Shown piece by piece: positions 1 to 64,000 of a stretch of 64,000 bases of DNA. How positions within the stretch are numbered: position 1 is the stretch's first letter; every line of letters starts with the position of its first letter. The notes under the pieces were generated by a model. That model was given only the letters and a program-made list of their open reading frames with translations, did no database searches and had not been told where the DNA came from. Source of the stretch: Rarobacter faecitabidus (lineage in GTDB: Bacteria; Actinomycetota; Actinomycetes; Actinomycetales; Cellulomonadaceae); NCBI RefSeq assembly GCF_006716265.1, contig NZ_VFOS01000003.1, positions 124,001-188,000 on the forward strand. Reading direction: 5' to 3'. The position numbers and the translations under genes were made by a program.

Positions 1-520
1 AGAGACGATGAGCACCGTTGCGAAGCGTTGCGACGGTGCCCACGCCGTACTTCTCCATCTTCCCCGACTTCTGAATCGTCGCTTCGACCGCCTTACCTTG
101 TAGCGCCGCGACGAGCTCGCGGTCCAGTTGAACCGTATCGCCACCGTACAGGCGTTCGAGTGCCTGACCTTGAACACTGCCCTTCGCGATGATGTTGGGG
201 ACCGCAGTATCGAATGTGTCGCAGGTGCCGACCACGATGTTGCACTCTTGCCCGAACAGGTCACCCTTCACAATCTCAATCGCCGTGTTGGGTGAGTTGT
301 ACTCCTGCTTGATGGGGCGCGGCCAAGCACGAATGAGCCCGTATGCGATCGAGATGACGGCGATGGTGATGGCGAGCGGCCACCCCTGGATCGGAATACT
401 CCCGAAGATGAAGTTGGTAAGTTCAAGAAGGACCGCAAGAACTCCAACGGACGAGAAGGTCTGAATAAGAAACCAGCGCCAGAAGCGCCAGGTGCGCAGG
501 TCGTGTGCGAGGTCGCTCAT
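1..520 (-). CDS. thsA: ThsA-like membrane protein with macro domain (type II Thoeris effector), 3' end outside window
   Basis: This reading frame is open from the ATG at 520 to the window edge (173 codons, no stop). Residues about 20-40 and 47-65 are two hydrophobic helices. They are followed by a macro-type domain with the motifs IEIVKGDLFG (81-90), IVVGTCDTFDT (95-105), GSVQGQALERLYGGD (114-128) and QLD (131-133). This two-helix plus macro arrangement is known from the effector of type II Thoeris, where the macro domain binds a nucleotide signal made by the TIR partner and the membrane part harms the infected cell. The ATG abuts the TAG stop of the TIR gene upstream, so the two are almost certainly translationally coupled. 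The C-terminal part cannot be seen. Function is inferred from architecture and neighbour; confidence in the family is good. Confidence 0.8.
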   Translation of the reverse strand, partial: MSDLAHDLRTWRFWRWFLIQTFSSVGVLAVLLELTNFIFGSIPIQGWPLAITIAVISIAYGLIRAWPRPIKQEYNSPNTAIEIVKGDLFGQECNIVVGTCDTFDTAVPNIIAKGSVQGQALERLYGGDTVQLDRELVAALQGKAVEATIQKSGKMEKYGVGTVATLRNGAHRL

Positions 521-1030
521 CTATAGTCCGAGCGTCGCATAGGTCTCAGACGAGTACTGGTGAGGTCCCGACTTGCTGCTAGCTGCGAACTGGGGAGCGT
601 AGTTGTCGAGTGCGTGCTTGATGATCTTCGGTTGGAACGAGACAGAAACCGTGTAGTAGTCCGCGTTCAACAGCGGTGCGGGTATGAAGTTCCTGTCGAC
701 TGTGCGATCGCCGTCGAGGTTCGCGACGACCACCGGCAGGTTGAACTCCAGCATGACCTTGACCTCGTGGGCAAGGAACGATGCACCGTCGCCACCCTTT
801 TTCTTCCCGCTGCTACTGCCGAGAAGCACGACCTGCTTAGCGTTCTTCATCCGCTCGCGCAGGTTTCGCTTGATCGTCTCTGGCTTGCTCGTGTCCCGCG
901 AGATATAGAGGTCGTGTGCGTCGTAGAAGTCGAAGTCGATGTTGGCGTTTTCTCTCCAAGCTTCCATCAGACGGTACTTGCCGATGTCCTCGCTGGCGAA
1001 CGCAACGTAGGTCTTGTTTCGATAACTCAT
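521..1030 (-). CDS. thsB: ThsB-like TIR-domain protein (Thoeris sensor/signal synthase)
   Basis: This 169-residue protein is a single TIR-like (DUF1863-type) domain. It has a strand-one motif KTYVAFASEDIGKYR (6-20), a long basic helix, the strand QVVLLGSSS (66-74), and FLAHEVKVMLEFNLPVVVA (85-103), where Glu89 is the candidate catalytic glutamate. In Thoeris, ThsB proteins sense infection and turn NAD into an ADP-ribose-type signal that activates ThsA. The start has a clear SD (GAGGAAA, 5 nt before ATG). The gene abuts the membrane/macro gene directly and lies 76 nt downstream of the ImmA-type gene on the same strand. Base composition is visibly lower in GC than the housekeeping genes further right, which suggests transfer. 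A stand-alone TIR NADase is the main alternative, but the partner argues for Thoeris. Confidence 0.82.
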   Translation of the reverse strand: MSYRNKTYVAFASEDIGKYRLMEAWRENANIDFDFYDAHDLYISRDTSKPETIKRNLRERMKNAKQVVLLGSSSGKKKGGDGASFLAHEVKVMLEFNLPVVVANLDGDRTVDRNFIPAPLLNADYYTVSVSFQPKIIKHALDNYAPQFAASSKSGPHQYSSETYATLGL

Positions 1031-1106
1031 TGTTTCCTCTTCGGTGCTGTGGGCGGGGTGGGCCTGACCCTGTCAGGCGTCAATGGATGGTTGGGCGGGA
1101 ATAGCT

Positions 1107-2264
1107 TCATCGAACGAGTCGCAAGGTTGGTCGCTCGTCCGCGTCGCCGAGCATGCGGCGCACCTGGGCTGGCTTCCAAGCGAGTTCCTGAGCCAACGAG
1201 GTAGTCGTGACGCCGTTCGCCTCAGCCAGTTCGACAGCCCGTCGAAGGAGCGAAGGAACTTCGCCGGGGAACTGGTATACGGGCTGGGTTGCGATCACAC
1301 CCTGCTCCGACAGCTGGTTCAGGCGAATGTAAGCGCGGCGGGCGGTGGCGTCGGACAGCAGGCCGACCTCTCTACATCTGTAGATCAGAGACTTGATTGA
1401 TAGCCCCCACTGTTCACTTATCTGGTTCAACTTGCGGAAGTCGATCCGTCGAGGAAGAAGGTCGTGGATGACCAAGCTGGGGGTTAGGAACTCTGCGGCG
1501 AAACGGTCCGCCTCTCGCTCCAACGCAGGGTCACCACCGGCGAGCTCGCCGTGCATTACTAGATGTCCAAGCTCATGTGCCGCGGTAAAGCGGTGCCGGT
1601 AGATGTCGTTCGCGCGGTCGGGCGACAGGACGATGATTGGCCGCGACAGCGACAGTGTGGAGAAGGCGTCAATGCGGGCAACTTCGTCCTCAGCGAAGGG
1701 CACCAGAACTACGACGATGCCCTGGTTCTCGATGGTGCGCACGAGATGGGGGATCGGCTCTGTGCCTAGACCCCATGCCTTGCGCAGCGCCCGTGCTGCA
1801 GCAATCGGGTCGTTGGGGAATGCGCCAGGTTCAATCTCGCCCCCGACGAAACCGGGAAGGTTCACGGGAGGTAGGCGAACGTGCTTCTCGACCGCATGCA
1901 CCAGTTCCCACAGTTGTTCGGTGTAGGAAACCGCTTTGGCTCGTTGCTTCGCTGTTGTAGAGCGAAGGCTTCGGAAGAATGCATCCGCGGTTTCCAGTCG
2001 AGCAAGCGGTCGGCCCGCTGCGAAGAACTCGCGAGGGACATCAAGCTCCCGAGCCAGGAGCGAGATTAGTTCTGCGCGGGGCGGGGTGGCGCCGAATTCG
2101 TACTGTCCGATCGCAGCGGCCGAGACACCCAGCGGTTCTGCGAGGCTCTGCTTCGTGCGCAAAGCAAGTTGCCGAGCTTGTCGCAAGCGGTCACCGTCGA
2201 AGGTCTTGGCGATGTCTTGATCGCTAAGGGGCGCGGACGGCTTGCCCGAATCACGGGAGATCAT
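1107..2264 (-). CDS. XRE-type HTH regulator fused to ImmA/IrrE metallopeptidase
   Basis: This is a 385-residue fusion. Residues about 22-80 form a Cro/C1-type helix-turn-helix (GDRLRQARQLAL, then LGVSAAAIGQYEFG). Residues about 200-262 are an ImmA/IrrE zinc peptidase with AAHELGHLVMH (HELGH at 230-234) and a downstream EREADRFAAEFL that supplies the third ligand. Such proteins control mobile-element or stress genes by DNA binding and by cleaving a repressor or antitoxin. The start overlaps the end of the upstream 260-residue gene by 14 nt, so the two form one unit. The Thoeris-like pair follows on the same strand. Whether this protease regulates Thoeris or forms its own toxin-antitoxin-like pair is not known. 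An unusually long C-terminal tail (about 120 residues) follows the peptidase. Confidence 0.85.
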   Translation of the reverse strand: MISRDSGKPSAPLSDQDIAKTFDGDRLRQARQLALRTKQSLAEPLGVSAAAIGQYEFGATPPRAELISLLARELDVPREFFAAGRPLARLETADAFFRSLRSTTAKQRAKAVSYTEQLWELVHAVEKHVRLPPVNLPGFVGGEIEPGAFPNDPIAAARALRKAWGLGTEPIPHLVRTIENQGIVVVLVPFAEDEVARIDAFSTLSLSRPIIVLSPDRANDIYRHRFTAAHELGHLVMHGELAGGDPALEREADRFAAEFLTPSLVIHDLLPRRIDFRKLNQISEQWGLSIKSLIYRCREVGLLSDATARRAYIRLNQLSEQGVIATQPVYQFPGEVPSLLRRAVELAEANGVTTTSLAQELAWKPAQVRRMLGDADERPTLRLVR

Positions 2265-3033
2265 CTGTCATGCCTTCAGTTCCTGTCTCGGCCGGCGCCC
2301 CGGTGTCGACGTCGGTGCTCGGCAGTTCGCCAGGTGCGCGCAACGTCAGGTCATTCTCGGGAAGCGGCGCGTCATCGAATCGGGTAGCGGAAGGCTCGCC
2401 GAGACCGATCAGGGCAACTCCTTCACCATCGAGCAGGAGCAGCGGCAGTTCCTCGCGATAGTGCCAGGTCACAAGCCCGGAGGAATCAAGGGTCGCCTCG
2501 CCGACATAGACGTGCTGAAGCCCGCCACGAGCGGAGACGTCGTAGGCCACAAGCGAGACCCGCGTGGCCGAACCGAAGGAGCCGTCCTTCACAGCAGCAT
2601 CGAGGTCGCCCTCCAAGCCGAAGTCGAACTCCAATTGTTCCTGCATAGTGCGACCAGCTCCGTCTTCGAGTGAGAGCACCCGACGACGGAAGTCAGAGTG
2701 TCCCAGTTTGATCCGATCAGCCCCCGACGAGCCGCGTCCGCACTTGGCCGGAAAGACCAGGGTGCCCGCGAAGACGACCAGGTCGTAGCGGCTGCCTGTC
2801 GGCCGGATAACCTCGCGCCCTGGCAGGAACGCCAAGTGCGCCGCCACCTCCTCGGGCAAGATCACCCAGAACGACCCGTACGCTTCGTTCGAGGTGAGCT
2901 GACTTCCCGCCTTGGCGTCGAGCGAACGCTCGTGAGCTGCGCGACCTGCCTTCGCAAGCGCGAGCATCACGCTCTGGCTGTACTCCCCGAAGTGATCGGT
3001 GAACCACGGAGAGGGCTCGGGCAGCTCGTTCAT
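2251..3033 (-). CDS. Hypothetical partner protein of the XRE-ImmA peptidase
   Basis: This 260-residue soluble protein has no signal peptide or membrane segment, and I do not recognise its family. The N-terminal half (about 1-120) has a mixed alpha/beta look with the stretch YGSFWVILPEEVAAHLAFLP (52-71). The C-terminal 40 residues are acidic and proline-rich and probably disordered. SD TTAGGAAAG precedes the ATG. The end overlaps the start of the XRE-ImmA gene by 14 nt, a typical sign of functional pairing. ImmA-type peptidases often act on an adjacent gene product, so this protein may be their substrate, toxin or DNA-binding partner. That is inference only. A palindrome lies just upstream at 3041-3052. 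Confidence 0.7.
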   Translation of the reverse strand: MNELPEPSPWFTDHFGEYSQSVMLALAKAGRAAHERSLDAKAGSQLTSNEAYGSFWVILPEEVAAHLAFLPGREVIRPTGSRYDLVVFAGTLVFPAKCGRGSSGADRIKLGHSDFRRRVLSLEDGAGRTMQEQLEFDFGLEGDLDAAVKDGSFGSATRVSLVAYDVSARGGLQHVYVGEATLDSSGLVTWHYREELPLLLLDGEGVALIGLGEPSATRFDDAPLPENDLTLRAPGELPSTDVDTGAPAETGTEGMTDDLP

Positions 3034-3040
3034 CGACTTT

Positions 3041-3052
3041 CCTAACGCTAGG
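3041..3052. promoter_or_regulatory. Candidate operator palindrome
   Basis: CCTAACGCTAGG is a 12-bp palindrome with one mismatched pair. It lies 7 nt upstream of the start of the 260-residue gene and overlaps its SD. It is placed where the XRE domain encoded in the same operon could repress it. No experimental support is available. Confidence 0.35.
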
Positions 3053-3133
3053 TGATAGCTCCAGCCTAGCAGTCAAGCTTTAGAAGCATGCATAGAACGC
3101 TCAATAGCGCTTTCGGCGTGTCGCGTCGATGAT

Positions 3134-3622
3134 CTACTCCTTCGAGCTGACTGGCCTTCTTCCTCGGGGCCGTGGACCGCCACCCTCGGCGACTACGGCG
3201 TTCCGTACCGTCTTGGGATCAACGGCAAGCCGGTCGGCGACCTCCTGCAGCGTCAACCCGTCGGAGTAGAGGGCGACCGCGCGGGCGCGGCGTTCGTCGC
3301 TCAGCCCAGGAGTCCTGAGCGACGCGCCCGCCCGGAGCGCGTACGTCGGGATCGTGCCGCGATGGACGCCGTACTTCGCGGCGATCGCGCGAACCGGCAT
3401 CCCCGAGTCGTAGTCCGCGACCAGCTCCACCCGCCGCTCAAGGTCCAATCTTGTTTGAGACGTCGCCGGATTCTTCGCCACTGGACCCCGCGTATCGCGC
3501 CTCTCCGAGGCCCGATCGCGTGGTCCACGCCCCTCGTAGCCCCTGAGAACACGGCGAATCAGGGCTTTTAGCGCCGGGCGCTTGTTTGAGAATCGCTTGG
3601 GAAGGTCCACTTGTTTGACCAC
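3134..3622 (-). CDS. Small helix-turn-helix protein, possibly a mobile-element accessory
   Basis: This 162-residue basic protein starts at GTG behind AAGGG. It carries two helix-turn-helix-like segments: RRVELVADYDSGMPVRAIAA with KYGVHRGTI (about 63-91), and ARAVALYSDGLTLQEVADRL followed by AVDPKTVRNAV. Repeated homeodomain-like HTH units of this type occur in resolvase-associated and transposase-like proteins, where they bind DNA. No recombinase catalytic residues are present. The first 45 residues are arginine-rich and of unknown role; a start at the internal GTG preceding AKNPATS is possible. It sits next to the defence-like cluster and may be left over from a mobile element. Confidence 0.6.
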   Translation of the reverse strand: MVKQVDLPKRFSNKRPALKALIRRVLRGYEGRGPRDRASERRDTRGPVAKNPATSQTRLDLERRVELVADYDSGMPVRAIAAKYGVHRGTIPTYALRAGASLRTPGLSDERRARAVALYSDGLTLQEVADRLAVDPKTVRNAVVAEGGGPRPRGRRPVSSKE

Positions 3623-3779
3623 GGCGATCCCTTTTCCGGGTATCTTCGCTTCGTCGTTTTCAGATCTCGTGAACCGACTAGAGACAATTCAGCATTCGCT
3701 CGCGACCCGCCACATGACAGACTCCGCAAGCTCGGTCGCCACCGGCCGTAGAGCCGCGTGAAGTCCGATCCCGCAACGC

Positions 3780-4082
3780 TCACATCCGGTCCACGCCGGC
3801 GTCTGCGCAATTCAACCGACCGATCAGCCGATTCACCACCTCCGTTCCCACGATCGCAGTCAACGATGTATCGAATGAGCGCTGCCAGATCGCATCAACG
3901 TGAGCGATGCTGATAGCGCCGTCATTGAGGAGATGCCGGGCAATCGCGCCTGCTTCACGCGCGCATTCGTCCACTGGCGGACCCGCCAGATCTTCGGGTC
4001 CCAGTCCATGCCCGCTAAACGCGCTCAGAATGTCTAGTACCCGATCGAAGTTCCCCAGTTCGCTCTGAACACCTTCACCCAT
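3780..4082 (-). CDS. Hypothetical protein starting at an 8-bp repeat array
   Basis: The frame reads about 100 residues from the ATG at 4082 and looks coding (LDILSAFSGHGLGPEDLAG, then VDECAREAGAIARHLL and VDAIWQRSF). It has no signal peptide or membrane segment, and I do not recognise the family. The ATG is in the first unit of the repeat array at 4077-4185. The frame stays open through the array and would add units of eight residues (GAWVHGCM), which look like a by-product of the repeat and not real protein. Copy-number changes would alter the upstream region and the alternative in-frame starts. Moderate confidence that the gene is real. Confidence 0.5.
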   Translation of the reverse strand: MGEGVQSELGNFDRVLDILSAFSGHGLGPEDLAGPPVDECAREAGAIARHLLNDGAISIAHVDAIWQRSFDTSLTAIVGTEVVNRLIGRLNCADAGVDRM

Positions 4083-4185
4083 GCACCCATGCACCCATGC
4101 ACCCATGCACCCATGCACCCATGCACCCATGCACCCATGCACCCATGCACCCATGCACCCATGCACCCATGCACCCATGCACCCA
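4077..4185. repeat. 8-bp tandem repeat, 13 perfect copies plus a partial copy
   Basis: The unit ACCCATGC is repeated 13 times without a mismatch (4077-4180) and is followed by ACCCA. An 8-bp unit shifts the reading frame with every copy gained or lost. Each unit contains ATG on both strands. The array covers the start of the hypothetical gene on the minus strand. Perfect copies imply recent slippage. Confidence 0.95.
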
Positions 4186-4760
4186 GATTATCGTCTGGGG
4201 CGATAGCACTCGTCGCCTACCAACGGTGGAATGATGCCGCTGCACCACGTATCGGCTCCTTCGCGTGGGGATGACAACGCCGCAGTATGCCCGGCAAAAA
4301 GCAGCCCAAGTCCCAGCAAAGCGTCCCTACCGATTGTGTTACGGGCAATACCCGCGTACAGTTACGAACACGTCCCTGTTGCATCACTAAACTGTGGACG
4401 TCTTCAAGACACGAGTTTGCTTTAAGGTTCACGCCGGCACGTCAGTTTTGAATGACTGCGCAACTCGAAGCTGTCAGCAAGCCGCTCGATTCACAAGGAC
4501 GTTCTACGTCTCACCCGTCCCGGAACGTAAGAACCGCGACGAACCGCGAGCGCCACGGGCCTCGCACCCTACCGGCCTCAGACAGTCAGCACTCACGAAC
4601 CGAGTGCCTTGCACCCACGTCCACGAGATCCCTCCCGCGCCTTTCCCATGATCGGCGTGAGGGCCGCAGACTGACAGAGCCACCCCAAAATCCCTCCGCG
4701 AAGAAAACGCTGTCGCGGAAATCGATCGCAAACCGCGATCAGCAACACGAAGGAATGAAC
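4186..4760 (+). promoter_or_regulatory. Intergenic region and probable cspA promoter/long 5' leader
   Basis: No convincing gene is seen here. A short inverted repeat CCCAGA/TCTGGG borders the array at about 4182-4199. The remainder up to the cspA SD has the AT-rich patches and length expected of a cold-shock 5' leader, such as those that control CspA mRNAs by temperature-dependent folding. The leader assignment is inference from the downstream gene. Confidence 0.35.
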
Positions 4761-4964
4761 ATGATTACTGGCACCGTGAAGTGGTTCAACGCCGACAAGG
4801 GCTTCGGATTCATCGCACCTGATGACGGCTCGGCCGACGTTTTCGCCCACTACAGCGCCATCCTCGGCCAGGGCCACCGCAACCTCGAAGAGAACCAGCG
4901 CGTTGAGTTCGAGACCACGCAGGGACCCAAGGGCCTCCAGGCCTCCAACATCCAGGCCATCTGA
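4761..4964 (+). CDS. cspA: CspA-family cold-shock RNA chaperone
   Basis: This 67-residue single cold-shock domain begins [18 protein letters not shown] and contains RNP1 (KGFGFI) and RNP2 (DVFAHYSAI) RNA-binding motifs. It binds single-stranded RNA and DNA and melts mRNA structure. The length matches the family. I chose the ATG at 4761 because AAGGA sits 6 nt upstream. The ATG at 4755 would add two residues but touches the SD. A strong hairpin follows the stop. Confidence 0.95.
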
Positions 4965-4981
4965 GTTCTGGATTCTCTGTT

Positions 4982-5024
4982 CACGTCGGGGCGAGGACGC
5001 GCGAGCGTTCCTCGCCCCGACGTG
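4982..5024 (+). terminator. Hairpin terminator after cspA
   Basis: A 16-bp perfect stem (CACGTCGGGGCGAGGA and its complement) around an 11-nt loop lies 17 nt after the cspA stop. There is no long T tract, as is common for actinobacterial terminators. Confidence 0.75.
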
Positions 5025-5169
5025 CATCATCAGCCGGATCTCTTGTCCCTCTTGAAAGGCGACGGCCATCACCAACCTGACCGCACCATCAATCGAGCCG
5101 ACCATTCCAGCATCGACCGGTCAGGTTTACGTCGATTCCACATCCTTCCCGCAGCACGCGCGCGCCTAC

Positions 5170-6183
5170 ATGATGATCGCCGCGACCGTGCGCGATGCCG
5201 GCCTCACTCGGCGCGCCCCGTGGTTCTACATCGCAGTAGCAGCGGGCATCGCCATAGCCTTCGCGGGCTGCATAGCCGGATTCGCCCTGCTGGGCCACTC
5301 CTGGCTTCAACTACTCATAGCCGCGGCGCTCGGCGTCTGCTTCACGCAGACAGCTTTCCTCGCCCATGAGGCGGCGCACCGGCAGATACTCAACGCTGGC
5401 CCCCGCAACGACAAACTTGCACGAGTTCTCGCCTCTATTGTCGGCGTCAGCTACTCGTGGTGGGATTCGAAGCACTCGCGCCACCACGGCAACCCCAACA
5501 AGGTCGGGAAAGATCCCGATATCGCCTCTGACACCATCCGGTTCACCGAGGCAGACGCCGCGAACGCGCGAGGATTCGTGCGCTTCATCGTGCAGCGTCA
5601 GGGCTGGCTCTTCTTCCCGCTCCTCACGCTTGAGGGCCTCAACCTGCACGTGCAGGGCCTCAAGCATCTGCTCGTGGAACCCAATGTGAAGGGCCGTTGG
5701 AGCGAGTTGGCCATGATCGCCGCGCGGTTCATCCTGGTCCTGGGACCGATCTTCTGGTTCCTGCCCCTAGGGCTCGCGTTCGCTTTCCTGGGCGTCCAAC
5801 TCGCCGTGTTCGGCGTCTACATGGGCGCAAGCTTTGCTCCCAACCACAAGGGCATGCCCATCATCGCGCCGACGGCCAAACTCGAGTTCTTCTCGAAGCA
5901 GGTGCGCACGTCCCGCAACATTAGCGGTGGCTGGTGGGCCACCTGGCTCCTCGGGGGTCTCAACTACCAGGTCGAGCATCACCTGTTCCCCAGCATGGCG
6001 CGCCCGCACCTGGCCAAGACCCGCGTGATCGTGCGCGAGTTCTGCCAGGCCAACAACGTTCCCTACACCGAGACGACGCTGTGGCGTTCCTACGGCATAG
6101 TCATCCGCTACCTCAACCGAGTCGGCCTCGCCGCGCGCGATCCGTTCGATTGCCCGGTGTCCGCGCAGTTCGGGCGCCGCTGA
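5170..6183 (+). CDS. Membrane fatty-acid (acyl-CoA/lipid) desaturase
   Basis: This integral membrane di-iron desaturase has all three histidine boxes: HEAAH (66-70), HSRHH (102-106) and QVEHH (about 266-270). Hydrophobic helices lie around residues 20-65, 165-200 and 205-225. It introduces a double bond into acyl chains and so adjusts membrane fluidity. Its position just after cspA fits a cold-response role. The first ATG is at 5170, but the in-frame sequence upstream (stop at 5053) still looks like the normal N-terminus of the family. It offers no ATG, GTG or TTG. An ATC at 5068 sits 8 nt after GAAAGG and may be the true start. Confidence 0.92.
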   Translation: MMIAATVRDAGLTRRAPWFYIAVAAGIAIAFAGCIAGFALLGHSWLQLLIAAALGVCFTQTAFLAHEAAHRQILNAGPRNDKLARVLASIVGVSYSWWDSKHSRHHGNPNKVGKDPDIASDTIRFTEADAANARGFVRFIVQRQGWLFFPLLTLEGLNLHVQGLKHLLVEPNVKGRWSELAMIAARFILVLGPIFWFLPLGLAFAFLGVQLAVFGVYMGASFAPNHKGMPIIAPTAKLEFFSKQVRTSRNISGGWWATWLLGGLNYQVEHHLFPSMARPHLAKTRVIVREFCQANNVPYTETTLWRSYGIVIRYLNRVGLAARDPFDCPVSAQFGRR

Positions 6184-6231
6184 GCCTGCCACCCGCGCGG
6201 GATTCGAGCAGACGAAACGTTCGAGCAGAGA

Positions 6232-6274
6232 CAACTGAGGCCGTGTCGCACATTGTGCGACGCGGCCTCAGTTG
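6232..6274. terminator. Bidirectional terminator between desaturase and RNA helicase
   Basis: A 12-bp outer stem (CAACTGAGGCCG and its complement) continues into an inner GTCGCAC/GTGCGAC stem with a 3-nt loop. It lies between two convergent genes and can serve both. Confidence 0.85.
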
Positions 6275-6286
6275 ATACCAGAACGC

Positions 6287-7747
6287 TTAGCGTGAGCGAG
6301 CAGCGTTCGGACGAGCCCCTCGTCCACGCGACCCACCGGAGCGAGCAGGGGCTCCGCCCCGTCGCTGGTCCGAGCCTCCGGCGCGCTGGTCGAGCCGCTC
6401 GGAACCGCCCGCGCCACCGCGACGCTGGCCACGGCCACCGGAACCACCAGCAGCACCACGACCAGCCACGCCACCACGGCTACCACCGCGTCCGCCGCCG
6501 GTTGAACCGGGCTTCCGGGCAGCCGGCACAGCCGCGCTGGGCGCGGTCGGCGCCACATACGCGGCACGCTCTCCGACGAGGTCGGTGACGACGCGGTCGC
6601 CCGGCGCGACGGCCACCGGCTTGGCGGAAATCTTGGCGGCGCGCGTCAGTGAGCGGACATCGTCCCGCTGCTCTGGGAGCACCAGCGTCACGACGGAACC
6701 GCCGTGCCCGGCGCGAGCCGTGCGCCCGGAGCGGTGCAGGTACGCCTTATGCTCGGCGGGCGGATCGACGTGCACGACGAGGTCGACCTCGTCCACATGG
6801 ATTCCGCGCGCGGCGATGTCCGTCGCGACGAGTACCTTGGTCGTCCCCGACGAGAACGCCTCAAGGTTCCGCTCGCGCGCATTCTGGCTGAGGTTGCCGT
6901 GCAGGTCCACCGCGGGGATTCCCGCCGCCGTCAGCTGCTTGGCGAGCTTCTTCGCCTGGTGCTTCGTCCGCGTGAACAGTACTCGGCGGTTCACACCGGA
7001 GGCGAGCTCCTGGACGAGTTCCTTCTTCTCGGCCGCGTCGCGAACGGTGAAGATGTGGTGCTCCATCGCGGTCACGGGCGACTCCGCACTGTCGACGGAG
7101 TGCGTGACGGGATTGTGCAGGTAGCGCTTCACGAGTTGGTCCACCCCGTTGTCGAGCGTGGCGGAGAACAGCATCCGCTGCCCACGCCGCGGAGTCCGGT
7201 CCATGATGCGCTTGACGCCCGGGAGGAAGCCGAGGTCGGCCATGTGATCGGCCTCGTCGAGGACGGTGATCTCGATGCCGTCGAGCGTGAGTGCGCGCTG
7301 GCCGAGCAGATCTTCGAGCCGGCCGGGGCAGGCGATGACGATGTCGACACCCGCGCGCAGGGCGGATACCTGCCGGCTCTGGGCGACGCCACCGAAGATC
7401 GTGGTCGTGTTCAAGCCGACCGCCTTAGCCAACGGCTCGATGGTCGCGTTGATCTGGTTCGCCAGCTCGCGAGTCGGGCACAGGACGAGGGCGCGAGGGC
7501 GGCTCGAACGACGGCCAGCGGCGCCTGCACCGGAGCGCAGAGCCACGCCCTCGATCAGGCGCGTGACGATGGGCAGCGAGAACGCGAGCGTCTTACCGGA
7601 GCCGGTGCGACCCCGCCCCAGGACGTCCTTGCCAGCGAGGGTGTCGGGAAGTGACGCCTGCTGAATGGGGAACGGGCTGGTCAGCCCTTGCCGCGTCAGT
7701 TCGCGAAGAACTTCAGCGGGCAGCGAGAAATCAGAGAATGTAAGCAC
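6287..7747 (-). CDS. DEAD-box ATP-dependent RNA helicase
   Basis: This 486-residue helicase unwinds RNA secondary structure. Visible motifs are the Q motif region (FPIQQA, 27-32), motif I GRTGSGKT (46-53), DEAD in VLDEADHM, SAT (motif III), ATDIAARGIHVDEVD (motif V) and HRSGRTAR (motif VI). The C-terminal 80 residues are a Gly/Arg/Ser-rich RGG-type tail that binds RNA non-specifically. The GTG start at 7747 is preceded by GAAAGG. An ATG at 7828 would add 27 residues unlike the family. With cspA and the desaturase nearby it fits a cold-adaptation group. The gene is monocistronic and ends at the shared terminator. Confidence 0.93.
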   Translation of the reverse strand: MLTFSDFSLPAEVLRELTRQGLTSPFPIQQASLPDTLAGKDVLGRGRTGSGKTLAFSLPIVTRLIEGVALRSGAGAAGRRSSRPRALVLCPTRELANQINATIEPLAKAVGLNTTTIFGGVAQSRQVSALRAGVDIVIACPGRLEDLLGQRALTLDGIEITVLDEADHMADLGFLPGVKRIMDRTPRRGQRMLFSATLDNGVDQLVKRYLHNPVTHSVDSAESPVTAMEHHIFTVRDAAEKKELVQELASGVNRRVLFTRTKHQAKKLAKQLTAAGIPAVDLHGNLSQNARERNLEAFSSGTTKVLVATDIAARGIHVDEVDLVVHVDPPAEHKAYLHRSGRTARAGHGGSVVTLVLPEQRDDVRSLTRAAKISAKPVAVAPGDRVVTDLVGERAAYVAPTAPSAAVPAARKPGSTGGGRGGSRGGVAGRGAAGGSGGRGQRRGGAGGSERLDQRAGGSDQRRGGAPARSGGSRGRGARPNAARSR

Positions 7748-8010
7748 GTGTGTATACCTTTCGGGCACTTCAACGATTGCCGCGATCGAGCGCGCATCGT
7801 GAGTGCAGAGACGTAGGTCGGGGTTCACCGCGTGAGATGGCCTAACGAAATGGCCTGGCTTTCACCGGAACTCCACGACGACTGGCATGGCGCGAGAGCG
7901 CGTCCAGGCCTTCATCCTCTCACACTCGCATGGAAAGACGGCCTCCTGTGTCGCATGTCACGGCCGGCCGGTCTCGGTCGTCGTCGCATGCGCAGTCTCG
8001 CTTGCCCTGC

Positions 8011-11000
8011 TTAGCGAGCCCGCCCGACGCCCGGCGGCGCACCGGTCCAGGCCCGTTCGCCGCCCGCGACCAGCCGCAGGAAATCGCTAAGTTCACTGAG
8101 ACCTGCGGGCGAGGCCGGCACGTGATCGAGCAGGTGCGGGGAGTAAAGCAGGAAACTCGACCACTTCGCGCGGGAGATGGCGACGTTCAGCCGATTCCTC
8201 ATCAGCAGGAAGGACATCCCGCGTGGCACATCCTGCGGGGCGGACGCGGCCATCGACACGATTGAGATCACCGCCTCACGACCCTGGAACCGATCGACCG
8301 TGCCGACTGCCACATCGCCCAATCCGGCGCGGGACAACTCGTCCTCTATCCGCCCGGCCTGCGCGTTGTAGGGGGTGACCACGATGAAGTCGCCGGCCGC
8401 GAGCGGCCGATCTTCGCCCGCGTCGGGCTGTATCCAGCGCTTGCCGAGCAGGCTTTGGACGATTTCCACGACGCGACGCGCCTCCTCTATCGATTCGGTG
8501 GCACGACCCGAATGGGCGACCTCGACGGCGTGCAGGCCGGGGGCGATCAGCGCATCTTCACCCTGCGGATCGCCGGGACCCTCGTCACCGGCCAGGCTGC
8601 GCTCGGTGACGGCATCGGCCGATTCCAACCGGCCGCCATAGTAGAGCCGGGAAACCTCGCGGGTGAGTTCCGGTGACATGCGCCAACTGCGCTCCAGGAA
8701 GTAGCCGAACTCGTCCGGGAGCACGTCACGTCCGGCGCACAGATGCCCCAGCGCGGAGATACCGACGGGCATGGGGTGGCTGCCCTGTGTCACCTGCGGC
8801 AGTTGCTGCGGGTCCCCGAGCAGCAGCAGATTGCGCGCGGAGGCGGCCGCTGCGATGGTGGCGGGCAGCGCGAACTGCCCGGCCTCATCGATCACGAGCA
8901 GGTCGAGAGCTCGGCGCCCGACACGGTTCTCGTTGGCGAAGTCCCAGGCGGTTCCGCCGAGGACGAGCCCTCCGAGCCCCCTGACGAACCCGCCTACCTT
9001 GTCGACGTCCAGCCACGTCCAGGTGGCCTCGCCCACCGACTTCCGTCCCCGCTTCTTGGCAACCCGCTCTGGCGGGACACCGGCCGCGACGACCCCGCGC
9101 AGCAAGTTCTCCACCGCAGCGTGCGACTGGGCTACGACACCCACGCGCCATCCAAGGTGACGCACCAGATTCCCGATCACGCGCGCGCCGACGTACGTCT
9201 TCCCAGTGCCGGGCGGTCCCTGCACGGCGATGTAGGAATCGTCGAGCCGCCCGACACTGGCCGTGATAGCCGATATCAGGTCGGGCGCACCGTGGTCCCC
9301 CACCCGGACCAGCGGCGATAGCTCGATGCCCGGATGAGCGGCGGAGGCATCGTCCACTTCCGCTGTCCTCAGGCGCGGACGAGCCCGCCGCACCAGGTCA
9401 CTCGCCGCGTCGGCGGGCCATGCCGGGATCGCACCGCATACTCGGCTCGCCCACTCAGCGATGGCGCCGGGCATGCGGCCGGTCGGCAAGGGCGGCGGCG
9501 GAGTAAGCGCTACGGGCAGGACGTCGCGCCCGGTCGCGGGATCAGACCGTTCTCGTAGCAGTACTACTCCTCGGTCGATGTCCACCTCGATCACCTCGGA
9601 GCGGCGATGCGAGGGCCGGTAGCCGCTTCGGGTCCGATCGGCGTCCACCGGGTCGTCGAAGTCGTACAGTACCCACGGCTTGTCCCCCACTCGCAGGGTC
9701 GAGCCGGCACCGAACTCTCCGAGCAATCGCAGTAGCCGGTCGCCTCGATGCGCGTCCACACCCCTGCCCGAGCGTTCGAGTATCTCGGACTGCCAGCGGT
9801 CAACGACGAAGACGTCGCGCGTCCCCGCCCACTCGGGAATCGGTGCCTGCAACCGCTCATAGTGGGCCCACCAGTAGCTCTTCGTCTCGCGCGGATAGAA
9901 GTCGACGGCCGCCGCGGCCAGCCCCCAGCCGATCTCGTCGGCCGTCGCCGAATCGTCCATCGGCTCCGCCCCGAATCGCCGCAAATAGCGGGCCACTCCC
10001 GATTCACCGATGTCGAAGCCCGCTGTGGATGGCCCCAGCGGCGCGGTGGTCTGGGCTCCCGGCCGGACGTCCCATTTCGCGCCCAGCTCGATCAGTCGCT
10101 CGCGGAGTCCCGCAACCGCCGACGCGGCACCGAGCCCGAGCGATTCCACCACCGTCCAACTCTCGGCCGCCTCTGACAGCAGGTCGAGGTCTGTTTGGCG
10201 CCGATACTCCCAGAAGGCAGGTAACATCGCGCGGCCGTCCCCCCGGTCCCATTCGACTCCGAGCGCAGGGGCCACAGATTCCAGATCATACGATTCCACC
10301 CCGATGCGCATGGCCCGGCGCACTACCGGATACAGGTCAACAAAGACACCATCGCGCAGCAGACCGTCCAGCTCGACCTCGCACGAGCCGTGCCGCGCCG
10401 CCATCGACAGCAGCGCCCGGCGATCCTGCACCCCGAAGTGGTACACATGCATCAGCGGATCGGCCGACCGCCGCCGGGCGATGATCTCCATGAGCGATTC
10501 GAGCCCTGCACGCTCCTCACGCGCATTCGCGGCCCAGATGGGCTTGGCGTGACCAGCCGGTTCCGCCAGGCCAACCAGGTAGGTCAGCCCCCATGAGGTC
10601 TCATCCTGCTCGCGACCAGGCTCGGCGTGTAGCGGATCGACGGCGACGGAGATGAACAAATCTCGCGGACTTCGTCGGTGTAGGGCAGCGATCGCGGCCG
10701 GCTCCACGACGTCGACCGCCGGCGCCGCCTCCGCGTACGTGCGCAATTGGACGCGCGCCTGCTCCCTGAGCCCGTCGGCCTCCGCATACGAAATTCCCTC
10801 GATCGCGCCCCGGGAGGAGGCCAGCTGAGGGATCGTCTCGATTCCCGCCATCCTGAGCGCCGCGCGCTGCCGCGGCCTGACGCCCGCCACCAGGAACACG
10901 TCGGCCCGCTCTTTAACCTCGCTCGCGCACCATTCGCATTGGCCGCACGCCGTGACCGTCGGATCACCCCACTCGACCGCATCGTCGCTGGTCAAACGCA

Positions 11001-11598
11001 AATCGACGAGGCGCGCCAGCCGCGAGCGCCGCCGACGATAGACGGGTTGCAGGTCGCGCAACCGGTGGACGGACTGGGCTCCCTGACCTAGGACGAGCCG
11101 CGCCTTCGGCGCCACCGGCACGCCCTGCGCGGTGAGCATGTCCGCGTACGCACTCACCTGGAGCAGTGCGGACACCTTGGCGGAGCGCGCCAGTTTGGCA
11201 TCCTGCACCTCGTAGGAGCCATCGGCCTGGCGCACCAGGAAGTCTGGATAACCCACCATGCCGTTCGCTCGCACGGCGGGCTGCGCCACTACGTCGGCAC
11301 CCGCATCGAGCGCTGCCATCGAGTCCGCGATGACGGCGTCGATCTCTGCCGGATCGATCGATCGCGGGCGCGGGATCTCGACCACGTCGAAACCGCGTTG
11401 GCGAAAGTCCGCGAGCACTCGGGCCTCGTGGCTACGCCCCAGCGCCGCCGCGCGCTCCAGTACCTGGTCGGGTTCGCGTTGCGGCCACGCGATCCGGTCC
11501 AGCAGAGCGTCCAGGGATCGCGCCACGCCGAACTCGCACGCCGCGGCGGACACCAGATCGGACGGACTCAGCACGACGTCGCCCTCGATCAGATACAT
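8011..11598 (-). CDS. TM0106-type RecB-like nuclease fused to SF1 DNA/RNA helicase
   Basis: This is a 1195-residue two-part enzyme. The N-terminal part contains a RecB-family nuclease core (GYPDFLVRQADGSYEVQDAK, about residues 115-134) with a cysteine cluster (first Cys near residue 20, then CGQCEWC near 216-222) that may hold an iron-sulfur cluster. An RNase H-like middle segment follows. The C-terminal part is a superfamily 1 helicase of the UPF1/Dna2 type, with Walker A GPPGTGKT near residue 791, VIDEAGQ (Walker B) near 903, GDPQQLPQ, and RLNVAISRAK near the end. Such proteins probably process DNA ends or structured nucleic acid; the exact task is unknown. The gene stands alone. It is common in actinobacterial core genomes, so a defence role should not be assumed. 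Confidence 0.88.
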   Translation of the reverse strand: MYLIEGDVVLSPSDLVSAAACEFGVARSLDALLDRIAWPQREPDQVLERAAALGRSHEARVLADFRQRGFDVVEIPRPRSIDPAEIDAVIADSMAALDAGADVVAQPAVRANGMVGYPDFLVRQADGSYEVQDAKLARSAKVSALLQVSAYADMLTAQGVPVAPKARLVLGQGAQSVHRLRDLQPVYRRRRSRLARLVDLRLTSDDAVEWGDPTVTACGQCEWCASEVKERADVFLVAGVRPRQRAALRMAGIETIPQLASSRGAIEGISYAEADGLREQARVQLRTYAEAAPAVDVVEPAAIAALHRRSPRDLFISVAVDPLHAEPGREQDETSWGLTYLVGLAEPAGHAKPIWAANAREERAGLESLMEIIARRRSADPLMHVYHFGVQDRRALLSMAARHGSCEVELDGLLRDGVFVDLYPVVRRAMRIGVESYDLESVAPALGVEWDRGDGRAMLPAFWEYRRQTDLDLLSEAAESWTVVESLGLGAASAVAGLRERLIELGAKWDVRPGAQTTAPLGPSTAGFDIGESGVARYLRRFGAEPMDDSATADEIGWGLAAAAVDFYPRETKSYWWAHYERLQAPIPEWAGTRDVFVVDRWQSEILERSGRGVDAHRGDRLLRLLGEFGAGSTLRVGDKPWVLYDFDDPVDADRTRSGYRPSHRRSEVIEVDIDRGVVLLRERSDPATGRDVLPVALTPPPPLPTGRMPGAIAEWASRVCGAIPAWPADAASDLVRRARPRLRTAEVDDASAAHPGIELSPLVRVGDHGAPDLISAITASVGRLDDSYIAVQGPPGTGKTYVGARVIGNLVRHLGWRVGVVAQSHAAVENLLRGVVAAGVPPERVAKKRGRKSVGEATWTWLDVDKVGGFVRGLGGLVLGGTAWDFANENRVGRRALDLLVIDEAGQFALPATIAAAASARNLLLLGDPQQLPQVTQGSHPMPVGISALGHLCAGRDVLPDEFGYFLERSWRMSPELTREVSRLYYGGRLESADAVTERSLAGDEGPGDPQGEDALIAPGLHAVEVAHSGRATESIEEARRVVEIVQSLLGKRWIQPDAGEDRPLAAGDFIVVTPYNAQAGRIEDELSRAGLGDVAVGTVDRFQGREAVISIVSMAASAPQDVPRGMSFLLMRNRLNVAISRAKWSSFLLYSPHLLDHVPASPAGLSELSDFLRLVAGGERAWTGAPPGVGRAR

Positions 11599-11691
11599 GC
11601 GCCGAGCCTAATCGGAGAGTCGGACACGATCGTGTCACGCGGACGGTTTCCGCGGGCATCGTGGGTCAACGTGACGCAGCGCTCGCGGCGC

Positions 11692-13392
11692 CTACCCGAG
11701 CAGCGCCATGCGCAGCGTGTCGAGCCCTACCGCTCCCACGCCAAGGGCCTTCATGTGGAATGTCTTCAGGTCGAATGCGTCGCCCTCGCGAGCCCGGGAC
11801 TCGTCCCTGATCTGCTCCCACACGCGCTGACCCACCTTGTAGGACGGAGCCTGACCCGGCCAGCCGAAGTAGCGGTTGACCTCGAACTTGATGAACTCGT
11901 CATTCATGTGGACGTGGCGGCGGAAGAAGTCGAGGGCCCACTCGTGGGTCCACGCTCCGGTACCGTCGAGGTTCGGCTTGCCGGTGTGCACGCCGATGTC
12001 GAGCACCACGCGCGCGGCGCGCATGCGCTGGCCGTCGAGCATTCCGAGCAGATCGGCGGGATCGTCCAGATATCCCAGATCCTGCATCAGCCGCTCGGCA
12101 TAGAGGGCCCATCCCTCCGCGTGACCGGAGGTGCCCGCGAGTAGCCGGCGCCAGGCGTTCAGTTCGGCGCGGTTGTACACCGCTTGCCCGATCTGCAGGT
12201 GGTGGCCCGGAACGCCCTCGTGATACACGGTCGTGAGCTCTCGCCAGGTGGCGAACTCCTCGACGCCCGGCGGTACCGACCACCACATGCGCCCCGGGCG
12301 GGAAAAATCGTCGGTCGGGCCGGTGTAGTAGATTCCGCCGTCATCGGTCTGCGCGATCATGCATTCGATGGTGCGCACGGGTTCGGGGATGTCGAAGTGC
12401 GTGCCGTTTAGATCGTGTACGGCCCGGTCGGCCGTCTTCTGCATCCATTCGCGCAGCGCCTCCTTGCCGTGAAGCTTGCGCGCCGGATCATCGTCCAGGA
12501 ACGCGATGACCTCCTCGAGCGACTTGTCAGGGTCGATGCGACGCGCCACCGACTCCTGCTCGGCGACCATGCGCGAGAGTTCCTCGCGGCCCCATTCGTA
12601 GGTCTCGTCCAGATCGATCGCAGTGCCGAGGAATCGCCGTGACGCGATCGCGTACAGGTCGCGGCCGATCGCGTCCTCATGCGTGGCGCGCGGGGCCAGT
12701 TCCGTGCGCAGGAAGGCAGTGAACTGATCGTACGCAGCGGCTGCCTGGGCCGCGCTGTCGACGAGATCGGCCTTGAGCGATGGCGGCAGACCGGCGGCAG
12801 CGGTTTTGTCGTCACCGACGAGCTGCGCGAAGAGCCCTTCCGCGCCGCCGTAGGTCTGGACGAGTTCTGCGACGACCTCGACCTGCCGAATTGCGGGGGT
12901 GATGCCCTGCCGAATTCCCGCAAGCAACGTCTCGCGGTAGCTGGCGATGGCCGCGGGAACGTTTGCGAGCCGTCGGGCGATGACCGACCAGTCATCCTCC
13001 GTCGCGGTGGGCATCAGGTCGTAGACCTGTCGGATGTCCTGGGGCGGCGAGGCGAGGACATTGAGATCGCGCAGGTGGAAACCTGCCTCGAACGACTCGA
13101 TCTCCAGGCGTAACTGATCGGCGAGGTCGAACTTCGTGACCTCGTCCACCGCATCCGTCACGGTGGCCGCGCTCAACCTGCCCAGCAGCGAGCGCGCGGC
13201 GTCGATCACGGCCTCGGTGCCCTCCGGGCCGAAGTCCGAGTGCGCATCCCCGCGGGGCTCCCTACCGACGTATGTACCCAGTTCAGGGCGCAGATCGACG
13301 AGGGTGTCGAGCCACGCCTCGGCGATCCGATCGATCTCGGTGGCAGGCCGCTGGTACGCCTCGTTTGGAGGCGTTGATGAGGTATCTGTCAT
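11692..13392 (-). CDS. DUF885 family metallopeptidase-like protein
   Basis: This 566-residue cytoplasmic protein belongs to the DUF885 family (zinc-peptidase fold). The metal-binding helix reads YHEGVPGHHLQIG near residues 387-400 and is typical of this family in place of a plain HEXXH. A distal conserved block GWALYAERLM lies about 40 residues later. Members are thought to be carboxypeptidase-like. The substrate is unknown. The gene lies 93 nt upstream of, and on the same strand as, the nuclease-helicase gene. No signal peptide is seen. Confidence 0.88.
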   Translation of the reverse strand: MTDTSSTPPNEAYQRPATEIDRIAEAWLDTLVDLRPELGTYVGREPRGDAHSDFGPEGTEAVIDAARSLLGRLSAATVTDAVDEVTKFDLADQLRLEIESFEAGFHLRDLNVLASPPQDIRQVYDLMPTATEDDWSVIARRLANVPAAIASYRETLLAGIRQGITPAIRQVEVVAELVQTYGGAEGLFAQLVGDDKTAAAGLPPSLKADLVDSAAQAAAAYDQFTAFLRTELAPRATHEDAIGRDLYAIASRRFLGTAIDLDETYEWGREELSRMVAEQESVARRIDPDKSLEEVIAFLDDDPARKLHGKEALREWMQKTADRAVHDLNGTHFDIPEPVRTIECMIAQTDDGGIYYTGPTDDFSRPGRMWWSVPPGVEEFATWRELTTVYHEGVPGHHLQIGQAVYNRAELNAWRRLLAGTSGHAEGWALYAERLMQDLGYLDDPADLLGMLDGQRMRAARVVLDIGVHTGKPNLDGTGAWTHEWALDFFRRHVHMNDEFIKFEVNRYFGWPGQAPSYKVGQRVWEQIRDESRAREGDAFDLKTFHMKALGVGAVGLDTLRMALLG

Positions 13393-13618
13393 GCGCTCAG
13401 CCTAGACCCGCTACGCCCTTGAATTCAGGCCTTGAACGAGTGAATTCGTTCCGGTTGCGCGGATCGCCATCTCGTGGAAGATATATAAGGTCCCAGGGTC
13501 GCTCAAACTCGATGCCGAGTCCAGGCGATCACGGGCGGGCTGCTAGGGGCAAAGCCGCCGATGCATAACCAGACCGACGCCAATGACGGCGCCGGACCAC
13601 CTAAAGGAGCATGACGCC

Positions 13619-16600
13619 GTGAGCGCTTCCACACCCTTGCGCGCCTATACCGCTGGCGCGTTCGCCCGCGGGGGCGTTCCCCGAACCACGTCACCTCGTG
13701 GTCGAGCAACCCGTCTCGTCGCCGGGACCACTGCCGCCATCCTGTCGGCGGGCGGACTTTGCGTGGGTGCGGCGGCGACCGCCATCGCCGCGACTGATCC
13801 GTTCAATCCGAACTTCGGACCGAACGTGACCGTCTTCGAGCCCGCGGGCACCGACCCGACGAAGATCCAGGCGATCAACACCGCGTTGCGGGCCGCAAAG
13901 GACGCCGGAACCCACTGGAGCACGCAGCGCAAGGCCTTCTTCTTTAAGCCGGGCTCCTACGGCGATGCGGCGTACGCGGGAACGGTCGATGCCCCGACCA
14001 AGATCATCAACTCCGAGGTCGGCTACTACACGCAGGTGGCCGGCCTGGGGATCTCACCCAGCCTCGTGACCATCAACGGCGCGCTGTCGGCCAACGGCGA
14101 GCAACTCGACACCCTGGAGGTGGCTAACCCCTACTACCCAGGCAACGCCGAGTTCCCGAACCCGAGTTACACCTGCAACTACTACCCCTGGGTGAGCGGC
14201 TGCCAGGACATCGGAGCGCTCAACAACTTCTGGCGCTCGTTGTCCAACCTGACCATCGCACCCAAGCAGTTCCCCTACGGCGCCGACGCCGCGCGCTTAC
14301 ACCCGGAGGGAACTGCGAACGCCGGCCAACTTCGCTGGGGAGTGTCGCAGGCCGCCCCGATCCGCCGCGTCCACGTCAAGGGCGATCTGACGCTCTTCCC
14401 TCAGTGGGGTGGCTTCGCGTCGGGCGGCTTCGCGTCTGAGATTAAGGTAGACGGTCAGGTCGCAACCGGCTCACAGCAACAGTTCTTCACCCGCAACTCC
14501 CAGTTGCAGGCCAATGGCGGCTCATTCACGGACAACGGCGTATGGAACACCGTGTTCTCCGGGGTTACCGGGGCGCCAACCTCCACTTTCCCCGAAAGCT
14601 CCGAGCTGAACTCGGGCAGCGATCTCGCTGCGCAGAAGAAGTGGACGACCATCAACCAGACGCCGATCAGTCGCGATGCGCCATTCCTCACCTGGAACGC
14701 AACCGACGGCTATGGCGTGTACGTGCCTTCGGCCCAGACGAACTCGTCCGGAATCTCGTGGACGGCCACCACGGCCGGACCGGGAACCCGCTTGTCCCTC
14801 GAGGACTTCTACATCGCCCATCCCGGCGACTCCGCCGCGACGATCAACGCCGCGCTCGAAAGCGGGCTGCACCTGCTGCTCACCCCCGGTCACTACGCGC
14901 TCAATGAGCCGATCGTGGTCCGCAACGCGGGCACCGTGGTGCTCGGCCTTGGGCTAGCGACGCTCGAGCCGACCGACGGGAACAGCGTCATCAAGGTCGC
15001 CGATGTGTCGAGCGTGAAGATCTCTGGGTTGCTGATCGACGCGGGTAGCCTCCTGACCGACAATCTGGTCAAGATCGGCCCGATCGATGGGCACAGCGCG
15101 GATGCGGGTAACGCGATCGACCCGACCACGCTTTCGGACGTCTTCATCCGCGTGGGCGGCATCAACCGAGTCCGGACGGACACCGGCATCGAGGTCAATT
15201 CGAGCAACGTCATCCTCGATGACATCTGGGTGTGGCGCGCCGATCACGGCGTCGATGCCGATGTCTCAGTCGGCTATGACTGGGCGGACAACTATGCGCC
15301 GAACGGCGTGCGCATCAACGGCGACAACGTCACCGCGCTCGGCCTGTTCGCCGAGCACTTCCAGCGCAACCAGGTCGAGTGGAACGGTGAGAACGGCCGA
15401 ACCATCTTCTTCCAGGCAGAGTTCCCCTATGAGGTCGAGCAGCAGAACCAGTTCGTGGACGGCAACCGCAACGGCTTCGCGGCGTATCGCGTGGCTCCTG
15501 GCGTGACCAAGCACCGCATCGATGGCGCGGGAGCGTACTCGTACTTCCGCAAGCTGTCCGCCTCGCCCGCTCCACGCGCGTTCACCGGGTTCAGCGTTCC
15601 TCGCGCGCAGAATGTGCTCGTCAACCACTCGGTGACCAGGTTCCTCAACGGCATCGGCGGCGTCGACCACGTCGTCAACAACGTCGGCAAGTCGGCGTAT
15701 GCGACTCCCAACAACGACTTCGCGAAGACGAGTTGGTTGCGCACCTACGACGTCAATACGTCGACCGATACTCAGGCGCCGACGGTCTCGCTCAGCGCGA
15801 ACCCGTCATCGCCGAACTTCGGCAGCACGTACACCGTTCCGGTCGAACTCACCGTCACAGCGCAGGACAACGTCACGACGGCGGCGAACATCACGATCGA
15901 GTACCGAGTCGACGATCGAATCTGGAAGCGCGTCCCGGTGAACGCCGCGGGTGTCGGCACCGTCTACCCGCCGAACGGTTCCCACACCGTGTACTTCCGC
16001 GCCACCGACGAGGCAGGAAACACCTCCGCGTTGCAGTCCTGGACGGGCACGGTCGACGCCGACAACAATCCTGGTGACCTCACCGACCCGGAGCCTGGAA
16101 CGGATCCGGACATCGGCGGGCCGCTCTACCCCGTCGACCCGGATCCGAGCAACCCCAATGCGTCTCGTGACCGCATCGCGCCGACTGTCGGCATCTCGGC
16201 GAGCCCGAGCCTGCCGAACGGCACAGGCGGCACGTACAACACCGCGGTCTCCCTCACCATCACCGCAACGGACAACCGGACGGTGAACCCGGCTCGTGAG
16301 TACCGCATCAACGGTGGCTCGTGGACGTCCTACACGTCGCCGGTCTCTCTCTCCGCCTCGGGCACATTCTCCGTCGAGGCTCGCGCGACCGACGAAGCGG
16401 GGAACATTTCGGAGGTGCGCTCGTGGAACGGCGTGCTCGCACTGCCCGGCGGACCGGACACGACCAAGCCGACGGTGGCGATCTCGTCCAACCCAGCGGC
16501 GCCGGGAGCCTCGGGCAAGTACACGTCGGCGGTCACCGTCACCGCAACGGCTCACGACGACAGCGGAGTACTGCCGACCATCCAGTACCGCATCAATAAC

Positions 16601-17392
16601 GGCACGTGGTCGACGTACTTCCAGCCGATCGTGTTCACTTCCAACGGGACCTACCGGGTAGATGTGAAGGCGACCGACGGTGCTGGCAACGTCTCCGACG
16701 TCAAGACGTGGACCGGCACGATCCTGCTGTCCTCCAGCGTCATTCCGACACCACCGTGGAACCCGGGCTCCAACCCGCCTGGGACCATCACCGTGGGCCC
16801 GCGCCTGACCGCGAAGATCATCACGTCGCCGGCGAAGCCCGCGAAGAAGCGCAAGTGGTTCAAGAAGGCCGTGACGGTGCGCGTTACCGGTACCGCGCCA
16901 GCGGGAGTCAAGGCCGTCGCGCAGATCAAGGTCGGCGCCGGTGCCTGGAAGCTCTATACGGGCCCCGTAAAGGTCTCCAAGACGGGCAAGACGGAGATTC
17001 AGGCGCGTGTCATCACGCAGACCTCGCAGTCGCCGTATGCGTCGCGGCTGCTACTGATCGACCGCGTCAAGCCGAAGAAGATCAAGGTGAGCGTCAAGAT
17101 CAATAAGAAGAAGCGCCTGGCCTACGTCCGGTTCACTGCCACGGACAAGAATTCCAAGGTCCTCAAGTTCCGCTACAAGCTGCCCGGCAAGAAGTGGAAG
17201 ACGATCACCGCGAAGAAGGCGAAGAAGGGCGTCAAGTTCGCCGCCAAGAAGGCGAGCGCGCGCAAGATCCTTCGCACTTTGACCACGAAGAAGATTCAGG
17301 TCGTGGTGTACGACAAGGCCGCCAACAAGTCGAAGAAGGCCAAGATCAAGCTGTCGAAGGCCAACCGCAAGCGCATCAACAAGGTCGTCTGA
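13619..17392 (+). CDS. Secreted beta-helix protein, GH55-like, with Ig-like repeats and lysine-rich tail
   Basis: This exported protein has about 1257 residues and starts at GTG behind AAAGGAG. A long twin-positive N-region and hydrophobic segment (about 25-55) form a signal peptide. Residues about 60-700 match the right-handed beta-helix family often annotated as adenylyl cyclase or coagulation factor 5/8 protein, which resembles GH55 beta-1,3-glucanases. Typical blocks are NPNFGPNVTVFEP, AFFFKPGSYG, EVGYYTQVAGLG and NGENGRTIFFQAEFPYE (near 589), which may carry the acidic catalytic residue. Three Ig-like/OmpL47-like repeats start near 717, 850 and 946, each with DEAGN or DGAGN. The last 200 residues are packed with lysine. 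The next gene is a paralogue. Enzyme activity is inferred. Confidence 0.85.
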   Translation: MSASTPLRAYTAGAFARGGVPRTTSPRGRATRLVAGTTAAILSAGGLCVGAAATAIAATDPFNPNFGPNVTVFEPAGTDPTKIQAINTALRAAKDAGTHWSTQRKAFFFKPGSYGDAAYAGTVDAPTKIINSEVGYYTQVAGLGISPSLVTINGALSANGEQLDTLEVANPYYPGNAEFPNPSYTCNYYPWVSGCQDIGALNNFWRSLSNLTIAPKQFPYGADAARLHPEGTANAGQLRWGVSQAAPIRRVHVKGDLTLFPQWGGFASGGFASEIKVDGQVATGSQQQFFTRNSQLQANGGSFTDNGVWNTVFSGVTGAPTSTFPESSELNSGSDLAAQKKWTTINQTPISRDAPFLTWNATDGYGVYVPSAQTNSSGISWTATTAGPGTRLSLEDFYIAHPGDSAATINAALESGLHLLLTPGHYALNEPIVVRNAGTVVLGLGLATLEPTDGNSVIKVADVSSVKISGLLIDAGSLLTDNLVKIGPIDGHSADAGNAIDPTTLSDVFIRVGGINRVRTDTGIEVNSSNVILDDIWVWRADHGVDADVSVGYDWADNYAPNGVRINGDNVTALGLFAEHFQRNQVEWNGENGRTIFFQAEFPYEVEQQNQFVDGNRNGFAAYRVAPGVTKHRIDGAGAYSYFRKLSASPAPRAFTGFSVPRAQNVLVNHSVTRFLNGIGGVDHVVNNVGKSAYATPNNDFAKTSWLRTYDVNTSTDTQAPTVSLSANPSSPNFGSTYTVPVELTVTAQDNVTTAANITIEYRVDDRIWKRVPVNAAGVGTVYPPNGSHTVYFRATDEAGNTSALQSWTGTVDADNNPGDLTDPEPGTDPDIGGPLYPVDPDPSNPNASRDRIAPTVGISASPSLPNGTGGTYNTAVSLTITATDNRTVNPAREYRINGGSWTSYTSPVSLSASGTFSVEARATDEAGNISEVRSWNGVLALPGGPDTTKPTVAISSNPAAPGASGKYTSAVTVTATAHDDSGVLPTIQYRINNGTWSTYFQPIVFTSNGTYRVDVKATDGAGNVSDVKTWTGTILLSSSVIPTPPWNPGSNPPGTITVGPRLTAKIITSPAKPAKKRKWFKKAVTVRVTGTAPAGVKAVAQIKVGAGAWKLYTGPVKVSKTGKTEIQARVITQTSQSPYASRLLLIDRVKPKKIKVSVKINKKKRLAYVRFTATDKNSKVLKFRYKLPGKKWKTITAKKAKKGVKFAAKKASARKILRTLTTKKIQVVVYDKAANKSKKAKIKLSKANRKRINKVV

Positions 17393-17408
17393 CCTGTCGG
17401 CATGCGGG

Positions 17409-17450
17409 CGAGGGGGTGGTTCCGGGCTGAAAGCCGGTGCCACCCCCTCG
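17409..17450 (+). terminator. Terminator after the first GH55-like gene
   Basis: An 11-bp GC-rich outer stem CGAGGGGGTGG/CCACCCCCTCG encloses a second stem CCGGGCT/AGCCGG around GAA. The remaining sequence up to the next start (17451-17699) holds the promoter region of the second paralogue and no other gene. Confidence 0.8.
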
Positions 17451-17699
17451 GTTCGTCAGCGCCGCTAGGGGGCCATTTTGCGGACGAGTTTCCCCACGCA
17501 TCAGTCCATGGACGCGTCACCCAACCATTCGTTCATTATTTAAAGGCAAAGTGACCTCGCAGCGTTGAGCACTTAGTGGTAGCGTGTTTCACGAGCGCGA
17601 AGTCGCCGCACCGAAGCGGCTCAGCAGCGCAGGCAACGCTAGGTGTTCACATCTCTTGCTGCCGCGACCACAAAATATCAGTTCAAAGGAGAACGCCTC

Positions 17700-20600
17700 G
17701 TGAGAGCGCATACTGCCGCCACCTCCATCTCCCCGCCCCTTAGCGTCGCGAAGCGCGCCGCCAGCGGTGTCGCCGTCGCCGCCTTGGTGACTTCCGGTCT
17801 GGCTCTCGGCGCCGGCACCGCACAAGCCGCTTCCTTCACGCTCGCGGATGCACAGAACCCCGACTTCGGGCCCAATGTGACCATCTTCGACTCGTCGATG
17901 ACCGCAAGTTCCATCCAGACGCAAATGCGTGCGGCAGCTACTGCAATGGCCGGAGACGCGAACCACTGGTCGAGTGAGCGCAAGGCGTTCTTCTTCAAGC
18001 CGGGCAATTACGGCTCCGTTGCCGACCCCATCCAGTCCGAGATCGGCTATTACACGACCGTCGCGGGGCTGGGGCAGTCTCCGGACAGCGTAACCATCAA
18101 CGGCTCGTTGTCCGTGGAGCAGGAACTGCACAACACTGGGCCTGGCGACTACTGCAGTTCAATTGGCGACCGCTACGACAGCCCCCTGTGTAAGTCACCT
18201 GGCTCGCTCAACAACTTCTGGCGCGGCATGTCGAACCTGTCGATCGACCCAGTGCCCAACCAAGCGTTCTACGATGCGGGGAACGCCGCGCAGAACCACA
18301 CAAACTCCGTGCGTTGGGCCGTGTCACAGGCCGCACCGCTGCGCCGTATCCACATCAAGGATGACGCAAACGCCGCGCAGTTGCTTCTGATCGGGCAGTA
18401 CTACGGCTACGCATCGGGCGGCTTTATGGCCAGCTCCAAGGTCGATGGCGAGGTCTACGCTGCGGGCCAGCAGCAGTGGTACACGCGCGACTCGGACATC
18501 CATTCGTGGAACGGTTCCGTCTGGAATATGGTGTTCTCCGGCGTCAATGGCGGACCGGCGGACGACTACCCCGATTCCGCAGAGAATCCTAACGCCCACG
18601 ACGCAACGAACAAGTACGCAAACTACGGCAACACGCCGATTAGCCGCGATGCACCGTTCTTGACGTGGGACGCCGCGACTGGCTATTCCGTTTTCGTACC
18701 CGATGCTCGTACGAACGCGGCGGGAGTCCAGTGGACGCCCACCAGCGCGGGCGCTGGGGTATCGCGTTCGCTCAACGACTTCGTGGTCTTCAAGCCAGGC
18801 AATTTCACCGCGACGGCCGCCAACAGCGCTCTTGCCGCCGGCAAGCACCTGCTCTTCACCCCCGGGCAGTACTCGGTCAGTGAGGCGCTCAACGTCACCA
18901 AGCCCGACACCGTGATTCTGGGCCTTGGTCTGGCAACATTGCGGCCCTCGAATGGGAACGCCGTCATCACAGTCGGCGACGTATCCAACGTCAGCCTCTC
19001 GGGACTGATGCTCGAACCGACGACGAACAAGTCCAAGATGCTCGTTCAGGTTGGCCCGCGCGGGGCTACCGTGGCGAACGCGGCCAAGCCGACCACACTT
19101 TCCGACATCTTTATCCGAGTCGGTGGCGCCCAATACGGCAGTGTCGAAACCGCAATCGAGATCAACTCCCCGAACACTCAGATTGACAACATCTGGTCAT
19201 GGCGCGCTGACCACGGCTTCAACTCCGGCGTCGGCCAGGGATACCAGTGGTCCGATAACCAAGCCGACACCGGCCTTCGCGTCAACGGCGCAAATGTCAC
19301 CGCTCTTGGCCTGTTCGTGGAGCACTACCAGAAGAGTCAAACCGTGTGGAACGGCGAAAACGGTCGCACGATCTTCTACCAGAACGAACTGCCATATGAG
19401 CCAGCGACTCAGGCCGAATTCTCCGACCGCGGGCGCGACGGCTACGCCGCGTACAAGGTGGACCCGTCTGTGGCGAACCACGAGCTGTTCGGCGCCGGGG
19501 TGTACTCGTACTTCCGTTGGGTGGACAACGTCTGGTCCGAGACGGCTATCTCCGTTCCCAAGAAGTCGACAGTCAAAGTTCGCCGTGTCGTTACTCGCTG
19601 GCTCAATGGCTGTGTCTCCCCCACGGCAACATCGACGAACCCCAACTGCACCGATGGTCTGGGGGGCGGAATCCGCCACCTAGTCAACGACCAGGGTGGG
19701 TCAGCCAACAGCGGACCAGGCCTCGGTGACGCGGCTAAGACCAAGTGGATGCGGGAGTACAACTCGAGCACGGGTGACCTCACGAAACCGACGCTCTCCC
19801 TCACCGGCTCAGCTCCGGGTGCAGCATTGACCCAGATCACCGCCGCCGCGTCCGATGGGGGTGGCACGCCTGCCAACCAGATTCACATCGACTACAAGGT
19901 CGGCAACAGCCTCTGGTACCCCGCGAATGGCACTGTCATCACGCCGCCCAACGGTGAGAACATCACCGTCTACGTCCGAGCAGTCGACCTAGCCGGGAAC
20001 GTCTCCGATTTCCAGACCTGGACTGGCACGGTCAACAACCCCGGGAATCCCGGCGAACTCGATCCGGGAACGCCTGGCGGCGGCAACAATGGCGGCGGCA
20101 ACAATGGTGGCGGCAATAACGGCGGTGGCGACAACCTCCCGCCCGGCTCCGGCACGGACCCCAAGAACCCCGGGCAGGGAACGAACCCGAACGGAACGCT
20201 GACCATCGGCACCAAGCTGAGCGCCAAGATCCGCGTGACCCCGACCAAGGCATCGGGCAACAAGGGCTGGCACCGCAAGGCCGTCACCCTGGCAGCCAGT
20301 GGCACGCTCGAAGCCGGCAAGGCAGGATTCCTGCAGATCAAGGTCGGCAGCGCGGCCTGGCGCACGTACACCGGACCCGCAAAGGTCACGACGAATGGCA
20401 AGAAGGTCGTGCTGCAGGCTCGCGTCGTATCCGGCACCACGGTGTCGCCGGTCGACAGTGCGACAGTCAAGATCGACACCAAGAAGCCGACCAAGCTGAA
20501 GGTGAAAGTCCTGAAGAAGAAAAAGAAGGGCGCCAAGGTTCTGCGCCTGAGCGCCACGGACAAGACGTCGAAGATCGCGAAGATCCAGTACAAGGTCAAC

Positions 20601-20747
20601 GCGAAGGGCAAGTGGAAGACCTTCAAGAAGGCGAAGGGAATCCGCGTCACGGCCAAGCTGAAGAAGATCAGCATCCGGGCCATCGACAATGCCGGGAACG
20701 TCTCGAAGGCAAAGAAGGTCAAGGTCAAGGCGAAGTGGCGTCGCTGA
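17700..20747 (+). CDS. Secreted beta-helix protein, GH55-like paralogue, with Gly/Asn linker and lysine-rich tail
   Basis: This 1015-residue paralogue of the gene just upstream starts at GTG behind AAAGGAG, with the same spacing and an identical SD. It has a signal peptide (hydrophobic region about 20-45), a beta-helix catalytic-type region (NPDFGPNVTIFD, AFFFKPGNYG, EIGYYTTVAGLG and NGENGRTIFYQNELPYE near 551), and one Ig-like repeat (from about 697 with DLAGN). A low-complexity Gly/Asn linker lies near 793-812, followed by a lysine-rich domain of about 180 residues. It differs from its neighbour by having one Ig-like repeat in place of three. The tandem pair probably degrades or binds beta-glucan outside the cell; this is family inference. 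Confidence 0.85.
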   Translation: MRAHTAATSISPPLSVAKRAASGVAVAALVTSGLALGAGTAQAASFTLADAQNPDFGPNVTIFDSSMTASSIQTQMRAAATAMAGDANHWSSERKAFFFKPGNYGSVADPIQSEIGYYTTVAGLGQSPDSVTINGSLSVEQELHNTGPGDYCSSIGDRYDSPLCKSPGSLNNFWRGMSNLSIDPVPNQAFYDAGNAAQNHTNSVRWAVSQAAPLRRIHIKDDANAAQLLLIGQYYGYASGGFMASSKVDGEVYAAGQQQWYTRDSDIHSWNGSVWNMVFSGVNGGPADDYPDSAENPNAHDATNKYANYGNTPISRDAPFLTWDAATGYSVFVPDARTNAAGVQWTPTSAGAGVSRSLNDFVVFKPGNFTATAANSALAAGKHLLFTPGQYSVSEALNVTKPDTVILGLGLATLRPSNGNAVITVGDVSNVSLSGLMLEPTTNKSKMLVQVGPRGATVANAAKPTTLSDIFIRVGGAQYGSVETAIEINSPNTQIDNIWSWRADHGFNSGVGQGYQWSDNQADTGLRVNGANVTALGLFVEHYQKSQTVWNGENGRTIFYQNELPYEPATQAEFSDRGRDGYAAYKVDPSVANHELFGAGVYSYFRWVDNVWSETAISVPKKSTVKVRRVVTRWLNGCVSPTATSTNPNCTDGLGGGIRHLVNDQGGSANSGPGLGDAAKTKWMREYNSSTGDLTKPTLSLTGSAPGAALTQITAAASDGGGTPANQIHIDYKVGNSLWYPANGTVITPPNGENITVYVRAVDLAGNVSDFQTWTGTVNNPGNPGELDPGTPGGGNNGGGNNGGGNNGGGDNLPPGSGTDPKNPGQGTNPNGTLTIGTKLSAKIRVTPTKASGNKGWHRKAVTLAASGTLEAGKAGFLQIKVGSAAWRTYTGPAKVTTNGKKVVLQARVVSGTTVSPVDSATVKIDTKKPTKLKVKVLKKKKKGAKVLRLSATDKTSKIAKIQYKVNAKGKWKTFKKAKGIRVTAKLKKISIRAIDNAGNVSKAKKVKVKAKWRR
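20077..20135 (+). repeat. 15-bp degenerate tandem repeat encoding a Gly/Asn linker
   Basis: About four copies of a GGCGGCGGCAACAAT-like unit encode GGGNN repeats between the Ig-like and lysine-rich domains. This is a flexible spacer whose length may vary between strains. Confidence 0.7.
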
Positions 20748-20789
20748 CCGGGAACTTCGGTGGCGGGCACGATCGGTGAGTTCCCGAAG

Positions 20790-20878
20790 CTAGATCCTGC
20801 TTGATCTAGTGCTCGATGATCGGACGCATTCCGCGAACGGGTGGGGCGGTCACGCACATGGTGCGTGACCGCCCCACC
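20790..20878 (+). terminator. Two hairpins ending the GH55-like cluster
   Basis: A small inverted repeat CTAGATC/GATCTAG (20790-20809) precedes a strong 18-bp perfect stem (GGTGGGGCGGTCACGCAC, 20840-20857, and 20861-20878) with a 3-nt loop. The second hairpin can end transcription from the secreted-protein gene and from the convergent metal-uptake operon. Confidence 0.8.
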
Positions 20879-20963
20879 TTCGTATGTGCAGATTCGCATG
20901 TGCAGGTATCTGCGGTTTCCGCCGTTCGCGGCCGGGGTGCGGTGCGCGGAGAACGGCGACCCA

Positions 20964-21017
20964 GGCAGAGTGCCGGGGGCCACCTGGCAGAGTGCCGGGG
21001 GCCACCTGGCAGGGTGG
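20964..21017. repeat. 22-bp tandem duplication in intergenic DNA
   Basis: GGCAGAGTGCCGGGGGCCACCT occurs twice back to back (20964-20985 and 20986-21007) and is followed by the partial unit GGCAGGGTGG. It lies just after the stop side of the metal permease operon. No function is seen. Confidence 0.8.
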
Positions 21018-21074
21018 ACAACAGCAGGCGCGCGCGTGCGCAGACATCGGCGCTGAGCGCCAACGCGGCGTGCG

Positions 21075-21884
21075 TCAGCCGTGCCGCATGCGCACGCGAT
21101 CGGTAATCGTCCGGATCACGAGCACCACGGCGAACACAGCGGCGGCGGCAAGCGACATCGCTCCCCCGGCGGCGACGTTCCACGCGCGGGATGCCTCCAG
21201 GCCAGCCAGCAGGCTGGCAACGGCGATAGCGCTGGCGAGCGGCATCAGCAGGTGGATTCGGCCAGTGATCAGCCGAGCGGTCGCGGCGGGGGCGACGATG
21301 ATGGCAATGGACAGGATGGACCCGGCGGCAGGCATCGTCACGGCCACCATCGCCGCGATCAGCCCCAGTGCTACGACGTCGATCGCGATCGCGGAGAATC
21401 CGGCCGCCCGGTAGCCAATCGGGTCGAACGACGAGAACAAGAGATTGTTCCCCCACACGGCAACGACCAGCACGGCGGCCGCCAGCACGATCGAGGTCGC
21501 GATCAGGTCGGTGCGGCTCACCGTCAGGATGGAGCCGATGAGGTAGGTGCCGACATCCCCGGTCCGGGAGGGAAACATCGACTGGAGCAGCATCCCCAGC
21601 GCGAAACCTCCGGTCAGCACCACGCCCGTCGCGACCTGGGCTCCCTGGCGCCGCACGCGCGAGATGAGCGTGAGCACCCCCACGAGCACCAGCGAGAATA
21701 ATCCGGCCCCGAGCACTACGTTCAGCCCCAGCAGCGAGGCGATCACCGCCCCGGGGAAGCTGGCATGCGTCAACGCGACGGTGAAGAAGGATCGGCGGCG
21801 CAGCAGCACAATCGTGCCGACGATGCCCGCAGCGGCCCCCAGCAGGAGCGCCTGGAGTTGCGCGGATTGATAGAAGTCGCTCAC
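21075..21884 (-). CDS. Zinc/manganese ABC transporter permease (second of two)
   Basis: This ABC-3 family integral membrane permease of about 269 residues has seven to eight hydrophobic helices and the family motif THASFPGAVIASLLG near residue 40. It forms the membrane channel for Zn(II) or Mn(II) import together with the permease encoded just upstream. I chose the GTG at 21884 because it overlaps the previous stop by four bases (GTGA). It is the last gene of the operon binding protein - ATPase - permease - permease. Two different permeases imply a heterodimeric channel. Confidence 0.88.
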   Translation of the reverse strand: MSDFYQSAQLQALLLGAAAGIVGTIVLLRRRSFFTVALTHASFPGAVIASLLGLNVVLGAGLFSLVLVGVLTLISRVRRQGAQVATGVVLTGGFALGMLLQSMFPSRTGDVGTYLIGSILTVSRTDLIATSIVLAAAVLVVAVWGNNLLFSSFDPIGYRAAGFSAIAIDVVALGLIAAMVAVTMPAAGSILSIAIIVAPAATARLITGRIHLLMPLASAIAVASLLAGLEASRAWNVAAGGAMSLAAAAVFAVVLVIRTITDRVRMRHG

Positions 21885-22777
21885 CCGGCACCTCGAATCT
21901 CGGCTGGGAGCGCTCGTCCATGGAACCTCGGAGCGAGCGCGCGCCATGCGCTCGTTGCCGCCAGGATCAGCAGGTAGACCGCAACGAGGGTGAGCACCGC
22001 GACAGCGCTCGGCGACACATTGACGCCGCGCTCCACGGACAGGTCGTAGCCCACGGCCAAGCCAGCGATGCTACTGAGCACGGCGACAAGGAGTGCGATC
22101 GGCACGATCAGCGCGAGGCGGCGGGTCAGCAGCCGGGCGACGCCCACTGGCACGATCAGCATCGCGAGCACCATCAGGTTCCCAATGGCCTGCGAGCCGG
22201 CGACGACGATCAGTGCGACAGCCACGTTCAAGGCGATGTCGATGGGGAACTCGCGGAACCCGGCGGCGCGGAACCCTTTCGCATCGAACGCCCGGAAGAG
22301 TTGCCGGTGCCAGGTCGTCACGATGATCGCGAGCGCGAGCGCGCAGACGATGATGATCTGCGTGACCTGCCCCGGCGGAATGGTGAGCAGCCGGCCAAAA
22401 AGGAGCTGTTCAAGTTCCGAGACGTACCCCGACCGCCGCGAGACCAGCACCACGCCGATCGAGAACATGCTCGCCAGGACCACCGCGATGGCGGCGTCGG
22501 AGCCCACCTGCTTGCGGTCGATTACCGTCAGGATCACCGCACCCAGGAGAGCCGCGACCAGTGCCCCGGCTAGGACCCATTGCGTCCCACCGACCACGTA
22601 GCCGACCACGAGGCCAGGAAACACGGAGTGCGTGAGGCCGTCGGAGACGAACTCGAGGTTCCGCAGGTTCACGAACAGCCCGGCGACAGCGGCGGTCACG
22701 GCGATGACCAGGATTGCGAGGAGCGCCCGCGACATGAATGGCAGCTGGAAGATCTGCCACAGATCGGACGGGCTCAT
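21881..22777 (-). CDS. Zinc/manganese ABC transporter permease (first of two)
   Basis: This 298-residue ABC-3 family permease has hydrophobic helices throughout and the signature LTHSVFPGLVVGYVVGG near residues 48-64. Its ATG overlaps the ATPase stop by four bases (ATGA), so the two are translationally coupled. It pairs with the downstream permease to form the transport channel. The metal is inferred from the His-rich binding protein and the Zur-like site upstream of the operon. Confidence 0.9.
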   Translation of the reverse strand: MSPSDLWQIFQLPFMSRALLAILVIAVTAAVAGLFVNLRNLEFVSDGLTHSVFPGLVVGYVVGGTQWVLAGALVAALLGAVILTVIDRKQVGSDAAIAVVLASMFSIGVVLVSRRSGYVSELEQLLFGRLLTIPPGQVTQIIIVCALALAIIVTTWHRQLFRAFDAKGFRAAGFREFPIDIALNVAVALIVVAGSQAIGNLMVLAMLIVPVGVARLLTRRLALIVPIALLVAVLSSIAGLAVGYDLSVERGVNVSPSAVAVLTLVAVYLLILAATSAWRALAPRFHGRALPAEIRGAG

Positions 22778-23550
22778 CCGTGGGCGCCGTGATCGTGCTC
22801 GGGTGTCGTGAGGGTGTGCTCGTCAATCTCGACGCCGAGGCCGTGGAAGGTCGCCTCGATCTCGGGCAGGGTGAGCGTCGTCGCGGTCGGGCCGAACGCG
22901 ATCATCGAGCGATTGAGCAGCATAGCGTGGCTGCACACCTCGCTCGCGAGCTGCAGGTCGTGCGTCGAGGTCACGATGGTGACGCCCTCGGCGCGCAGGT
23001 CCGCGACGAGCGCCAGCAGAGCCTCGCGATTGGTCTTGTCGAGTCCGTTGAAGGGCTCGTCCAAGAGAACCAAGCGCGGCGAGGACACGATCGCGCGGGC
23101 CAGGATTCCCCGCTGCTGCTGCCCACCGGACAACTCGCCGAACCGGGCGTGCCCACGATCGGTCAGTCCTACGCGGGCGATGGCCTCGTCCACGGCTCTG
23201 CGGTCGGCGCGCCCGGGCCATCGCGCAGGCCCAAGCCCGCGGTAGCGGCCCATCATCACGACCTGCCGGAGCGTGACGGGGAATTCGGGATCGAGTTCCT
23301 CCGTTTGCGGCATGAAGCCGATCAGACCGCGGGCCGCGCGGGGCGATCTGCCCAGCACCTCGATCGTGCCCGCGGTGACCTGGACGAGTCCCAGGAGCGC
23401 CTTGAGCAGCGTCGACTTGCCGGAGCCGTTCGGCCCGATGAGGGCCACGGCATCCCCCGGGCTTATCGTCGCGGTTACGTCCTGCAGGGCGGGCTCGCCG
23501 CCGTACGAGAAGGCGGCGTCGCGCAAGACGATGGCTGGTTCACTGCTCAC
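22774..23550 (-). CDS. Zinc/manganese ABC transporter ATP-binding protein
   Basis: This ATPase of about 258 residues has Walker A GPNGSGKST, the signature LSGGQQQR, and Walker B LVLLDEPFNGLD with the H-loop in THD. It powers metal uptake through the two permeases. The GTG start at 23550, just before SSEPAIVLRDAAFSYGG, fits the family N-terminus; an upstream start at 23610 would add 20 unlike residues. The end is HD-rich (EHDHGAHG), a short metal-binding tail often seen in zinc transporters. It lies 22 nt after the binding-protein gene. Confidence 0.9.
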   Translation of the reverse strand: MSSEPAIVLRDAAFSYGGEPALQDVTATISPGDAVALIGPNGSGKSTLLKALLGLVQVTAGTIEVLGRSPRAARGLIGFMPQTEELDPEFPVTLRQVVMMGRYRGLGPARWPGRADRRAVDEAIARVGLTDRGHARFGELSGGQQQRGILARAIVSSPRLVLLDEPFNGLDKTNREALLALVADLRAEGVTIVTSTHDLQLASEVCSHAMLLNRSMIAFGPTATTLTLPEIEATFHGLGVEIDEHTLTTPEHDHGAHG

Positions 23551-23572
23551 AATGACGACTCTAGAGCAAACC

Positions 23573-24580
23573 TCACTGCAGGTCGGCGGGGCGCTCGGTG
23601 GCGGTCGCACCCCACGCGGTCAGCAGGACCTCGACGTTGTGCACCGTGGCCTTGATGTAGGTGTCGCCGGCCGATCCGGCCGGGCCCAGCGAGTCCCCAT
23701 AGAGGGCGTCGTCACCGCTATACACGGTCACTCCCGCGGACGAGGCGATCTGCTCGGCGGCCTTGGGGTCGATGGCCGCTTCGGAGAAGATGGCCTTGAC
23801 GCCGAGCTTCTTGATCTCATCGATCAGGTTCTGGACCTCGCTGGCGCTCGGCTCGGCATTGTCCTCGAAGTTGGGGATGATCGAACCCACGAATGTGATG
23901 TCGTACGCCTTGAGGAAGTAGTAGAAGGCGTCGTGGTTCGAGACCATCAGCCGCTCGCTCGCGGGGACCTGATCGAAGTTCTCCTTAGCCCACGCGTCCA
24001 GCGCTTCCAGCTTGGCGACGTAGGCGTCGGCGTTGGACGAGTACTGCGTCGCGTTCGCCGGGTCCGCCTTCGCAAGGCCGGCGGCGATGTTGCGGACCAT
24101 CAGGATGGCATTGGCCGGAGCCGTCCAGACGTGGGGGTTGTATCCGTCCTCGTCTTCGGCGTGGTCCTCATCGGCGTGGTCCTCATCGGCGTGCTCGTGC
24201 GCGTGATCGCCGCCGAGCTCAATCCCCTCAGACGAGTCGATCGTGGTCCCCGTGAACCCGGCCGAGGTCGTGATGTCGCTCAGCCACGGCTCGAGGCCCG
24301 CGCCGTTGTCGATGAGCACCTTGGCGCGCGAGACTGCGAGCAGATCTGCTGCGGTCGGATCGAACGAGTGGGCGCTCTGGTTCGGCTGGATGAGCTGGGT
24401 GACATCCGCGAGGCTTCCAGCCACGTTCCGGGTGAAGTCGGCGACCTGGGTCGTAGTGGCGACTACTGAGATAGTGCCGGTCGCGGAGGGAGCACCCGAC
24501 GTGGCGCCTCCGCCGCCGCAGCCAGCGAGGACGAGCGCGCCGGCGAGGGCAACACCGACGGGAAGCATACGATTGCGCAT
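23573..24580 (-). CDS. znuA: Zinc-binding lipoprotein of metal ABC transporter (ZnuA/AdcA type)
   Basis: This solute-binding lipoprotein of about 335 residues has an N-terminal signal ending in the lipobox LVLAGC and so is anchored outside the membrane. Candidate metal ligands sit in QSAHSFDP, NPHVW and SNHDAF, with a fourth acidic ligand near the C-terminus. Between the first two lies a His/Asp/Glu-rich loop (HAHEHADEDHADEDHAEDED), a hallmark of zinc-specific proteins and not of manganese ones. The ATG at 24580 is preferred to a TTG 15 nt upstream. It is the first gene of the uptake operon, behind a Zur-like operator. Confidence 0.92.
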   Translation of the reverse strand: MRNRMLPVGVALAGALVLAGCGGGGATSGAPSATGTISVVATTTQVADFTRNVAGSLADVTQLIQPNQSAHSFDPTAADLLAVSRAKVLIDNGAGLEPWLSDITTSAGFTGTTIDSSEGIELGGDHAHEHADEDHADEDHAEDEDGYNPHVWTAPANAILMVRNIAAGLAKADPANATQYSSNADAYVAKLEALDAWAKENFDQVPASERLMVSNHDAFYYFLKAYDITFVGSIIPNFEDNAEPSASEVQNLIDEIKKLGVKAIFSEAAIDPKAAEQIASSAGVTVYSGDDALYGDSLGPAGSAGDTYIKATVHNVEVLLTAWGATATERPADLQ

Positions 24581-24621
24581 GAGAATCACTTTCAATTAGG
24601 CGGTTGACCTCATGCTAGCCA

Positions 24622-24646
24622 CTATTGCGAACCATTATCAAGTCAA
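24622..24646 (-). promoter_or_regulatory. Zur-like operator overlapping the znuA promoter
   Basis: On the minus strand TTGATAATGGTTCGCAATAG (24641 to 24622) resembles the actinobacterial Zur box (TGATAATnATTnTCA-like core). It starts within a TTGACT -35 element (24646-24641). Zinc-loaded Zur would block the promoter. The match is imperfect in the right half, so the call is tentative. Confidence 0.5.
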
Positions 24647-24672
24647 TGCCGGGGCTCTTACCGTGATGCTCG

Positions 24673-25023
24673 TCACGCCCAGCCGAGATCGTGAAGCTTG
24701 CCATCATCGAGGCCGAAGTAGTGGCCGATCTCGTGGATCACCGTCACGGCCACCTCCTCGATCACGTGGTCGACGCTCTCGCACATCGCGAGGATGGGGT
24801 CACGGTAGATCGTGATCTTGTTGGGCAGCGCCCCGATCATCCCGCCATCTCCGGCCATCGTCACGGGGAACCCGTCGTAGTGGCCCAGCAGGTCGAAGTC
24901 CTCCTCGGGTGCCGATTCGACAACGAAGGCAACGTTCACCAGGCGGCGGTGAATCGGCTCGGGGATCCTGTCGAGCACCTCGGCAACGATCGCCTTGAAG
25001 TCCTCGTCGCTCATCTCAACCAT
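24673..25023 (-). CDS. Small zincin-type metallopeptidase (DUF1025 family)
   Basis: This 116-residue cytoplasmic protein has the minimal metalloprotease motif VIHEIGHYFGLDD (HEIGH near 94-98, then Asp). It matches the short actinobacterial zincin family that usually begins MSDEDF and ends soon after the motif. The alternative start is the ATG three codons in. Substrate and role are unknown. It is transcribed on its own, 78 nt before the metal operon's promoter region. A helper role in zinc use would be speculation. Confidence 0.85.
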   Translation of the reverse strand: MVEMSDEDFKAIVAEVLDRIPEPIHRRLVNVAFVVESAPEEDFDLLGHYDGFPVTMAGDGGMIGALPNKITIYRDPILAMCESVDHVIEEVAVTVIHEIGHYFGLDDGKLHDLGWA

Positions 25024-25087
25024 GACTCAATTGTGCCCGGCTCCGGCCGGAGCGCGTCTAGCCCGCGGCGACACCGTTCTATAGGCT

Positions 25088-25117
25088 TTGCCCTGATGCG
25101 CAGTTGCCGTCTATGCT
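25088..25117 (+). promoter_or_regulatory. tRNA cluster promoter
   Basis: TTGCCC (-35), an 18-nt spacer and TATGCT (-10) lie about 30 nt before the tRNA-Glu gene. This is a good sigma-70-type match in the right place. Confidence 0.6.
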
Positions 25118-25148
25118 AAGCAGGTTGTGTGGTCAAAAGCCGCACATG

Positions 25149-25221
25149 GCCCCCATCGTCTAGTGGCCTAGGACGCCGCCCTTTCACGGCGGTAACACGG
25201 GTTCGAATCCCGTTGGGGGTA
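25149..25221 (+). tRNA. tRNA-Glu (TTC)
   Basis: The 73-nt cloverleaf has acceptor stem GCCCCCA/TGGGGGT, D-loop TAGTGGCCTAGG, anticodon stem CCGCC/GGCGG around CTTTCAC (anticodon TTC), and T-arm CGGGTTCGAATCCCG. No CCA is encoded. Confidence 0.97.
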
Positions 25222-25410
25222 CAAGCGATTGAGGCAGACGAGGCGCGCAAATGCGCACCTCGGAGCGGATTGAGCTTACCGAATGGCGCAGTAGCGGATA
25301 GTCGCTACGGTGTCAGGAGGGATGATTGGCCCGGATTTCACTAACGGGAATCGATAGGGTACGATCATCCAGGTCCTTGAGTGATTCAAGGCCAGGTCTT
25401 GATTGATCAA

Positions 25411-25484
25411 GGCCCCGTGGCGCAGTTGGTTAGCGCGCCGCCCTGTCACGGCGGAGGTCGCGGGTTCAAGTCCCGTCGGGGTCG
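25411..25484 (+). tRNA. tRNA-Asp (GTC)
   Basis: The 74-nt cloverleaf has acceptor GGCCCCG/CGGGGTC, D-loop with AGTTGGTTAGC, anticodon loop CTGTCAC (GTC) and T-arm CGGGTTCAAGTCCCG. It is the second gene of the tRNA cluster. The 190-nt spacer after tRNA-Glu has small inverted repeats and no gene. Confidence 0.97.
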
Positions 25485-25525
25485 CTCGGCTCAGTGCCTG
25501 GCACACAGCCAGGTTGCTGTTGCTA

Positions 25526-25598
25526 GGCTCTGTAGCTCAGTTGGTAGAGCGTTCGACTGAAAATCGAAAGGTCACCGGATCGACGCCGGTCGGAGCCA
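25526..25598 (+). tRNA. tRNA-Phe (GAA)
   Basis: The 73-nt cloverleaf has acceptor GGCTCTG/CGGAGCC, D-loop AGTTGGTAGA, anticodon loop CTGAAAA (GAA) and discriminator A. It lies 41 nt after tRNA-Asp and directly before a terminator. Confidence 0.96.
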
Positions 25599-25600
25599 CT

Positions 25601-25640
25601 GAAACCCCGCGTAGCTTCTACATCGCGGGGTTTCTTCATT
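25601..25640 (+). terminator. Terminator of the tRNA cluster
   Basis: The perfect 11-bp stem GAAACCCCGCG/CGCGGGGTTTC with a 12-nt loop is followed by TTCATTTC. It starts 2 nt after tRNA-Phe. Confidence 0.9.
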
Positions 25641-25717
25641 TCTCTGCGCGGTTCCCCCGCCCGCACGATTCCCAGCCTGCCAAGAGAGTCTTCCTGGCAG
25701 GCCGTCTCTTCGGATTG

Positions 25718-27976
25718 CTAGATGACCTCCCAGCTAAAGGTCAGATCACCGAGTTGGAAACGATTGCCGTCGGGCACCAGAGCGGGTTCCCCGGGGGTGA
25801 ACTCAAGGATCGTGCTCGCATCCGCCCCCACGATACGGGAGCCATTCGTCGATCCCAGGTCCGTGATCACCAGGCCCACCTCAGTGAACTCAAGGATCGC
25901 GTGGGTCTTGGACAGCGTGCGGGTTTGATCGCGGATCTGCAGCGGTCGCGCATTCGGCCGTCCGGCCTGACTGGGCTTGCGACCGGCGATGTACGTTCCG
26001 CCGTCGAGTTCCATGGGCGGAAGCCCTTCGCCGATCAGCCGAAAACGGGCAACGGGCCGACGCGCCGTTGAGATGAGAGTTACCTCGATGTCGTCATTCC
26101 CCTGATCGTCCGCGTCGGACGAGTCGACCGATCGCTCGGATTCCGGGGTCGCTGCGCCGGCCAGATCCGGCGCCCCACCGACGATACGCGCGTCGCCGGT
26201 GGGGAACTCCCCCGTCGGAAACGCCCCGAATGAGCCTTCAGGAACCGGCGGCACGGCCGGTGCAGGCAGGTCGGCAGGAGGCGGTTCCGGTGCGACGTAT
26301 TGATTCGGTACGAACGGAACAGGTGGCGTTGCGGCGTTGACGGGGCCCGCCCCGGTCGTCTCCGGGGGCACGGCAACGACCGGTTCGTACGGCGGGAGTA
26401 CAGCGCCGCCGGGTGGCATAGGTGCGCCCGCAGTGTCATCGCGCACAGTGGGCGGGACCGGCAGATACGGCGTGGCCTGATCGGGCAACGGGTCGGACGG
26501 CGTCACGGCCACCGACATCGCGGATGCCGGCGCCGCGGGCACTGGCGCCGCGGGCGGCGGCGGAGGCGGCGGAACCGCGGGCAGGGTGGGCGCAGGTAAG
26601 GGAACCGCCATCTGCAGCGGCTCTGCGGGCGCGTCGGAATGCGCCGGAACCGAAGACGTCCGAGGAACTGGCACGACGGACGGCTCGGCAGGAACCGCCC
26701 CCGCGGAGGAGTGATAGTCCGCCGGTGGTGTCGGCTCGGCGGTGTCAGAGGCCGCTGGCAGTGCCGACTCAGCAGGAGTCGCTGGCGGAGTCGGCTCACT
26801 TGGAGCCGCCGGCTTCACCAGCGAGACAGCAGAGCGCGAGGAGGACGCCGAGGGGATGTACGGCGCAGGAGCGGGGTCGCCATGCGAAACGGGGGTCGGC
26901 GCGAGCGTGTATGGACCTGGCGCGGGCGGCGTGTCACCTGTGGGCGACGCGCCACCTTCGGGCAACGCGCCAACTGCGGGCGGGGACGGTGGCGGCGGTG
27001 CTGATTGACCGAGGGGCATCGGTGGCACCCCGGCCCCCTGCTGTGGGGCTGGTGGCGGCGGCACGGGCACGGCATCTGCCAGGGGAACCGGCGGCAGCAC
27101 CGGGGATGCCTGCACGCGAGGTGCCGGCACCGGGACATACGGAGCGAGAGCAGGATCGTGGGACGGTCCAGCACCCGCCTGGAACGGCAGCGGGACGACA
27201 CCCGGCCGGGGCGGGGGTGCAGCCACGTGCGGCACGTCACCGATGGGCGCAGGCGGTGGGAGCGTCCCCGCTGCTACGCCGCCGGATACCTGCGGGTTGG
27301 CCGGAGCCGGCGGCACGCCGTATCCGGGCGGTACGGGAGGCGCGGATCCGATCGGCGGGAGAATCCCTCCCCCGGAACCGACAGCAGAAGGGGGCGGGGG
27401 CGGCGGGGGAACGGGAGCCTGGCTCGCGATCGACCACGGAGCCGCTGGAATGGGCGCCGTGGAGGATAGCGGCGGGGCGGCTGGAGCAGGGGGCAGGGGC
27501 GGCAGCTCTGCGCCGCCCACGGCGGGGATCGGTCCGGTGCCCTCGACTCCGACCACCGGCTCGTCGATTGGCCCGCGCACGGAAATCTGCGCATGCTGAT
27601 CGCTGCGCCGGATGGTGTCCGCCAGCACGGAAATATAGGAGACGTAGGTGTCGAACGCCTCGATGTACGCCCCACCGCCGGGTTCGGCCGCGTTGCTCAG
27701 GGTGTAGCTGTCGATGCCGAGGGTGACAGAGGCGCCGGAACGGAACTCGGAGACGCTGACATGGAATTCGAGCAGCGAACGCCCTGATCCGGCGATCTCA
27801 TCACGAATAACCAGCTCGATCGAGGCGGCTCCGATGTTCGTCACGGTGACGATCCGCCCGGGCGTCCGTCCGCTGAGCGCCTGCGCTGCGGCGGTGGCCG
27901 CGCCGGCGATATCGCGCGTCAGAAGGGCGGTCATGACATCCATGCCGGCGCTCGCCTGCTCGTGCGCTCTGCTCAT
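25718..27976 (-). CDS. FHA-domain protein with long proline-rich linker
   Basis: This 752-residue protein has three parts. The N-terminal 150 residues form a folded alpha/beta domain of unknown family (IVTVTNIGAASIELVIRDE). Residues about 160-620 are extremely rich in proline and alanine and probably disordered. The C-terminal 100 residues are an FHA domain that binds phosphothreonine peptides (GTYIAGRKPSQ, TLSKTHAILEF, DLGSTNGSRI). FHA proteins read Ser/Thr kinase (Pkn) signals in cell-wall growth, division or secretion. No kinase is encoded nearby. SD AGGAG precedes the ATG. It converges on the tRNA terminator. The partner and exact role are unknown. Confidence 0.88.
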   Translation of the reverse strand: MSRAHEQASAGMDVMTALLTRDIAGAATAAAQALSGRTPGRIVTVTNIGAASIELVIRDEIAGSGRSLLEFHVSVSEFRSGASVTLGIDSYTLSNAAEPGGGAYIEAFDTYVSYISVLADTIRRSDQHAQISVRGPIDEPVVGVEGTGPIPAVGGAELPPLPPAPAAPPLSSTAPIPAAPWSIASQAPVPPPPPPPSAVGSGGGILPPIGSAPPVPPGYGVPPAPANPQVSGGVAAGTLPPPAPIGDVPHVAAPPPRPGVVPLPFQAGAGPSHDPALAPYVPVPAPRVQASPVLPPVPLADAVPVPPPPAPQQGAGVPPMPLGQSAPPPPSPPAVGALPEGGASPTGDTPPAPGPYTLAPTPVSHGDPAPAPYIPSASSSRSAVSLVKPAAPSEPTPPATPAESALPAASDTAEPTPPADYHSSAGAVPAEPSVVPVPRTSSVPAHSDAPAEPLQMAVPLPAPTLPAVPPPPPPPAAPVPAAPASAMSVAVTPSDPLPDQATPYLPVPPTVRDDTAGAPMPPGGAVLPPYEPVVAVPPETTGAGPVNAATPPVPFVPNQYVAPEPPPADLPAPAVPPVPEGSFGAFPTGEFPTGDARIVGGAPDLAGAATPESERSVDSSDADDQGNDDIEVTLISTARRPVARFRLIGEGLPPMELDGGTYIAGRKPSQAGRPNARPLQIRDQTRTLSKTHAILEFTEVGLVITDLGSTNGSRIVGADASTILEFTPGEPALVPDGNRFQLGDLTFSWEVI

Positions 27977-28198
27977 AGGAACTCCTCAAGGCCTGTTGCG
28001 CTGGCGCCTGCGAGCGTGTCTCGGCCGCGAGCAACCACTATCGGACATACTACTTAGGATTCGGCACCGACCGTGCCGGGCATTACGCGCACCCTATTGG
28101 TGATTACCCAGTCACCCGGAGTAGTTCCCGCCTCGACCGACTTGCCATATCGCCGGTTCGGCGGTTGAGTGGAAGAGCGCAGCCTAACGGAGGAACAC

Positions 28199-28636
28199 AT
28201 GAGCACAGATAACGAACGACCCCCGCTGAGTGCGGTCGTCGCACGTGCAATAAACGCGGCGGTGAACCTCGCGAAGGCGGAGGTGACGGCCTACAAGGAA
28301 GCACTCGTCCGCAAACTCAAGGACACCGCCGTGGCGATCGCCATGTTCGCGGTGGCCGTCCTATTCCTGTTGATGGTGTTCGTGTTCCTGAACGTCGCCG
28401 CCTATCAGGCACTCACGCTGGCGTTCGCCGGATGGCTGGCGGCATTGATCATGGCAGGTGGCGCGCTGCTCCTCGCGGCCGCACTGGTCATGGTCGGCCA
28501 GAGGGTCGCCAAGCGAAACGAAGTGCCGCCTCCCAGCGAGGTTCCCGAGCACGTGAAGGCGGCAGTGCAAGAGGGCATTGCGAGCGCGCGCGAGCAGACG
28601 GCTGGGGACTCCCCCGCCGCAGAAGGTCAGGAGTAG
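28199..28636 (+). CDS. Actinobacterial Holin-X family membrane protein
   Basis: This 145-residue protein has an amphipathic lysine-containing N-terminal helix (NLAKAEVTAYKEALVRKLKD) and two transmembrane helices (about 45-70 and 78-103). It fits the phage_holin_3_6 (Holin-X) family common in actinobacterial chromosomes. Despite the name, no lysin or phage gene lies near it, so a general membrane role is likely. The ATG at 28199 follows GGAGGA. It is co-transcribed with the DUF3618-like gene 4 nt downstream, a conserved pairing. Confidence 0.85.
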   Translation: MSTDNERPPLSAVVARAINAAVNLAKAEVTAYKEALVRKLKDTAVAIAMFAVAVLFLLMVFVFLNVAAYQALTLAFAGWLAALIMAGGALLLAAALVMVGQRVAKRNEVPPPSEVPEHVKAAVQEGIASAREQTAGDSPAAEGQE

Positions 28637-28640
28637 GACC

Positions 28641-28928
28641 ATGGACGAGTTCTCCGTCGAGAAGGACACCCCTTCGAGGGACGAGGCACGCCACGAGCTT
28701 GACGACGCGGTGGCCGATCTCGTCTTGAGGTTCAAGCCGGCAACACTCGCGAACAATGCGCTGGATGACGCGAAACTGGCGGCGAGCGACGCCGCTGGCT
28801 TCCTCTCGGGTGCGGGACTGCCCGAGACCTCGCCCCGCCGCAGGCGCAATGCCATCGCGATCCTAGCCGGATCCGGCGGCGCGCTCGCCCTTGTGGCGAT
28901 CAAGTTGCTCGGGCGCAAGCGCCGGTAG
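28641..28928 (+). CDS. DUF3618-like membrane-anchored protein
   Basis: This 95-residue protein has an N-terminal amphipathic segment resembling DUF3618 (EARHELDDAVADLVLRF) and one C-terminal transmembrane helix (AIAILAGSGGALALVAIKLL) ending in a basic tail. It probably sits with its N-terminus in the cytosol and works with the Holin-X partner, whose stop lies 4 nt upstream. The ATG at 28641 is preceded by AGGAGTAGG. Function unknown. Confidence 0.78.
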   Translation: MDEFSVEKDTPSRDEARHELDDAVADLVLRFKPATLANNALDDAKLAASDAAGFLSGAGLPETSPRRRRNAIAILAGSGGALALVAIKLLGRKRR

Positions 28929-28965
28929 GGCCGAACCCTCACCTCGCACTCTGCGTCTGAGCGCA

Positions 28966-29007
28966 CGATGGGGTGGCCGCACGATGAATCGTGCGGCCAC
29001 CCCATCG
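28966..29007. terminator. Bidirectional terminator between DUF3618 gene and bldC
   Basis: A perfect 20-bp stem (28966-28985 with 28988-29007) around a 2-nt loop lies between convergent genes. Confidence 0.9.
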
Positions 29008-29016
29008 TTGCGATGG

Positions 29017-29226
29017 TTAGACCTCCGCGCCGCGCCCCGACTCGACGTCTGCCAGGAGGTTGCGGACCTCGCTCTCGCGATAGCGCCGATGGCCGCCCAG
29101 GGTGCGGATGGACGATAGCTTTCCAGCCTTGGCCCATCGCGTGACGGTCTTCGGGTCGACCCGGAACATATTCGCAACCTCAGCGGGGGTAAGCAGAACC
29201 TCGGACGTTGCTGCGTTCGTGGACAT
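29017..29226 (-). CDS. bldC: BldC developmental/transcriptional regulator (MerR-like)
   Basis: This 69-residue winged-helix protein matches actinobacterial BldC closely. It begins the fold at LLTPAEVANMFRVDPKTVTR, followed by WAKAGKLSSIRTLGGHRRY. BldC binds direct repeats head to tail in long promoter regions; in Streptomyces it delays development, and in non-sporulating relatives its role is less clear. SD GGAAGG lies upstream of the ATG. The 338-nt region 29227-29564, between this divergent gene and the DUF3073 gene, holds both promoters and no other gene. Confidence 0.95.
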   Translation of the reverse strand: MSTNAATSEVLLTPAEVANMFRVDPKTVTRWAKAGKLSSIRTLGGHRRYRESEVRNLLADVESGRGAEV

Positions 29227-29564
29227 GGTGTCACCTTCCTTGCAGCGGCCGCTGGCGCCAGATGGTCTGGGACATCGGCCAAACTTGTCAATACTTCAAG
29301 GATGGACGAATGGGCAGGTATCCGACATAGACCTAAGACCCACTTTCAGGCCGAGTTTTCCCCTTCTGCCCCGATTTCTCGACCCTGGCATGGGTGCGCG
29401 GTCCCTCGCCGCGACTTCGCTGGCAGCGAATGTCGAACCGGCAAAGTGGCTTAAACGGGCTCAGGCAATGTACCGTAGAGGGACGAAACATTGATTAATC
29501 ACCGAGGCCGCATGCTTGCACCAAGCCCCTGCCGTCTCGCTTCCACGTTGAGGGGGTCGGAGCC

Positions 29565-29759
29565 ATGGGCCGCGGCCGTCAGAAGGCGAAGCACACTAAG
29601 GTTGCTCGCGAACTCAAGTACTACAGCCCAGCGACGGATTACCGTGCGCTTGAGGAGGAACTGTCTGGTCAGGGTCACCAGACGGATGTAGTCACTGACT
29701 CTAGGTGGGATGTCACCGAGGATGAGGACGACGACTGGCAGTCGTCCTACTCGAACTAA
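29565..29759 (+). CDS. DUF3073 family protein
   Basis: This 64-residue protein begins MGRGRQKAKHTKVARELKY, diagnostic of DUF3073. A basic N-terminus is followed by a very acidic C-terminus (TEDEDDDW). It is a small, actinobacteria-specific, widely conserved protein of unknown function, often located near purM, as here. SD GGAG precedes the ATG. Confidence 0.93.
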   Translation: MGRGRQKAKHTKVARELKYYSPATDYRALEEELSGQGHQTDVVTDSRWDVTEDEDDDWQSSYSN

Positions 29760-29773
29760 CTCGCACATTCGGC

Positions 29774-29820
29774 GCCACCCGTCGCTGTCGTTCTCGGCGC
29801 ATCGACGGGTGGCCGTTTGT
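29774..29820 (+). terminator. Terminator after the DUF3073 gene
   Basis: The stem GCCACCCGTCG/CGACGGGTGGC with an 18-nt loop is followed by CGTTTGTTG, and starts 15 nt after the stop. The rest of the gap up to purM shows nothing further. Confidence 0.8.
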
Positions 29821-30006
29821 TGCCCGCGTTCGCAACAGGGGCCGAATAGGCCGGCGATCGGGCGACGCGGGACAGGCGCACGCTGAGAGGCGCCGAGTTC
29901 ACGAAAAAGCGCCCGAAACATCAACGCAAGTGCGTGCGACCCGCCCGTGGCCGGTAGCACGTGTCCCGCGTGACTCGTGGCGCGTCACTCTTTGCGCGCG
30001 GCGCGC

Positions 30007-31134
30007 CTAGCGGTAGTCGCCGACGAGGCGGACAGCGCCGCCGCTGACGCCCTTGGTGCCGGATACGAGGTCGCCGGCAGTGCCAGAGTCGGCACCGATG
30101 CCCGAGTCGCCCCGGAAAGCAACCGTCCCGAGCACCCACGACGGCAGACCGAGTGCGTCCAGTGCGGCGATGGCGGCGTTCGCCGTCTCGGCCGACACGA
30201 CGGCGACCATTCCGACCCCGAGATTGAGCGTCGATTCCCAGTCGCCCACCGGCACGTTGCCGAGCTCGCGCATCACCTGGAACACCGCGGGGACCTCCCA
30301 CGACGCCCGCTCCACCGTAGCGACGGCACCCTGTGGCAGCACGCGAGCGAGGTTCGCGGCGAGCCCGCCGCCGGTGACGTGTGTCATGGCATGAACCTCG
30401 ACGCGCGGGTCGCGGATCAACGTGAGGCAGTCGGATGCGTAGACGCGGGTCGGCTCGAGCAGTTCCTCACCGAGGGTGCGGCCGAACTCGTCCACGTGAC
30501 GATCCAGTGACCACCCCGCGGCGGCCACGATGGCCCGCACAAGCGAATACCCATTCGAGTGGAGGCCCGACGATGCCATAGCGATCAGCACATCGCCGTC
30601 GGCGACCCGCTCCGGTCCGAGCAGGTCGCCCGCCTCGACCACACCCGTCGCCGCGCCCGCCACATCGTACTCGTCCGCGGCCAGAAGCCCGGGGTGCTCC
30701 GCAGTCTCCCCGCCGACGAGCGCCGTGCCGGCGACCTCGCACGCCTGGGCAATCCCGCGCACGATCGCGGCAATGCGCTCGGGGACGAGCTTCCCCGTCG
30801 CGATGTAGTCCGTCATGAACAGGGGTTCGGCGCCGACGACCACGATGTCGTCGACGACCATGCCGACCAGGTCGAATCCGATGGTGTCGTGGATGTCCAG
30901 GGCCTGCGCGATCGCCACCTTGGTGCCGACCCCATCCGTGGAAGTCGCGAGCAATGGCCGCGAGTACCCGGTGAGGGCGGATGCGTCGAACAGGCCGGCG
31001 AAACCGCCGACTCCCCCGAGGACTCGATCGCTGTGGGTACGGCGCACCGCATCCTTCATCAACTCGACCGCACGGTCGCCGGCCTCGGTGTCGACTCCTG
31101 CGCTCGCGTAGGTCAGGGCGGGGGGATTAGTCAC
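30007..31134 (-). CDS. purM: Phosphoribosylformylglycinamidine cyclo-ligase (AIR synthase)
   Basis: This 375-residue enzyme of purine synthesis closes FGAM to AIR using ATP. Recognisable blocks are YASAGVD, RPLLATSTDGVGTKVAIA, GFDLVGMVVDDIVVVGAEP (metal/ATP region), ALVGGETAEHPG and THVTGGGLAANLARVLP. The length is slightly above the usual 345-350 because of a Gly/Ser-rich C-terminal tail (about 340-375). It follows purF by 33 nt and is the last gene of a four-gene unit. Confidence 0.96.
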   Translation of the reverse strand: MTNPPALTYASAGVDTEAGDRAVELMKDAVRRTHSDRVLGGVGGFAGLFDASALTGYSRPLLATSTDGVGTKVAIAQALDIHDTIGFDLVGMVVDDIVVVGAEPLFMTDYIATGKLVPERIAAIVRGIAQACEVAGTALVGGETAEHPGLLAADEYDVAGAATGVVEAGDLLGPERVADGDVLIAMASSGLHSNGYSLVRAIVAAAGWSLDRHVDEFGRTLGEELLEPTRVYASDCLTLIRDPRVEVHAMTHVTGGGLAANLARVLPQGAVATVERASWEVPAVFQVMRELGNVPVGDWESTLNLGVGMVAVVSAETANAAIAALDALGLPSWVLGTVAFRGDSGIGADSGTAGDLVSGTKGVSGGAVRLVGDYR

Positions 31135-31167
31135 TTGCTCGTTCTCCTGTGGGAAGGGATTGCGGGC

Positions 31168-32712
31168 TTACGGGTGCTGAAGCGCGGTCGCTCCGCCGGA
31201 GGAGACGGACAGCGAAGTGAGGCCATCGTCCGGGCTGCCGAGCGTGACGTCGCGCTCCAGAAGGTTCTTGCCGCGTCGCGCCTCGGCTGGCAGTTCAATG
31301 GGATATTCCCCGGTGAAGCAGGCGGCGCACAACTCTTTCGCGGGCTGCTGTGTGGCCTCGATCATCGCCTCTATCGAGATGTACCCGAGCGTGTCCGCGC
31401 CGAGCGATGAGGCGATCTCGTCGGCCGCGAGGCCATTGGCGATCAACTCAGCGCGCGAGGCGAAGTCGATGCCGTAGAAGCACGGCCACTTCACGGGCGG
31501 CGAGCTGATGCGGACGTGGACCTCCTTGGCGCCGGCCTCGCGCAGCATACGGATCAGGGCGCGCTGTGTGTTGCCGCGAACGATCGAGTCGTCCACGACC
31601 ACGAGCCGCTTGCCCTTGATGACCTCGCGCAGCGGGTTGAGCTTGAGGCGGATGCCGAGCTGGCGGAGCGTGTCCGACGGCTGGATGAAGGTGCGGCCGA
31701 CGTAGCTGTTCTTGGTGAGTCCCTGCCCGAACGGGATGCCGGACTCCTGCGCATAACCGACGGCCGCGGGAGTACCCGACTCGGGCACGGGGATGACGAG
31801 GTCCGCCTCGACGGCGTGCTCGCGGGCGAGGAGTTTGCCCATCTCGACCCGGGCGGCATGAACCGAGCGGCCGCGGATCGACGTGTCGGGTCGCGCCAGG
31901 TAGACGTATTCGAATACGCAGCCCGCGTGCTTGGTCTCGGCGAAGTGGCGAGAGTGCAGCCCGTCCTCGTCGATCCGGATCAGCTCGCCGGGTTCGACCT
32001 CGCGCACGAAGCTAGCGCCGACGATGTCGAGTGCCGGGGTCTCGCTGGCGACGACCCAGCCACGCGAGAGCCGACCCAGGACGAGCGGCCGCACCCCCTG
32101 CGGGTCGCGGGCGGCGTAAAGCGTGGTCTCGTCCATGAATACGAGCGAGAAGGCGCCGCGCACGCGCGGCAAGACTTCCATGGCGGTCTCCTCGAGCGTG
32201 TGCTCGGGATCGCCGGCGAAGAGTGCGGTGATGACTGCGGTGTCGGTCGTGTTGCCGCGCGCGAGCTCCCCGCTGCGCTGCGTGCCGTAACGCTCATAGA
32301 CGAGGTCGACGAGGTCGGCGGTGTTCGTGAGGTTTCCGTTGTGGCCGAGCGCAACCGTCCCGGAGGCCGTGGCGCCGAGGGTCGGCTGAGCGTTCTCCCA
32401 GGTGTTGCCACCGGTGGTCGAATACCGGCAATGACCGACGGCGATATGCCCGGTCAACGCGCCAAGCGCGGTCTCATCGAACACCTGCGAGACGAGACCC
32501 ATGTCCTTGTAGACCAGGATCTGCTCACCGTTGGACGTCGCAATGCCGGCCGACTCCTGACCGCGGTGCTGCAGGGCGTATAGCCCGAAATACGCCAGCT
32601 TTGCCACTTCCTCGCCGGGGGCCCAGAGGCCGAAGACACCGCATTCGTCTTGCGGTCCTTTTTCACCCGGCAGGAGGTCATGGTTCAGGCGTCCATCTCC
32701 ACGTACTGCCAC
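31168..32712 (-). CDS. purF: Amidophosphoribosyltransferase (glutamine PRPP amidotransferase)
   Basis: This enzyme of about 514 residues catalyses the first committed step of purine synthesis: PRPP plus glutamine to phosphoribosylamine. An N-terminal Ntn glutaminase domain follows a propeptide. Cleavage before the Cys in DECGVFGLW (near residue 24) exposes the nucleophile. The PRPP loop VVVDDSIVRGNT lies in the C-terminal PRTase domain, and cysteines near the end (ELCAACFTGEYP) are typical of the Fe-S type. I prefer the GTG at 32712 because the protein then begins like its actinobacterial relatives; a GTG at 32730 is possible. purM follows 33 nt downstream. Confidence 0.95.
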   Translation of the reverse strand: MAVRGDGRLNHDLLPGEKGPQDECGVFGLWAPGEEVAKLAYFGLYALQHRGQESAGIATSNGEQILVYKDMGLVSQVFDETALGALTGHIAVGHCRYSTTGGNTWENAQPTLGATASGTVALGHNGNLTNTADLVDLVYERYGTQRSGELARGNTTDTAVITALFAGDPEHTLEETAMEVLPRVRGAFSLVFMDETTLYAARDPQGVRPLVLGRLSRGWVVASETPALDIVGASFVREVEPGELIRIDEDGLHSRHFAETKHAGCVFEYVYLARPDTSIRGRSVHAARVEMGKLLAREHAVEADLVIPVPESGTPAAVGYAQESGIPFGQGLTKNSYVGRTFIQPSDTLRQLGIRLKLNPLREVIKGKRLVVVDDSIVRGNTQRALIRMLREAGAKEVHVRISSPPVKWPCFYGIDFASRAELIANGLAADEIASSLGADTLGYISIEAMIEATQQPAKELCAACFTGEYPIELPAEARRGKNLLERDVTLGSPDDGLTSLSVSSGGATALQHP

Positions 32713-32760
32713 GTGACCATTGTCCCACACCGCGTCGCCCGTTCCTCCGGGCCGGGGTGC

Positions 32761-33048
32761 CTAGGAGGTGGGCGTCGATTTGCGGTCGGCGCGCACTGCC
32801 AGATAGGCGCCCAGCAGTCCCCCGACGATCACGCCTGCGAGCGCGGTCATGATGATCACGAACCCGAGGTTCTGATCGTGGTCGAGGATGAGCGACGCGA
32901 GCACCGAGGCCAGCACTCCGAGGACGATCCCGGCCGCGGCTCCACTCACGACAAATCGCCCCAGCCGCGGAGCGCGGCGCACGTTGGCGATGGGTGCGCC
33001 GCGGCGGTCGGGGACATCCTGCTGGTCGATGTTCAGCTCGTCGCTCAT
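32761..33048 (-). CDS. Small two-helix membrane protein upstream of purF
   Basis: This 95-residue protein has two transmembrane helices (FVVSGAAAGIVLGVLASVLA, about 32-52, and LGFVIIMTALAGVIVGGLLG, about 60-80). Function is unknown. Comparable small membrane proteins sit beside purF in many actinobacteria. It lies 4 nt after the sterol-carrier gene and 48 nt before purF, so all are likely one transcript. Confidence 0.75.
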   Translation of the reverse strand: MSDELNIDQQDVPDRRGAPIANVRRAPRLGRFVVSGAAAGIVLGVLASVLASLILDHDQNLGFVIIMTALAGVIVGGLLGAYLAVRADRKSTPTS

Positions 33049-33052
33049 TGCC

Positions 33053-33457
33053 TCAGCCTAGGCCAGCGATCGGTAGTGGCAGAAAGACTTCGAGATCGGC
33101 CCTGGCCCCAGAGGCCGAGATCGTGCCCTCGGCGAGACAGTCCGCCCACGACAGCCGGCCCGATACGAGGCCAAGCCAGATGGCGGGTGCCATCTCCACG
33201 ACGTTGGGCGGTGTCCCGCGGGTATGACGCGGGCCGTCGATACACTGGACGGCCCCGCAGGGCGGGACGCGTACCTCGACGCTACGACCCGGGGAGTCCT
33301 CGGCAAGGAACTGGAGGCTGTAACGGACGGCGGTGGCAATGGTGGCGGAGGCCTCGTCCCCGCTCGCCCAACTACGTAGCGCCGCCAAGCCGAACGATGG
33401 CTCTATCTTGCGCGGTGGCACAAAACCCCCATATTCGTTGTCCGAGCCGGTTGTCAT
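33053..33457 (-). CDS. Sterol-carrier (SCP2-like) family protein
   Basis: This protein of about 134 residues contains RSVEVRVPPCGAVQCIDGPRHTRGTPPNVVE, split here as VEVRVPPCGAVQC and HTRGTPPNVVE, a signature of a small actinobacterial SCP2-like family found next to purF. The name implies a hydrophobic cavity for lipid binding; the true ligand is unknown. The ATG at 33457 is chosen. An ATG 33 nt upstream is possible but adds residues outside the family. It is the first gene of the unit leading to purF-purM. Confidence 0.72.
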   Translation of the reverse strand: MTTGSDNEYGGFVPPRKIEPSFGLAALRSWASGDEASATIATAVRYSLQFLAEDSPGRSVEVRVPPCGAVQCIDGPRHTRGTPPNVVEMAPAIWLGLVSGRLSWADCLAEGTISASGARADLEVFLPLPIAGLG

Positions 33458-33552
33458 CTCACATGTCGAGAGACTTTGGCCGCGTCTCACCTGCCGTTTT
33501 GCACGTATCGCGCCGAAAACCGAGGTTGCGTCTCAAAATTCGATACAAAGCC

Positions 33553-33582
33553 TGGACATTCCTTTGCGAACATCAGTATTCT
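33553..33582 (+). promoter_or_regulatory. Promoter giving a leaderless transcript
   Basis: TGGACA, an 18-nt spacer and TATTCT (33577-33582) end 7 nt before the ATG at 33590. Transcription would therefore start at or next to the ATG, giving a leaderless mRNA. Confidence 0.55.
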
Positions 33583-33589
33583 ACTTGTC

Positions 33590-33736
33590 ATGGTCAACGC
33601 CCTGAACGGATTCGATGCGCACTACGCATCCCCCTTTAGCGTTACCTCCTCCCGAATGCCGCGAATGTGTACGCCCGCTGACAACTGTTGTTGTCCGGCG
33701 CCGGTCTTTCGCGTAGACGCAGCTGCCAGCCTCTAA
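33590..33736 (+). CDS. Cysteine-rich regulatory leader peptide (48 codons)
   Basis: This short frame has no SD but starts 7 nt after a -10 element. It encodes 48 residues with a cluster MCTPADNCCCPAPV; the three consecutive TGT codons are at 33686-33694. The TAA lies 27 nt before a terminator-like hairpin, which precedes a sulfurtransferase gene. This is the layout of the leaderless polycysteine upstream frames that act as cysteine-responsive attenuators in mycobacteria: when charged tRNA-Cys is scarce the ribosome stalls on the Cys codons and the terminator is not formed. The role here is inferred from layout; the peptide itself probably has no function. Initiation at an internal ATG (33656 or 33665) is possible. 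Confidence 0.6.
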   Translation: MVNALNGFDAHYASPFSVTSSRMPRMCTPADNCCCPAPVFRVDAAASL

Positions 33737-33763
33737 GTAGCGCTCGCCCCTGCACCGCATTTC

Positions 33764-33808
33764 AAGACCTGCGCCCAGTCGTGCCTCGCGACGCAGGTCT
33801 TTCTCTTT
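33764..33808 (+). terminator. Attenuator-type terminator before the sulfurtransferase gene
   Basis: The stem AAGACCTGCG (33764-33773) with CGCAGGTCTT (33792-33801) is followed by a T-rich stretch TCTCTTT. It lies between the cysteine leader and the sulfurtransferase, so it can only serve as an attenuator of that gene or as the end of the short leader RNA. Confidence 0.65.
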
Positions 33809-33929
33809 GCCTGCCGCGTGAGACGTGACAGCGGGCCCCACCTGGCACACCCTCCCCGCAGCGTGCACCGCAGCCTATTCGATCTGGCGCGGCACCTGCC
33901 CCCAGCGTCATTCGAAGGAATCCCCCATC

Positions 33930-34778
33930 ATGTCTGTCCTCATCTCACCTGCTGAACTCAAATCCCTCCTCGCCGGCGACAACGCACCTCGCATCCTCGA
34001 CGTCCGCTGGCGTCCCATCGCCCCGAACGGCCAGCCCGACTACGTCTCCGGCCACCTGCCCGGCGCCGTATACGTGGACCTCGAGACGGAACTCGCATTC
34101 CGCGGTGCCCGCAGCGAAGGACGTCACCCGTTGCCGCCCATCGACCTGCTGCAGTCCGCCGTGCGTCGCTGGGGCATCAGCGACGACGACCTGGTCGTTG
34201 TGTACGACGACCACAAGTCCATCGCCGCCTCCCGCGCCTGGTGGGTACTGCGGCACGCCGGCCTGACGAACGTTCGCATCCTGGACGGCGCGCTGAGCGG
34301 GTGGCGTGCTGCGGGTGGCAAGCTCGAGGCCGGCACGCCCCTGGTTCGGCCGGGCACCGCGACCCTGTCGTATGGCGCGCTGCCTGTCGCGGACATCGCC
34401 GACATCGAGGGCTTCGCCATCAGCCGCGCACTCCTGGACGCCCGCGCAACCGAGCACTTCCACGGGCTACCGGACATCGGCGAGCCCAAAGGCGGTCACA
34501 TCCCCGGCGCGCTGAGCGTCCCCACTCAGTTCAACATCGACGAGGACGGCTCCTTCAAGAGCCGCAAGCAGCTCTCCGCCCGGTTCCAGGCACTCGGCCT
34601 CGACCCCCACGTTCCGGTCGCCGTGTACTGCACGTCGGGCATCGCGGCCGCGCACACCGTCGTCGCGCTCGAGATCGCGGGCTTCCGCTCGGCGCTGTTC
34701 GCGGGATCGTGGTCGCAGTGGGTCAACACGCCCGTTCCCACAGGTCAGGCGGGGGCGGGGCTGCTCGGCGTCGCCTGA
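33930..34778 (+). CDS. sseA: Thiosulfate/3-mercaptopyruvate sulfurtransferase
   Basis: This 282-residue two-domain rhodanese begins MSVLISPAELKSLL. The N-terminal domain (about 10-125) is structural (ILDVRWRP, HLPGAVYVDLE). The C-terminal domain (about 160-275) carries the catalytic loop with Cys234 in YCTSGIAAAH. It moves sulfane sulfur from mercaptopyruvate or thiosulfate to acceptors such as thiols or cyanide. The CTSGIA loop is closer to mercaptopyruvate enzymes than to the classical CRxGxT loop. GAAGGA is 12 nt before the ATG. The cysteine leader upstream suggests expression follows cysteine supply. Confidence 0.92.
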   Translation: MSVLISPAELKSLLAGDNAPRILDVRWRPIAPNGQPDYVSGHLPGAVYVDLETELAFRGARSEGRHPLPPIDLLQSAVRRWGISDDDLVVVYDDHKSIAASRAWWVLRHAGLTNVRILDGALSGWRAAGGKLEAGTPLVRPGTATLSYGALPVADIADIEGFAISRALLDARATEHFHGLPDIGEPKGGHIPGALSVPTQFNIDEDGSFKSRKQLSARFQALGLDPHVPVAVYCTSGIAAAHTVVALEIAGFRSALFAGSWSQWVNTPVPTGQAGAGLLGVA

Positions 34779-34821
34779 CGAGGCCGCGCGTTGCCGCCCG
34801 CACTCGAAGTCTCGTACTGCT

Positions 34822-34862
34822 AGATTGTCGTAGGGCCACCGACAGTGGTCCTACGACAATCT
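34822..34862. terminator. Long inverted repeat between sulfurtransferase and ABC exporter genes
   Basis: An 18-bp stem (34822-34839 with 34845-34862, one G-T pair) has a 5-nt loop. It ends the sulfurtransferase transcript and lies 18 nt before the ABC gene, so it might also act on that gene's expression. Confidence 0.75.
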
Positions 34863-34880
34863 CACAGCGGAGAACTCGTC

Positions 34881-35867
34881 ATGGCAGACCCCAGCGGACC
34901 AGCGGTCGTAACCACGTCGCTTCGAAAGACGTACCGCACCTTCAGCGGCCGCAAGGTCGTCGCGGTCGAGAACCTCGATCTGACCGTCCCCCGCGGTGGC
35001 GTGCACGGATTCCTGGGACCCAACGGCTCCGGAAAGACGACCACCATCCGCATGATGCTGGGGCTCACCCGACCCGACTCCGGCACCGTCGAACTGCTCG
35101 GGCAGCCGATCCCCCGCGCGCTCCCCGCCGTCGTCCAGCGCGTGGGAGCCATCGTCGAGCAGCCCAAGTTCTATCCCTACTTCACTGGGCGCGAGAACCT
35201 CATCCAGCTCGCGCTGGCGATCGGGGTTCCGCGCCGGCGCGTCGACCAGGTGCTCGAACAGGTCGATCTGACCGGGCGCGCGCGGCACCGCTACCGAACG
35301 TATTCCCTCGGCATGAAACAGCGGCTCGCCATCGCGGCAACGCTGCTCAAGGATCCCGAGCTGCTGATCTTCGATGAGCCGACCAACGGCCTCGACCCCG
35401 CCGGCATTCGAGAGGTGCGGGGCACAATGCGTGAGCTTGCCGGTCAGGGCAAGACCGTGCTGGTATCCAGTCACATCCTCGCCGAGGTGGAGCAGGTCGC
35501 CGACACGGTTTCGATCATCGGGCGCGGGACGGTCATCGCGCAGGGTCGTGTGGACGAGTTGCTCGCCGCCCGAGGTGGCGCGTCCATTCGCGTGGGCCTG
35601 AAGATGTCGGAACTCGCCTCTGGACTCATCACGCTGCAAACCTCCGGCTTCGCCACGCGCGTCGAGGGTGCGCACATCGTCGTGTCGGGCGAGGCCGATC
35701 CGAGCGAGGTCAACCGCACGCTCGCACGTTCTGGCATCTTCGCCTCGGAACTGACCCCGCAGGGCGGCGGCCTCGAGGATCTCTTCCTAGAACTGACAGC
35801 GGGCGAGGTGACCGGCGGGAACGTCGATCCCGCGCCTCGCCCCGCCGGGGGAGGTGAGGCACGATGA
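34881..35867 (+). CDS. ABC-2 type exporter ATP-binding protein
   Basis: This 328-residue ATPase has Walker A GPNGSGKTTT, a Q-loop region, signature YSLGMKQRLAIA, and Walker B LLIFDEPTNGLDPAG with the switch His in SSHILAE. A C-terminal domain of about 90 residues (EVNRTLARSGIFASELTP) is typical of DrrA/BcrA-like exporters. It energises the permease encoded next, whose ATG overlaps this stop by four bases. The substrate (drug, lipid or peptide) is unknown. The ATG at 34881 follows GCGGAG. Confidence 0.9.
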   Translation: MADPSGPAVVTTSLRKTYRTFSGRKVVAVENLDLTVPRGGVHGFLGPNGSGKTTTIRMMLGLTRPDSGTVELLGQPIPRALPAVVQRVGAIVEQPKFYPYFTGRENLIQLALAIGVPRRRVDQVLEQVDLTGRARHRYRTYSLGMKQRLAIAATLLKDPELLIFDEPTNGLDPAGIREVRGTMRELAGQGKTVLVSSHILAEVEQVADTVSIIGRGTVIAQGRVDELLAARGGASIRVGLKMSELASGLITLQTSGFATRVEGAHIVVSGEADPSEVNRTLARSGIFASELTPQGGGLEDLFLELTAGEVTGGNVDPAPRPAGGGEAR

Positions 35868-36847
35868 CCAGCCTCATCCTCGCCGAGTTGCGCCGCTACT
35901 CAAAACGCACGCTCTTCATGGTCGGCATCATCGGGATCATCGGGATCCAGGTCACGCTGCTCGTCAACGCCTACGTGTCGAGCAGGCCCCCGACGGCGGC
36001 GCAGGTCGCCGAGGCTCAGCCGTGGATGGACGAGCAGCAGAAGTGGAACGAGGAGTACTACGGCCCCGATGGAGACTGCCTGCGCGAACAGGAGCTCAAT
36101 GGTGGCAGCAACGAGGACTGGGGGTGCCTCGATGTGCCACCGCCCGTAACGGTTGACACGTACTTCACGCGGGCGACCTACGAGGATCTCGCCGTGGGCG
36201 CATTTCCCGCGATGGCGAGTTTCTTCGCCATCTTCTCCTTCATCGCCGGCGTCAGTTTCATCACCGCTGAATTCTCCAGCGGATCGATTAGCAACTGGCT
36301 GACCTTTGAACCGCGACGCATGCGCGTGTTCTTTTCAAAGCTCAGCGCTTTGCTAATCGCGACGGGCGTGATCGGCGCGATCAACTTGTCGGTATCGGCT
36401 CTGGCGTTGCGCTTCATAAGCGCCATCAACGGCAGCCTCGGTGACGACCCTGGAAAGATAGACCGGATAGTGCTGCAGGAGGGCGGACGGTGGCTGCTCG
36501 GCGCGCTAATGGCCGTCGCCATCGGTTTCGCCATTGGCACGCTGCTCCGAAGTGCCTCACTGGCAGGCGGCGTCACTGTGCTGTTCATCATCATCGATCT
36601 CATGGCGACGAACATGGCGCGCGACTTCTGGCGAATCACCGTGACCCCGCGATTGCAGGCCTGGTTCATGGGCGACTACATGTACATCAACTACGACGAG
36701 TGCTACACGGCCAACGCCATGGGCCAGGAATGCACGCCGATCGAGCATCACCTCACCCAGGCGCAGGGCGGGTGGTACCTGCTCGCGTGCGCGGCCGTGA
36801 TCGTGACGGCGGCGCTACTTGTCTTCCGGCGGCGCGACGCGGCCTAG
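35864..36847 (+). CDS. ABC-2 type exporter permease
   Basis: This 327-residue membrane protein has one N-terminal helix (about 18-38), an external segment of about 75 residues with cysteines, then five hydrophobic helices (from about 105) and a C-terminal helix before FRRRDAA. This is the usual ABC-2 permease layout. It forms the channel for the ATPase upstream (ATGA overlap). The cysteine-containing loop (CLREQEL, WGCLD and later CYTANAMGQEC) may form disulfides outside the cell. Substrate unknown. Confidence 0.85.
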   Translation: MTSLILAELRRYSKRTLFMVGIIGIIGIQVTLLVNAYVSSRPPTAAQVAEAQPWMDEQQKWNEEYYGPDGDCLREQELNGGSNEDWGCLDVPPPVTVDTYFTRATYEDLAVGAFPAMASFFAIFSFIAGVSFITAEFSSGSISNWLTFEPRRMRVFFSKLSALLIATGVIGAINLSVSALALRFISAINGSLGDDPGKIDRIVLQEGGRWLLGALMAVAIGFAIGTLLRSASLAGGVTVLFIIIDLMATNMARDFWRITVTPRLQAWFMGDYMYINYDECYTANAMGQECTPIEHHLTQAQGGWYLLACAAVIVTAALLVFRRRDAA

Positions 36848-36862
36848 GTTAGCCCGCGGCTC

Positions 36863-36950
36863 CGCCACTCGCCGCCCGCCGTAGTTGCCACTTCGCCACT
36901 CGCCGTAGCTGCCACTTCGCCACTCGCCACTCGCCACTCGCCACTCGCCA
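36863..36950. repeat. Short tandem repeats (7-bp and 24-bp units)
   Basis: CGCCACTCGCCGTAGCTGCCACTT-like units (two) pass into four perfect copies of CGCCACT (36918-36945). The region is intergenic between convergent genes. Confidence 0.8.
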
Positions 36951-36956
36951 CGACAG

Positions 36957-37018
36957 AACACCGGTTAGGGTTGCTCGACGCGCGATATATCGTGTGTCGA
37001 GCAACCCTAACCGGTGTT
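36957..37018. terminator. 23-bp perfect inverted repeat
   Basis: The arms 36957-36979 and 36996-37018 are perfect complements (AACACCGGTTAGGGTTGCTC core). The 16-nt loop contains the palindrome CGATATATCG. It lies between the exporter permease and purL, which converge, so a shared terminator is likely. The length and perfection are unusual. Confidence 0.75.
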
Positions 37019-37108
37019 TGCGGGATTTTCAGTCACGCATTCCCCGCGTCCGTGACGACAGTAACGACCGGTGGCCGGTGTTTGCGGGATTTTCAGTCAC
37101 GCATTCCC
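37011..37108. repeat. 34-bp direct repeat, two copies
   Basis: The sequence starting CCGGTGTTTGCGGGATTTTC and ending CACGCATTCCC occurs at 37011-37044 and 37075-37108 with a 30-nt spacer. The first copy overlaps the right arm of the long inverted repeat. Confidence 0.8.
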
Positions 37109-37194
37109 GGCCGCGCACCGGCACGGCCGGCTCAGCGTGGGCAGGCTCAGGCAGAGGGCAGAGTGCTCCGGACAGCGGGCAGAATGTTCAGGGC

Positions 37195-39534
37195 TCAGCC
37201 GAACAGCTTGGGAAGCGTCCCCTCGAAGAGTTCACGCGCCTCGGCCAGCGGCACCTCGAACGACCCCGCCACATTGACCGTGGCGTCCTCTCTGCTCGTG
37301 GTCGTACCGATCACGGCCGCGGGGACACCGTGGTTCTCGGCCAGCGAGGTGAAGGCGGCGACCTTCTCGCTGGGAACGGCGACGAGCACGCGCGCGGTCG
37401 ATTCCGAGAACAGCGCCTCGAACTGGTTGATGCCGTCGCGCTCGCGAATCGCGTCGAGATTGACCGTCACGCCGTAACCGTGCCGCAGGGCCGCCTCGAA
37501 AAGTCCCTGGCTCAGTCCGCCCTCGGACAGGTCGTGCGCGCCGGCGACTACGCCAGCGGAGCGCGCCGCCTGCAGAAGTTCGGCCAGCGAGCGCTCGGCG
37601 TCGAAATCCACGATCGGCGGCACCCCGCCGAGTTGCCCGTGCACGACATCCGCCCAGGCGGAACCGTCGAGTTCGCCGCGTGTGCGTCCCAGCAGCATGA
37701 CGGCGAGCCCGGCCTCGGACCAGCCCATGGGGATTGCGGCGCGGACATCGTCCAGCACGCCGAGCACACCGACCACCGGGGTGGGGTGAATCGACGAATC
37801 GGACTCGTCCGGATCGCCGGTCGTGTTGTACAGCGACACGTTGCCGCCCGTGACCGGAACGCCCAGTTCTTTACAGGCCTCGGCCAGGCCCTCGATGGCC
37901 TCGACGAGCTGCCACATCGTGGCCGGATGCTCCGGGGTACCGAAGTTGAGGCAGTCGGTGACCGCTAGCGGGCGGGCGCCGACGGTGGCGACGTTGCGGT
38001 ACGCCTCCGCGAGCGCGAGCTGAGCACCCGTGCGCGGGTCGAGCTTCGCGTAGCGACCGTTCGCATCGGTGGCGAGGGCCACGCCGAGTCCGGTGGACTC
38101 GTCCACGCGGATCACGCCGGAGTCGTCCGGCTGGGCGAGTGCGGTGTTGCCCTGCACGAACCGATCGTACTGGTTCGTCACCCAGGCCGGCGACGCGAGG
38201 TTGGGCGAACCGAGCAGCCGCATGGCGGTCGCGCGAAGTTCGTCGCCGGTGCTCGGACGGGCGTAGTTGATGCGTCCCTCGGCGGTCGATACGGAGTCGC
38301 GGTTAAGGGCGTCCTGCCACTGCGGGCGCGCATACGGGCGGTCGTAGACCGGACCCTCGTGCGCCACCGTGCGCGGATCGACGTCCACGATCCGCTGGCC
38401 ATGGTGATCGATCGTGAGGCGGCCCGAGTCGTTGACCTCGCCGACCACGGACGATTCAACGTCCCACTTGCTCGTGATGGCGAGGAACTCGTCGAGCTTC
38501 TCGGGAGTGACGACCGCCATCATGCGCTCCTGCGATTCGCTCATCAGGATCTCACCGGCGTTCAGCGTGGGGTCGCGCAGCAGGACGTCGTCCAGCCAGA
38601 CGTGCATCCCGCCCTCGCCGTTCGAGGCGAGCTCGGACGTCGCGCACGAGATACCGGCGGCGCCCAGGTCTTGGATGCCCTCGACGACCCCGGCCTTGTA
38701 GAGCTCGAGGCAGCACTCGATAAGTACCTTCTCCATGAAGGGGTCGCCCACCTGGACGCTCGGCCGCTTGGCGGGCACGCCGTCCTCGAACGTCTCCGAG
38801 GCGAGGATGGAGGCGCCGCCAATGCCGTCACCACCGGTGCGCGCGCCGAAGAGGACGACCTTGTTGCCCACGCCGGACGCGTTGGCGAGGTGGATGTCCT
38901 CGTGGCGCAGCACGCCGAGGCAGAGCGCGTTCACGAGCGGGTTGCCCTGATAGGACGAGTCGAAGACCAGTTCGCCGCCGATGTTCGGCAGGCCGAGGCT
39001 GTTGCCGTAGCCGCCGACCCCCGCGACAACGCCGTGCACGACGCGGGCGGTGTCCGGGTGGTCCACAGCCCCGAAACGGAGCTGATCCATGACGGCCACC
39101 GGTCGCGCGCCCATGGAGATGATGTCGCGGACGATGCCGCCCACGCCCGTCGCCGCGCCCTGGTAGGGCTCGACGAAGCTCGGGTGGTTGTGGGACTCGA
39201 CCTTGAACGTGACGGCCCAGCCGTCGCCGATGTCGACGACGCCCGCGTTCTCACCCATGCCCACCAGGAGGTGCTTCTTCATCTCCTCGGTCGTGGCATC
39301 GCCGAACTTGCGCAGGTGCACCTTGGACGACTTGTACGAGCAGTGCTCCGACCACATCACGGAGTACATCGCGAGTTCGGCCGCGGTGGGGCGCCGGCCA
39401 AGCAGTTCGCGGATGCGATCGTACTCATCCGCCTTGAGGCCGAGTTCCGCGTACGGCTGCGGCTCATCGGGAGTAGCCGCGGCCCGCTCCACGGTGTCAA
39501 GGATCGGCGCTTGGTGGTTGGCGGTCTCGCTCAT
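37195..39534 (-). CDS. purL: Phosphoribosylformylglycinamidine synthase, PurL subunit
   Basis: This 779-residue small-type PurL is the synthetase subunit that turns FGAR into FGAM with ammonia from PurQ. Typical blocks are [46 protein letters not shown] and ERMMAVV. Two repeated ATPase-type halves can be followed. The length fits the split PurS/PurQ/PurL system also seen in this window, with the other two subunits about 14 kb away. The ATG at 39534 follows GAGGGAA. It is a single-gene transcript between a promoter at 39535-39646 and the inverted repeat at 36957. Confidence 0.96.
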
Positions 39535-39646
39535 CGGTTCCCTCAGCAGAAGTGGCACTGGTGGCGCGCTGTTTCGCGGTGGCGGACACCATTCGGGCGC
39601 CGCGCAAACCGGACTGCATGCATGTAGCAGTCTACCCGCCTCGTGA

Positions 39647-40549
39647 ATGCGTGAAGATGGGGTGGTGACCCTCCGCTCTTCGCGCCGCAGCCTGGCAATC
39701 AGTGCCGCGATCGCCATCGCGTTCCCGATGGTGATGGCGGGCTGCGGGGTCGGCGGATCCACGATCGATTCGCCGTCGGGTCCACCTGTCGCTGAGGACG
39801 AGGCCTCCTCCGCGGCCCCATCCCCGAGCGGACCGCCCGCGCCGGGGCAGCCGGACGAGGCCGTCCCATACCTGGATCTCGGCTCGTTCACGATATCCAG
39901 CGACGGCGATGTGACCTATCGGGAGGGCGCGGGCAAGACCAGCGCATTGGACGATTCGACGTCGCTCGTGTGGGCGCCCAGGTCAGCGACGGCCCCCTAC
40001 ACGGCTCGTTTCCTCATCGAGGCGGCCGATGTTGCGGCCTCGGCGCTGCCCGACGGCTCGGTGGTGCTGGAGCGCGACGGAGAACTCGTCCTCGCTATCG
40101 CAAGCCTGGAACCCGCCCAGGAAGCCCTGGCGCGCGACCTGGCCGACGCCGCGGGTACGAGCGCGCCGCCCTCGCCCTTCGCCTCGGCGGAGTGGGAGCC
40201 TGCACGCACCGGCGCGGGGTACGAGGTCACGGCGCTCGTGACGGCGGGCAGGCTTGTCGCCATCTGGGGAACCGCCACCATCGAATCGGTGCGCTGGCTC
40301 GACCGTGGCGAGGGTGGGAAGTCCCTCGCAGCGACGCCGACTGCGCTCGGCAGGCTCGCGAGCGAGGCGCCCTATCGCTACGCGATGGGGGAGGTCGCGT
40401 CAATCGCCCCGGCGGCGGATACGACAGTCATGGACAAGCAACTGAGATGCCATCTGCTTGGAGCCCGCGCCAAGGAATCCTGGAATCTTGAGCCGTGGCG
40501 CCCGGATGTCGACTTCGCGGAGTACCTGCTGGCTCGCTGCAATCCCTAG
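39647..40549 (+). CDS. Hypothetical lipoprotein
   Basis: This 300-residue exported protein has a signal peptide ([17 protein letters not shown]) and a lipobox-like MAGC near residue 33, followed by a Ser/Pro/Gly-rich spacer to about residue 65. The mature part is a soluble domain that I do not recognise. GTG codons six or seven codons in are alternative starts, and the SD is weak for all. No partner is obvious; the downstream gene is a TetR regulator 78 nt away. Surface location is seen from the sequence; the role is unknown. Confidence 0.72.
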
Positions 40550-40627
40550 CGCTTCGCCGGTCAACCCCAGTAAGTGGCCCGCTCGCCCCCAGAAAAACGA
40601 GCAGGGGCCGATCCACTAGTGCGAAGC

Positions 40628-41347
40628 ATGCCCGCAAGCATAGAATCAGGCGTGCAAACAACGCGTTCTCACGACACGCGGCTGCGGCTTCTGACCGCCG
40701 CCGCCGAGGTCCTCGCAGACGAGGGCTACGCCGCGACGTCCCTATCGACCGTAGCGGCACGTATCGGCCTCACCAAGGGTGCCTTTGCCTACCACTTTCC
40801 CACCAAGGGCACGATCTCGGAGGCGCTGCGCGACGAGTTCCTCGCCACGGTCGATGGCATCGAGGCGCGCAGCCGTGAGGTGTTCCCGGACAAGCCCGCC
40901 CAGGCATTCCTCCTCTACCTCGCGGGCATTGGCTCAACGCTGGTCTCGGACCCGGTGTTCCGCGGCGCGTCGGCTCTCTCGTTCGACCTGTCCGCCCCGC
41001 GCCGGGACGCCGTTGACATGCTCACGCGCACGCTGTGGCACCTGGAGCGCTTCATCGCCGACTTCGACACCGCGGGGACCGCTCGGGCGGATCGGACGCC
41101 CGCCGACCTGGCCGAGGTCGTGCTGTGGATGCTCATGGGACAGAACTTCACCGGGCGCCGGCTCGTCAGGACGGCCGCGAATCCCGACCTGACCAGCCGC
41201 GTATTGCTGGAACTGACCCACGTCGAGAACCCGGACGCCGCGATCGAGGAGGTATCGGCACTCCTGCGATCAGGTGAGATGGAATACCGGGTGATCACGT
41301 TTCAGGCGGGCGAGTTGGCTCCAGAGAAACCCCTCGACGCCGGGTAG
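40628..41347 (+). CDS. TetR family transcriptional regulator
   Basis: This regulator of about 239 residues has an N-terminal TetR helix-turn-helix (RLRLLTAAAEVLADEGY, then STVAARIGLTKGAFAYHF, about 30-75) and an unrelated all-helical ligand domain. It would repress nearby or distant promoters and release on ligand binding; the ligand is unknown. Start choices are ATG 40628 or GTG 40652, since the residues before the HTH are poorly conserved. The neighbours (a lipoprotein before, rhodanese-metZ after) do not name a target. Confidence 0.88.
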   Translation: MPASIESGVQTTRSHDTRLRLLTAAAEVLADEGYAATSLSTVAARIGLTKGAFAYHFPTKGTISEALRDEFLATVDGIEARSREVFPDKPAQAFLLYLAGIGSTLVSDPVFRGASALSFDLSAPRRDAVDMLTRTLWHLERFIADFDTAGTARADRTPADLAEVVLWMLMGQNFTGRRLVRTAANPDLTSRVLLELTHVENPDAAIEEVSALLRSGEMEYRVITFQAGELAPEKPLDAG

Positions 41348-41431
41348 CGTCTCACTATTCGGACTCGCACCCTATCGATTCCGAGACAGGAGCATCCTGC
41401 TGTAAGTATTACTGTCACAACAGGAGGCACC

Positions 41432-41848
41432 ATGTCGTACGCAGGCGATCTCACTCCGCAAGAAGCCTGGGACTTCTTAGCGGCCAATCCTCAGGCCGTG
41501 CTCGTCGATGTTCGCACTCCGCAGGAATGGGCGCAGATAGGCGTACCGGTGACCGAGGAACTGGGACGTGACGCCGCATTCGTGTCGTGGCTCGGCGATG
41601 GTGGTGTGCCCAATCCAGCCTTCGTCGAGGACCTCAAGGAGCTCGGTCTCGAAGCCGGCGACGAACGCCCCATCGTATTCCTGTGCCGCTCGGGTCAGCG
41701 CTCGATCGCCGCTGCGCTTGCCGCGACCGATGCCGGGCTCGGACCGGCCTACAACATCCTCGAAGGCTTCGAGGGCGGCGTCGACGCATTCGGCAACCGC
41801 GGTGTTGGCGGGTGGAAGACGGCTGGACTCGCCTGGAAGCAATCATGA
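41432..41848 (+). CDS. Single-domain rhodanese coupled to metZ
   Basis: This 138-residue single rhodanese domain has VLVDVRTPQEW near 24-34 and the catalytic loop with Cys85 in FLCRSGQRS. It carries persulfide sulfur. A strong SD, AGGAGG, precedes the ATG. The stop overlaps the start of metZ (ATGA), so the two proteins are made together. It may supply sulfide or persulfide to the sulfhydrylase, a known gene pairing in actinobacteria; this role is inference. Confidence 0.9.
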   Translation: MSYAGDLTPQEAWDFLAANPQAVLVDVRTPQEWAQIGVPVTEELGRDAAFVSWLGDGGVPNPAFVEDLKELGLEAGDERPIVFLCRSGQRSIAAALAATDAGLGPAYNILEGFEGGVDAFGNRGVGGWKTAGLAWKQS

Positions 41849-43068
41849 GCGGTTCCGGTCACAAGCCGCTACCCGAATGGGTGCACCCCGACACGGTGGC
41901 GGTGCGCGGCGGTCACGTCCGCAGCGAGTTCGGCGAAACCTCCGAGGGCATCTTCCTCACGCAGGGCTACGTCTACGACCGCGCGCAGGATGCCGAGGAC
42001 GCATTCCTTGGGCTGACCGACACGTACATGTATTCGCGCTATTCGAACCCGACCGTGCGCGTCTTCGAGGAGCGCCTGCGGCTCCTCGACGGCGCCGAGG
42101 CCGCCTATGCGACCGCGACCGGGATGTCTGCCGTGTTCACCTCGATCGCGTCCGTGGTCCAGTCGGGCTCACGCATTGTCGCTGCACGCGCGCTGTTCGG
42201 TTCGACTCTCGTCGTGTTCAACGAGATCCTTGCCAAGTGGGGGGTCACGACCGACTACGTCGACGGACACGAGATCGACCAGTGGCGCGAGGCGCTCTCC
42301 AGGCCGGCCGACGTCGTCTTCTTCGAGACGCCGTCCAACCCGATGCAGGACATCATCGACGTGGCCGCCGTCACCGAACTCGCCCACGCGGCGGGCGCCC
42401 TGGTGATCGTGGACAACGTCTTCGCCACCCCGATCCTGCAACGCCCGCTCGACTTGGGCGTGGATGTCGTCGTCTACTCGGCCACGAAGCACATCGACGG
42501 GCAGGGACGCGTGCTGGGCGGGGCTATCCTCGGCTCGGACGAGTACATCCACGGATCCGTGGAGAAGTTGATCCGCAACACAGGTCCGTCCCTGAGCCCT
42601 TTCAACGCGTGGATACTGCTCAAGGGCCTGGAGACGCTGTCCGTTCGCGTGAACGCTCAGAACGCCAGCGCACTCGCCGTGGCCACCGCGCTGAGCGAGG
42701 CACCCGAGATCGCGCGGGTCCGCTATCCATACCTGCCTTCGCACCCGCAGTACGAACTAGCGCGCCGGCAGCAGTCGGGTGGCGGCACCGTCGTCACCTT
42801 CGACCTCGCCGTCGATGAGAACACCGACCCGATCGCGGCTAAGCAGCGCACCTACCGGTTCCTCGACGCACTGCAGATCGCCGATATCTCGAACAACCTC
42901 GGCGACGCCAAATCGATCGTGACGCACCCCGCGACGACCACGCACTCCAAGTTGGGCGTCGAGGGCCGGGCAGCCGTCGGCATCGCCGAGACCACGGTCA
43001 GGCTATCGGTCGGTCTTGAGGATTCGCGCGACATCATTCAGGACGTGCAGCAGGCGCTGCGGGCGTGA
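41845..43068 (+). CDS. metZ: O-succinylhomoserine sulfhydrylase (MetZ)
   Basis: This 407-residue PLP enzyme of the Cys/Met metabolism family has the PLP lysine Lys215 in YSATKHIDGQG and blocks YSRYSNPTV, ATATGMSAVFTSIAS and ETPSNPMQDIID. It replaces the succinyl group of O-succinylhomoserine with sulfide to give homocysteine, the direct sulfhydrylation route to methionine. The DGQGRVLGG motif is typical of MetZ in contrast to MetB. The start overlaps the rhodanese stop. A 19-bp repeat array begins 11 nt after its stop. Confidence 0.93.
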   Translation: MSGSGHKPLPEWVHPDTVAVRGGHVRSEFGETSEGIFLTQGYVYDRAQDAEDAFLGLTDTYMYSRYSNPTVRVFEERLRLLDGAEAAYATATGMSAVFTSIASVVQSGSRIVAARALFGSTLVVFNEILAKWGVTTDYVDGHEIDQWREALSRPADVVFFETPSNPMQDIIDVAAVTELAHAAGALVIVDNVFATPILQRPLDLGVDVVVYSATKHIDGQGRVLGGAILGSDEYIHGSVEKLIRNTGPSLSPFNAWILLKGLETLSVRVNAQNASALAVATALSEAPEIARVRYPYLPSHPQYELARRQQSGGGTVVTFDLAVDENTDPIAAKQRTYRFLDALQIADISNNLGDAKSIVTHPATTTHSKLGVEGRAAVGIAETTVRLSVGLEDSRDIIQDVQQALRA

Positions 43069-43078
43069 CCTCCGCTGG

Positions 43079-43181
43079 GCGGGCGTAGCGTCCGCAGGCG
43101 GGCGTAGCGTTCGCAGGCGGACGTAGCGTCCGCAGGCGGGCGTAGCGTCCGCAGGCGGGCGTAGCGTCCGCAGGCGGACGT
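43079..43181. repeat. 19-bp tandem repeat, five copies plus partial
   Basis: The units GCGGGCGTAGCGTCCGCAG (43079-43173) differ at one or two positions and are followed by GCGGACGT. Most units are partly self-complementary (GCGGAC...GTCCGC), so the transcript would fold. They lie between metZ and the convergent AI-2E gene. Confidence 0.9.
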
Positions 43182-43232
43182 GACCTAGGCCGGGCGATGG
43201 GCAGGGCGACGCGGGAACTGGTCCCGCCGCGG

Positions 43233-44390
43233 CTAGGAGTCGGTTTCGGTGTCGTCCCTCGAACGCAGCGGGACCGGTCCCGTCTGGTTCGGGTCACGGA
43301 ACAAATCGGAGTCCACGAGCTCGTGCCGTCGCACGTACGTGGATAGACCTGCCTGAATCACGGCGGCGATGGGAAGGCCGATGAATGCGCCGACCGCCCC
43401 GAACACCGATCCGAAGGCGATCACCACTATGAACGCAACGGCCGGGTTCATCTCGAGCGCCTTGGCGGAGATCTTGGGCTGCAGCCACAGGTTCTCCACC
43501 TGCTGATACGCGACGATGAACACGAGGATGATGAGCGCCTGGATCGGCCCCTGGCTCGCGAGCGCCACCAGAATCGGCAAGGCGCCGCCGATGTAGGTAC
43601 CGATGGTCGGCACGAATTGCGAGATCAGGCCGGTGAACAGCGCCAGCGGCACGGAGTACGGCGTGCGCAGGATAGTCAGGCAGGCGAATGTGGCGAGGCT
43701 GGACACGAGTGCCAGCACCAGCCGGGAGCTGATGAATCCAGAGACTTTGTCCTGCGTGATCTCCCACAGTCGCAGCACCTCGGTCTGCTGATCCTGCGGC
43801 AGGAACCCGCACACCGTCCGGCGCAGTTTGGGGCCGGCCGCGAGCAGGTAGTACGTGACGAGCAGGATCGACATCGTGGCGAACAGCGTGCTCACCACGC
43901 CCGAGCCGATGGCCACGGCCCCGGAAGTAAAGCTGTCCCCGAAGCGCTCCATCGCCTGCGATATCAGGTCGTTGTTCTCCGGGATCTTGACGTTGAATCG
44001 GGCCTCGAGCGTATCTCGCAGGCCATTCCAGATATCCGGTGCCTGCTTCGTGAACTCGATGATCTGCTGCACGAGCAGCTGGCCGAACAGCGCGATGATC
44101 ACGAGCGAGATGAGCAGGAACCCACCGAGTGCGACTCCGGCGGCGGCGCCACGCTTCCACTTGTGCCGGATCATGAAGAGCACGGCCGGCTCCAGGGCGA
44201 GCGCCAGGAAGAACGCCAGCAGCAGGTACAGGCCAAGCGTGGACAGTTGCCCGAGCGCGCGCCAGGCGAAGAGCGCTACGAACACCGTCACGACCGCCAT
44301 GATGAACGCTTTGAGGAGCCAGCGGGGCGGCTGCGTGGAGTTACCGGAACCTTGGCGTGGTGGAGGAATCACTGGAATGGGCTGGGTCAT
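43233..44390 (-). CDS. AI-2E family membrane transporter
   Basis: This 385-residue protein has about eight transmembrane helices arranged as in the AI-2E (UPF0118/PerM) family. There are two N-terminal helix pairs, a central cytoplasmic helix region (TKQAPDIWNGLRDTLEARFN), then a conserved block VPTIGTYIGGALPILVALASQG and the helix containing QQVENLWLQPKI. Family members were linked to autoinducer-2 export or Na+/H+ antiport; the substrate here cannot be told. Both termini are proline/charge-rich. It stands alone on the minus strand. Confidence 0.9.
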   Translation of the reverse strand: MTQPIPVIPPPRQGSGNSTQPPRWLLKAFIMAVVTVFVALFAWRALGQLSTLGLYLLLAFFLALALEPAVLFMIRHKWKRGAAAGVALGGFLLISLVIIALFGQLLVQQIIEFTKQAPDIWNGLRDTLEARFNVKIPENNDLISQAMERFGDSFTSGAVAIGSGVVSTLFATMSILLVTYYLLAAGPKLRRTVCGFLPQDQQTEVLRLWEITQDKVSGFISSRLVLALVSSLATFACLTILRTPYSVPLALFTGLISQFVPTIGTYIGGALPILVALASQGPIQALIILVFIVAYQQVENLWLQPKISAKALEMNPAVAFIVVIAFGSVFGAVGAFIGLPIAAVIQAGLSTYVRRHELVDSDLFRDPNQTGPVPLRSRDDTETDS

Positions 44391-44516
44391 GGCAACACGC
44401 TAGCGCATGGTGTTGGCCGAGGAACGACCATCCCCATCAGTTCCGGCCAGTTGTCGGTAAAGTACCCGAATAGGGCAGCGCGGACAGCGGTCCGCAATTA
44501 CTTGCAGGAGGCAGCA

Positions 44517-45284
44517 GTGACCACCGAGCCCGCCCCGGTTGCGCCGCGAGACACGTCGGGATCCGTCACGCTCGTGGGCGCCGGCCCCGGCGACCCCGAC
44601 CTGATCACCGTCGCCGGGTTGCGCGCCCTGGAGGCAGCCGATGTGGTGTTCGCCGACCGGCTCGGCCCCGGCGAGGCTCTGCGGAGCGCGGCCCCGCGGG
44701 CCCGCTGGGTGGATGTGGGCAAGCTGCCCGGCTGGCACAAGGTTCCCCAAGAGGAAATCAACCGGCTGCTGGTGCAGACCGCGCTGGCGGGCAACCGAGT
44801 GGTGCGGCTCAAGGGCGGGGATCCGTTCGTGTTCGGCCGCGGGCAGGAGGAGGCCGCGGCGTGCCGCGCGGCTGGCGTGCCCGTCCGCGTGATCCCGGGA
44901 GTCACGAGCGCGATCGCGGTTCCCGGCGCCGCAGGAATCCCGGTGACGTCGCGCGGCCTGTCCCGGTCAGTATCCATAGTCACGGGGCATGAGGAGTTTT
45001 CGGACGAGTTCTCCGCCGCGGCCGCGGCCATCGTCCAAGATGGTGGGACTCTCGTCGTGCTGATGGGGATGCTGCGCCTCGCGGGGCATCTGGCCGCGCT
45101 GACCGGCGCGGGACTCGATCCGGCAACTCCCGCGGCTGTCGTGCAAGAAGGGCTCACGCCTCAGCAGAGATCCATCGTGGCGACGGTCGGCACGCTGGCG
45201 CAGGTGGCCGCTCAGACCGGCCTAGGGAATCCGGCCGTCATCGTGGTGGGGCAGGTCGCCGCACTAAGCGCGTCTGCCACCTGA
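44517..45284 (+). CDS. cobA: Uroporphyrinogen-III C-methyltransferase (SUMT)
   Basis: This 255-residue single-domain SUMT uses two SAM molecules to make precorrin-2, the entry to sirohaem and cobalamin. Visible motifs are VTLVGAGPGDPDLITV (SAM-binding start), VVFADRL, RLKGGDPFVFGRG and VIPGVTSAIAVPGAAGIP. It lacks the CysG dehydrogenase/ferrochelatase part. The GTG at 44517 is right after GGAGG and gives the usual N-terminus. Convergent hemA lies next to it, so both branches of tetrapyrrole synthesis are clustered. Confidence 0.95.
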   Translation: MTTEPAPVAPRDTSGSVTLVGAGPGDPDLITVAGLRALEAADVVFADRLGPGEALRSAAPRARWVDVGKLPGWHKVPQEEINRLLVQTALAGNRVVRLKGGDPFVFGRGQEEAAACRAAGVPVRVIPGVTSAIAVPGAAGIPVTSRGLSRSVSIVTGHEEFSDEFSAAAAAIVQDGGTLVVLMGMLRLAGHLAALTGAGLDPATPAAVVQEGLTPQQRSIVATVGTLAQVAAQTGLGNPAVIVVGQVAALSASAT

Positions 45285-45392
45285 TGCCTCACGAACACGA
45301 TCGGGCAGATCGCTACTTAGTCCTGCCGGAACCTTGACACGCCCCTTTTCAGGTCCCACCGGGCTGGCGTCACGGCCCAAACATCGTTTGCT

Positions 45393-45550
45393 GGGTTTTC
45401 GTTCGCTTGCTAGGAAATTTCCCCTGGTAAACGAACAAAAATCCCGCACGCAACGGGATAGGCGGCGCGGAGCCACGTGGCAGGGCGTGAGTCGCAACGG
45501 GAAGGCGGCGCGGAGCCACGGAGCAGGGCGTGCGGCGCGACGGGGAAGGC
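45393..45550. repeat. Inverted repeat and 43-bp direct repeats between cobA and hemA
   Basis: An imperfect inverted repeat GGGTTTTCGTTCG (45393-45405) and CGAACAAAAATCCC (45432-45445) may end transcription from both sides. It is followed by two 43-44-bp direct repeats (45451-45494 and 45495-45537, core GGCGGCGCGGAGCCACG) and the start of a third. The copies are about 85-90 percent alike by eye. Confidence 0.75.
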
Positions 45551-45564
45551 AATGCGGGTGCGGG

Positions 45565-46764
45565 CTACGTGTGCGCAGCTGCCTTCAGCCGAGTGATCCG
45601 GGCGTGCAGGTCGCGCTTGCGCTCGAGCCGGACTTTTCGCACCAGATATTCGATCTCGGCGGGGTCCAAGAATTCCCCGAAGGCGTCCAGGAGCGCCGAT
45701 CGCTCGCGCGCGATGTCCTGCTCGGCTCGCGCGACCTCGTCAGCGAGCGTGCTGGCCAGCAGTCGCTCGTCTAGCCGTGCCCGGAATCGGCCGATGCCCG
45801 CTTCGATGATGAGGCGCGCCGACAGGACCGGCGCCTCGCCAAGCTCGGGAGCGTGCGTGCGCACGGTGTCCAGATCGATGAGGCGCACCCGCGGGTTCTG
45901 AGCGCAGGCGGGGTCGATGTCCCGTTCGAGCGAGAGGTCTATCAGAACCTGGGCCTGCGCACCGCGCAGCGTCTCGGGCGTCACGATTCGCCCGCTGCGT
46001 CCGGAGCAGCTGACGATGACGTCGACTCGCCGAAGTGTCGCGGCCAGTTCGGATCGGCCGACGATCTCGACCTGACGCTCGCGAGCGAAGTGGCGGGCAC
46101 GCCCCGTGTGGGAGTAAACCGCGATGTCCGTGCAGCCACGCGCCCGAAGTGCGGCATAGGTCAGCGCCGCGTAGTTCCCGGTGCCGATGAGCAGCACCGA
46201 CCTTCCGCTGAAGCCGCGGCCGGGAACGGCGGGTCGCGAAGGCAATGCGTCGGCGGCGACGTCTAGCCCGACAGTCGCCACGGATCGGCCGTGCTCGCGC
46301 AGTCCGGTTTCGGCATCGACCTCTCGCGCGACGCGGATCGCATCCTGGAACAGTCGGTCCAGCGTGGCGCTCAGCGTCCCCACTGCGCGGGATGCCTCGA
46401 GGGCGCGAGACACCTGCCGCGTGACTTCTCGTTCGCCGATGACCATCGACTCGAGCCCCGAGGCCACTGAGAACAGGTGCTCGACAGCGGCCTGCCCCTC
46501 GAAGGTGGAGAACGCGGCGGCGACGGAGGCCTCGTCCATCAGGCACTCCCCCGCGATGACCCCCAGCGCCTGGGAGCGGGCCGCCATCCGGTCGCCGCGC
46601 GTCTCGAGGTAGATCTCGAAGCGATTGCAGGTAGCGAGCACGATGACGCCGGTGCCGAGCCGCGCGGCCAGCGCACGGTCGAGACCCGCCGCCCGATGGG
46701 ATAGGCAGGCGACGAGTTCAAGGTCTGTGCTGCGGTGCGACGCGCTGAGGGCAACGAGGTTCAC
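45565..46764 (-). CDS. hemA: Glutamyl-tRNA reductase
   Basis: This 399-residue enzyme is the first of the C5 haem pathway, reducing glutamyl-tRNA to glutamate-1-semialdehyde with NADPH. It has the N-terminal catalytic Cys46 in VLATCNRFEIY, ASHRS near 8-12, SGLESMVIGE, a Rossmann segment SVLLIGTGNYAALTY, and a helical dimerisation tail. It is transcribed away from hemC-hemD-hemB-hemL, with a 112-nt shared promoter region 46765-46876. GSAM (hemL) uses its product. Confidence 0.95.
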   Translation of the reverse strand: MNLVALSASHRSTDLELVACLSHRAAGLDRALAARLGTGVIVLATCNRFEIYLETRGDRMAARSQALGVIAGECLMDEASVAAAFSTFEGQAAVEHLFSVASGLESMVIGEREVTRQVSRALEASRAVGTLSATLDRLFQDAIRVAREVDAETGLREHGRSVATVGLDVAADALPSRPAVPGRGFSGRSVLLIGTGNYAALTYAALRARGCTDIAVYSHTGRARHFARERQVEIVGRSELAATLRRVDVIVSCSGRSGRIVTPETLRGAQAQVLIDLSLERDIDPACAQNPRVRLIDLDTVRTHAPELGEAPVLSARLIIEAGIGRFRARLDERLLASTLADEVARAEQDIARERSALLDAFGEFLDPAEIEYLVRKVRLERKRDLHARITRLKAAAHT

Positions 46765-46876
46765 GATGGGGGAATCGTACCAATTGCCCCCCTGGGCGGA
46801 TCAACCAGGGTCCGACTTTTGGGATCGGTTCGCGGCGCCCAGGCGCGCTGGTACCCGTTCATGACACAGTTGGACC

Positions 46877-48796
46877 ATGACCCTCCCGGATCGGCCGCTG
46901 CGCCTTGGCACGCGCGGGTCGGCGCTCGCGCGCACGCAGTCTGGCCTGGTCGTAAGCGCCCTGGAAGCGCTTGGGGTTCGGGTGGAGATCGTGCCCATCG
47001 TCACGTCGGGCGACCGGTCCACCGCGCCCCTGACGCAGATCGGCGGGACCGGGGTATTCGTCACCGCCGTGCGCGACGCGCTGCTCGCTGACCGCTGCGA
47101 TCTCGCCGTTCATTCACTCAAGGACCTGCCCGTGGACGGCGTGCCGGGGTTGACGCTCGCGGCGGTTCCCGCGCGGGCGGATGTCCGCGATGCCCTGTGC
47201 GCGCGCGACGGATACCGGCTCGCGGATCTGCCGCCAGGTGCCGTGATCGGCACGGGCTCGCACCGGCGCGCCCTGCACCTCACCGCGCTCCGCCCGGACC
47301 TTCGAGTCGTAGGCCTGCGCGGCAACGTCGATTCGCGGGTCGAACGCGTACGCTCCGGCGAGTTGGACGCCGTGGTGCTGGCTGCGGCCGGGCTCGAACG
47401 CCTGGGCCTGCTCGCGAGCGTCACCGAGTTCTTCGCGCCCCTCGATTCGCCGCCCGCTCCCGGGCAAGGCGCGCTGGCAATCGAATGCCGTAGTGAGGAC
47501 GAGGCCACCGTCGCCCTTCTCGCGGCTCTCGACGACCGCGCCACGCGCCACGCCGTGATCGCCGAGCGTGCCGTCCTGGCGCGCCTCGATGCCGGTTGCA
47601 CCGCGCCTGTCGGGGCGTGGGGGCGAATCGATGGCGACGAGTTGCTGGTGGATGCGCTGATCTGGCGCGAGGGCGGCGATGAGCCCCTGCGCGCCCGGGC
47701 CGCGTGGCCGATTCGGGCGGCAGGTGGGAGCACTACGGAATCCGCAGGCGCCGACGGCGGCTCGCAGGCAGTGGCCGGGACCGCTCTGGACGCGGCCGCT
47801 ACGCGCGCGACCGCCGGGTCGGGATCCGCCGGGTCCGCGTCCACTGCGTCGGCGGCCGCCACGCGCGCGACCGCTTCGTCGGGAGCCGGGCTGACCGAGG
47901 CGGACGCTGCGGCGCTCGGCACCTGGGTGGCCGAGGACCTGCTGCGCCAGGGTGCCGATGCGGTCGAGGGAATCGGCGCCAAACCGGCGCCGACCATCGT
48001 GGTCCCCATCCCCGCCGACGGCTCCTCCCGTTGGGAGGACTGCGCGCGCGAGGCGGGACTCGTACCGGAATCGATCGAACTCCTCAGCGCCGAATACGAG
48101 CATGACGCCCCGGCAGTGGCGGCGCTCGTGATGGATCTGGGACGGGGTTCCTACACTCACCTCGCCCTCACGAGTTCGCGCGCGCTGACGGCCCTCAAGC
48201 GGGCGGGCGAGCCGCTGGCCGCGGTGCAGCGCGTTGGCGGCTTCACGGTTGCGGCCATCGGCCCGGCGACCGCGGCGGCGGCAATCGCCGCTGGGCTGTC
48301 CGTCGGGCTCGTCCCCGCCGAGGATCACTCGGCCCACGGGCTCGCGGCCGGATTACTCCGCACGCGCCATGCGGCGGGCTCGGCCGCGATACCGCATTCG
48401 GACCTCGCGGACGGCCGACTCGCGGCGGAACTGCGCGGTGCCGGATGGCGGGTGGACGAGGTCATCGCCTATCGCATCCACGCCGCTTTGCCCGCCGTCA
48501 CCGACTGGTCCCTGCGACCACCGGACCTCGTCTTCCTGACATCGGGATCTGCAGCGCACGCCTGGCACCAGTTGATCGCGGCCACGCCAGCCATCCGGGG
48601 CGCCGGAGCGATCGTCCTGGGACGCGGCGCCGCCGATGCGGCCGCCGCGCTGGGAATTCCGGTCATCGCCACCGCGACCGCCGCCGACGCACCATCCCTG
48701 ACCCGCGCCATGCGTAACGCCCGGGAAATCGTGAACGGTCACAATGAGGGCGGGAAGACTCGTCCACCACCACCCGCCCCCACCGAAGGAGCGTGA
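46877..48796 (+). CDS. hemC: HemC-HemD fusion: hydroxymethylbilane synthase / uroporphyrinogen-III synthase
   Basis: This 639-residue bifunctional protein has an N-terminal HemC (about 1-360) that polymerises four porphobilinogens on a dipyrromethane held by Cys241 (LDAGCTAPVGAW). Other HemC blocks are RLGTRGSALA, HSLKDLP and GTGSHRR. Inside the third HemC domain, residues about 280-340 are an Ala/Gly/Ser/Thr-rich insertion. The C-terminal 260 residues are HemD, which closes the ring to uroporphyrinogen III (LALTSSRAL, AIGPATAAAA, VFLTSGSAAH). HemC and HemD are usually separate genes, so this is a fusion. hemB starts 1 nt after its stop. Confidence 0.93.
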   Translation: MTLPDRPLRLGTRGSALARTQSGLVVSALEALGVRVEIVPIVTSGDRSTAPLTQIGGTGVFVTAVRDALLADRCDLAVHSLKDLPVDGVPGLTLAAVPARADVRDALCARDGYRLADLPPGAVIGTGSHRRALHLTALRPDLRVVGLRGNVDSRVERVRSGELDAVVLAAAGLERLGLLASVTEFFAPLDSPPAPGQGALAIECRSEDEATVALLAALDDRATRHAVIAERAVLARLDAGCTAPVGAWGRIDGDELLVDALIWREGGDEPLRARAAWPIRAAGGSTTESAGADGGSQAVAGTALDAAATRATAGSGSAGSASTASAAATRATASSGAGLTEADAAALGTWVAEDLLRQGADAVEGIGAKPAPTIVVPIPADGSSRWEDCAREAGLVPESIELLSAEYEHDAPAVAALVMDLGRGSYTHLALTSSRALTALKRAGEPLAAVQRVGGFTVAAIGPATAAAAIAAGLSVGLVPAEDHSAHGLAAGLLRTRHAAGSAAIPHSDLADGRLAAELRGAGWRVDEVIAYRIHAALPAVTDWSLRPPDLVFLTSGSAAHAWHQLIAATPAIRGAGAIVLGRGAADAAAALGIPVIATATAADAPSLTRAMRNAREIVNGHNEGGKTRPPPPAPTEGA

Positions 48797-48797
48797 C

Positions 48798-49907
48798 ATG
48801 CCGCATCTGCGCCCTCGAAGGGCCCGCCGGACGCCCGCGATCCGCGAGTTGCTCACGCAAACGCGACTCCACCCGCGCGACCTGGTACTGCCCGTGTTCG
48901 TCAAGGAAGGGCTCCAGGAGCCCGCCGAGATCCGCTCTATGCCGGGGGTCTATCAGCACACCATCGCGTCCGTGCGCGACCTCACCGAGCAGGCGCGCGA
49001 CGCCGGACTAGGCGGGATCATGGTCTTCGCCGTGCCGCAGTCGCGAGACGCACTCGGTTCGGGGGCGACCGACCCTGATGGATTCTTCGCGGCCGCGATC
49101 CGGGCCGTCGCGCAAGCGGCCGAGGGCGCCCTCGTGGTGATGTCGGACATCTGCTTGGACGAGTTCACGGACCACGGGCACTGCGGCGTCCTGCGACCCG
49201 ACGGCACGATCGACAACGATGCGACCATCGACCGGTACGCGCAGATGGCCGTCATCCACGCCGACGCGGGGGCCGATGTCGTCGGCCTGTCGGGGATGAT
49301 GGACGGCCAGACCGCGGAGGTGCGCGCGGCGCTCGACGATGCCGGGCTGATCGACACGCTGATCCTGAGCTACACGGCTAAGTACGCGTCCGCCTTCTAC
49401 GGGCCGTTCCGCGACGCGGTCGAATCGACGTTGGAAGGCGACCGGCGGACCTACCAGATGGACCCGGCGAACCGGCGGGAAGCTCTGCGCGCCCTCGACA
49501 TCGAGGAGGCATCCGGCGCGGACATCGTGATGGTGAAACCTGCGGGTTCGTATCTGGATGTGCTCGCAGACCTCGCGGCCGCATCGAGCGTGCCGGTAGC
49601 CGCCTACCAGGTCTCCGGCGAGTACGCGATGATCGAGGCCGCGAGCGCGAACGGCTGGATCGACCGGGAACGCGTGATCGTCGAGTCGCTTATCGCGATC
49701 CGCCGAGCCGGCGCCGACGTCATCCTGACCTACTACGCGCTGGAGGCGGCGGCCTGGCTGGCGGGCTCGCGCCGGGACGCATTGCCGGTCAACCCTCCTG
49801 TGGCAAGCGGATCGGCGGGCCGTGTCGCCGACGCTGGCGCCGGTTCCGGGAGGCTCGACGAGTTCCCCGCCGGACCGATTCCGCGCGCTGACGAGGTGGG
49901 TCGATGA
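48798..49907 (+). CDS. hemB: Delta-aminolevulinic acid dehydratase (porphobilinogen synthase)
   Basis: This enzyme of about 369 residues joins two ALA molecules to porphobilinogen. The two active-site lysines are visible: Lys195 in [14 protein letters not shown] and Lys247 in [13 protein letters not shown]. The metal region reads [12 protein letters not shown]; it has fewer cysteines than the zinc-type CxCxxxxxHxxC form, so magnesium dependence is likely. AAGGAG precedes the ATG. The C-terminal 45 residues are a Gly/Pro-rich extension. The stop overlaps hemL by four bases. Confidence 0.95.
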
Positions 49908-51226
49908 CGCACGAGAGAGCTCGTCCTCTTTCCGCCGCTGCCTTCGAGCGGGCCCGGCGCGTGCTGCCCGGTGGGGTGAACTCCCCGGTGCGCGCGTACG
50001 GCGCGGTGGGCGGGGCGCCCCGGTTCATCGCGGAGGGCCACGGCGCATGGGTCCGCGACCTAGACGGGAACGAGTATGTGGACCTCGTCGGGCAGTGGGG
50101 TCCGGCGCTACTCGGGCACGCTCATCCGGCCGTGGTGGAAGCAGTGCAGGGCGCCGCGGCGCGCGGACTGGGCTTCGGGGCGCCGACCGTGGCCGAGACG
50201 GAGCTAGCCGAGCAGATCATCGCTCGGGTTCCCGCGGTCGAGCGGGTGCGCTTCGTCTCGACCGGGACCGAAGCCACGATGACCGCAGTGCGGCTGGCGC
50301 GGGCCGCGACGGGCCGCGACCTGATCGTGAAGTTCGCGGGCTGCTACCACGGGCATGTGGACTCGCTGCTGGCCGCCGCGGGGTCGGGGGTGGCAACGCT
50401 CGGCCTGCCCGATTCGGCGGGGGTTTCGCCCGCAGTGACGGCCAGCACGGTGGTCCTGCCCTACAACGACTCGGCTGCGGTCGCGCGGACGTTCACAGAG
50501 TTCGGGGATCGCATTGCAGCGGTCATCACGGAGGCCGCGCCCGCCAACATGGGCGTCGTGCCACCCGCGCCCGGATTCAATCGGCTACTGCGCGATCTGA
50601 CGGACCGGCACGGTTCGATGCTGATCCTGGACGAGGTGCTCACCGGCTTCCGCGTGTCCCCTGGCGGATGGTGGGGGCTCGAGGGATTGGACGAGGGCTG
50701 GCGCCCGGACCTGTTCACGTACGGAAAGGTGATCGGGGGCGGGCTACCGCTGGCGGCGATCGCGGGGAACGCCTCGGTGCTCGACCTGCTGGCGCCCGCC
50801 GGACCTGTCTATCAGGCGGGCACCTTGTCCGGGAACCCGCTCGCGACCGCGGCTGGCCTGGCCACGCTGCGCGCTGCTGATGCCGACGCGTACGCCCGGG
50901 TCCGCCGGGCGGCCGACCACGTCGCCCGGGCCGTCGGCGACGCCCTGAGCGGGGCCGGGGTCGCCCACTCGATCCAGCGCGCCGGCAGCCTGCTGTCTGT
51001 CGCGTTCCGCCGCGCACCCGTCCGCGACTACGACGATGCGCGCGATCAGGACCTCTGGCGGTACCCCGCGTTCTTCCACGCTATGGCCGATGCCGGAGTC
51101 CTGCTGCCCCCCTCGGGGCTGGAGGCGTGGTTCCTGTCCGCGGCGCACGATGACGTCGCGCTGGGGCGCATCGCGGCGGCTCTGCCCGGCGCGGCGCGGG
51201 CAGCGGCTGACGCTGAACTTGCCTAG
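49904..51226 (+). CDS. hemL: Glutamate-1-semialdehyde 2,1-aminomutase
   Basis: This 440-residue PLP enzyme converts glutamate-1-semialdehyde to 5-aminolevulinate, completing the C5 route started by HemA. Recognisable blocks are [49 protein letters not shown] and the PLP lysine Lys275 in [12 protein letters not shown]. The ATG overlaps the hemB stop, so hemC/D, hemB and hemL form one operon. The last codons run into a tandem repeat array (51204-51294), so the C-terminal residues may vary between strains. Confidence 0.96.
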
Positions 51227-51294
51227 GGCGCCGGCTGGCGCTGAACCTGCCTAGGGGGCGGCTGACGCCAAACCGGCCTGGGCGGCGGCTCACC
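51204..51294. repeat. 27/28-bp tandem repeat, three copies plus partial, overlapping the end of hemL
   Basis: The units begin CGGCTGACGCTGAACTTGCC and lie at 51204-51231, 51232-51258 and 51259-51285, followed by CGGCTCACC. The first unit encodes the last residues of HemL; the others are intergenic. Confidence 0.75.
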
Positions 51295-51588
51295 CGCGGT
51301 CAACGTGCTCACCACCGGAGTCACTCAACGCTGCACGTCGTTGGGTACCCGTTGCGCGGCCGCGCTGCGCGGTGCCATCCCCGGAATCTGCCATCCCCGG
51401 AATGTCGGCGCTGCCGATCGGTCGCATCTCGCGCTCGCGCCACGGTTCGCCACGGTTCGCCACGGTTCGCCACACGATATTGCAGTTGACCGGCACGTAT
51501 TTCATGCGGTGAAGTGAATTTTCGTGGTGCGAACCGGCGAGAAGGCGAAAAGGCGAACCGGCAAGGAAGGGGCCCGACGAATGTAGGA
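51295..51588. repeat. Intergenic region with 10-bp tandem repeat
   Basis: Three perfect copies of CACGGTTCGC lie at 51441-51470, followed by CAC. Nearby are duplicated CCCCGGAAT words (51379-51405) and two GCGAACCGGC words (51529-51565). No gene is seen here. It separates the hem operon from the convergent GH3 gene. Confidence 0.7.
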
Positions 51589-52980
51589 CTAGAGTCCGCG
51601 CTTAGCCGCGAGCACGCGATCGCACGCCTGCGCGACGCGCGCCGCGAACTTCGGATCCTTCTTGGCCTTCGCGAGCACCGCGTCCACCATCTCGGGCACG
51701 ACCGTCGGATCGGCGGAGGCGAGAACCATGTCCCCACCGGCGGCGATGAACTTCACCGCGCGGTCCGCGGGTTTCAACCCGCGCACGGCGGCGGCTGCGG
51801 ACAGATCGTCCGAGATGACGACGCCATCGAACCCGAGCTTGCCGCGCAGCAGCCCGCCGATGATCTTGGCCGAGAACACTGCGCGGTGCTTCTTGTCGAG
51901 GCGCGTGTAGGTCGCCGACGACACCATCACGAACGGCGAACCATCCTCAATCGCAGCGGCAAACACCTTGACCGAGCCGGACTTCGCGCCCGTCACCCGA
52001 TCGACGACCCCCGCGGAGGTGTCGGTGTTGCGGGAAACTCGTCCAAGCCCGGGGAAGTGCTTGACCGCGTCGCCTACCCCGGCGGCGCGCATCCCGCGCC
52101 CGAACGCGATGCCCTTCTTCGCCGCCTTCGCGCCGTAACCGTAGTTGCGCCCGAAGTACCCGATGGGCGGATTCTTCTTCGCCGCCTTGGCGCTCGGCAC
52201 GACATCGAGCACCGGGGCGAGGTTGAGGTTCACGCCCGCCTTGGCGAGTTGACCTCCCCACTTCTTCGCGGCCTTGGTCAGTTTCTTGGACGAGTACTCC
52301 GACTGCTTCATCGCTGATGGAATAGTGGAGAATCCCTTGCCGCGCAGCACCTGCACGGCGCCGCCCTCCTGGTCGGTCGCGACGAATAGCGGCGTCCCCA
52401 GCGTCGCCGACTTCGTGGCCAGCTTCGTCAGCCGCTTCACCCTCTTCGCGACGGCCGCAGTGCCGGCGGTCGACCGCCCGTGCAGGAAAACGTTGCCGAC
52501 GTGTCGCTTCGTTATCGCCGCCCGCGCGATCTGGTCCGATCCGCTGACGGGCACCCCGACCATGAATATCTGGCCGACCTGGTAGCGCAGCGGCAGGTCC
52601 GCGGCAGTGGTTCGCTTCGCGGCCGCCCGCTTGGTGGCGGGCGCTGCCGTGGCGGTGGGAGCCGTTGTCGCGGCGAGCGGCGCGGTCGTGGCAGGCGCCG
52701 TGGTCGCGGCGTGCGGCGCCGTTGTCGCGGCGGTCGGCACCGTGGTCGCGGCGAGCGCTGTGACCGCCTGAGTTTCGGACGAGTCCCCCGCCGTTCGCTG
52801 CGCGGTCGCCGGATTCGGCGACGTCACCGAGACGGACTGCGACTTCGGTGCTGGGCCTGCTGCCGCATCGAACGGCGCCTCAGGTGCGGCCCCGACGTTG
52901 CCGACGAGTGCGGTGAGGGCGAGCGCAAGGCCCGCAATGGCGGACCCTGCCCTGTGGCGCTTGACCCGGGAGTTGGTCAC
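51589..52980 (-). CDS. Secreted GH3 beta-N-acetylhexosaminidase-like protein
   Basis: This 463-residue exported enzyme has a signal peptide (about 10-32) and an Ala/Thr/Pro-rich linker to about residue 125, carrying a repeated TTAPxAATTAP pattern. A GH3 N-terminal domain follows (VGQIFMVGVP, ATDQEGGAVQVLRG, NLNLAPVLDVVP, KHFPGLGRVSRNTDTS, GFDGVVISDDLS). The Asp in VVISDDL near residue 390 is the expected nucleophile, and the KHFPGLG motif marks the NagZ-type branch that trims N-acetylglucosamine from wall fragments. It starts 14 nt after purQ, so it may be carried on the purS-purQ transcript although the functions differ. Confidence 0.87.
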   Translation of the reverse strand: MTNSRVKRHRAGSAIAGLALALTALVGNVGAAPEAPFDAAAGPAPKSQSVSVTSPNPATAQRTAGDSSETQAVTALAATTVPTAATTAPHAATTAPATTAPLAATTAPTATAAPATKRAAAKRTTAADLPLRYQVGQIFMVGVPVSGSDQIARAAITKRHVGNVFLHGRSTAGTAAVAKRVKRLTKLATKSATLGTPLFVATDQEGGAVQVLRGKGFSTIPSAMKQSEYSSKKLTKAAKKWGGQLAKAGVNLNLAPVLDVVPSAKAAKKNPPIGYFGRNYGYGAKAAKKGIAFGRGMRAAGVGDAVKHFPGLGRVSRNTDTSAGVVDRVTGAKSGSVKVFAAAIEDGSPFVMVSSATYTRLDKKHRAVFSAKIIGGLLRGKLGFDGVVISDDLSAAAAVRGLKPADRAVKFIAAGGDMVLASADPTVVPEMVDAVLAKAKKDPKFAARVAQACDRVLAAKRGL

Positions 52981-52994
52981 GGCGTCGCCGTCAC

Positions 52995-53708
52995 TCAGGC
53001 GCTGACGAGGCTCGACAGCACGGAGGTGAAGAAACGCAGGCCGTCGGTTCCGGCGCGGACCCCGCCCGCGGCGGCCGGCCCGAAGCCGGGTTCGACTGCG
53101 TGTTCGGGGTGGGGCATGAGGCCAACCACGTTTCCGCGCTCGTTCGAGATCCCGGCGATCGCGTTGCGGGATCCGTTCGGGTTCTCGCCCGCGTAACGGA
53201 ATACGACGCGCCCGGTCGCCTCAAGCTCGTCGAGCGTGCGCTGGTCGGCGACGAACTGGCCGTCCTGGTTCTTCAGCGGAACCGTGATGACCTCGCCCGA
53301 CGCGTATTGGTTGGTCCAGGCGGTCGAGTTGTTCTCGACCACGAGCTGCTGCTCGCGGCAGATGAAGTGCAGGTGGTCATTCTTGACCATCGACCCCGGC
53401 AGTAGGTGCGACTCCGTAAGGATCTGGAAGCCGTTGCAGATTCCCAGCACCGGCAATCCGCCGTGCGCCGCGTCGATGACGGAGCGCATGACCGGCGCGA
53501 ACCGGCTGATCGCGCCAGCGCGCAGGTAGTCGCCGTAGGAGAATCCGCCGGGGACAATCACCGCGTCAACAGCGTGCAGGTCCTCGTCCCCGTGCCACAG
53601 GCTGACGGCCTCGGCACCAGCGAGCCGGACGGCGCGAGCGGCGTCGCGGTCATCGAGCGTGCCCGGAAACGTGATGACCCCGATGCGGGCACCGGCCGCG
53701 TCGCTCAC
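52995..53708 (-). CDS. purQ: Phosphoribosylformylglycinamidine synthase, PurQ subunit (glutaminase)
   Basis: This 237-residue class I glutamine amidotransferase has nucleophile Cys91 in LGICNGFQ and the His/Glu pair in [10 protein letters not shown] near the C-terminus. It supplies ammonia to PurL for FGAM synthesis. The blocks [16 protein letters not shown] and [10 protein letters not shown] are typical of PurQ. Its ATG overlaps the purS stop (ATGA). Part of the split three-protein FGAM synthase. Confidence 0.96.
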
Positions 53709-53962
53709 TTCTCGTCCTCGGCAACGGTGACCGCGACGACGTCCTCGATGATCGGGTTGGACAGGACCTGCTCAGCCGCGGACCGGGCGGCGGCGAGCAC
53801 GTCCTCGGTGACCTCGCCCTCGATCTCGAGTTCGAACCGCTTGCCCTGGCGCACGGACGCGAACTGGGTGAAGCCGAGGCGCGGAAGGGCTCCTGCAACG
53901 GCCTTGCCTTGCGGGTCCAGGATCTCGGGCTTGGGCATGACATCGACGATTACTCGTGCCAC
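53705..53962 (-). CDS. purS: Phosphoribosylformylglycinamidine synthase, PurS subunit
   Basis: This 85-residue protein holds PurQ and PurL together. It begins [19 protein letters not shown] and contains [13 protein letters not shown], both typical of PurS. The GTG at 53962 is chosen because AAAGGAG lies 7 nt upstream and the length then fits the family. The stop overlaps the purQ start. Confidence 0.94.
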
Positions 53963-54240
53963 TGAGGGGCTCCTTTGAGAATGTGCGCTTAAGCAATGTG
54001 CGAGAGGGCTTCGGTCCCATGTTACCGCCGCGGTGGCGGCGCTAGGGTCCAAGTAATGCGAGTGGTACCACAGCGATGCTTCGGACGGATTGGACAGCGA
54101 GCGATTGGAGGAGCGCGCGTGCAGCCGATCGCGGGTCCACGAGATGGTGCTGCATCGCGGTAGTCGGTCGCTACTCGGCAAACGGGCGGAATGCTGCTGG
54201 GCAAAACGGGCGGATAGGTCACCCAGGAGGTGCGGCCCTA

Positions 54241-54447
54241 TTGACCGTGGACGGCCACCCACGCCAGCAGACGCACATCCTCTTCCTCGATCTCCGGCAG
54301 CGGCTTGATGGGCGCGGGCGCCTTCAACCTGCCAGGGTGCTGGATCTGCCGCCGTGGGGGATCGTGCTCGACCTATTCCACCCGCCCGCCGACGTGGTGA
54401 TCGAGTACGTCGAACAGTTCAGGAACGCTGCGGTCGTCGAGGATTGA
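54241..54447 (+). CDS. Possible small hypothetical protein
   Basis: A 68-codon frame from TTG at 54241 encodes a plausible protein ending (WGIVLDLFHPPADVVIEYVE). There is no SD, no family match that I recognise and no ATG in a good place; the frame stays open further upstream to 54076. It lies between purS and a toxin-antitoxin pair and could be a remnant. The rest of 53963-54475 shows no gene. Confidence 0.25.
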   Translation: MTVDGHPRQQTHILFLDLRQRLDGRGRLQPARVLDLPPWGIVLDLFHPPADVVIEYVEQFRNAAVVED

Positions 54448-54475
54448 CCCGTCCAGCCGCCCACTCCAATCCATC

Positions 54476-54493
54476 GGTATCACCGGTGATACC
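54476..54493. promoter_or_regulatory. Perfect palindrome, likely antitoxin operator
   Basis: GGTATCACCGGTGATACC is an 18-bp perfect palindrome ending 7 nt before the antitoxin ATG. Phd-type antitoxins bind such sites, alone or with their toxin, and repress their own operon. Confidence 0.7.
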
Positions 54494-54500
54494 ATGAGGT

Positions 54501-54737
54501 ATGGCAACGGTGAGTGTGCGAGATCTGCGAAACCACGGCGGCGACATTCTGAATCAGGTGGCGCGTGGCGAATCCGTCACGGTGACGAGGGACGGCGCAG
54601 AGATCGCACGCCTCGAGCCGCTTCCACGGCGCAGCGCCTCACCCGCAGAACTCATCGCTCGCAGGCGTCATCTACCGAAAGTTGACCCGAGCGCGCTACG
54701 TCGGGACATCGATTCGATCCTGGACGCATCCTTGTGA
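54501..54737 (+). CDS. Phd/YefM-type antitoxin
   Basis: This 78-residue protein has an N-terminal Phd/YefM DNA-binding domain (MATVSVRDLRNHGGDILNQV, then GESVTVTRDGAEIARLEPL). The C-terminal 35 residues are the likely toxin-binding tail. It should neutralise the PIN toxin encoded next and repress the operon through the palindrome just upstream. The stop overlaps the toxin's GTG (GTGA), giving translational coupling. Confidence 0.92.
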   Translation: MATVSVRDLRNHGGDILNQVARGESVTVTRDGAEIARLEPLPRRSASPAELIARRRHLPKVDPSALRRDIDSILDASL

Positions 54738-55180
54738 CCCGTGACGCCGCCTCGAAGCCGGGCGGATCTACCGCGCGCGGGCTGCTCGACACCTCGACCG
54801 TCATACTGCTCGGAGACTTGGTGGACCCGGACGCGTTACCCTCCGAATGCCTGGTCAGCGCCATAACCCTCGCCGAGTTGTCCGTCGGCCCGCTAGTGGC
54901 CACGACCGACGAGGAACGCTCCGCCCGCCAATTGCATCTCCAACTGGCCGAATCAGACTTCGAGGTGGTGCCGATTGGGGCATCGGCAGCGCGGGCCTTC
55001 GGTGCTGTCGCCGCGAACCTGAGATCCGCCGGCCGCAAGCCCGCAGCCAGAGCGTACGACGCGCTGATTGCCGCCTGCGCCATCAGCGAGGGGTTGCCGC
55101 TCTACACGTGCAATCCGGACGACTTCGCGGGCATCGCCATGCTGGACGTGCATGCCATAGCGAACCCACGGGATGCGTGA
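54734..55180 (+). CDS. vapC: VapC-type PIN-domain ribonuclease toxin
   Basis: This 148-residue PIN nuclease has all four acidic residues visible: Asp19 in GLLDTSTVI, Glu48 in LAELSVG, Asp109 in AYDALIAA and Asp129/130 in NPDDFAGI. VapC toxins cleave tRNA or rRNA when freed of antitoxin. It starts at GTG, overlapping the antitoxin stop. The first 15 residues (AASKPGGSTAR) are an extra tail compared with typical VapC. All active-site residues are intact, so the toxin looks functional. Confidence 0.93.
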   Translation: MTRDAASKPGGSTARGLLDTSTVILLGDLVDPDALPSECLVSAITLAELSVGPLVATTDEERSARQLHLQLAESDFEVVPIGASAARAFGAVAANLRSAGRKPAARAYDALIAACAISEGLPLYTCNPDDFAGIAMLDVHAIANPRDA

Positions 55181-55464
55181 TCCCGCGATCCACACCGAAG
55201 GATGCTCAACCAGTCACCCCACCCCCGGTTCGCTCAATCGGTGACCCAGCTCCCGGTTCGCCGTATGAAAATACAGTTCAAGGTGCGAAATATCAGCCAG
55301 TCAACGGCACTAACATGGGGCGAACCGAACTGAAGCGGGCTGGGAGGCTGTCGCGAAGGCGGGCCGCGGATCAGACCGGGCCGCGGATCAGACCGGGCAG
55401 CGACGGGGGAGGCACGCAGCGACTACCGAGGCGCGCTCGGACGGCCGGCGCCGCGCCGCGCGAC
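55181..55464. other. Intergenic region, small repeats only
   Basis: No gene is seen. It contains a two-copy 17-bp direct repeat GGGCCGCGGATCAGACC (55361-55377 and 55378-55394) and a repeated CCCGGTTCGC word near 55225-55260. An AT-richer stretch at 55263-55320 has no clear promoter. Confidence 0.6.
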
Positions 55465-56418
55465 CTACGCCAGCGCCGAACGGGTCAGCCGCTCGTAAGC
55501 CTCCAGGTAGCGGGTGCGTGTGCGCTCCACGACATCGGCGGGCAGCGATGGGGGCGGCACGTCGCCGGACTTGTCCCAGCCCGACTCGGCCGAGGTGAGC
55601 CAGTCGCGCACGAACTGCTTGTCGAAGCTCGGCTGCGCTCGCCCTGGCTCCCACTCATCGGCGGGCCAGAAGCGGGACGAGTCGGGCGTCAGCACCTCGT
55701 CCCCGAGCACGATGCCGCCCGTCGCCGGGTCGATGCCGAACTCCAGCTTGGTGTCGGCCAGAATGATTCCGCGCGAGCGCGCGATCTCCTCGGCCCTCTC
55801 GTACACCGCGATCGTCAGGTCCCGCAGCGCCGCGGCGGCCTCGTCCCCGACCCGCTCGGCGGCCTGGGCGAAGGTGATGTTCTCGTCGTGATCGCCGATC
55901 TCGGCCTTGGTGGCGGGCGTGAAGATCGGCGTCGGCAGCTTCGATCCGTCCGTGAGCCCGTCCGGCAGTTCAACGCCACACACCTGCCCCGGTAGCCCCG
56001 CGGCCTGGGCGGCACGGTACTCGGCCAGCCCCGATCCGGTGAGGTAGCCGCGGACCACGCACTCGATGGGGAACATGTCGAGCCGCTTGCAGATCATCGC
56101 GCGCCCGGCCACGGCGGGCGGCACCAGCCCATCGGCGGGCGACTGGCTGACCTCGGTCGACACGACGTGGTTGTCGACGATGTCCGCGATCTGCGCGAAC
56201 CACCACAGGCTCAGCGACGTAAGCACCCTGCCCTTGTCGGCAATCGCCGGATCGAGCGCGTGGTCGTACGCACTGATGCGGTCCGAGGCCACGACGAGCA
56301 CGACGTCCCCGAGCGGATGCGCGCCGCCCAGAGCGTCCAGATCGGGGACGAACAGGTCGCGAACCTTCCCCGAATACGTGTGCTTCCAGCCGGCCATCGG
56401 TGTCTCATTCCAGGTCAC
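55465..56418 (-). CDS. purC: SAICAR synthase (phosphoribosylaminoimidazole-succinocarboxamide synthase)
   Basis: This enzyme of about 317 residues joins aspartate to CAIR with ATP. Typical blocks are YSGKVRDLF near the start, VVASDRISAYD, IECVVRGYLTGSGLAEY, NITFAQAAERVG, ILADTKLEFG and SFDKQFVRDWL. It is the longer actinobacterial/yeast-type form. The start is a GTG at 56418 or an ATG at 56397; neither has a strong SD. It is transcribed alone, divergent from the membrane protein gene on the right. Confidence 0.95.
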   Translation of the reverse strand: MTWNETPMAGWKHTYSGKVRDLFVPDLDALGGAHPLGDVVLVVASDRISAYDHALDPAIADKGRVLTSLSLWWFAQIADIVDNHVVSTEVSQSPADGLVPPAVAGRAMICKRLDMFPIECVVRGYLTGSGLAEYRAAQAAGLPGQVCGVELPDGLTDGSKLPTPIFTPATKAEIGDHDENITFAQAAERVGDEAAAALRDLTIAVYERAEEIARSRGIILADTKLEFGIDPATGGIVLGDEVLTPDSSRFWPADEWEPGRAQPSFDKQFVRDWLTSAESGWDKSGDVPPPSLPADVVERTRTRYLEAYERLTRSALA

Positions 56419-56467
56419 CCCTCTAGTGTGGTGCATCGAGAGGCATTTGCGATAAACGAGGAGCCAG

Positions 56468-57163
56468 ATGGATCAGCCGGAACACGACGCGCCAACCGGC
56501 GCGGCGGGCACCGAGCCAGACGAGTGGGAAGAACTCGCCGACGAGTTGTCGGGCAACGACCGGCCGGGTCATCGCTCGCTCTGGATCGCCATCGCCGGAC
56601 TCGTCGTCATCGTCGGCGTCGCCCTCGTTCTATGGCAGCCGTGGAGCCCGCGGGATTCCGGCGGCGGACGAGCGACAAAGAACTCGTCCTCCCCCGCCAG
56701 CGAAAGCCCGGCGGATCCGCTCGCCGGCCCCGGCGGCCCGCTGGGGCTCATGGCCGACCCCTGGCCCGCCGAGGCATTGACCGCCCTCAAGACGGAGCAG
56801 GGCGTCACGACCCTCTCGCGGATACTGCTCACCGCCGACCAGATCCAGGCGACCGGGGCCGACGCGACGGGCGCCTGGCAGGACTTCGTCTACGTCGAGG
56901 ACAGCGCGCTCCCGCTCGGCGATCCGCTCATTCCCCCCAGGCAGGAGGACGAGTTCTCCCTCGCCGACGTGGACGCTAACGCCATAGGGAAGGCCGCGAC
57001 TTCGACCGTCGCTGGCGCGAAATCGGGCATCGACGTGACGCAGGTGATCGTCGAGCGGGATGCCCTGGCGGACGGCGCCCCCATCGTCATCGAGGTCTAT
57101 TGGAAGGCAGGCGATGACCTGCAGGTGAGCAGGTTCGACGCGACCGGAACACCACTGGGGTAA
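56468..57163 (+). CDS. Hypothetical single-pass membrane protein
   Basis: This 231-residue protein has an acidic N-terminal tail (about 1-35), one transmembrane helix (SLWIAIAGLVVIVGVALVLW, about 37-56), a Ser/Pro/Gly spacer and an external domain of about 130 residues that I do not recognise (TLSRILLTADQIQ, DFVYVEDSAL). It is likely anchored with the C-terminal domain outside. No linked partner is seen; it is divergent from purC. Confidence 0.7.
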   Translation: MDQPEHDAPTGAAGTEPDEWEELADELSGNDRPGHRSLWIAIAGLVVIVGVALVLWQPWSPRDSGGGRATKNSSSPASESPADPLAGPGGPLGLMADPWPAEALTALKTEQGVTTLSRILLTADQIQATGADATGAWQDFVYVEDSALPLGDPLIPPRQEDEFSLADVDANAIGKAATSTVAGAKSGIDVTQVIVERDALADGAPIVIEVYWKAGDDLQVSRFDATGTPLG

Positions 57164-57239
57164 CGCCGCGCGCTGGCGAGCCGCCTAACTCCACTTGCCG
57201 CCGCGCGTCCGCGCGGGATGCACCACCTACCGTCGCGCG

Positions 57240-57671
57240 CTACCCGGCGGCCTTGCGCACGGCGTCGCGCAGGCGCTGCTCCACCTCGTCGGTCACTGCC
57301 ACGACGGCGAACGAGGTCGCCCACATGTCGCCGTCGTCGAGCGACGCCGTGTCCTGGAAGCCGACGGTCCCGTACCTGGAGTCGAACTTCGAGGCCGGTT
57401 GGAAGAACACGACGACGTTGCCGTCCCGGGCGTACGACGGGAACCCGTACCAGGTCTTCGGGTTCAGGTGCGGCGCCTCCTCGGACACGATGCGGTGCAG
57501 CAGCGCGGCGACCGCCTGATCCGTCCCGCTGAGGGCGTCGATGGCCTCGACGCAGGCGTCCAACTCCTTGGCGAGTTTCGCCGCGCCCTTCAGGCCCTTG
57601 GAGGTGCGCAGTTCTTCCGCGCGCTGCCTCATGGCGGCGCGTTCCTGAGCGCTGAATCCGGTGCTCGACAT
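57240..57671 (-). CDS. DUF1801-family protein (YdhG-like)
   Basis: This 143-residue soluble protein has a helical N-terminus rich in Arg and Lys, then the family block NPKTWYGFPSYARDGNVVVFFQP. DUF1801 proteins have a YdhG-like fold once linked to iron delivery; a clear function is lacking. It lies 4 nt after the VOC gene and is the last of a three-gene AraC-VOC-DUF1801 operon. Confidence 0.82.
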   Translation of the reverse strand: MSSTGFSAQERAAMRQRAEELRTSKGLKGAAKLAKELDACVEAIDALSGTDQAVAALLHRIVSEEAPHLNPKTWYGFPSYARDGNVVVFFQPASKFDSRYGTVGFQDTASLDDGDMWATSFAVVAVTDEVEQRLRDAVRKAAG

Positions 57672-57675
57672 GATT

Positions 57676-58101
57676 TCAAACCTTCCTGGTCTGCTGTACC
57701 CGGATCAGGTTGCCGGCTGGATCGCGTAGCGCCCCGTCCCTGACCCCGTAGTCCTGGTCGGCCGGTTCCTGGACGATGCTCGCCCCCGCGGCCTCGAATG
57801 CGGCGAACGCCCCATCTACATCGTCCGTGGCGAGGTTGATCCCGAAGTACGAGCCCTTCGCGATCAGTGCGCGCAGGAAGTCGCGTTCCTCATCCGAGAT
57901 GTCGTGGCCGACCCCGGGCGGATGGAGCACGATCGCCGTGTCGGGCTGCCCGGGCGGGCCGACCGTGATCCACCGCATGTCGCCGAAGCCGACATCGAGC
58001 CTGACCTCGAAGCCGAGCACGTCGCGGTAGAAGGCCAGCGATGCCTCGGGGTCGAGGTGGGGAAGGAAGCTGGATTGGATGGAGATGTTCATAGGCCTCA
58101 C
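57676..58101 (-). CDS. VOC (glyoxalase/bleomycin-resistance) superfamily protein
   Basis: This protein of about 141 residues has two babbab repeats (SSFLPHLDPEASLAFYRDVL, then FGINLATDDVDGAFAAFEAAG) and ends DGALRDPAGNLIRVQQ, the usual VOC end. Members bind metal and act on lactoyl-glutathione-like substrates or bind drugs; the substrate cannot be named. The GTG at 58101 overlaps the AraC stop (GTGA), which supports it over the ATG three codons in. Middle gene of a regulator-led operon. Confidence 0.87.
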   Translation of the reverse strand: MRPMNISIQSSFLPHLDPEASLAFYRDVLGFEVRLDVGFGDMRWITVGPPGQPDTAIVLHPPGVGHDISDEERDFLRALIAKGSYFGINLATDDVDGAFAAFEAAGASIVQEPADQDYGVRDGALRDPAGNLIRVQQTRKV

Positions 58102-58535
58102 CCTATGGCCGTTCCGTCGTGCGGCGCTTCTCGATTCCTGATCGGTTTCGTCACCTGCTTGACGATGCAGGGAAGCATCCCGGGCCGCACGGACGCGCCC
58201 TGCTCCCGGTAGGTGCTGGGCGACACTCCGACCAGTTCAGTGAATCGCGTGCTGAACGTGCCAAGCGACTGATAGCCCACCGCGAAGCACACCTCGGTGA
58301 CCGTCAGGTCGCGGCGGCGCAGCAGTGCCATCGACCGCTCGATCCGCCGGGTCATCAGGTACTGGTACGGCGATTCCCCATAGACGCGCTTGAACTGCCT
58401 CGTCAGGTGCCCTGCAGACATGTGCACGTGCGCGGCCAGCGAATCGACGTCGAGCGGTTCCGCGAAGTAACGATCCATCCGGTCGCGCACCTGCCGCAGG
58501 AGGGCGATCGTGTCGAGGTCCGGCAGTTTAGGCAT
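58098..58535 (-). CDS. AraC-family transcriptional regulator (DNA-binding domain only)
   Basis: This 145-residue protein is mostly a two-HTH AraC domain: SLAAHVHMSAGHLTRQFKRV and VTEVCFAVGYQSLGTFSTRF, followed by VSPSTYREQ. It lacks the usual N-terminal sensor domain, so its activity may depend on another factor or its own level. It leads an operon with the VOC and DUF1801 genes, which it probably controls. The same three-gene set is widespread in actinobacteria. Confidence 0.9.
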   Translation of the reverse strand: MPKLPDLDTIALLRQVRDRMDRYFAEPLDVDSLAAHVHMSAGHLTRQFKRVYGESPYQYLMTRRIERSMALLRRRDLTVTEVCFAVGYQSLGTFSTRFTELVGVSPSTYREQGASVRPGMLPCIVKQVTKPIRNREAPHDGTAIG

Positions 58536-58572
58536 ACCACCGATTCTGGCATTCGCATTGGACGAGTAGTCC

Positions 58573-58690
58573 GCGCCCTGCGTAGCGGCGGCGTGCGTAG
58601 CGGCGGCCCGCGTAGCGACGACCCGCGTAGCGACGCCCCGCGTAGCGACGCCCCGCGTAGCCGCGCCCCGCGTAGCGGCGCCCTGCTACG
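58573..58690. repeat. 15-bp tandem repeat, seven copies plus partial
   Basis: Units of the form GCGCCCTGCGTAGCG/ACGCCCCGCGTAGCG run from 58573 to 58677 and end with a partial copy. All keep the CGTAGCG (once CGTAGCC) end. A separate short CGCGTAGG array follows near 58735-58755. The whole gap 58536-58891 holds these repeats and no gene. Confidence 0.9.
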
Positions 58691-58891
58691 GGGAGGATCC
58701 CTCGCGAAGGCGCGCAGGGCGAAGACTCTCGCGTAGGCGCGTAGGCGCGTAGAGCGAGGTTGCCGGCTCTCGCATAGGCGCGCCGGGGACGGACTCTCGC
58801 GGACGCGCGCCGAAACCGCGGCCACGCCTGGGCCGTGCGCGGGCGATGCCGCCCGGATCGAAGGACGGTCGACTCGGTGTCGACCCGGCCG

Positions 58892-60160
58892 CTATGCCTG
58901 GGCTGCGCGCAGGGCGATATCGCTGCGGTGGTGGGATCCGGGCAGGGAGATCTCGTCCACTCCGCGATACGCGGCCGCGCGAGCCGCACCGAGGTCGGCG
59001 CCCACGCCAACGACGCTCAGGACGCGACCGCCGGACGAAACGAGCGAGCCATCCGCGGTGAGCTTGGTGCCGGCGTGCAGCACGTGAACTCCCGGCAGTT
59101 CGCCCGCCGCCGCCAGGCCAGTGATCGGGTCGCCGGAACGAACGTCCGCCGGATAACCATGCGCCGCCACGACCACAGTCACCGCGGCCTCATCCCGCCA
59201 CTGCAGCGGCGGCAGCTCGCTCAGCGAGCGCGTGGCGGAGGCGAGCAGAAGCGACGAGAGCGGGGTGCGCAGGCGCGCGAGCACGACCTGCGTTTCGGGG
59301 TCTCCGAAGCGCGCGTTGAACTCGACCACGCGCACGCCGCGGCTCGTCAGGGCGAGCCCGACATAGAGCACGCCGGAGAAGGGGGTGCCGCGATCGGCCA
59401 TCGCCCGGACGGTGGGCTTGGCAATGCGCTCGAGCACCTCGTCCGTCAGATCGGCGGGTGCCCAGGGAAGCGGGCTGTACGCGCCCATGCCACCGGTGTT
59501 GGGGCCCTCGTCCTCGTCATAGGCGCGCTTAAAGTCCTGCGCGGGGGCAAGCGGCACTACGTCCGTGCCATCGCAGATGCAGAAAAGCGACACCTCGGGG
59601 CCGTCGAGGTACTCCTCGATGACGACCTTGCCATCGTCGCCGCGCGCGTCGAGCGCCGCCTGGGCGTGGGCCAATGCGGCGTCGCGGTCATTCGTGACGA
59701 CGACGCCCTTACCCGCGGCCAGGCCGTCGTCCTTGACGACGTACGGAGCGCCGAACGCATCGAGCGCCGCCGCCACCTCATCGATCGTGGTGCAGACATG
59801 GGCGAGCGCGGTGGGAACGCCCGCGAGCGCCATGATCTCCTTGGCAAACGACTTCGATCCCTCCAACTGCGCCGCCTGTGCGCTCGGACCGAATACCGGC
59901 ACCCCGGCCGCCTCGACGGCATCGGCTACGCCGGCGACGAGCGGCGCCTCGGGGCCAATCACGACCAGATCGGGGTTCAGCGCGGCGACGAGGTCGGTCA
60001 CCGCCTCGGGGTCGTCGGCCTTGATCGCGTGCAACGTCGCGATCTGCCCAATTCCCGGGTTGCCAGGCGCCGCGTGGAGCTCATGGCCGGCGGGCTCCGC
60101 AGCGAGTGAGTGGGTAATCGCGTGTTCACGGGCACCGGAGCCCAAGACGAGGATCTTCAC
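58892..60160 (-). CDS. purD: Phosphoribosylamine-glycine ligase (GAR synthetase)
   Basis: This 422-residue ATP-grasp enzyme makes GAR from phosphoribosylamine, glycine and ATP, the second step of purine synthesis. It starts [15 protein letters not shown]. The ATP-grasp core shows [48 protein letters not shown] and [12 protein letters not shown] single domain of normal length. It lies 26 nt after the ROK regulator gene on the same strand; whether they share a transcript is unclear. Confidence 0.96.
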
Positions 60161-60186
60161 GGCAACAGAGTCTATCGGTAAACGCC

Positions 60187-61347
60187 CTAGCGCCTGCTGG
60201 CCGCGTTGTCCACGGCCTGCATGACGGCTCCGACCAGTTCGGAACGCGTACCAAGCCCGGCGACCACCACCTCGATGGTGTTCGCGATCGACGGCTCGGC
60301 GTAGCGGCGGATGGCCTCCTCGACCGCTGCGCGCAGCACAGAACTCGTCGCGCCGAACTGCCCGCCCAGGATGATCGCCCCCGGGTCGAGCGTCGTGGAA
60401 AGATCCGCGAGTACGCGGCCCAGCGTCCAGCCCGCGTCCGTGACAATCCGCCGCGCGGTGGGGTCGATCTCATCGCCCGAGATCACTGCGGTGAAATCGC
60501 TTGTCGAGCGATGCGAGAACTGCAATTGCCGCCGCACGGCGTCGAGCGAGGCCAGCGATTCCAGGCAGCCGCGCCGTCCGCAGCGGCACTGCTCGGAACT
60601 GCCCGCTATCTGCACGTGGCCGATTTCCCCGGCGAAGCCGGCCGAGCCCTCGTAGACGTTTCCTGCCAGGATCAGGCCCGCCCCGATACCCGACGACACC
60701 TTCACATACAGCGAGTCGGGCCGGTTCGTGGCCGCGCCCCGGCGAAGCTCCCCGAACGCGCCGACGCTGACGTCATGCGTGGCCGTCACCGGCACCCCGA
60801 AAGCGTTGGAGATCGTCGCGGCTGGCGGCTCAAGCGCCCACAACGACTTGCGGATCGGGGCCCGCATCGTGCCAGTTGCCCTGTCCAGCGGGACGGGCAC
60901 ACCGGCCGCGATGCTCACTACTGGCCGATCGCCCGAGTGCTCCGCGACGAGTTCCTGGTACCCGGCCACCGCGAGCCCCACGACGCCGTGGACGTTCATC
61001 TCCGGATCCAGCGGCGTCTCAATTTCGGCGACTATGTCCCCGGCGAGATCGGCGAGCGCGACGGCGACATGACTGTGGCCGAAGTCGAGCCCCGCCACGA
61101 GCGACGCGGGGGATTTGAAGTAGATGGTCGCGGACGGACGCCCGCGCTTGCCTCGACCAGTCCGGTCAAGCCGGACCTCCACCTCCCCGGCCTCCACGAG
61201 TGCCGTAACGAGGTGCGCCACCCCGCCGCGCGAGAGTCCGAGTTCCCCCATGAGGTCGGCGCGCGAGCAACCACCAGTGCGCCGGATGTATTCGAGCGCC
61301 GCTGCACGGCTGCGCTGACGGATCGCAATAACGTCGCCCGATGACAC
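60187..61347 (-). CDS. ROK-family transcriptional regulator
   Basis: This 386-residue protein has an N-terminal winged HTH (about 15-70, [21 protein letters not shown]) and a ROK sugar-kinase-like domain (about 85-380). The zinc-binding [10 protein letters not shown] motif and [10 protein letters not shown] mark ROK repressors such as NagC and XylR. The kinase ATP motif [14 protein letters not shown] keeps only part of the consensus, so it probably binds sugar without phosphorylating it. It could control sugar or amino-sugar genes elsewhere, since its neighbour is purD. Confidence 0.9.
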
Positions 61348-61648
61348 GAATCAGCCTCCCTGACCAGGTCTTTTGTTCCTCGTAACACGATCATGCATGA
61401 CACTGACTCGTCCAGCACAGTCTATCCACGGGTTGACCTGCAATGTCCGGGCAATCTGGGGGCAACCCCAGACTTTTATGCACATTAGTCCAAAACCTGG
61501 GTTCCGGTATCCAAATCGCGAGCGGGCGCGTAATGTCCGCATTGGGGCAATAAGTGCGCACTCGTCCAGGCTTGGGAGAGCTTGCCCACAGCGCGGCACA
61601 TGCAGGTCACCTGCCATCCGCGTGAGCGCAACGACCAATGGAGTCCAC
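61348..61648. promoter_or_regulatory. Divergent promoter region of ROK regulator and exoprotein genes
   Basis: No gene is seen. A small hairpin TCTGGGG/CCCCAGA (61455-61461 and 61466-61472, GCAA loop) followed by CTTTT could be a terminator or part of a leader. The region is AT-richer than its flanks and must hold promoters for both directions. Confidence 0.4.
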
Positions 61649-61804
61649 ATGATCAGCCGACGGTTCGTGCGATGCCGCCCCGCGTTGCCGGTGATGGCAA
61701 TTGCGGCGAAGGCCACAAGCACCGCCCCCACCGACCTAGACCAAGGCCGAGCCAACCCAACTACAGGCCACAGCAGACCCTGGAGTCACGATGAAACTCA
61801 CTAA
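61649..61804 (+). pseudogene. Possible remnant of an exoprotein signal peptide
   Basis: A 51-codon frame starts at an ATG behind TGGAGTCC, close to the TGGAGTC and TGGAGC sites before the next two exoprotein genes. It begins like a signal peptide (MISRRFVRCRPALPVMAIAA) and then loses similarity, running into the next gene's start in another frame. It may be a truncated third member of the tandem family or a leader peptide. Low confidence. Confidence 0.3.
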
Positions 61805-63710
61805 CGGCGCCCGTCCCCGCACCATCGCGCTCGGGCTCGTCCTCACGCTCGCGGCGGCGTTGACACTAGCCGCGCCAGCAGGGGCCACCCCTGGCACGGG
61901 CCAGACTAAGACCATCTCCGGCGTGCTGCGAAACATCGACGGCACCCCCGCCGCAGGTGCGCCCATCACCTACGACAACCACGTGTGCGGCACGCGAGCC
62001 AGCATCTCGGGGACCGCCGACGACTCTGCCAGTGTCCTCACCTCGGCGACGGGGACATTCTCGTTCCCGGCATATGCGGGTCAGTGCTATAGCATCACGT
62101 CTGCCGAACCACTGCTGGCCGGGGGCAAGGCGCTGATCGCCACGTCATACGCCGCGGGCACGTCTGGGCTGGCGTTCACGAAACTGGACTCAATCACGGC
62201 CAACATCAAGGTGACCGGCGTCGGTGCCGGCGCCACCGTTGTCGTTGTGATCCGTGTCGAGGGGCCCTACGGCGACACGTGGTATCCCCTCGGAAGCACG
62301 ACGACGGATGCCTCGGGCAGCGTTAGCGCGGGCCTGATGAAGGGAATCCGGTACGCCGTGGTGTTGAGCAGTATCGATGACTACTACAGCCAGTTCATCG
62401 GTACCGGCCTGATGCCGCCATCATTCAATGGCGGGCCTGGTAGTTTCACTGCCCCCTCGACGGGTGCGTCATTCACCCAAACGGTTACGCCACGGAAGTC
62501 AACGCCTGTCACCGTGTCATTGACGGGGTTCGACGTGGGCGCGACCGTGTCGGGCAACTCGTTCTCGGCACCCGCCTACAGCGCGTCCGTAACCTCGGTG
62601 ACGCCGAACTCCGTCACGCTTCGCGGGCTGCCGCCGGGCCCGACCCAGGTGGTTGCCAGCGGACAATTCGTTGGCAACCCGGTATTCGGCGCATCCCCCA
62701 TCATCCAGGTCGGCGACAACAGCGCGTCGCCACGCGGGGCAGCCATCTCGGGTAGCGCACTGGCAGACGATCTGTCCGGAAACATCATCCTCACAACGAC
62801 GGGTGACCGCCGAATTGGAGGGAAAGTGACTGCCCACGCGACTCTGATCGGCGCGGCCGCACAGCTCCAGGACCTACCCGGCACGAAGGTGACGTACAGC
62901 TGGTTCGGCATGAATATCCTCCTCGGAGGGCTAGGGCTTTCGCCGCTGGGCTCGGGACAGACGCTCACGATTCCTGCGGAACTAGCCCAGTTCAACGCGC
63001 TCATCGTCGTCGCACACGTGGAATCCCCGGGGCAGCGCGGCAGGACGCAGTTGGGTTACGCCTGGATCAGTCCACTCGTCGGCGCATCGGCGCCGACCGA
63101 CGTCATTGCTCAGGGGGTCGTCACCAATCTGGGCGCGGGATTCCCTCCCGTCCCGCAGGTGGCGCCCCGGATTGCCGGATCCGCGGTGGCGGGCAAGACG
63201 CTCACTGCCGCACCGGGGGCGTGGACCGACAGCCCGAGTGCGTTCACGTATAGGTGGCTGCGCGGCGCCAGCCCCATCGCCGGCGCCACCGGCAAAACTT
63301 ACAAGGCTTCCGCCGCTGACGTCGGTAAGGCGATCAGCGTACAGGTCACGCCCGTCAAGGCTGGCCACGCCATCGTCGCATTCACGTCGGCGCCGACCGG
63401 GAAGGTCGCCAAGGCGGCCGCGTCGGTCAGCGCGAAACTGGCGAAGAAGTCCGTCAAGACCGGCAAGAAGGCGATCATCACCGTCAAGATCACCGCCGCG
63501 GGCCTCAAGCCCGGCGGCAAGGTGACCGTGAAATTCGGCAAGAAGAAGGTCACCAAGAAACTGGGCAAGAAGGGCACGGTCAAGATCACCTCGCCCAAAC
63601 TCAAGAAGGGCAAGGTCAAGGTCGCCATCAGCTACGCCGGCGACAAGGCCACCAAGGCAGCCAAACTCGCCGCCAAGAAGGCCAAGAAACTCACCATCAC
63701 CGTGAAGTAA
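61791..63710 (+). CDS. Secreted Ig-like repeat protein with lysine-rich C-terminus
   Basis: This 639-residue exported protein has a signal peptide ending near residue 33 (AAPAGA/TPG). The mature start TPGTGQTKTISGVLRN is shared with the next gene. The middle is beta-rich and of unknown family. An Ig-like domain (about 460-540, RIAGSAVAGKTLTAAPGAW, TYRWLRGASPI, TYKASAADVGKAISV) is followed by a lysine-rich Ig-like tail (about 545-639, KPGGKVTVKFGKKKVTKK). The basic tail resembles those of the two GH55-like proteins and may hold the protein to the acidic wall polymers. SD GGAG precedes the ATG. Function unknown. Confidence 0.82.
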   Translation: MKLTNGARPRTIALGLVLTLAAALTLAAPAGATPGTGQTKTISGVLRNIDGTPAAGAPITYDNHVCGTRASISGTADDSASVLTSATGTFSFPAYAGQCYSITSAEPLLAGGKALIATSYAAGTSGLAFTKLDSITANIKVTGVGAGATVVVVIRVEGPYGDTWYPLGSTTTDASGSVSAGLMKGIRYAVVLSSIDDYYSQFIGTGLMPPSFNGGPGSFTAPSTGASFTQTVTPRKSTPVTVSLTGFDVGATVSGNSFSAPAYSASVTSVTPNSVTLRGLPPGPTQVVASGQFVGNPVFGASPIIQVGDNSASPRGAAISGSALADDLSGNIILTTTGDRRIGGKVTAHATLIGAAAQLQDLPGTKVTYSWFGMNILLGGLGLSPLGSGQTLTIPAELAQFNALIVVAHVESPGQRGRTQLGYAWISPLVGASAPTDVIAQGVVTNLGAGFPPVPQVAPRIAGSAVAGKTLTAAPGAWTDSPSAFTYRWLRGASPIAGATGKTYKASAADVGKAISVQVTPVKAGHAIVAFTSAPTGKVAKAAASVSAKLAKKSVKTGKKAIITVKITAAGLKPGGKVTVKFGKKKVTKKLGKKGTVKITSPKLKKGKVKVAISYAGDKATKAAKLAAKKAKKLTITVK

Positions 63711-63772
63711 CACACCAGGGAGGGCCTCGGAGTACCCGAACCCTCCGCACATCACCACACCATGGAGCTGAC

Positions 63773-64000
63773 ATGAATATCTCTCACCGCGTTCGCGCGG
63801 GCGCCGTCACCGTCGGGGCGATCCTCGCCCTGGCCGCGACGATGGTCGCGACGCCGGCGCAAGCCACCCCCGGAACGGGCCAGACTCGTTCCATCTCGGG
63901 CGTCCTGAAGAACTTCGACGGGACTCCGGCATCCGGGGCGACGCTCAACTACGACAACGTCCTGTGCGACGGGTCGGACGACATCGACGGTGCCGCAGAC
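63773..64000 (+). CDS. Secreted paralogue of the preceding exoprotein, cut by window end
   Basis: The first 76 codons are visible: a signal peptide (AGAVTVGAILALAATMVATP) and the mature start TPGTGQTRSISGVLKNFDG, nearly the same as in the gene before it, followed by TPASGATLNYDN and a Cys at the same place. SD GGAG lies 6 nt before the ATG. It is a tandem duplicate; its domains beyond residue 76 are outside the window. Confidence 0.85.
   Translation, partial: MNISHRVRAGAVTVGAILALAATMVATPAQATPGTGQTRSISGVLKNFDGTPASGATLNYDNVLCDGSDDIDGAAD

Follow-up and report, generated by a model that had tools for sequence, protein, structure and literature searches.

A candidate leaderless cysteine attenuator upstream of a sulfurtransferase gene in an actinobacterial genome

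The stretch of DNA analysed here (the window; 64 kb, G000:C3:124001-188000) comes from a genome of 2.8 Mb and carries, on the plus strand at 33930-34778 (ATG at 33930), a gene for a two-domain, rhodanese-type sulfurtransferase of 282 aa with the active-site loop CTSG. Two rhodanese stretches were recognized within the protein; its top NCBIfam match was 3-mercaptopyruvate sulfurtransferase (E 9.5e-39; 133 bits, below the curated cut-off of 250), and its nearest relative of solved structure was the 3-mercaptopyruvate sulfurtransferase SseA of E. coli (1urh, E 5e-33), which has CGSG in place of CTSG. A Shine-Dalgarno sequence, GAAGGA, was read directly at 33914-33919, and its accessibility was modelled (see below). 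On the minus strand, a gene for an SCP_3-domain protein (33053-33490) is the upstream neighbour of the leader considered here, and an ABC transporter ATPase gene (ATG at 34881) follows the sulfurtransferase gene. Between these last two lies a strong palindrome (34825-34863), either a gene-end hairpin or an operator; the Micrococcales bacterium KH10, which at this locus is the closest relative that has a name (L038, a stretch also numbered L004 of G003), carries a palindrome at the corresponding intergenic position, though unrelated in sequence. The window genome contains another sulfurtransferase homologue (L002), 35% identical, whose loop CRIGERSSHTW we take to be CysA2-type; the scanned stretch upstream of that gene held no leaderless Cys-Cys frame.

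The leader of the sulfurtransferase gene opens with a promoter, TGGACA-18-TATTCT (33553-33582, plus strand; -35 at 33553-33558, -10 at 33577-33582), which ends 7 nt before an ATG at 33590, as an earlier note on this DNA had described. It is the sole sigma-70-type consensus site in 33300-34100, where shuffled sequences gave a mean of 0.2. The ATG starts a 48-codon frame of leaderless type on the plus strand, MVNALNGFDAHYASPFSVTSSRMPRMCTPADNCCCPAPVFRVDAAASL, whose stop ends at 33736; other open frames, such as that at 33476-33736 from a TTG, begin upstream of the promoter and were dropped. The first Cys codon (33668-33670) closes a core, CGAATGNCNCGAATGTGY (33653-33670), of the form R-M-x-R-M-C, and three tandem TGT codons at 33686, 33689 and 33692 (33686-33694), the candidate sensing codons, sit 13 codons from the stop, with a small hairpin, GACAAC/GTTGTC, over the Cys codons (33680-33695). 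The frame and its Cys-Cys-Cys run are thus present as claimed; the four Cys codons, said to be clustered, are really one plus three, 15 nt apart.

We counted leaderless-type short frames, defined as TANNNT followed after 6-8 nt by an ATG or GTG that opens 8-89 aa, and found 11 on both strands of the window; of these, none but the leader contains CC, CCC or four or more Cys. Over 200 dinucleotide shuffles of the window, the mean number of such frames was 0.025 with CCC, 0.565 with CC and 0.955 with at least four Cys, so that the run of three is unusual and four Cys alone are ordinary. Taken by itself, TGYTGYTGY occurs eight times in the window, compared with 2.41 expected. All four leader Cys codons are TGT, as against 2/25 in six window genes (Fisher p 6e-4), and TGT makes up 5/5 Cys codons in the KH10 leader and 4/6 in that of G001, two leaders with no usable background. 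This all-TGT usage would suit a stalling site; base composition might also account for it. The Arg codon CGA, uncommon in the same six genes (15/174 Arg codons), occurs twice in the core.

Four genomes make up the genus sample: the window genome (G000), G001, the metagenome-assembled genome (MAG) G002, which is 81% complete, and KH10 (G003). Sulfurtransferase orthologues were found in all of them, together with five leaders, of which the MAG has two and the other genomes one apiece; a third and more distant MAG copy (L009) has no leaderless-type frame. In each of the five leaders, TGGACA is invariant, a TANNNT hexamer lies 6 or 7 nt before the ATG, and the frame has 36-49 codons. The Cys-rich core R-M-x-R-M-C-x3-D-x-C-C and an M(A/V)NA start are common to three, namely those of the window, G001 (MANARTQSGTRSVSLSFVRVSPCCRMSRMCMPMDDCCRPCPAA) and KH10 (MANAAHVVEFTSTPSARVFSMSRMSRMCMSMDTCCCPTMAMSRCLTAAN); the MAG leaders have three and two Cys, with the core nearly lost. 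A search of the four genomes with the motif CGNATGNNNNGNATGTGY returned the three leaders and two further matches, at G002 C274 and G003 C6, that we judged to be chance. A profile built on the three leaders (R1) likewise gave one match each in G000, G001 and G003 and missed the MAG leaders because these are too divergent. In 200 family genomes, searched under stricter filters with at most 15 candidates scored per genome, R1 found nothing credible beyond its three source leaders; another 15 genomes gave weak matches (E 0.003-0.098), which, from the three forward frames around each, we read as parts of longer open frames and not as leaders.

The earlier note proposed a search for the same frame upstream of orthologous genes; such frames were found within the genus but not at the loci examined in other genera. 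Among 150 family genomes, 111 gave a sulfurtransferase match, and 107 of these belong to other genera. None of the 26 loci examined out of the 107 had a frame of leaderless type, 8-80 aa long, no more than 700 nt from the start of the match, one 10-residue frame with two Cys at the Microbacterium locus L040 having been judged a chance occurrence.

Conservation of the core extends to the nucleotide level in three genomes and appears to exceed what Cys sensing alone needs. Together with the M(A/V)NA start, it means that RMxRMC-x3-DxCC is kept beyond the Cys codons, as might be expected if the frame encoded a small functional Cys-rich protein (e.g. metal- or thiol-binding) and the hairpin that follows were its own gene-end terminator. 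We consider this highly improbable, given that the length and C-terminus of the peptide vary, that the core decays in the MAG leaders, and that it is conserved in nucleotides too. Furthermore, none of the five peptides matched an NCBIfam family at E ≤ 10, and the consensus scan finds no separate promoter for the sulfurtransferase past the hairpin. A search of 33500-33960 against Rfam at E ≤ 10 also returned no family.

That hairpin, on the plus strand at 33764-33801, begins 27 nt past the leader stop and pairs 10/10 between its arms (33764-33773 and 33792-33801), followed by the T-rich tail TCTCTTTG (33802-33809; TCTCTTT), in agreement with the earlier description; 128 nt of leader then separate it from the sulfurtransferase ATG. 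Its stability was equalled by none of 500 shuffles, compared with 3/500 for the KH10 hairpin and 12/500 for that of G001. Only three hairpins of comparable strength with a T-rich tail exist in the 64 kb, both strands included (mean of 0.07 in 30 shuffles); of the other two, one, a clear intrinsic terminator at 25601-25634, lies right after tRNA-Phe and one inside an ABC permease frame. A standard terminator scan did not list the leader hairpin because its loop limit is 8. Across the genus, an intrinsic terminator stands between frame and gene in three of the five leaders, with a good T-rich tail in two, and neither MAG leader has a T-tailed hairpin. The phylum of the window organism is reported to have few predicted intrinsic terminators.

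The earlier note called the attenuator layout complete, which the parts that it listed did not justify because no antiterminator was named among them. A candidate is nevertheless present: GGCGCCGGTCTT (33697-33708, plus strand), which starts 2 nt past the Cys run, is complementary at 11/12 positions to AAGACCTGCGCC (33764-33775, plus strand), a segment that begins with the ten bases of the terminator's 5' arm. The predicted duplex has -20.0 kcal/mol, and 6 of 2000 dinucleotide shuffles were as good; KH10 has a different sequence in the same place (-12.0; 16/2000), these pairings having been spotted before they were tested by shuffling and resampling. In G001 the terminator is present, but an antiterminator is not distinguishable from shuffles (588/2000 as good), so that a mutually exclusive antiterminator just past the sensing codons occurs in the window and KH10 and not in G001. 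The control, in which the terminator's 3' arm was the partner, was unremarkable (457/500, 284/500 and 70/500 shuffles for the window, KH10 and G001). Resampling of synonymous codons after the Cys run, a harder test, reached an equal antiterminator in 113/2000 cases for the window and 41/2000 for KH10, and was uninformative for G001, where the observed value was reached in 2000/2000. Under this test, support for the antiterminator is moderate.

In classical trp-type attenuators, a leader peptide precedes a terminator and a competing antiterminator, and the position of the ribosome decides between them. Frame and promoter in five leaders, the Cys core in three, a terminator and a fitting antiterminator support the earlier suggestion of a cysteine attenuator, and the sulfurtransferase leader is probably a leaderless, cysteine-responsive, ribosome-mediated transcription attenuator. 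Transcription would start at or beside A33590, placing the first codon at the 5' end, where a ribosome would load immediately and trail the RNA polymerase. With ample Cys-tRNA, the ribosome would reach the stop at 33736 while 33764-33801 is being transcribed; the terminator would form and the gene would go unread. With scarce Cys-tRNA, it would halt in the Cys codons and leave 33697-33708 free to take 33764-33775 while the terminator's 3' arm has yet to be made, and the polymerase would continue into the gene. We infer the transcription start, the translation and stalling, the direction of regulation and the kinetics.

We modelled this switch with transcripts truncated ahead of the terminator's 3' arm, counting any upstream partner of the 5' arm. 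With the ribosome at the first Cys codon of the window leader, the predicted probability that the 5' arm is paired upstream was 0.88; a ribosome at the first tandem codon gave 0.56-0.88, depending on the assumed footprint, one at the second or third gave 0.51-0.86, and one at the stop 0.25-0.36. For KH10 the probability was 0.85 at each of the first four Cys codons and fell to 0.04-0.21 when the ribosome stood at the last one and to 0.02-0.21 when it had reached the stop. G001 gave 0.58-0.68 for the first four Cys codons, 0.11-0.67 for the fifth, 0.00-0.01 for the last and 0.13-0.52 for the stop. Full-length transcripts at equilibrium gave another result for the window: the terminator had a probability of 0.15-0.58 with the ribosome at the first Cys codon; with the ribosome at the first tandem codon, the four footprints gave 0.13, 0.82, 0.91 and 0.91; and the second and third tandem codons and the stop gave 0.90-0.91. 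Since equilibrium thus favours the terminator at most stall positions, the window switch would need kinetic trapping. In G001 the full-length terminator remained at 0.97-0.99 for every ribosome position, and in KH10, with the ribosome at the tandem codons, it had 0.51-0.79 if the transcript ends at the hairpin and 0.02-0.44 if it is 8 nt longer; without a ribosome, the values were 0.95 (window), 0.97 (G001) and 0.17 (KH10). The folding predictions therefore look good for KH10 with the longer transcript, fair for the window and poor for G001. Additionally, a ribosome at the stop leaves 33697-33708 uncovered, so its block of the antiterminator would have to be steric or a matter of timing. The missing antiterminator of G001, the weak MAG leaders and the required kinetic trapping are the weak points of the attenuator reading.

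Canestrari and colleagues are said to have described leaderless poly-Cys short frames in mycobacteria in 2020 (in Mol Microbiol). The available text of PMC4633059 places leaderless Cys frames of mycobacteria before cysA2 (Msmeg_5788) and nirA, and passages of PMC13236596 and PMC9031893 cite such frames as acting on translation. The likeness to these frames that the earlier note had drawn stands, as far as these passages describe them, for the leaderless-type start, the Cys cluster, the position as first frame of the transcript and the location before a rhodanese-family sulfurtransferase gene. It does not extend to the output step, cited there as translational, since here an intrinsic terminator competes with an antiterminator; nor to the gene, which is mercaptopyruvate-type (CTSG) here and not CysA2-type.

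The nearest described frames being translational, the sulfurtransferase leader could be of that kind as well, with a stalled ribosome freeing the Shine-Dalgarno sequence and the T-tailed hairpin incidental. The 128 nt of leader that lie beyond the hairpin would be in keeping with this, as would the 9/10 pairing of 33653-33662 with 33905-33914, at the edge of the Shine-Dalgarno sequence. The folding predictions speak against it, however. For the one footprint tried, the mean unpaired probability around the gene start varied with ribosome position only between 0.56 and 0.61 in the window, 0.47 and 0.61 in G001, and 0.44 and 0.60 in KH10, so that Shine-Dalgarno accessibility is predicted to shift little and the mycobacterial hallmark, stalling that exposes a sequestered ribosome-binding site, did not appear. 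The pairing of the CGAATG core with the distal leader was no better than that of shuffles (197, 432 and 136 of 1000), and translational control would leave the terminator unexplained. We therefore regard it as unlikely.

Other described leaders resemble the transcription attenuator proposed here in part. Seliverstov et al. 2005 (PMC1262725) predicted Cys leaders for cys operons of Mycobacterium and Propionibacterium acnes and for cbs of Bifidobacterium longum; these are also short Cys-run frames before sulfur genes in Actinobacteria, but in the available text they have their runs close to the stop codon and lack obvious terminators, whereas in our leader 13 codons separate the run from the stop and a terminator comes next. 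The uORFC-8-2 motif of Rhodobacterales cysS (PMC8632094), a predicted ribosome-mediated attenuation by Cys-tRNA, similarly has its Cys codons within the first stem and then an intrinsic terminator; according to the text available, it differs in belonging to Alphaproteobacteria, in standing only before cysS and in having a tandem pair at codons 14-15, and a leaderless start is not described there. Our leader is no member of that motif, its gene being a sulfurtransferase and not cysS. The ilvB1 attenuator of Mycobacterium tuberculosis, in the available part of PMC13236596, has a 166-nt leader that is not described as leaderless; it shares the leader peptide and the choice between antiterminator and terminator by ribosome position, but, like the trp-type attenuators, senses another amino acid.

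In the open literature, with subscription papers mostly outside the scope, we found no account of a leaderless poly-Cys attenuator of transcription that has both a terminator and an antiterminator, nor of one that precedes a mercaptopyruvate-type sulfurtransferase gene. We conclude that this is a real regulatory leader made of known parts in an arrangement that looks new. Judging from the accessible portions of the sources cited above, actinobacterial cysteine attenuation has so far been described as either without obvious terminators or translational; if the proposed reading is true, classical trp-type output would be shown for a leaderless frame in Actinobacteria, the leader would serve as a compact reporter of the way in which a 70S ribosome that loads on a 5'-terminal AUG keeps up with RNA polymerase, and sulfane-sulfur transfer would be tied to cysteine supply.

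Cys-rich frames also occur upstream of other sulfur genes. In the window genome, G001 and KH10, cysK is preceded by a separate, Shine-Dalgarno-led frame with Cys runs (L069 1280-1348, L070 on the reverse strand, and L071; peptides MRSIRATLSYRALPCCCCPSSR, VRTQMAGTCLTARACCRCC and VRTQPAMLCCRAVMCCCSC), which we count as support for the attenuator reading. A Cys-rich short frame lies upstream of 17 of 30 cysK genes, a set drawn from 39 searched genomes that includes the window genome and its two genus relatives, whereas 40 rounds of shuffling averaged 1.05 and never exceeded 3. Past the three genus cysK leaders, the stems with four or five T close by are all of 5 bp, and no hairpin matches that of the sulfurtransferase leader. 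No leaderless Cys-Cys frame was found upstream of PAPS-reductase-family genes (L085-L091), and none with at least three Cys at seven of eight cysS-family loci (L119-L126, with L122 left out), where a few Cys-containing frames, lacking a promoter or Shine-Dalgarno sequence, were dropped.

Upstream of the leader promoter, and 6 nt from its -35, is an imperfect palindrome, GTCTCAAAATTCGATAC (33530-33546, plus strand), aligned in three leaders and possibly bound by a sulfur-related regulator. A box resembling GTCTCACATnTCGATAC, a consensus derived from the five leaders themselves, is found with 0-3 mismatches in all five, 4-6 nt before TGGACA. With at most two mismatches, it has five sites in the four genomes, compared with none for the backward control pattern. 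Two of the five stand before leaders, in the window and in KH10; one precedes a metK-like gene of G001 and one a CysA2-type gene of G002 (both genes recognized by eye), and the remaining site is inside an open frame. Weaker boxes (2-3 mismatches) lie 240-246 nt before the start of the CysA2-type match in G000, G001 and G003, against a background of 10 sites of this quality in the 64 kb of the window. Such boxes were noted at 33530-33546 and 33456-33472 of the window and in L065, L066, L002, L007 and L008. The boxes before the leaders and before metK-like and CysA2-type sulfurtransferase genes suggest an apparent sulfur regulon with a putative regulator; the consensus box is absent before cysK of the window genome and KH10 and before the three cysS genes examined.

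The constant place of the box just before the -35 in all five leaders, and similar boxes at other sulfur genes, raise the alternative that box and regulator control the gene, and that frame and hairpin give fixed premature termination, or the hairpin tunes expression with no cysteine sensing. Such an arrangement seems very unlikely to us, because it gives no account of a leaderless-type frame in five leaders, of the Cys core in three, or of an antiterminator abutting the Cys run; moreover, both controls could coexist. A broader proposal builds on such coexistence: layered on the regulator box, the leader would sense both sulfur amino acids, Met and Cys, and favour the rare TGT, and with the cysK leader it would form a cysteine "ribulon" in Micrococcales, in which two leaders have different output steps, the sulfurtransferase leader having a strong terminator and the cysK leader no hairpin of similar strength. 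We hold this to be doubtful, if conceivable. Met stands beside Cys in the conserved core. The leader peptides contain three Met and four Cys among 48 residues in the window, five and six among 43 in G001, and eight and five among 49 in KH10. In G001, a run of 39 G (L065 1408-1446), either a true tract or an assembly artefact, ends 54 nt short of the box that lies before the metK-like gene.
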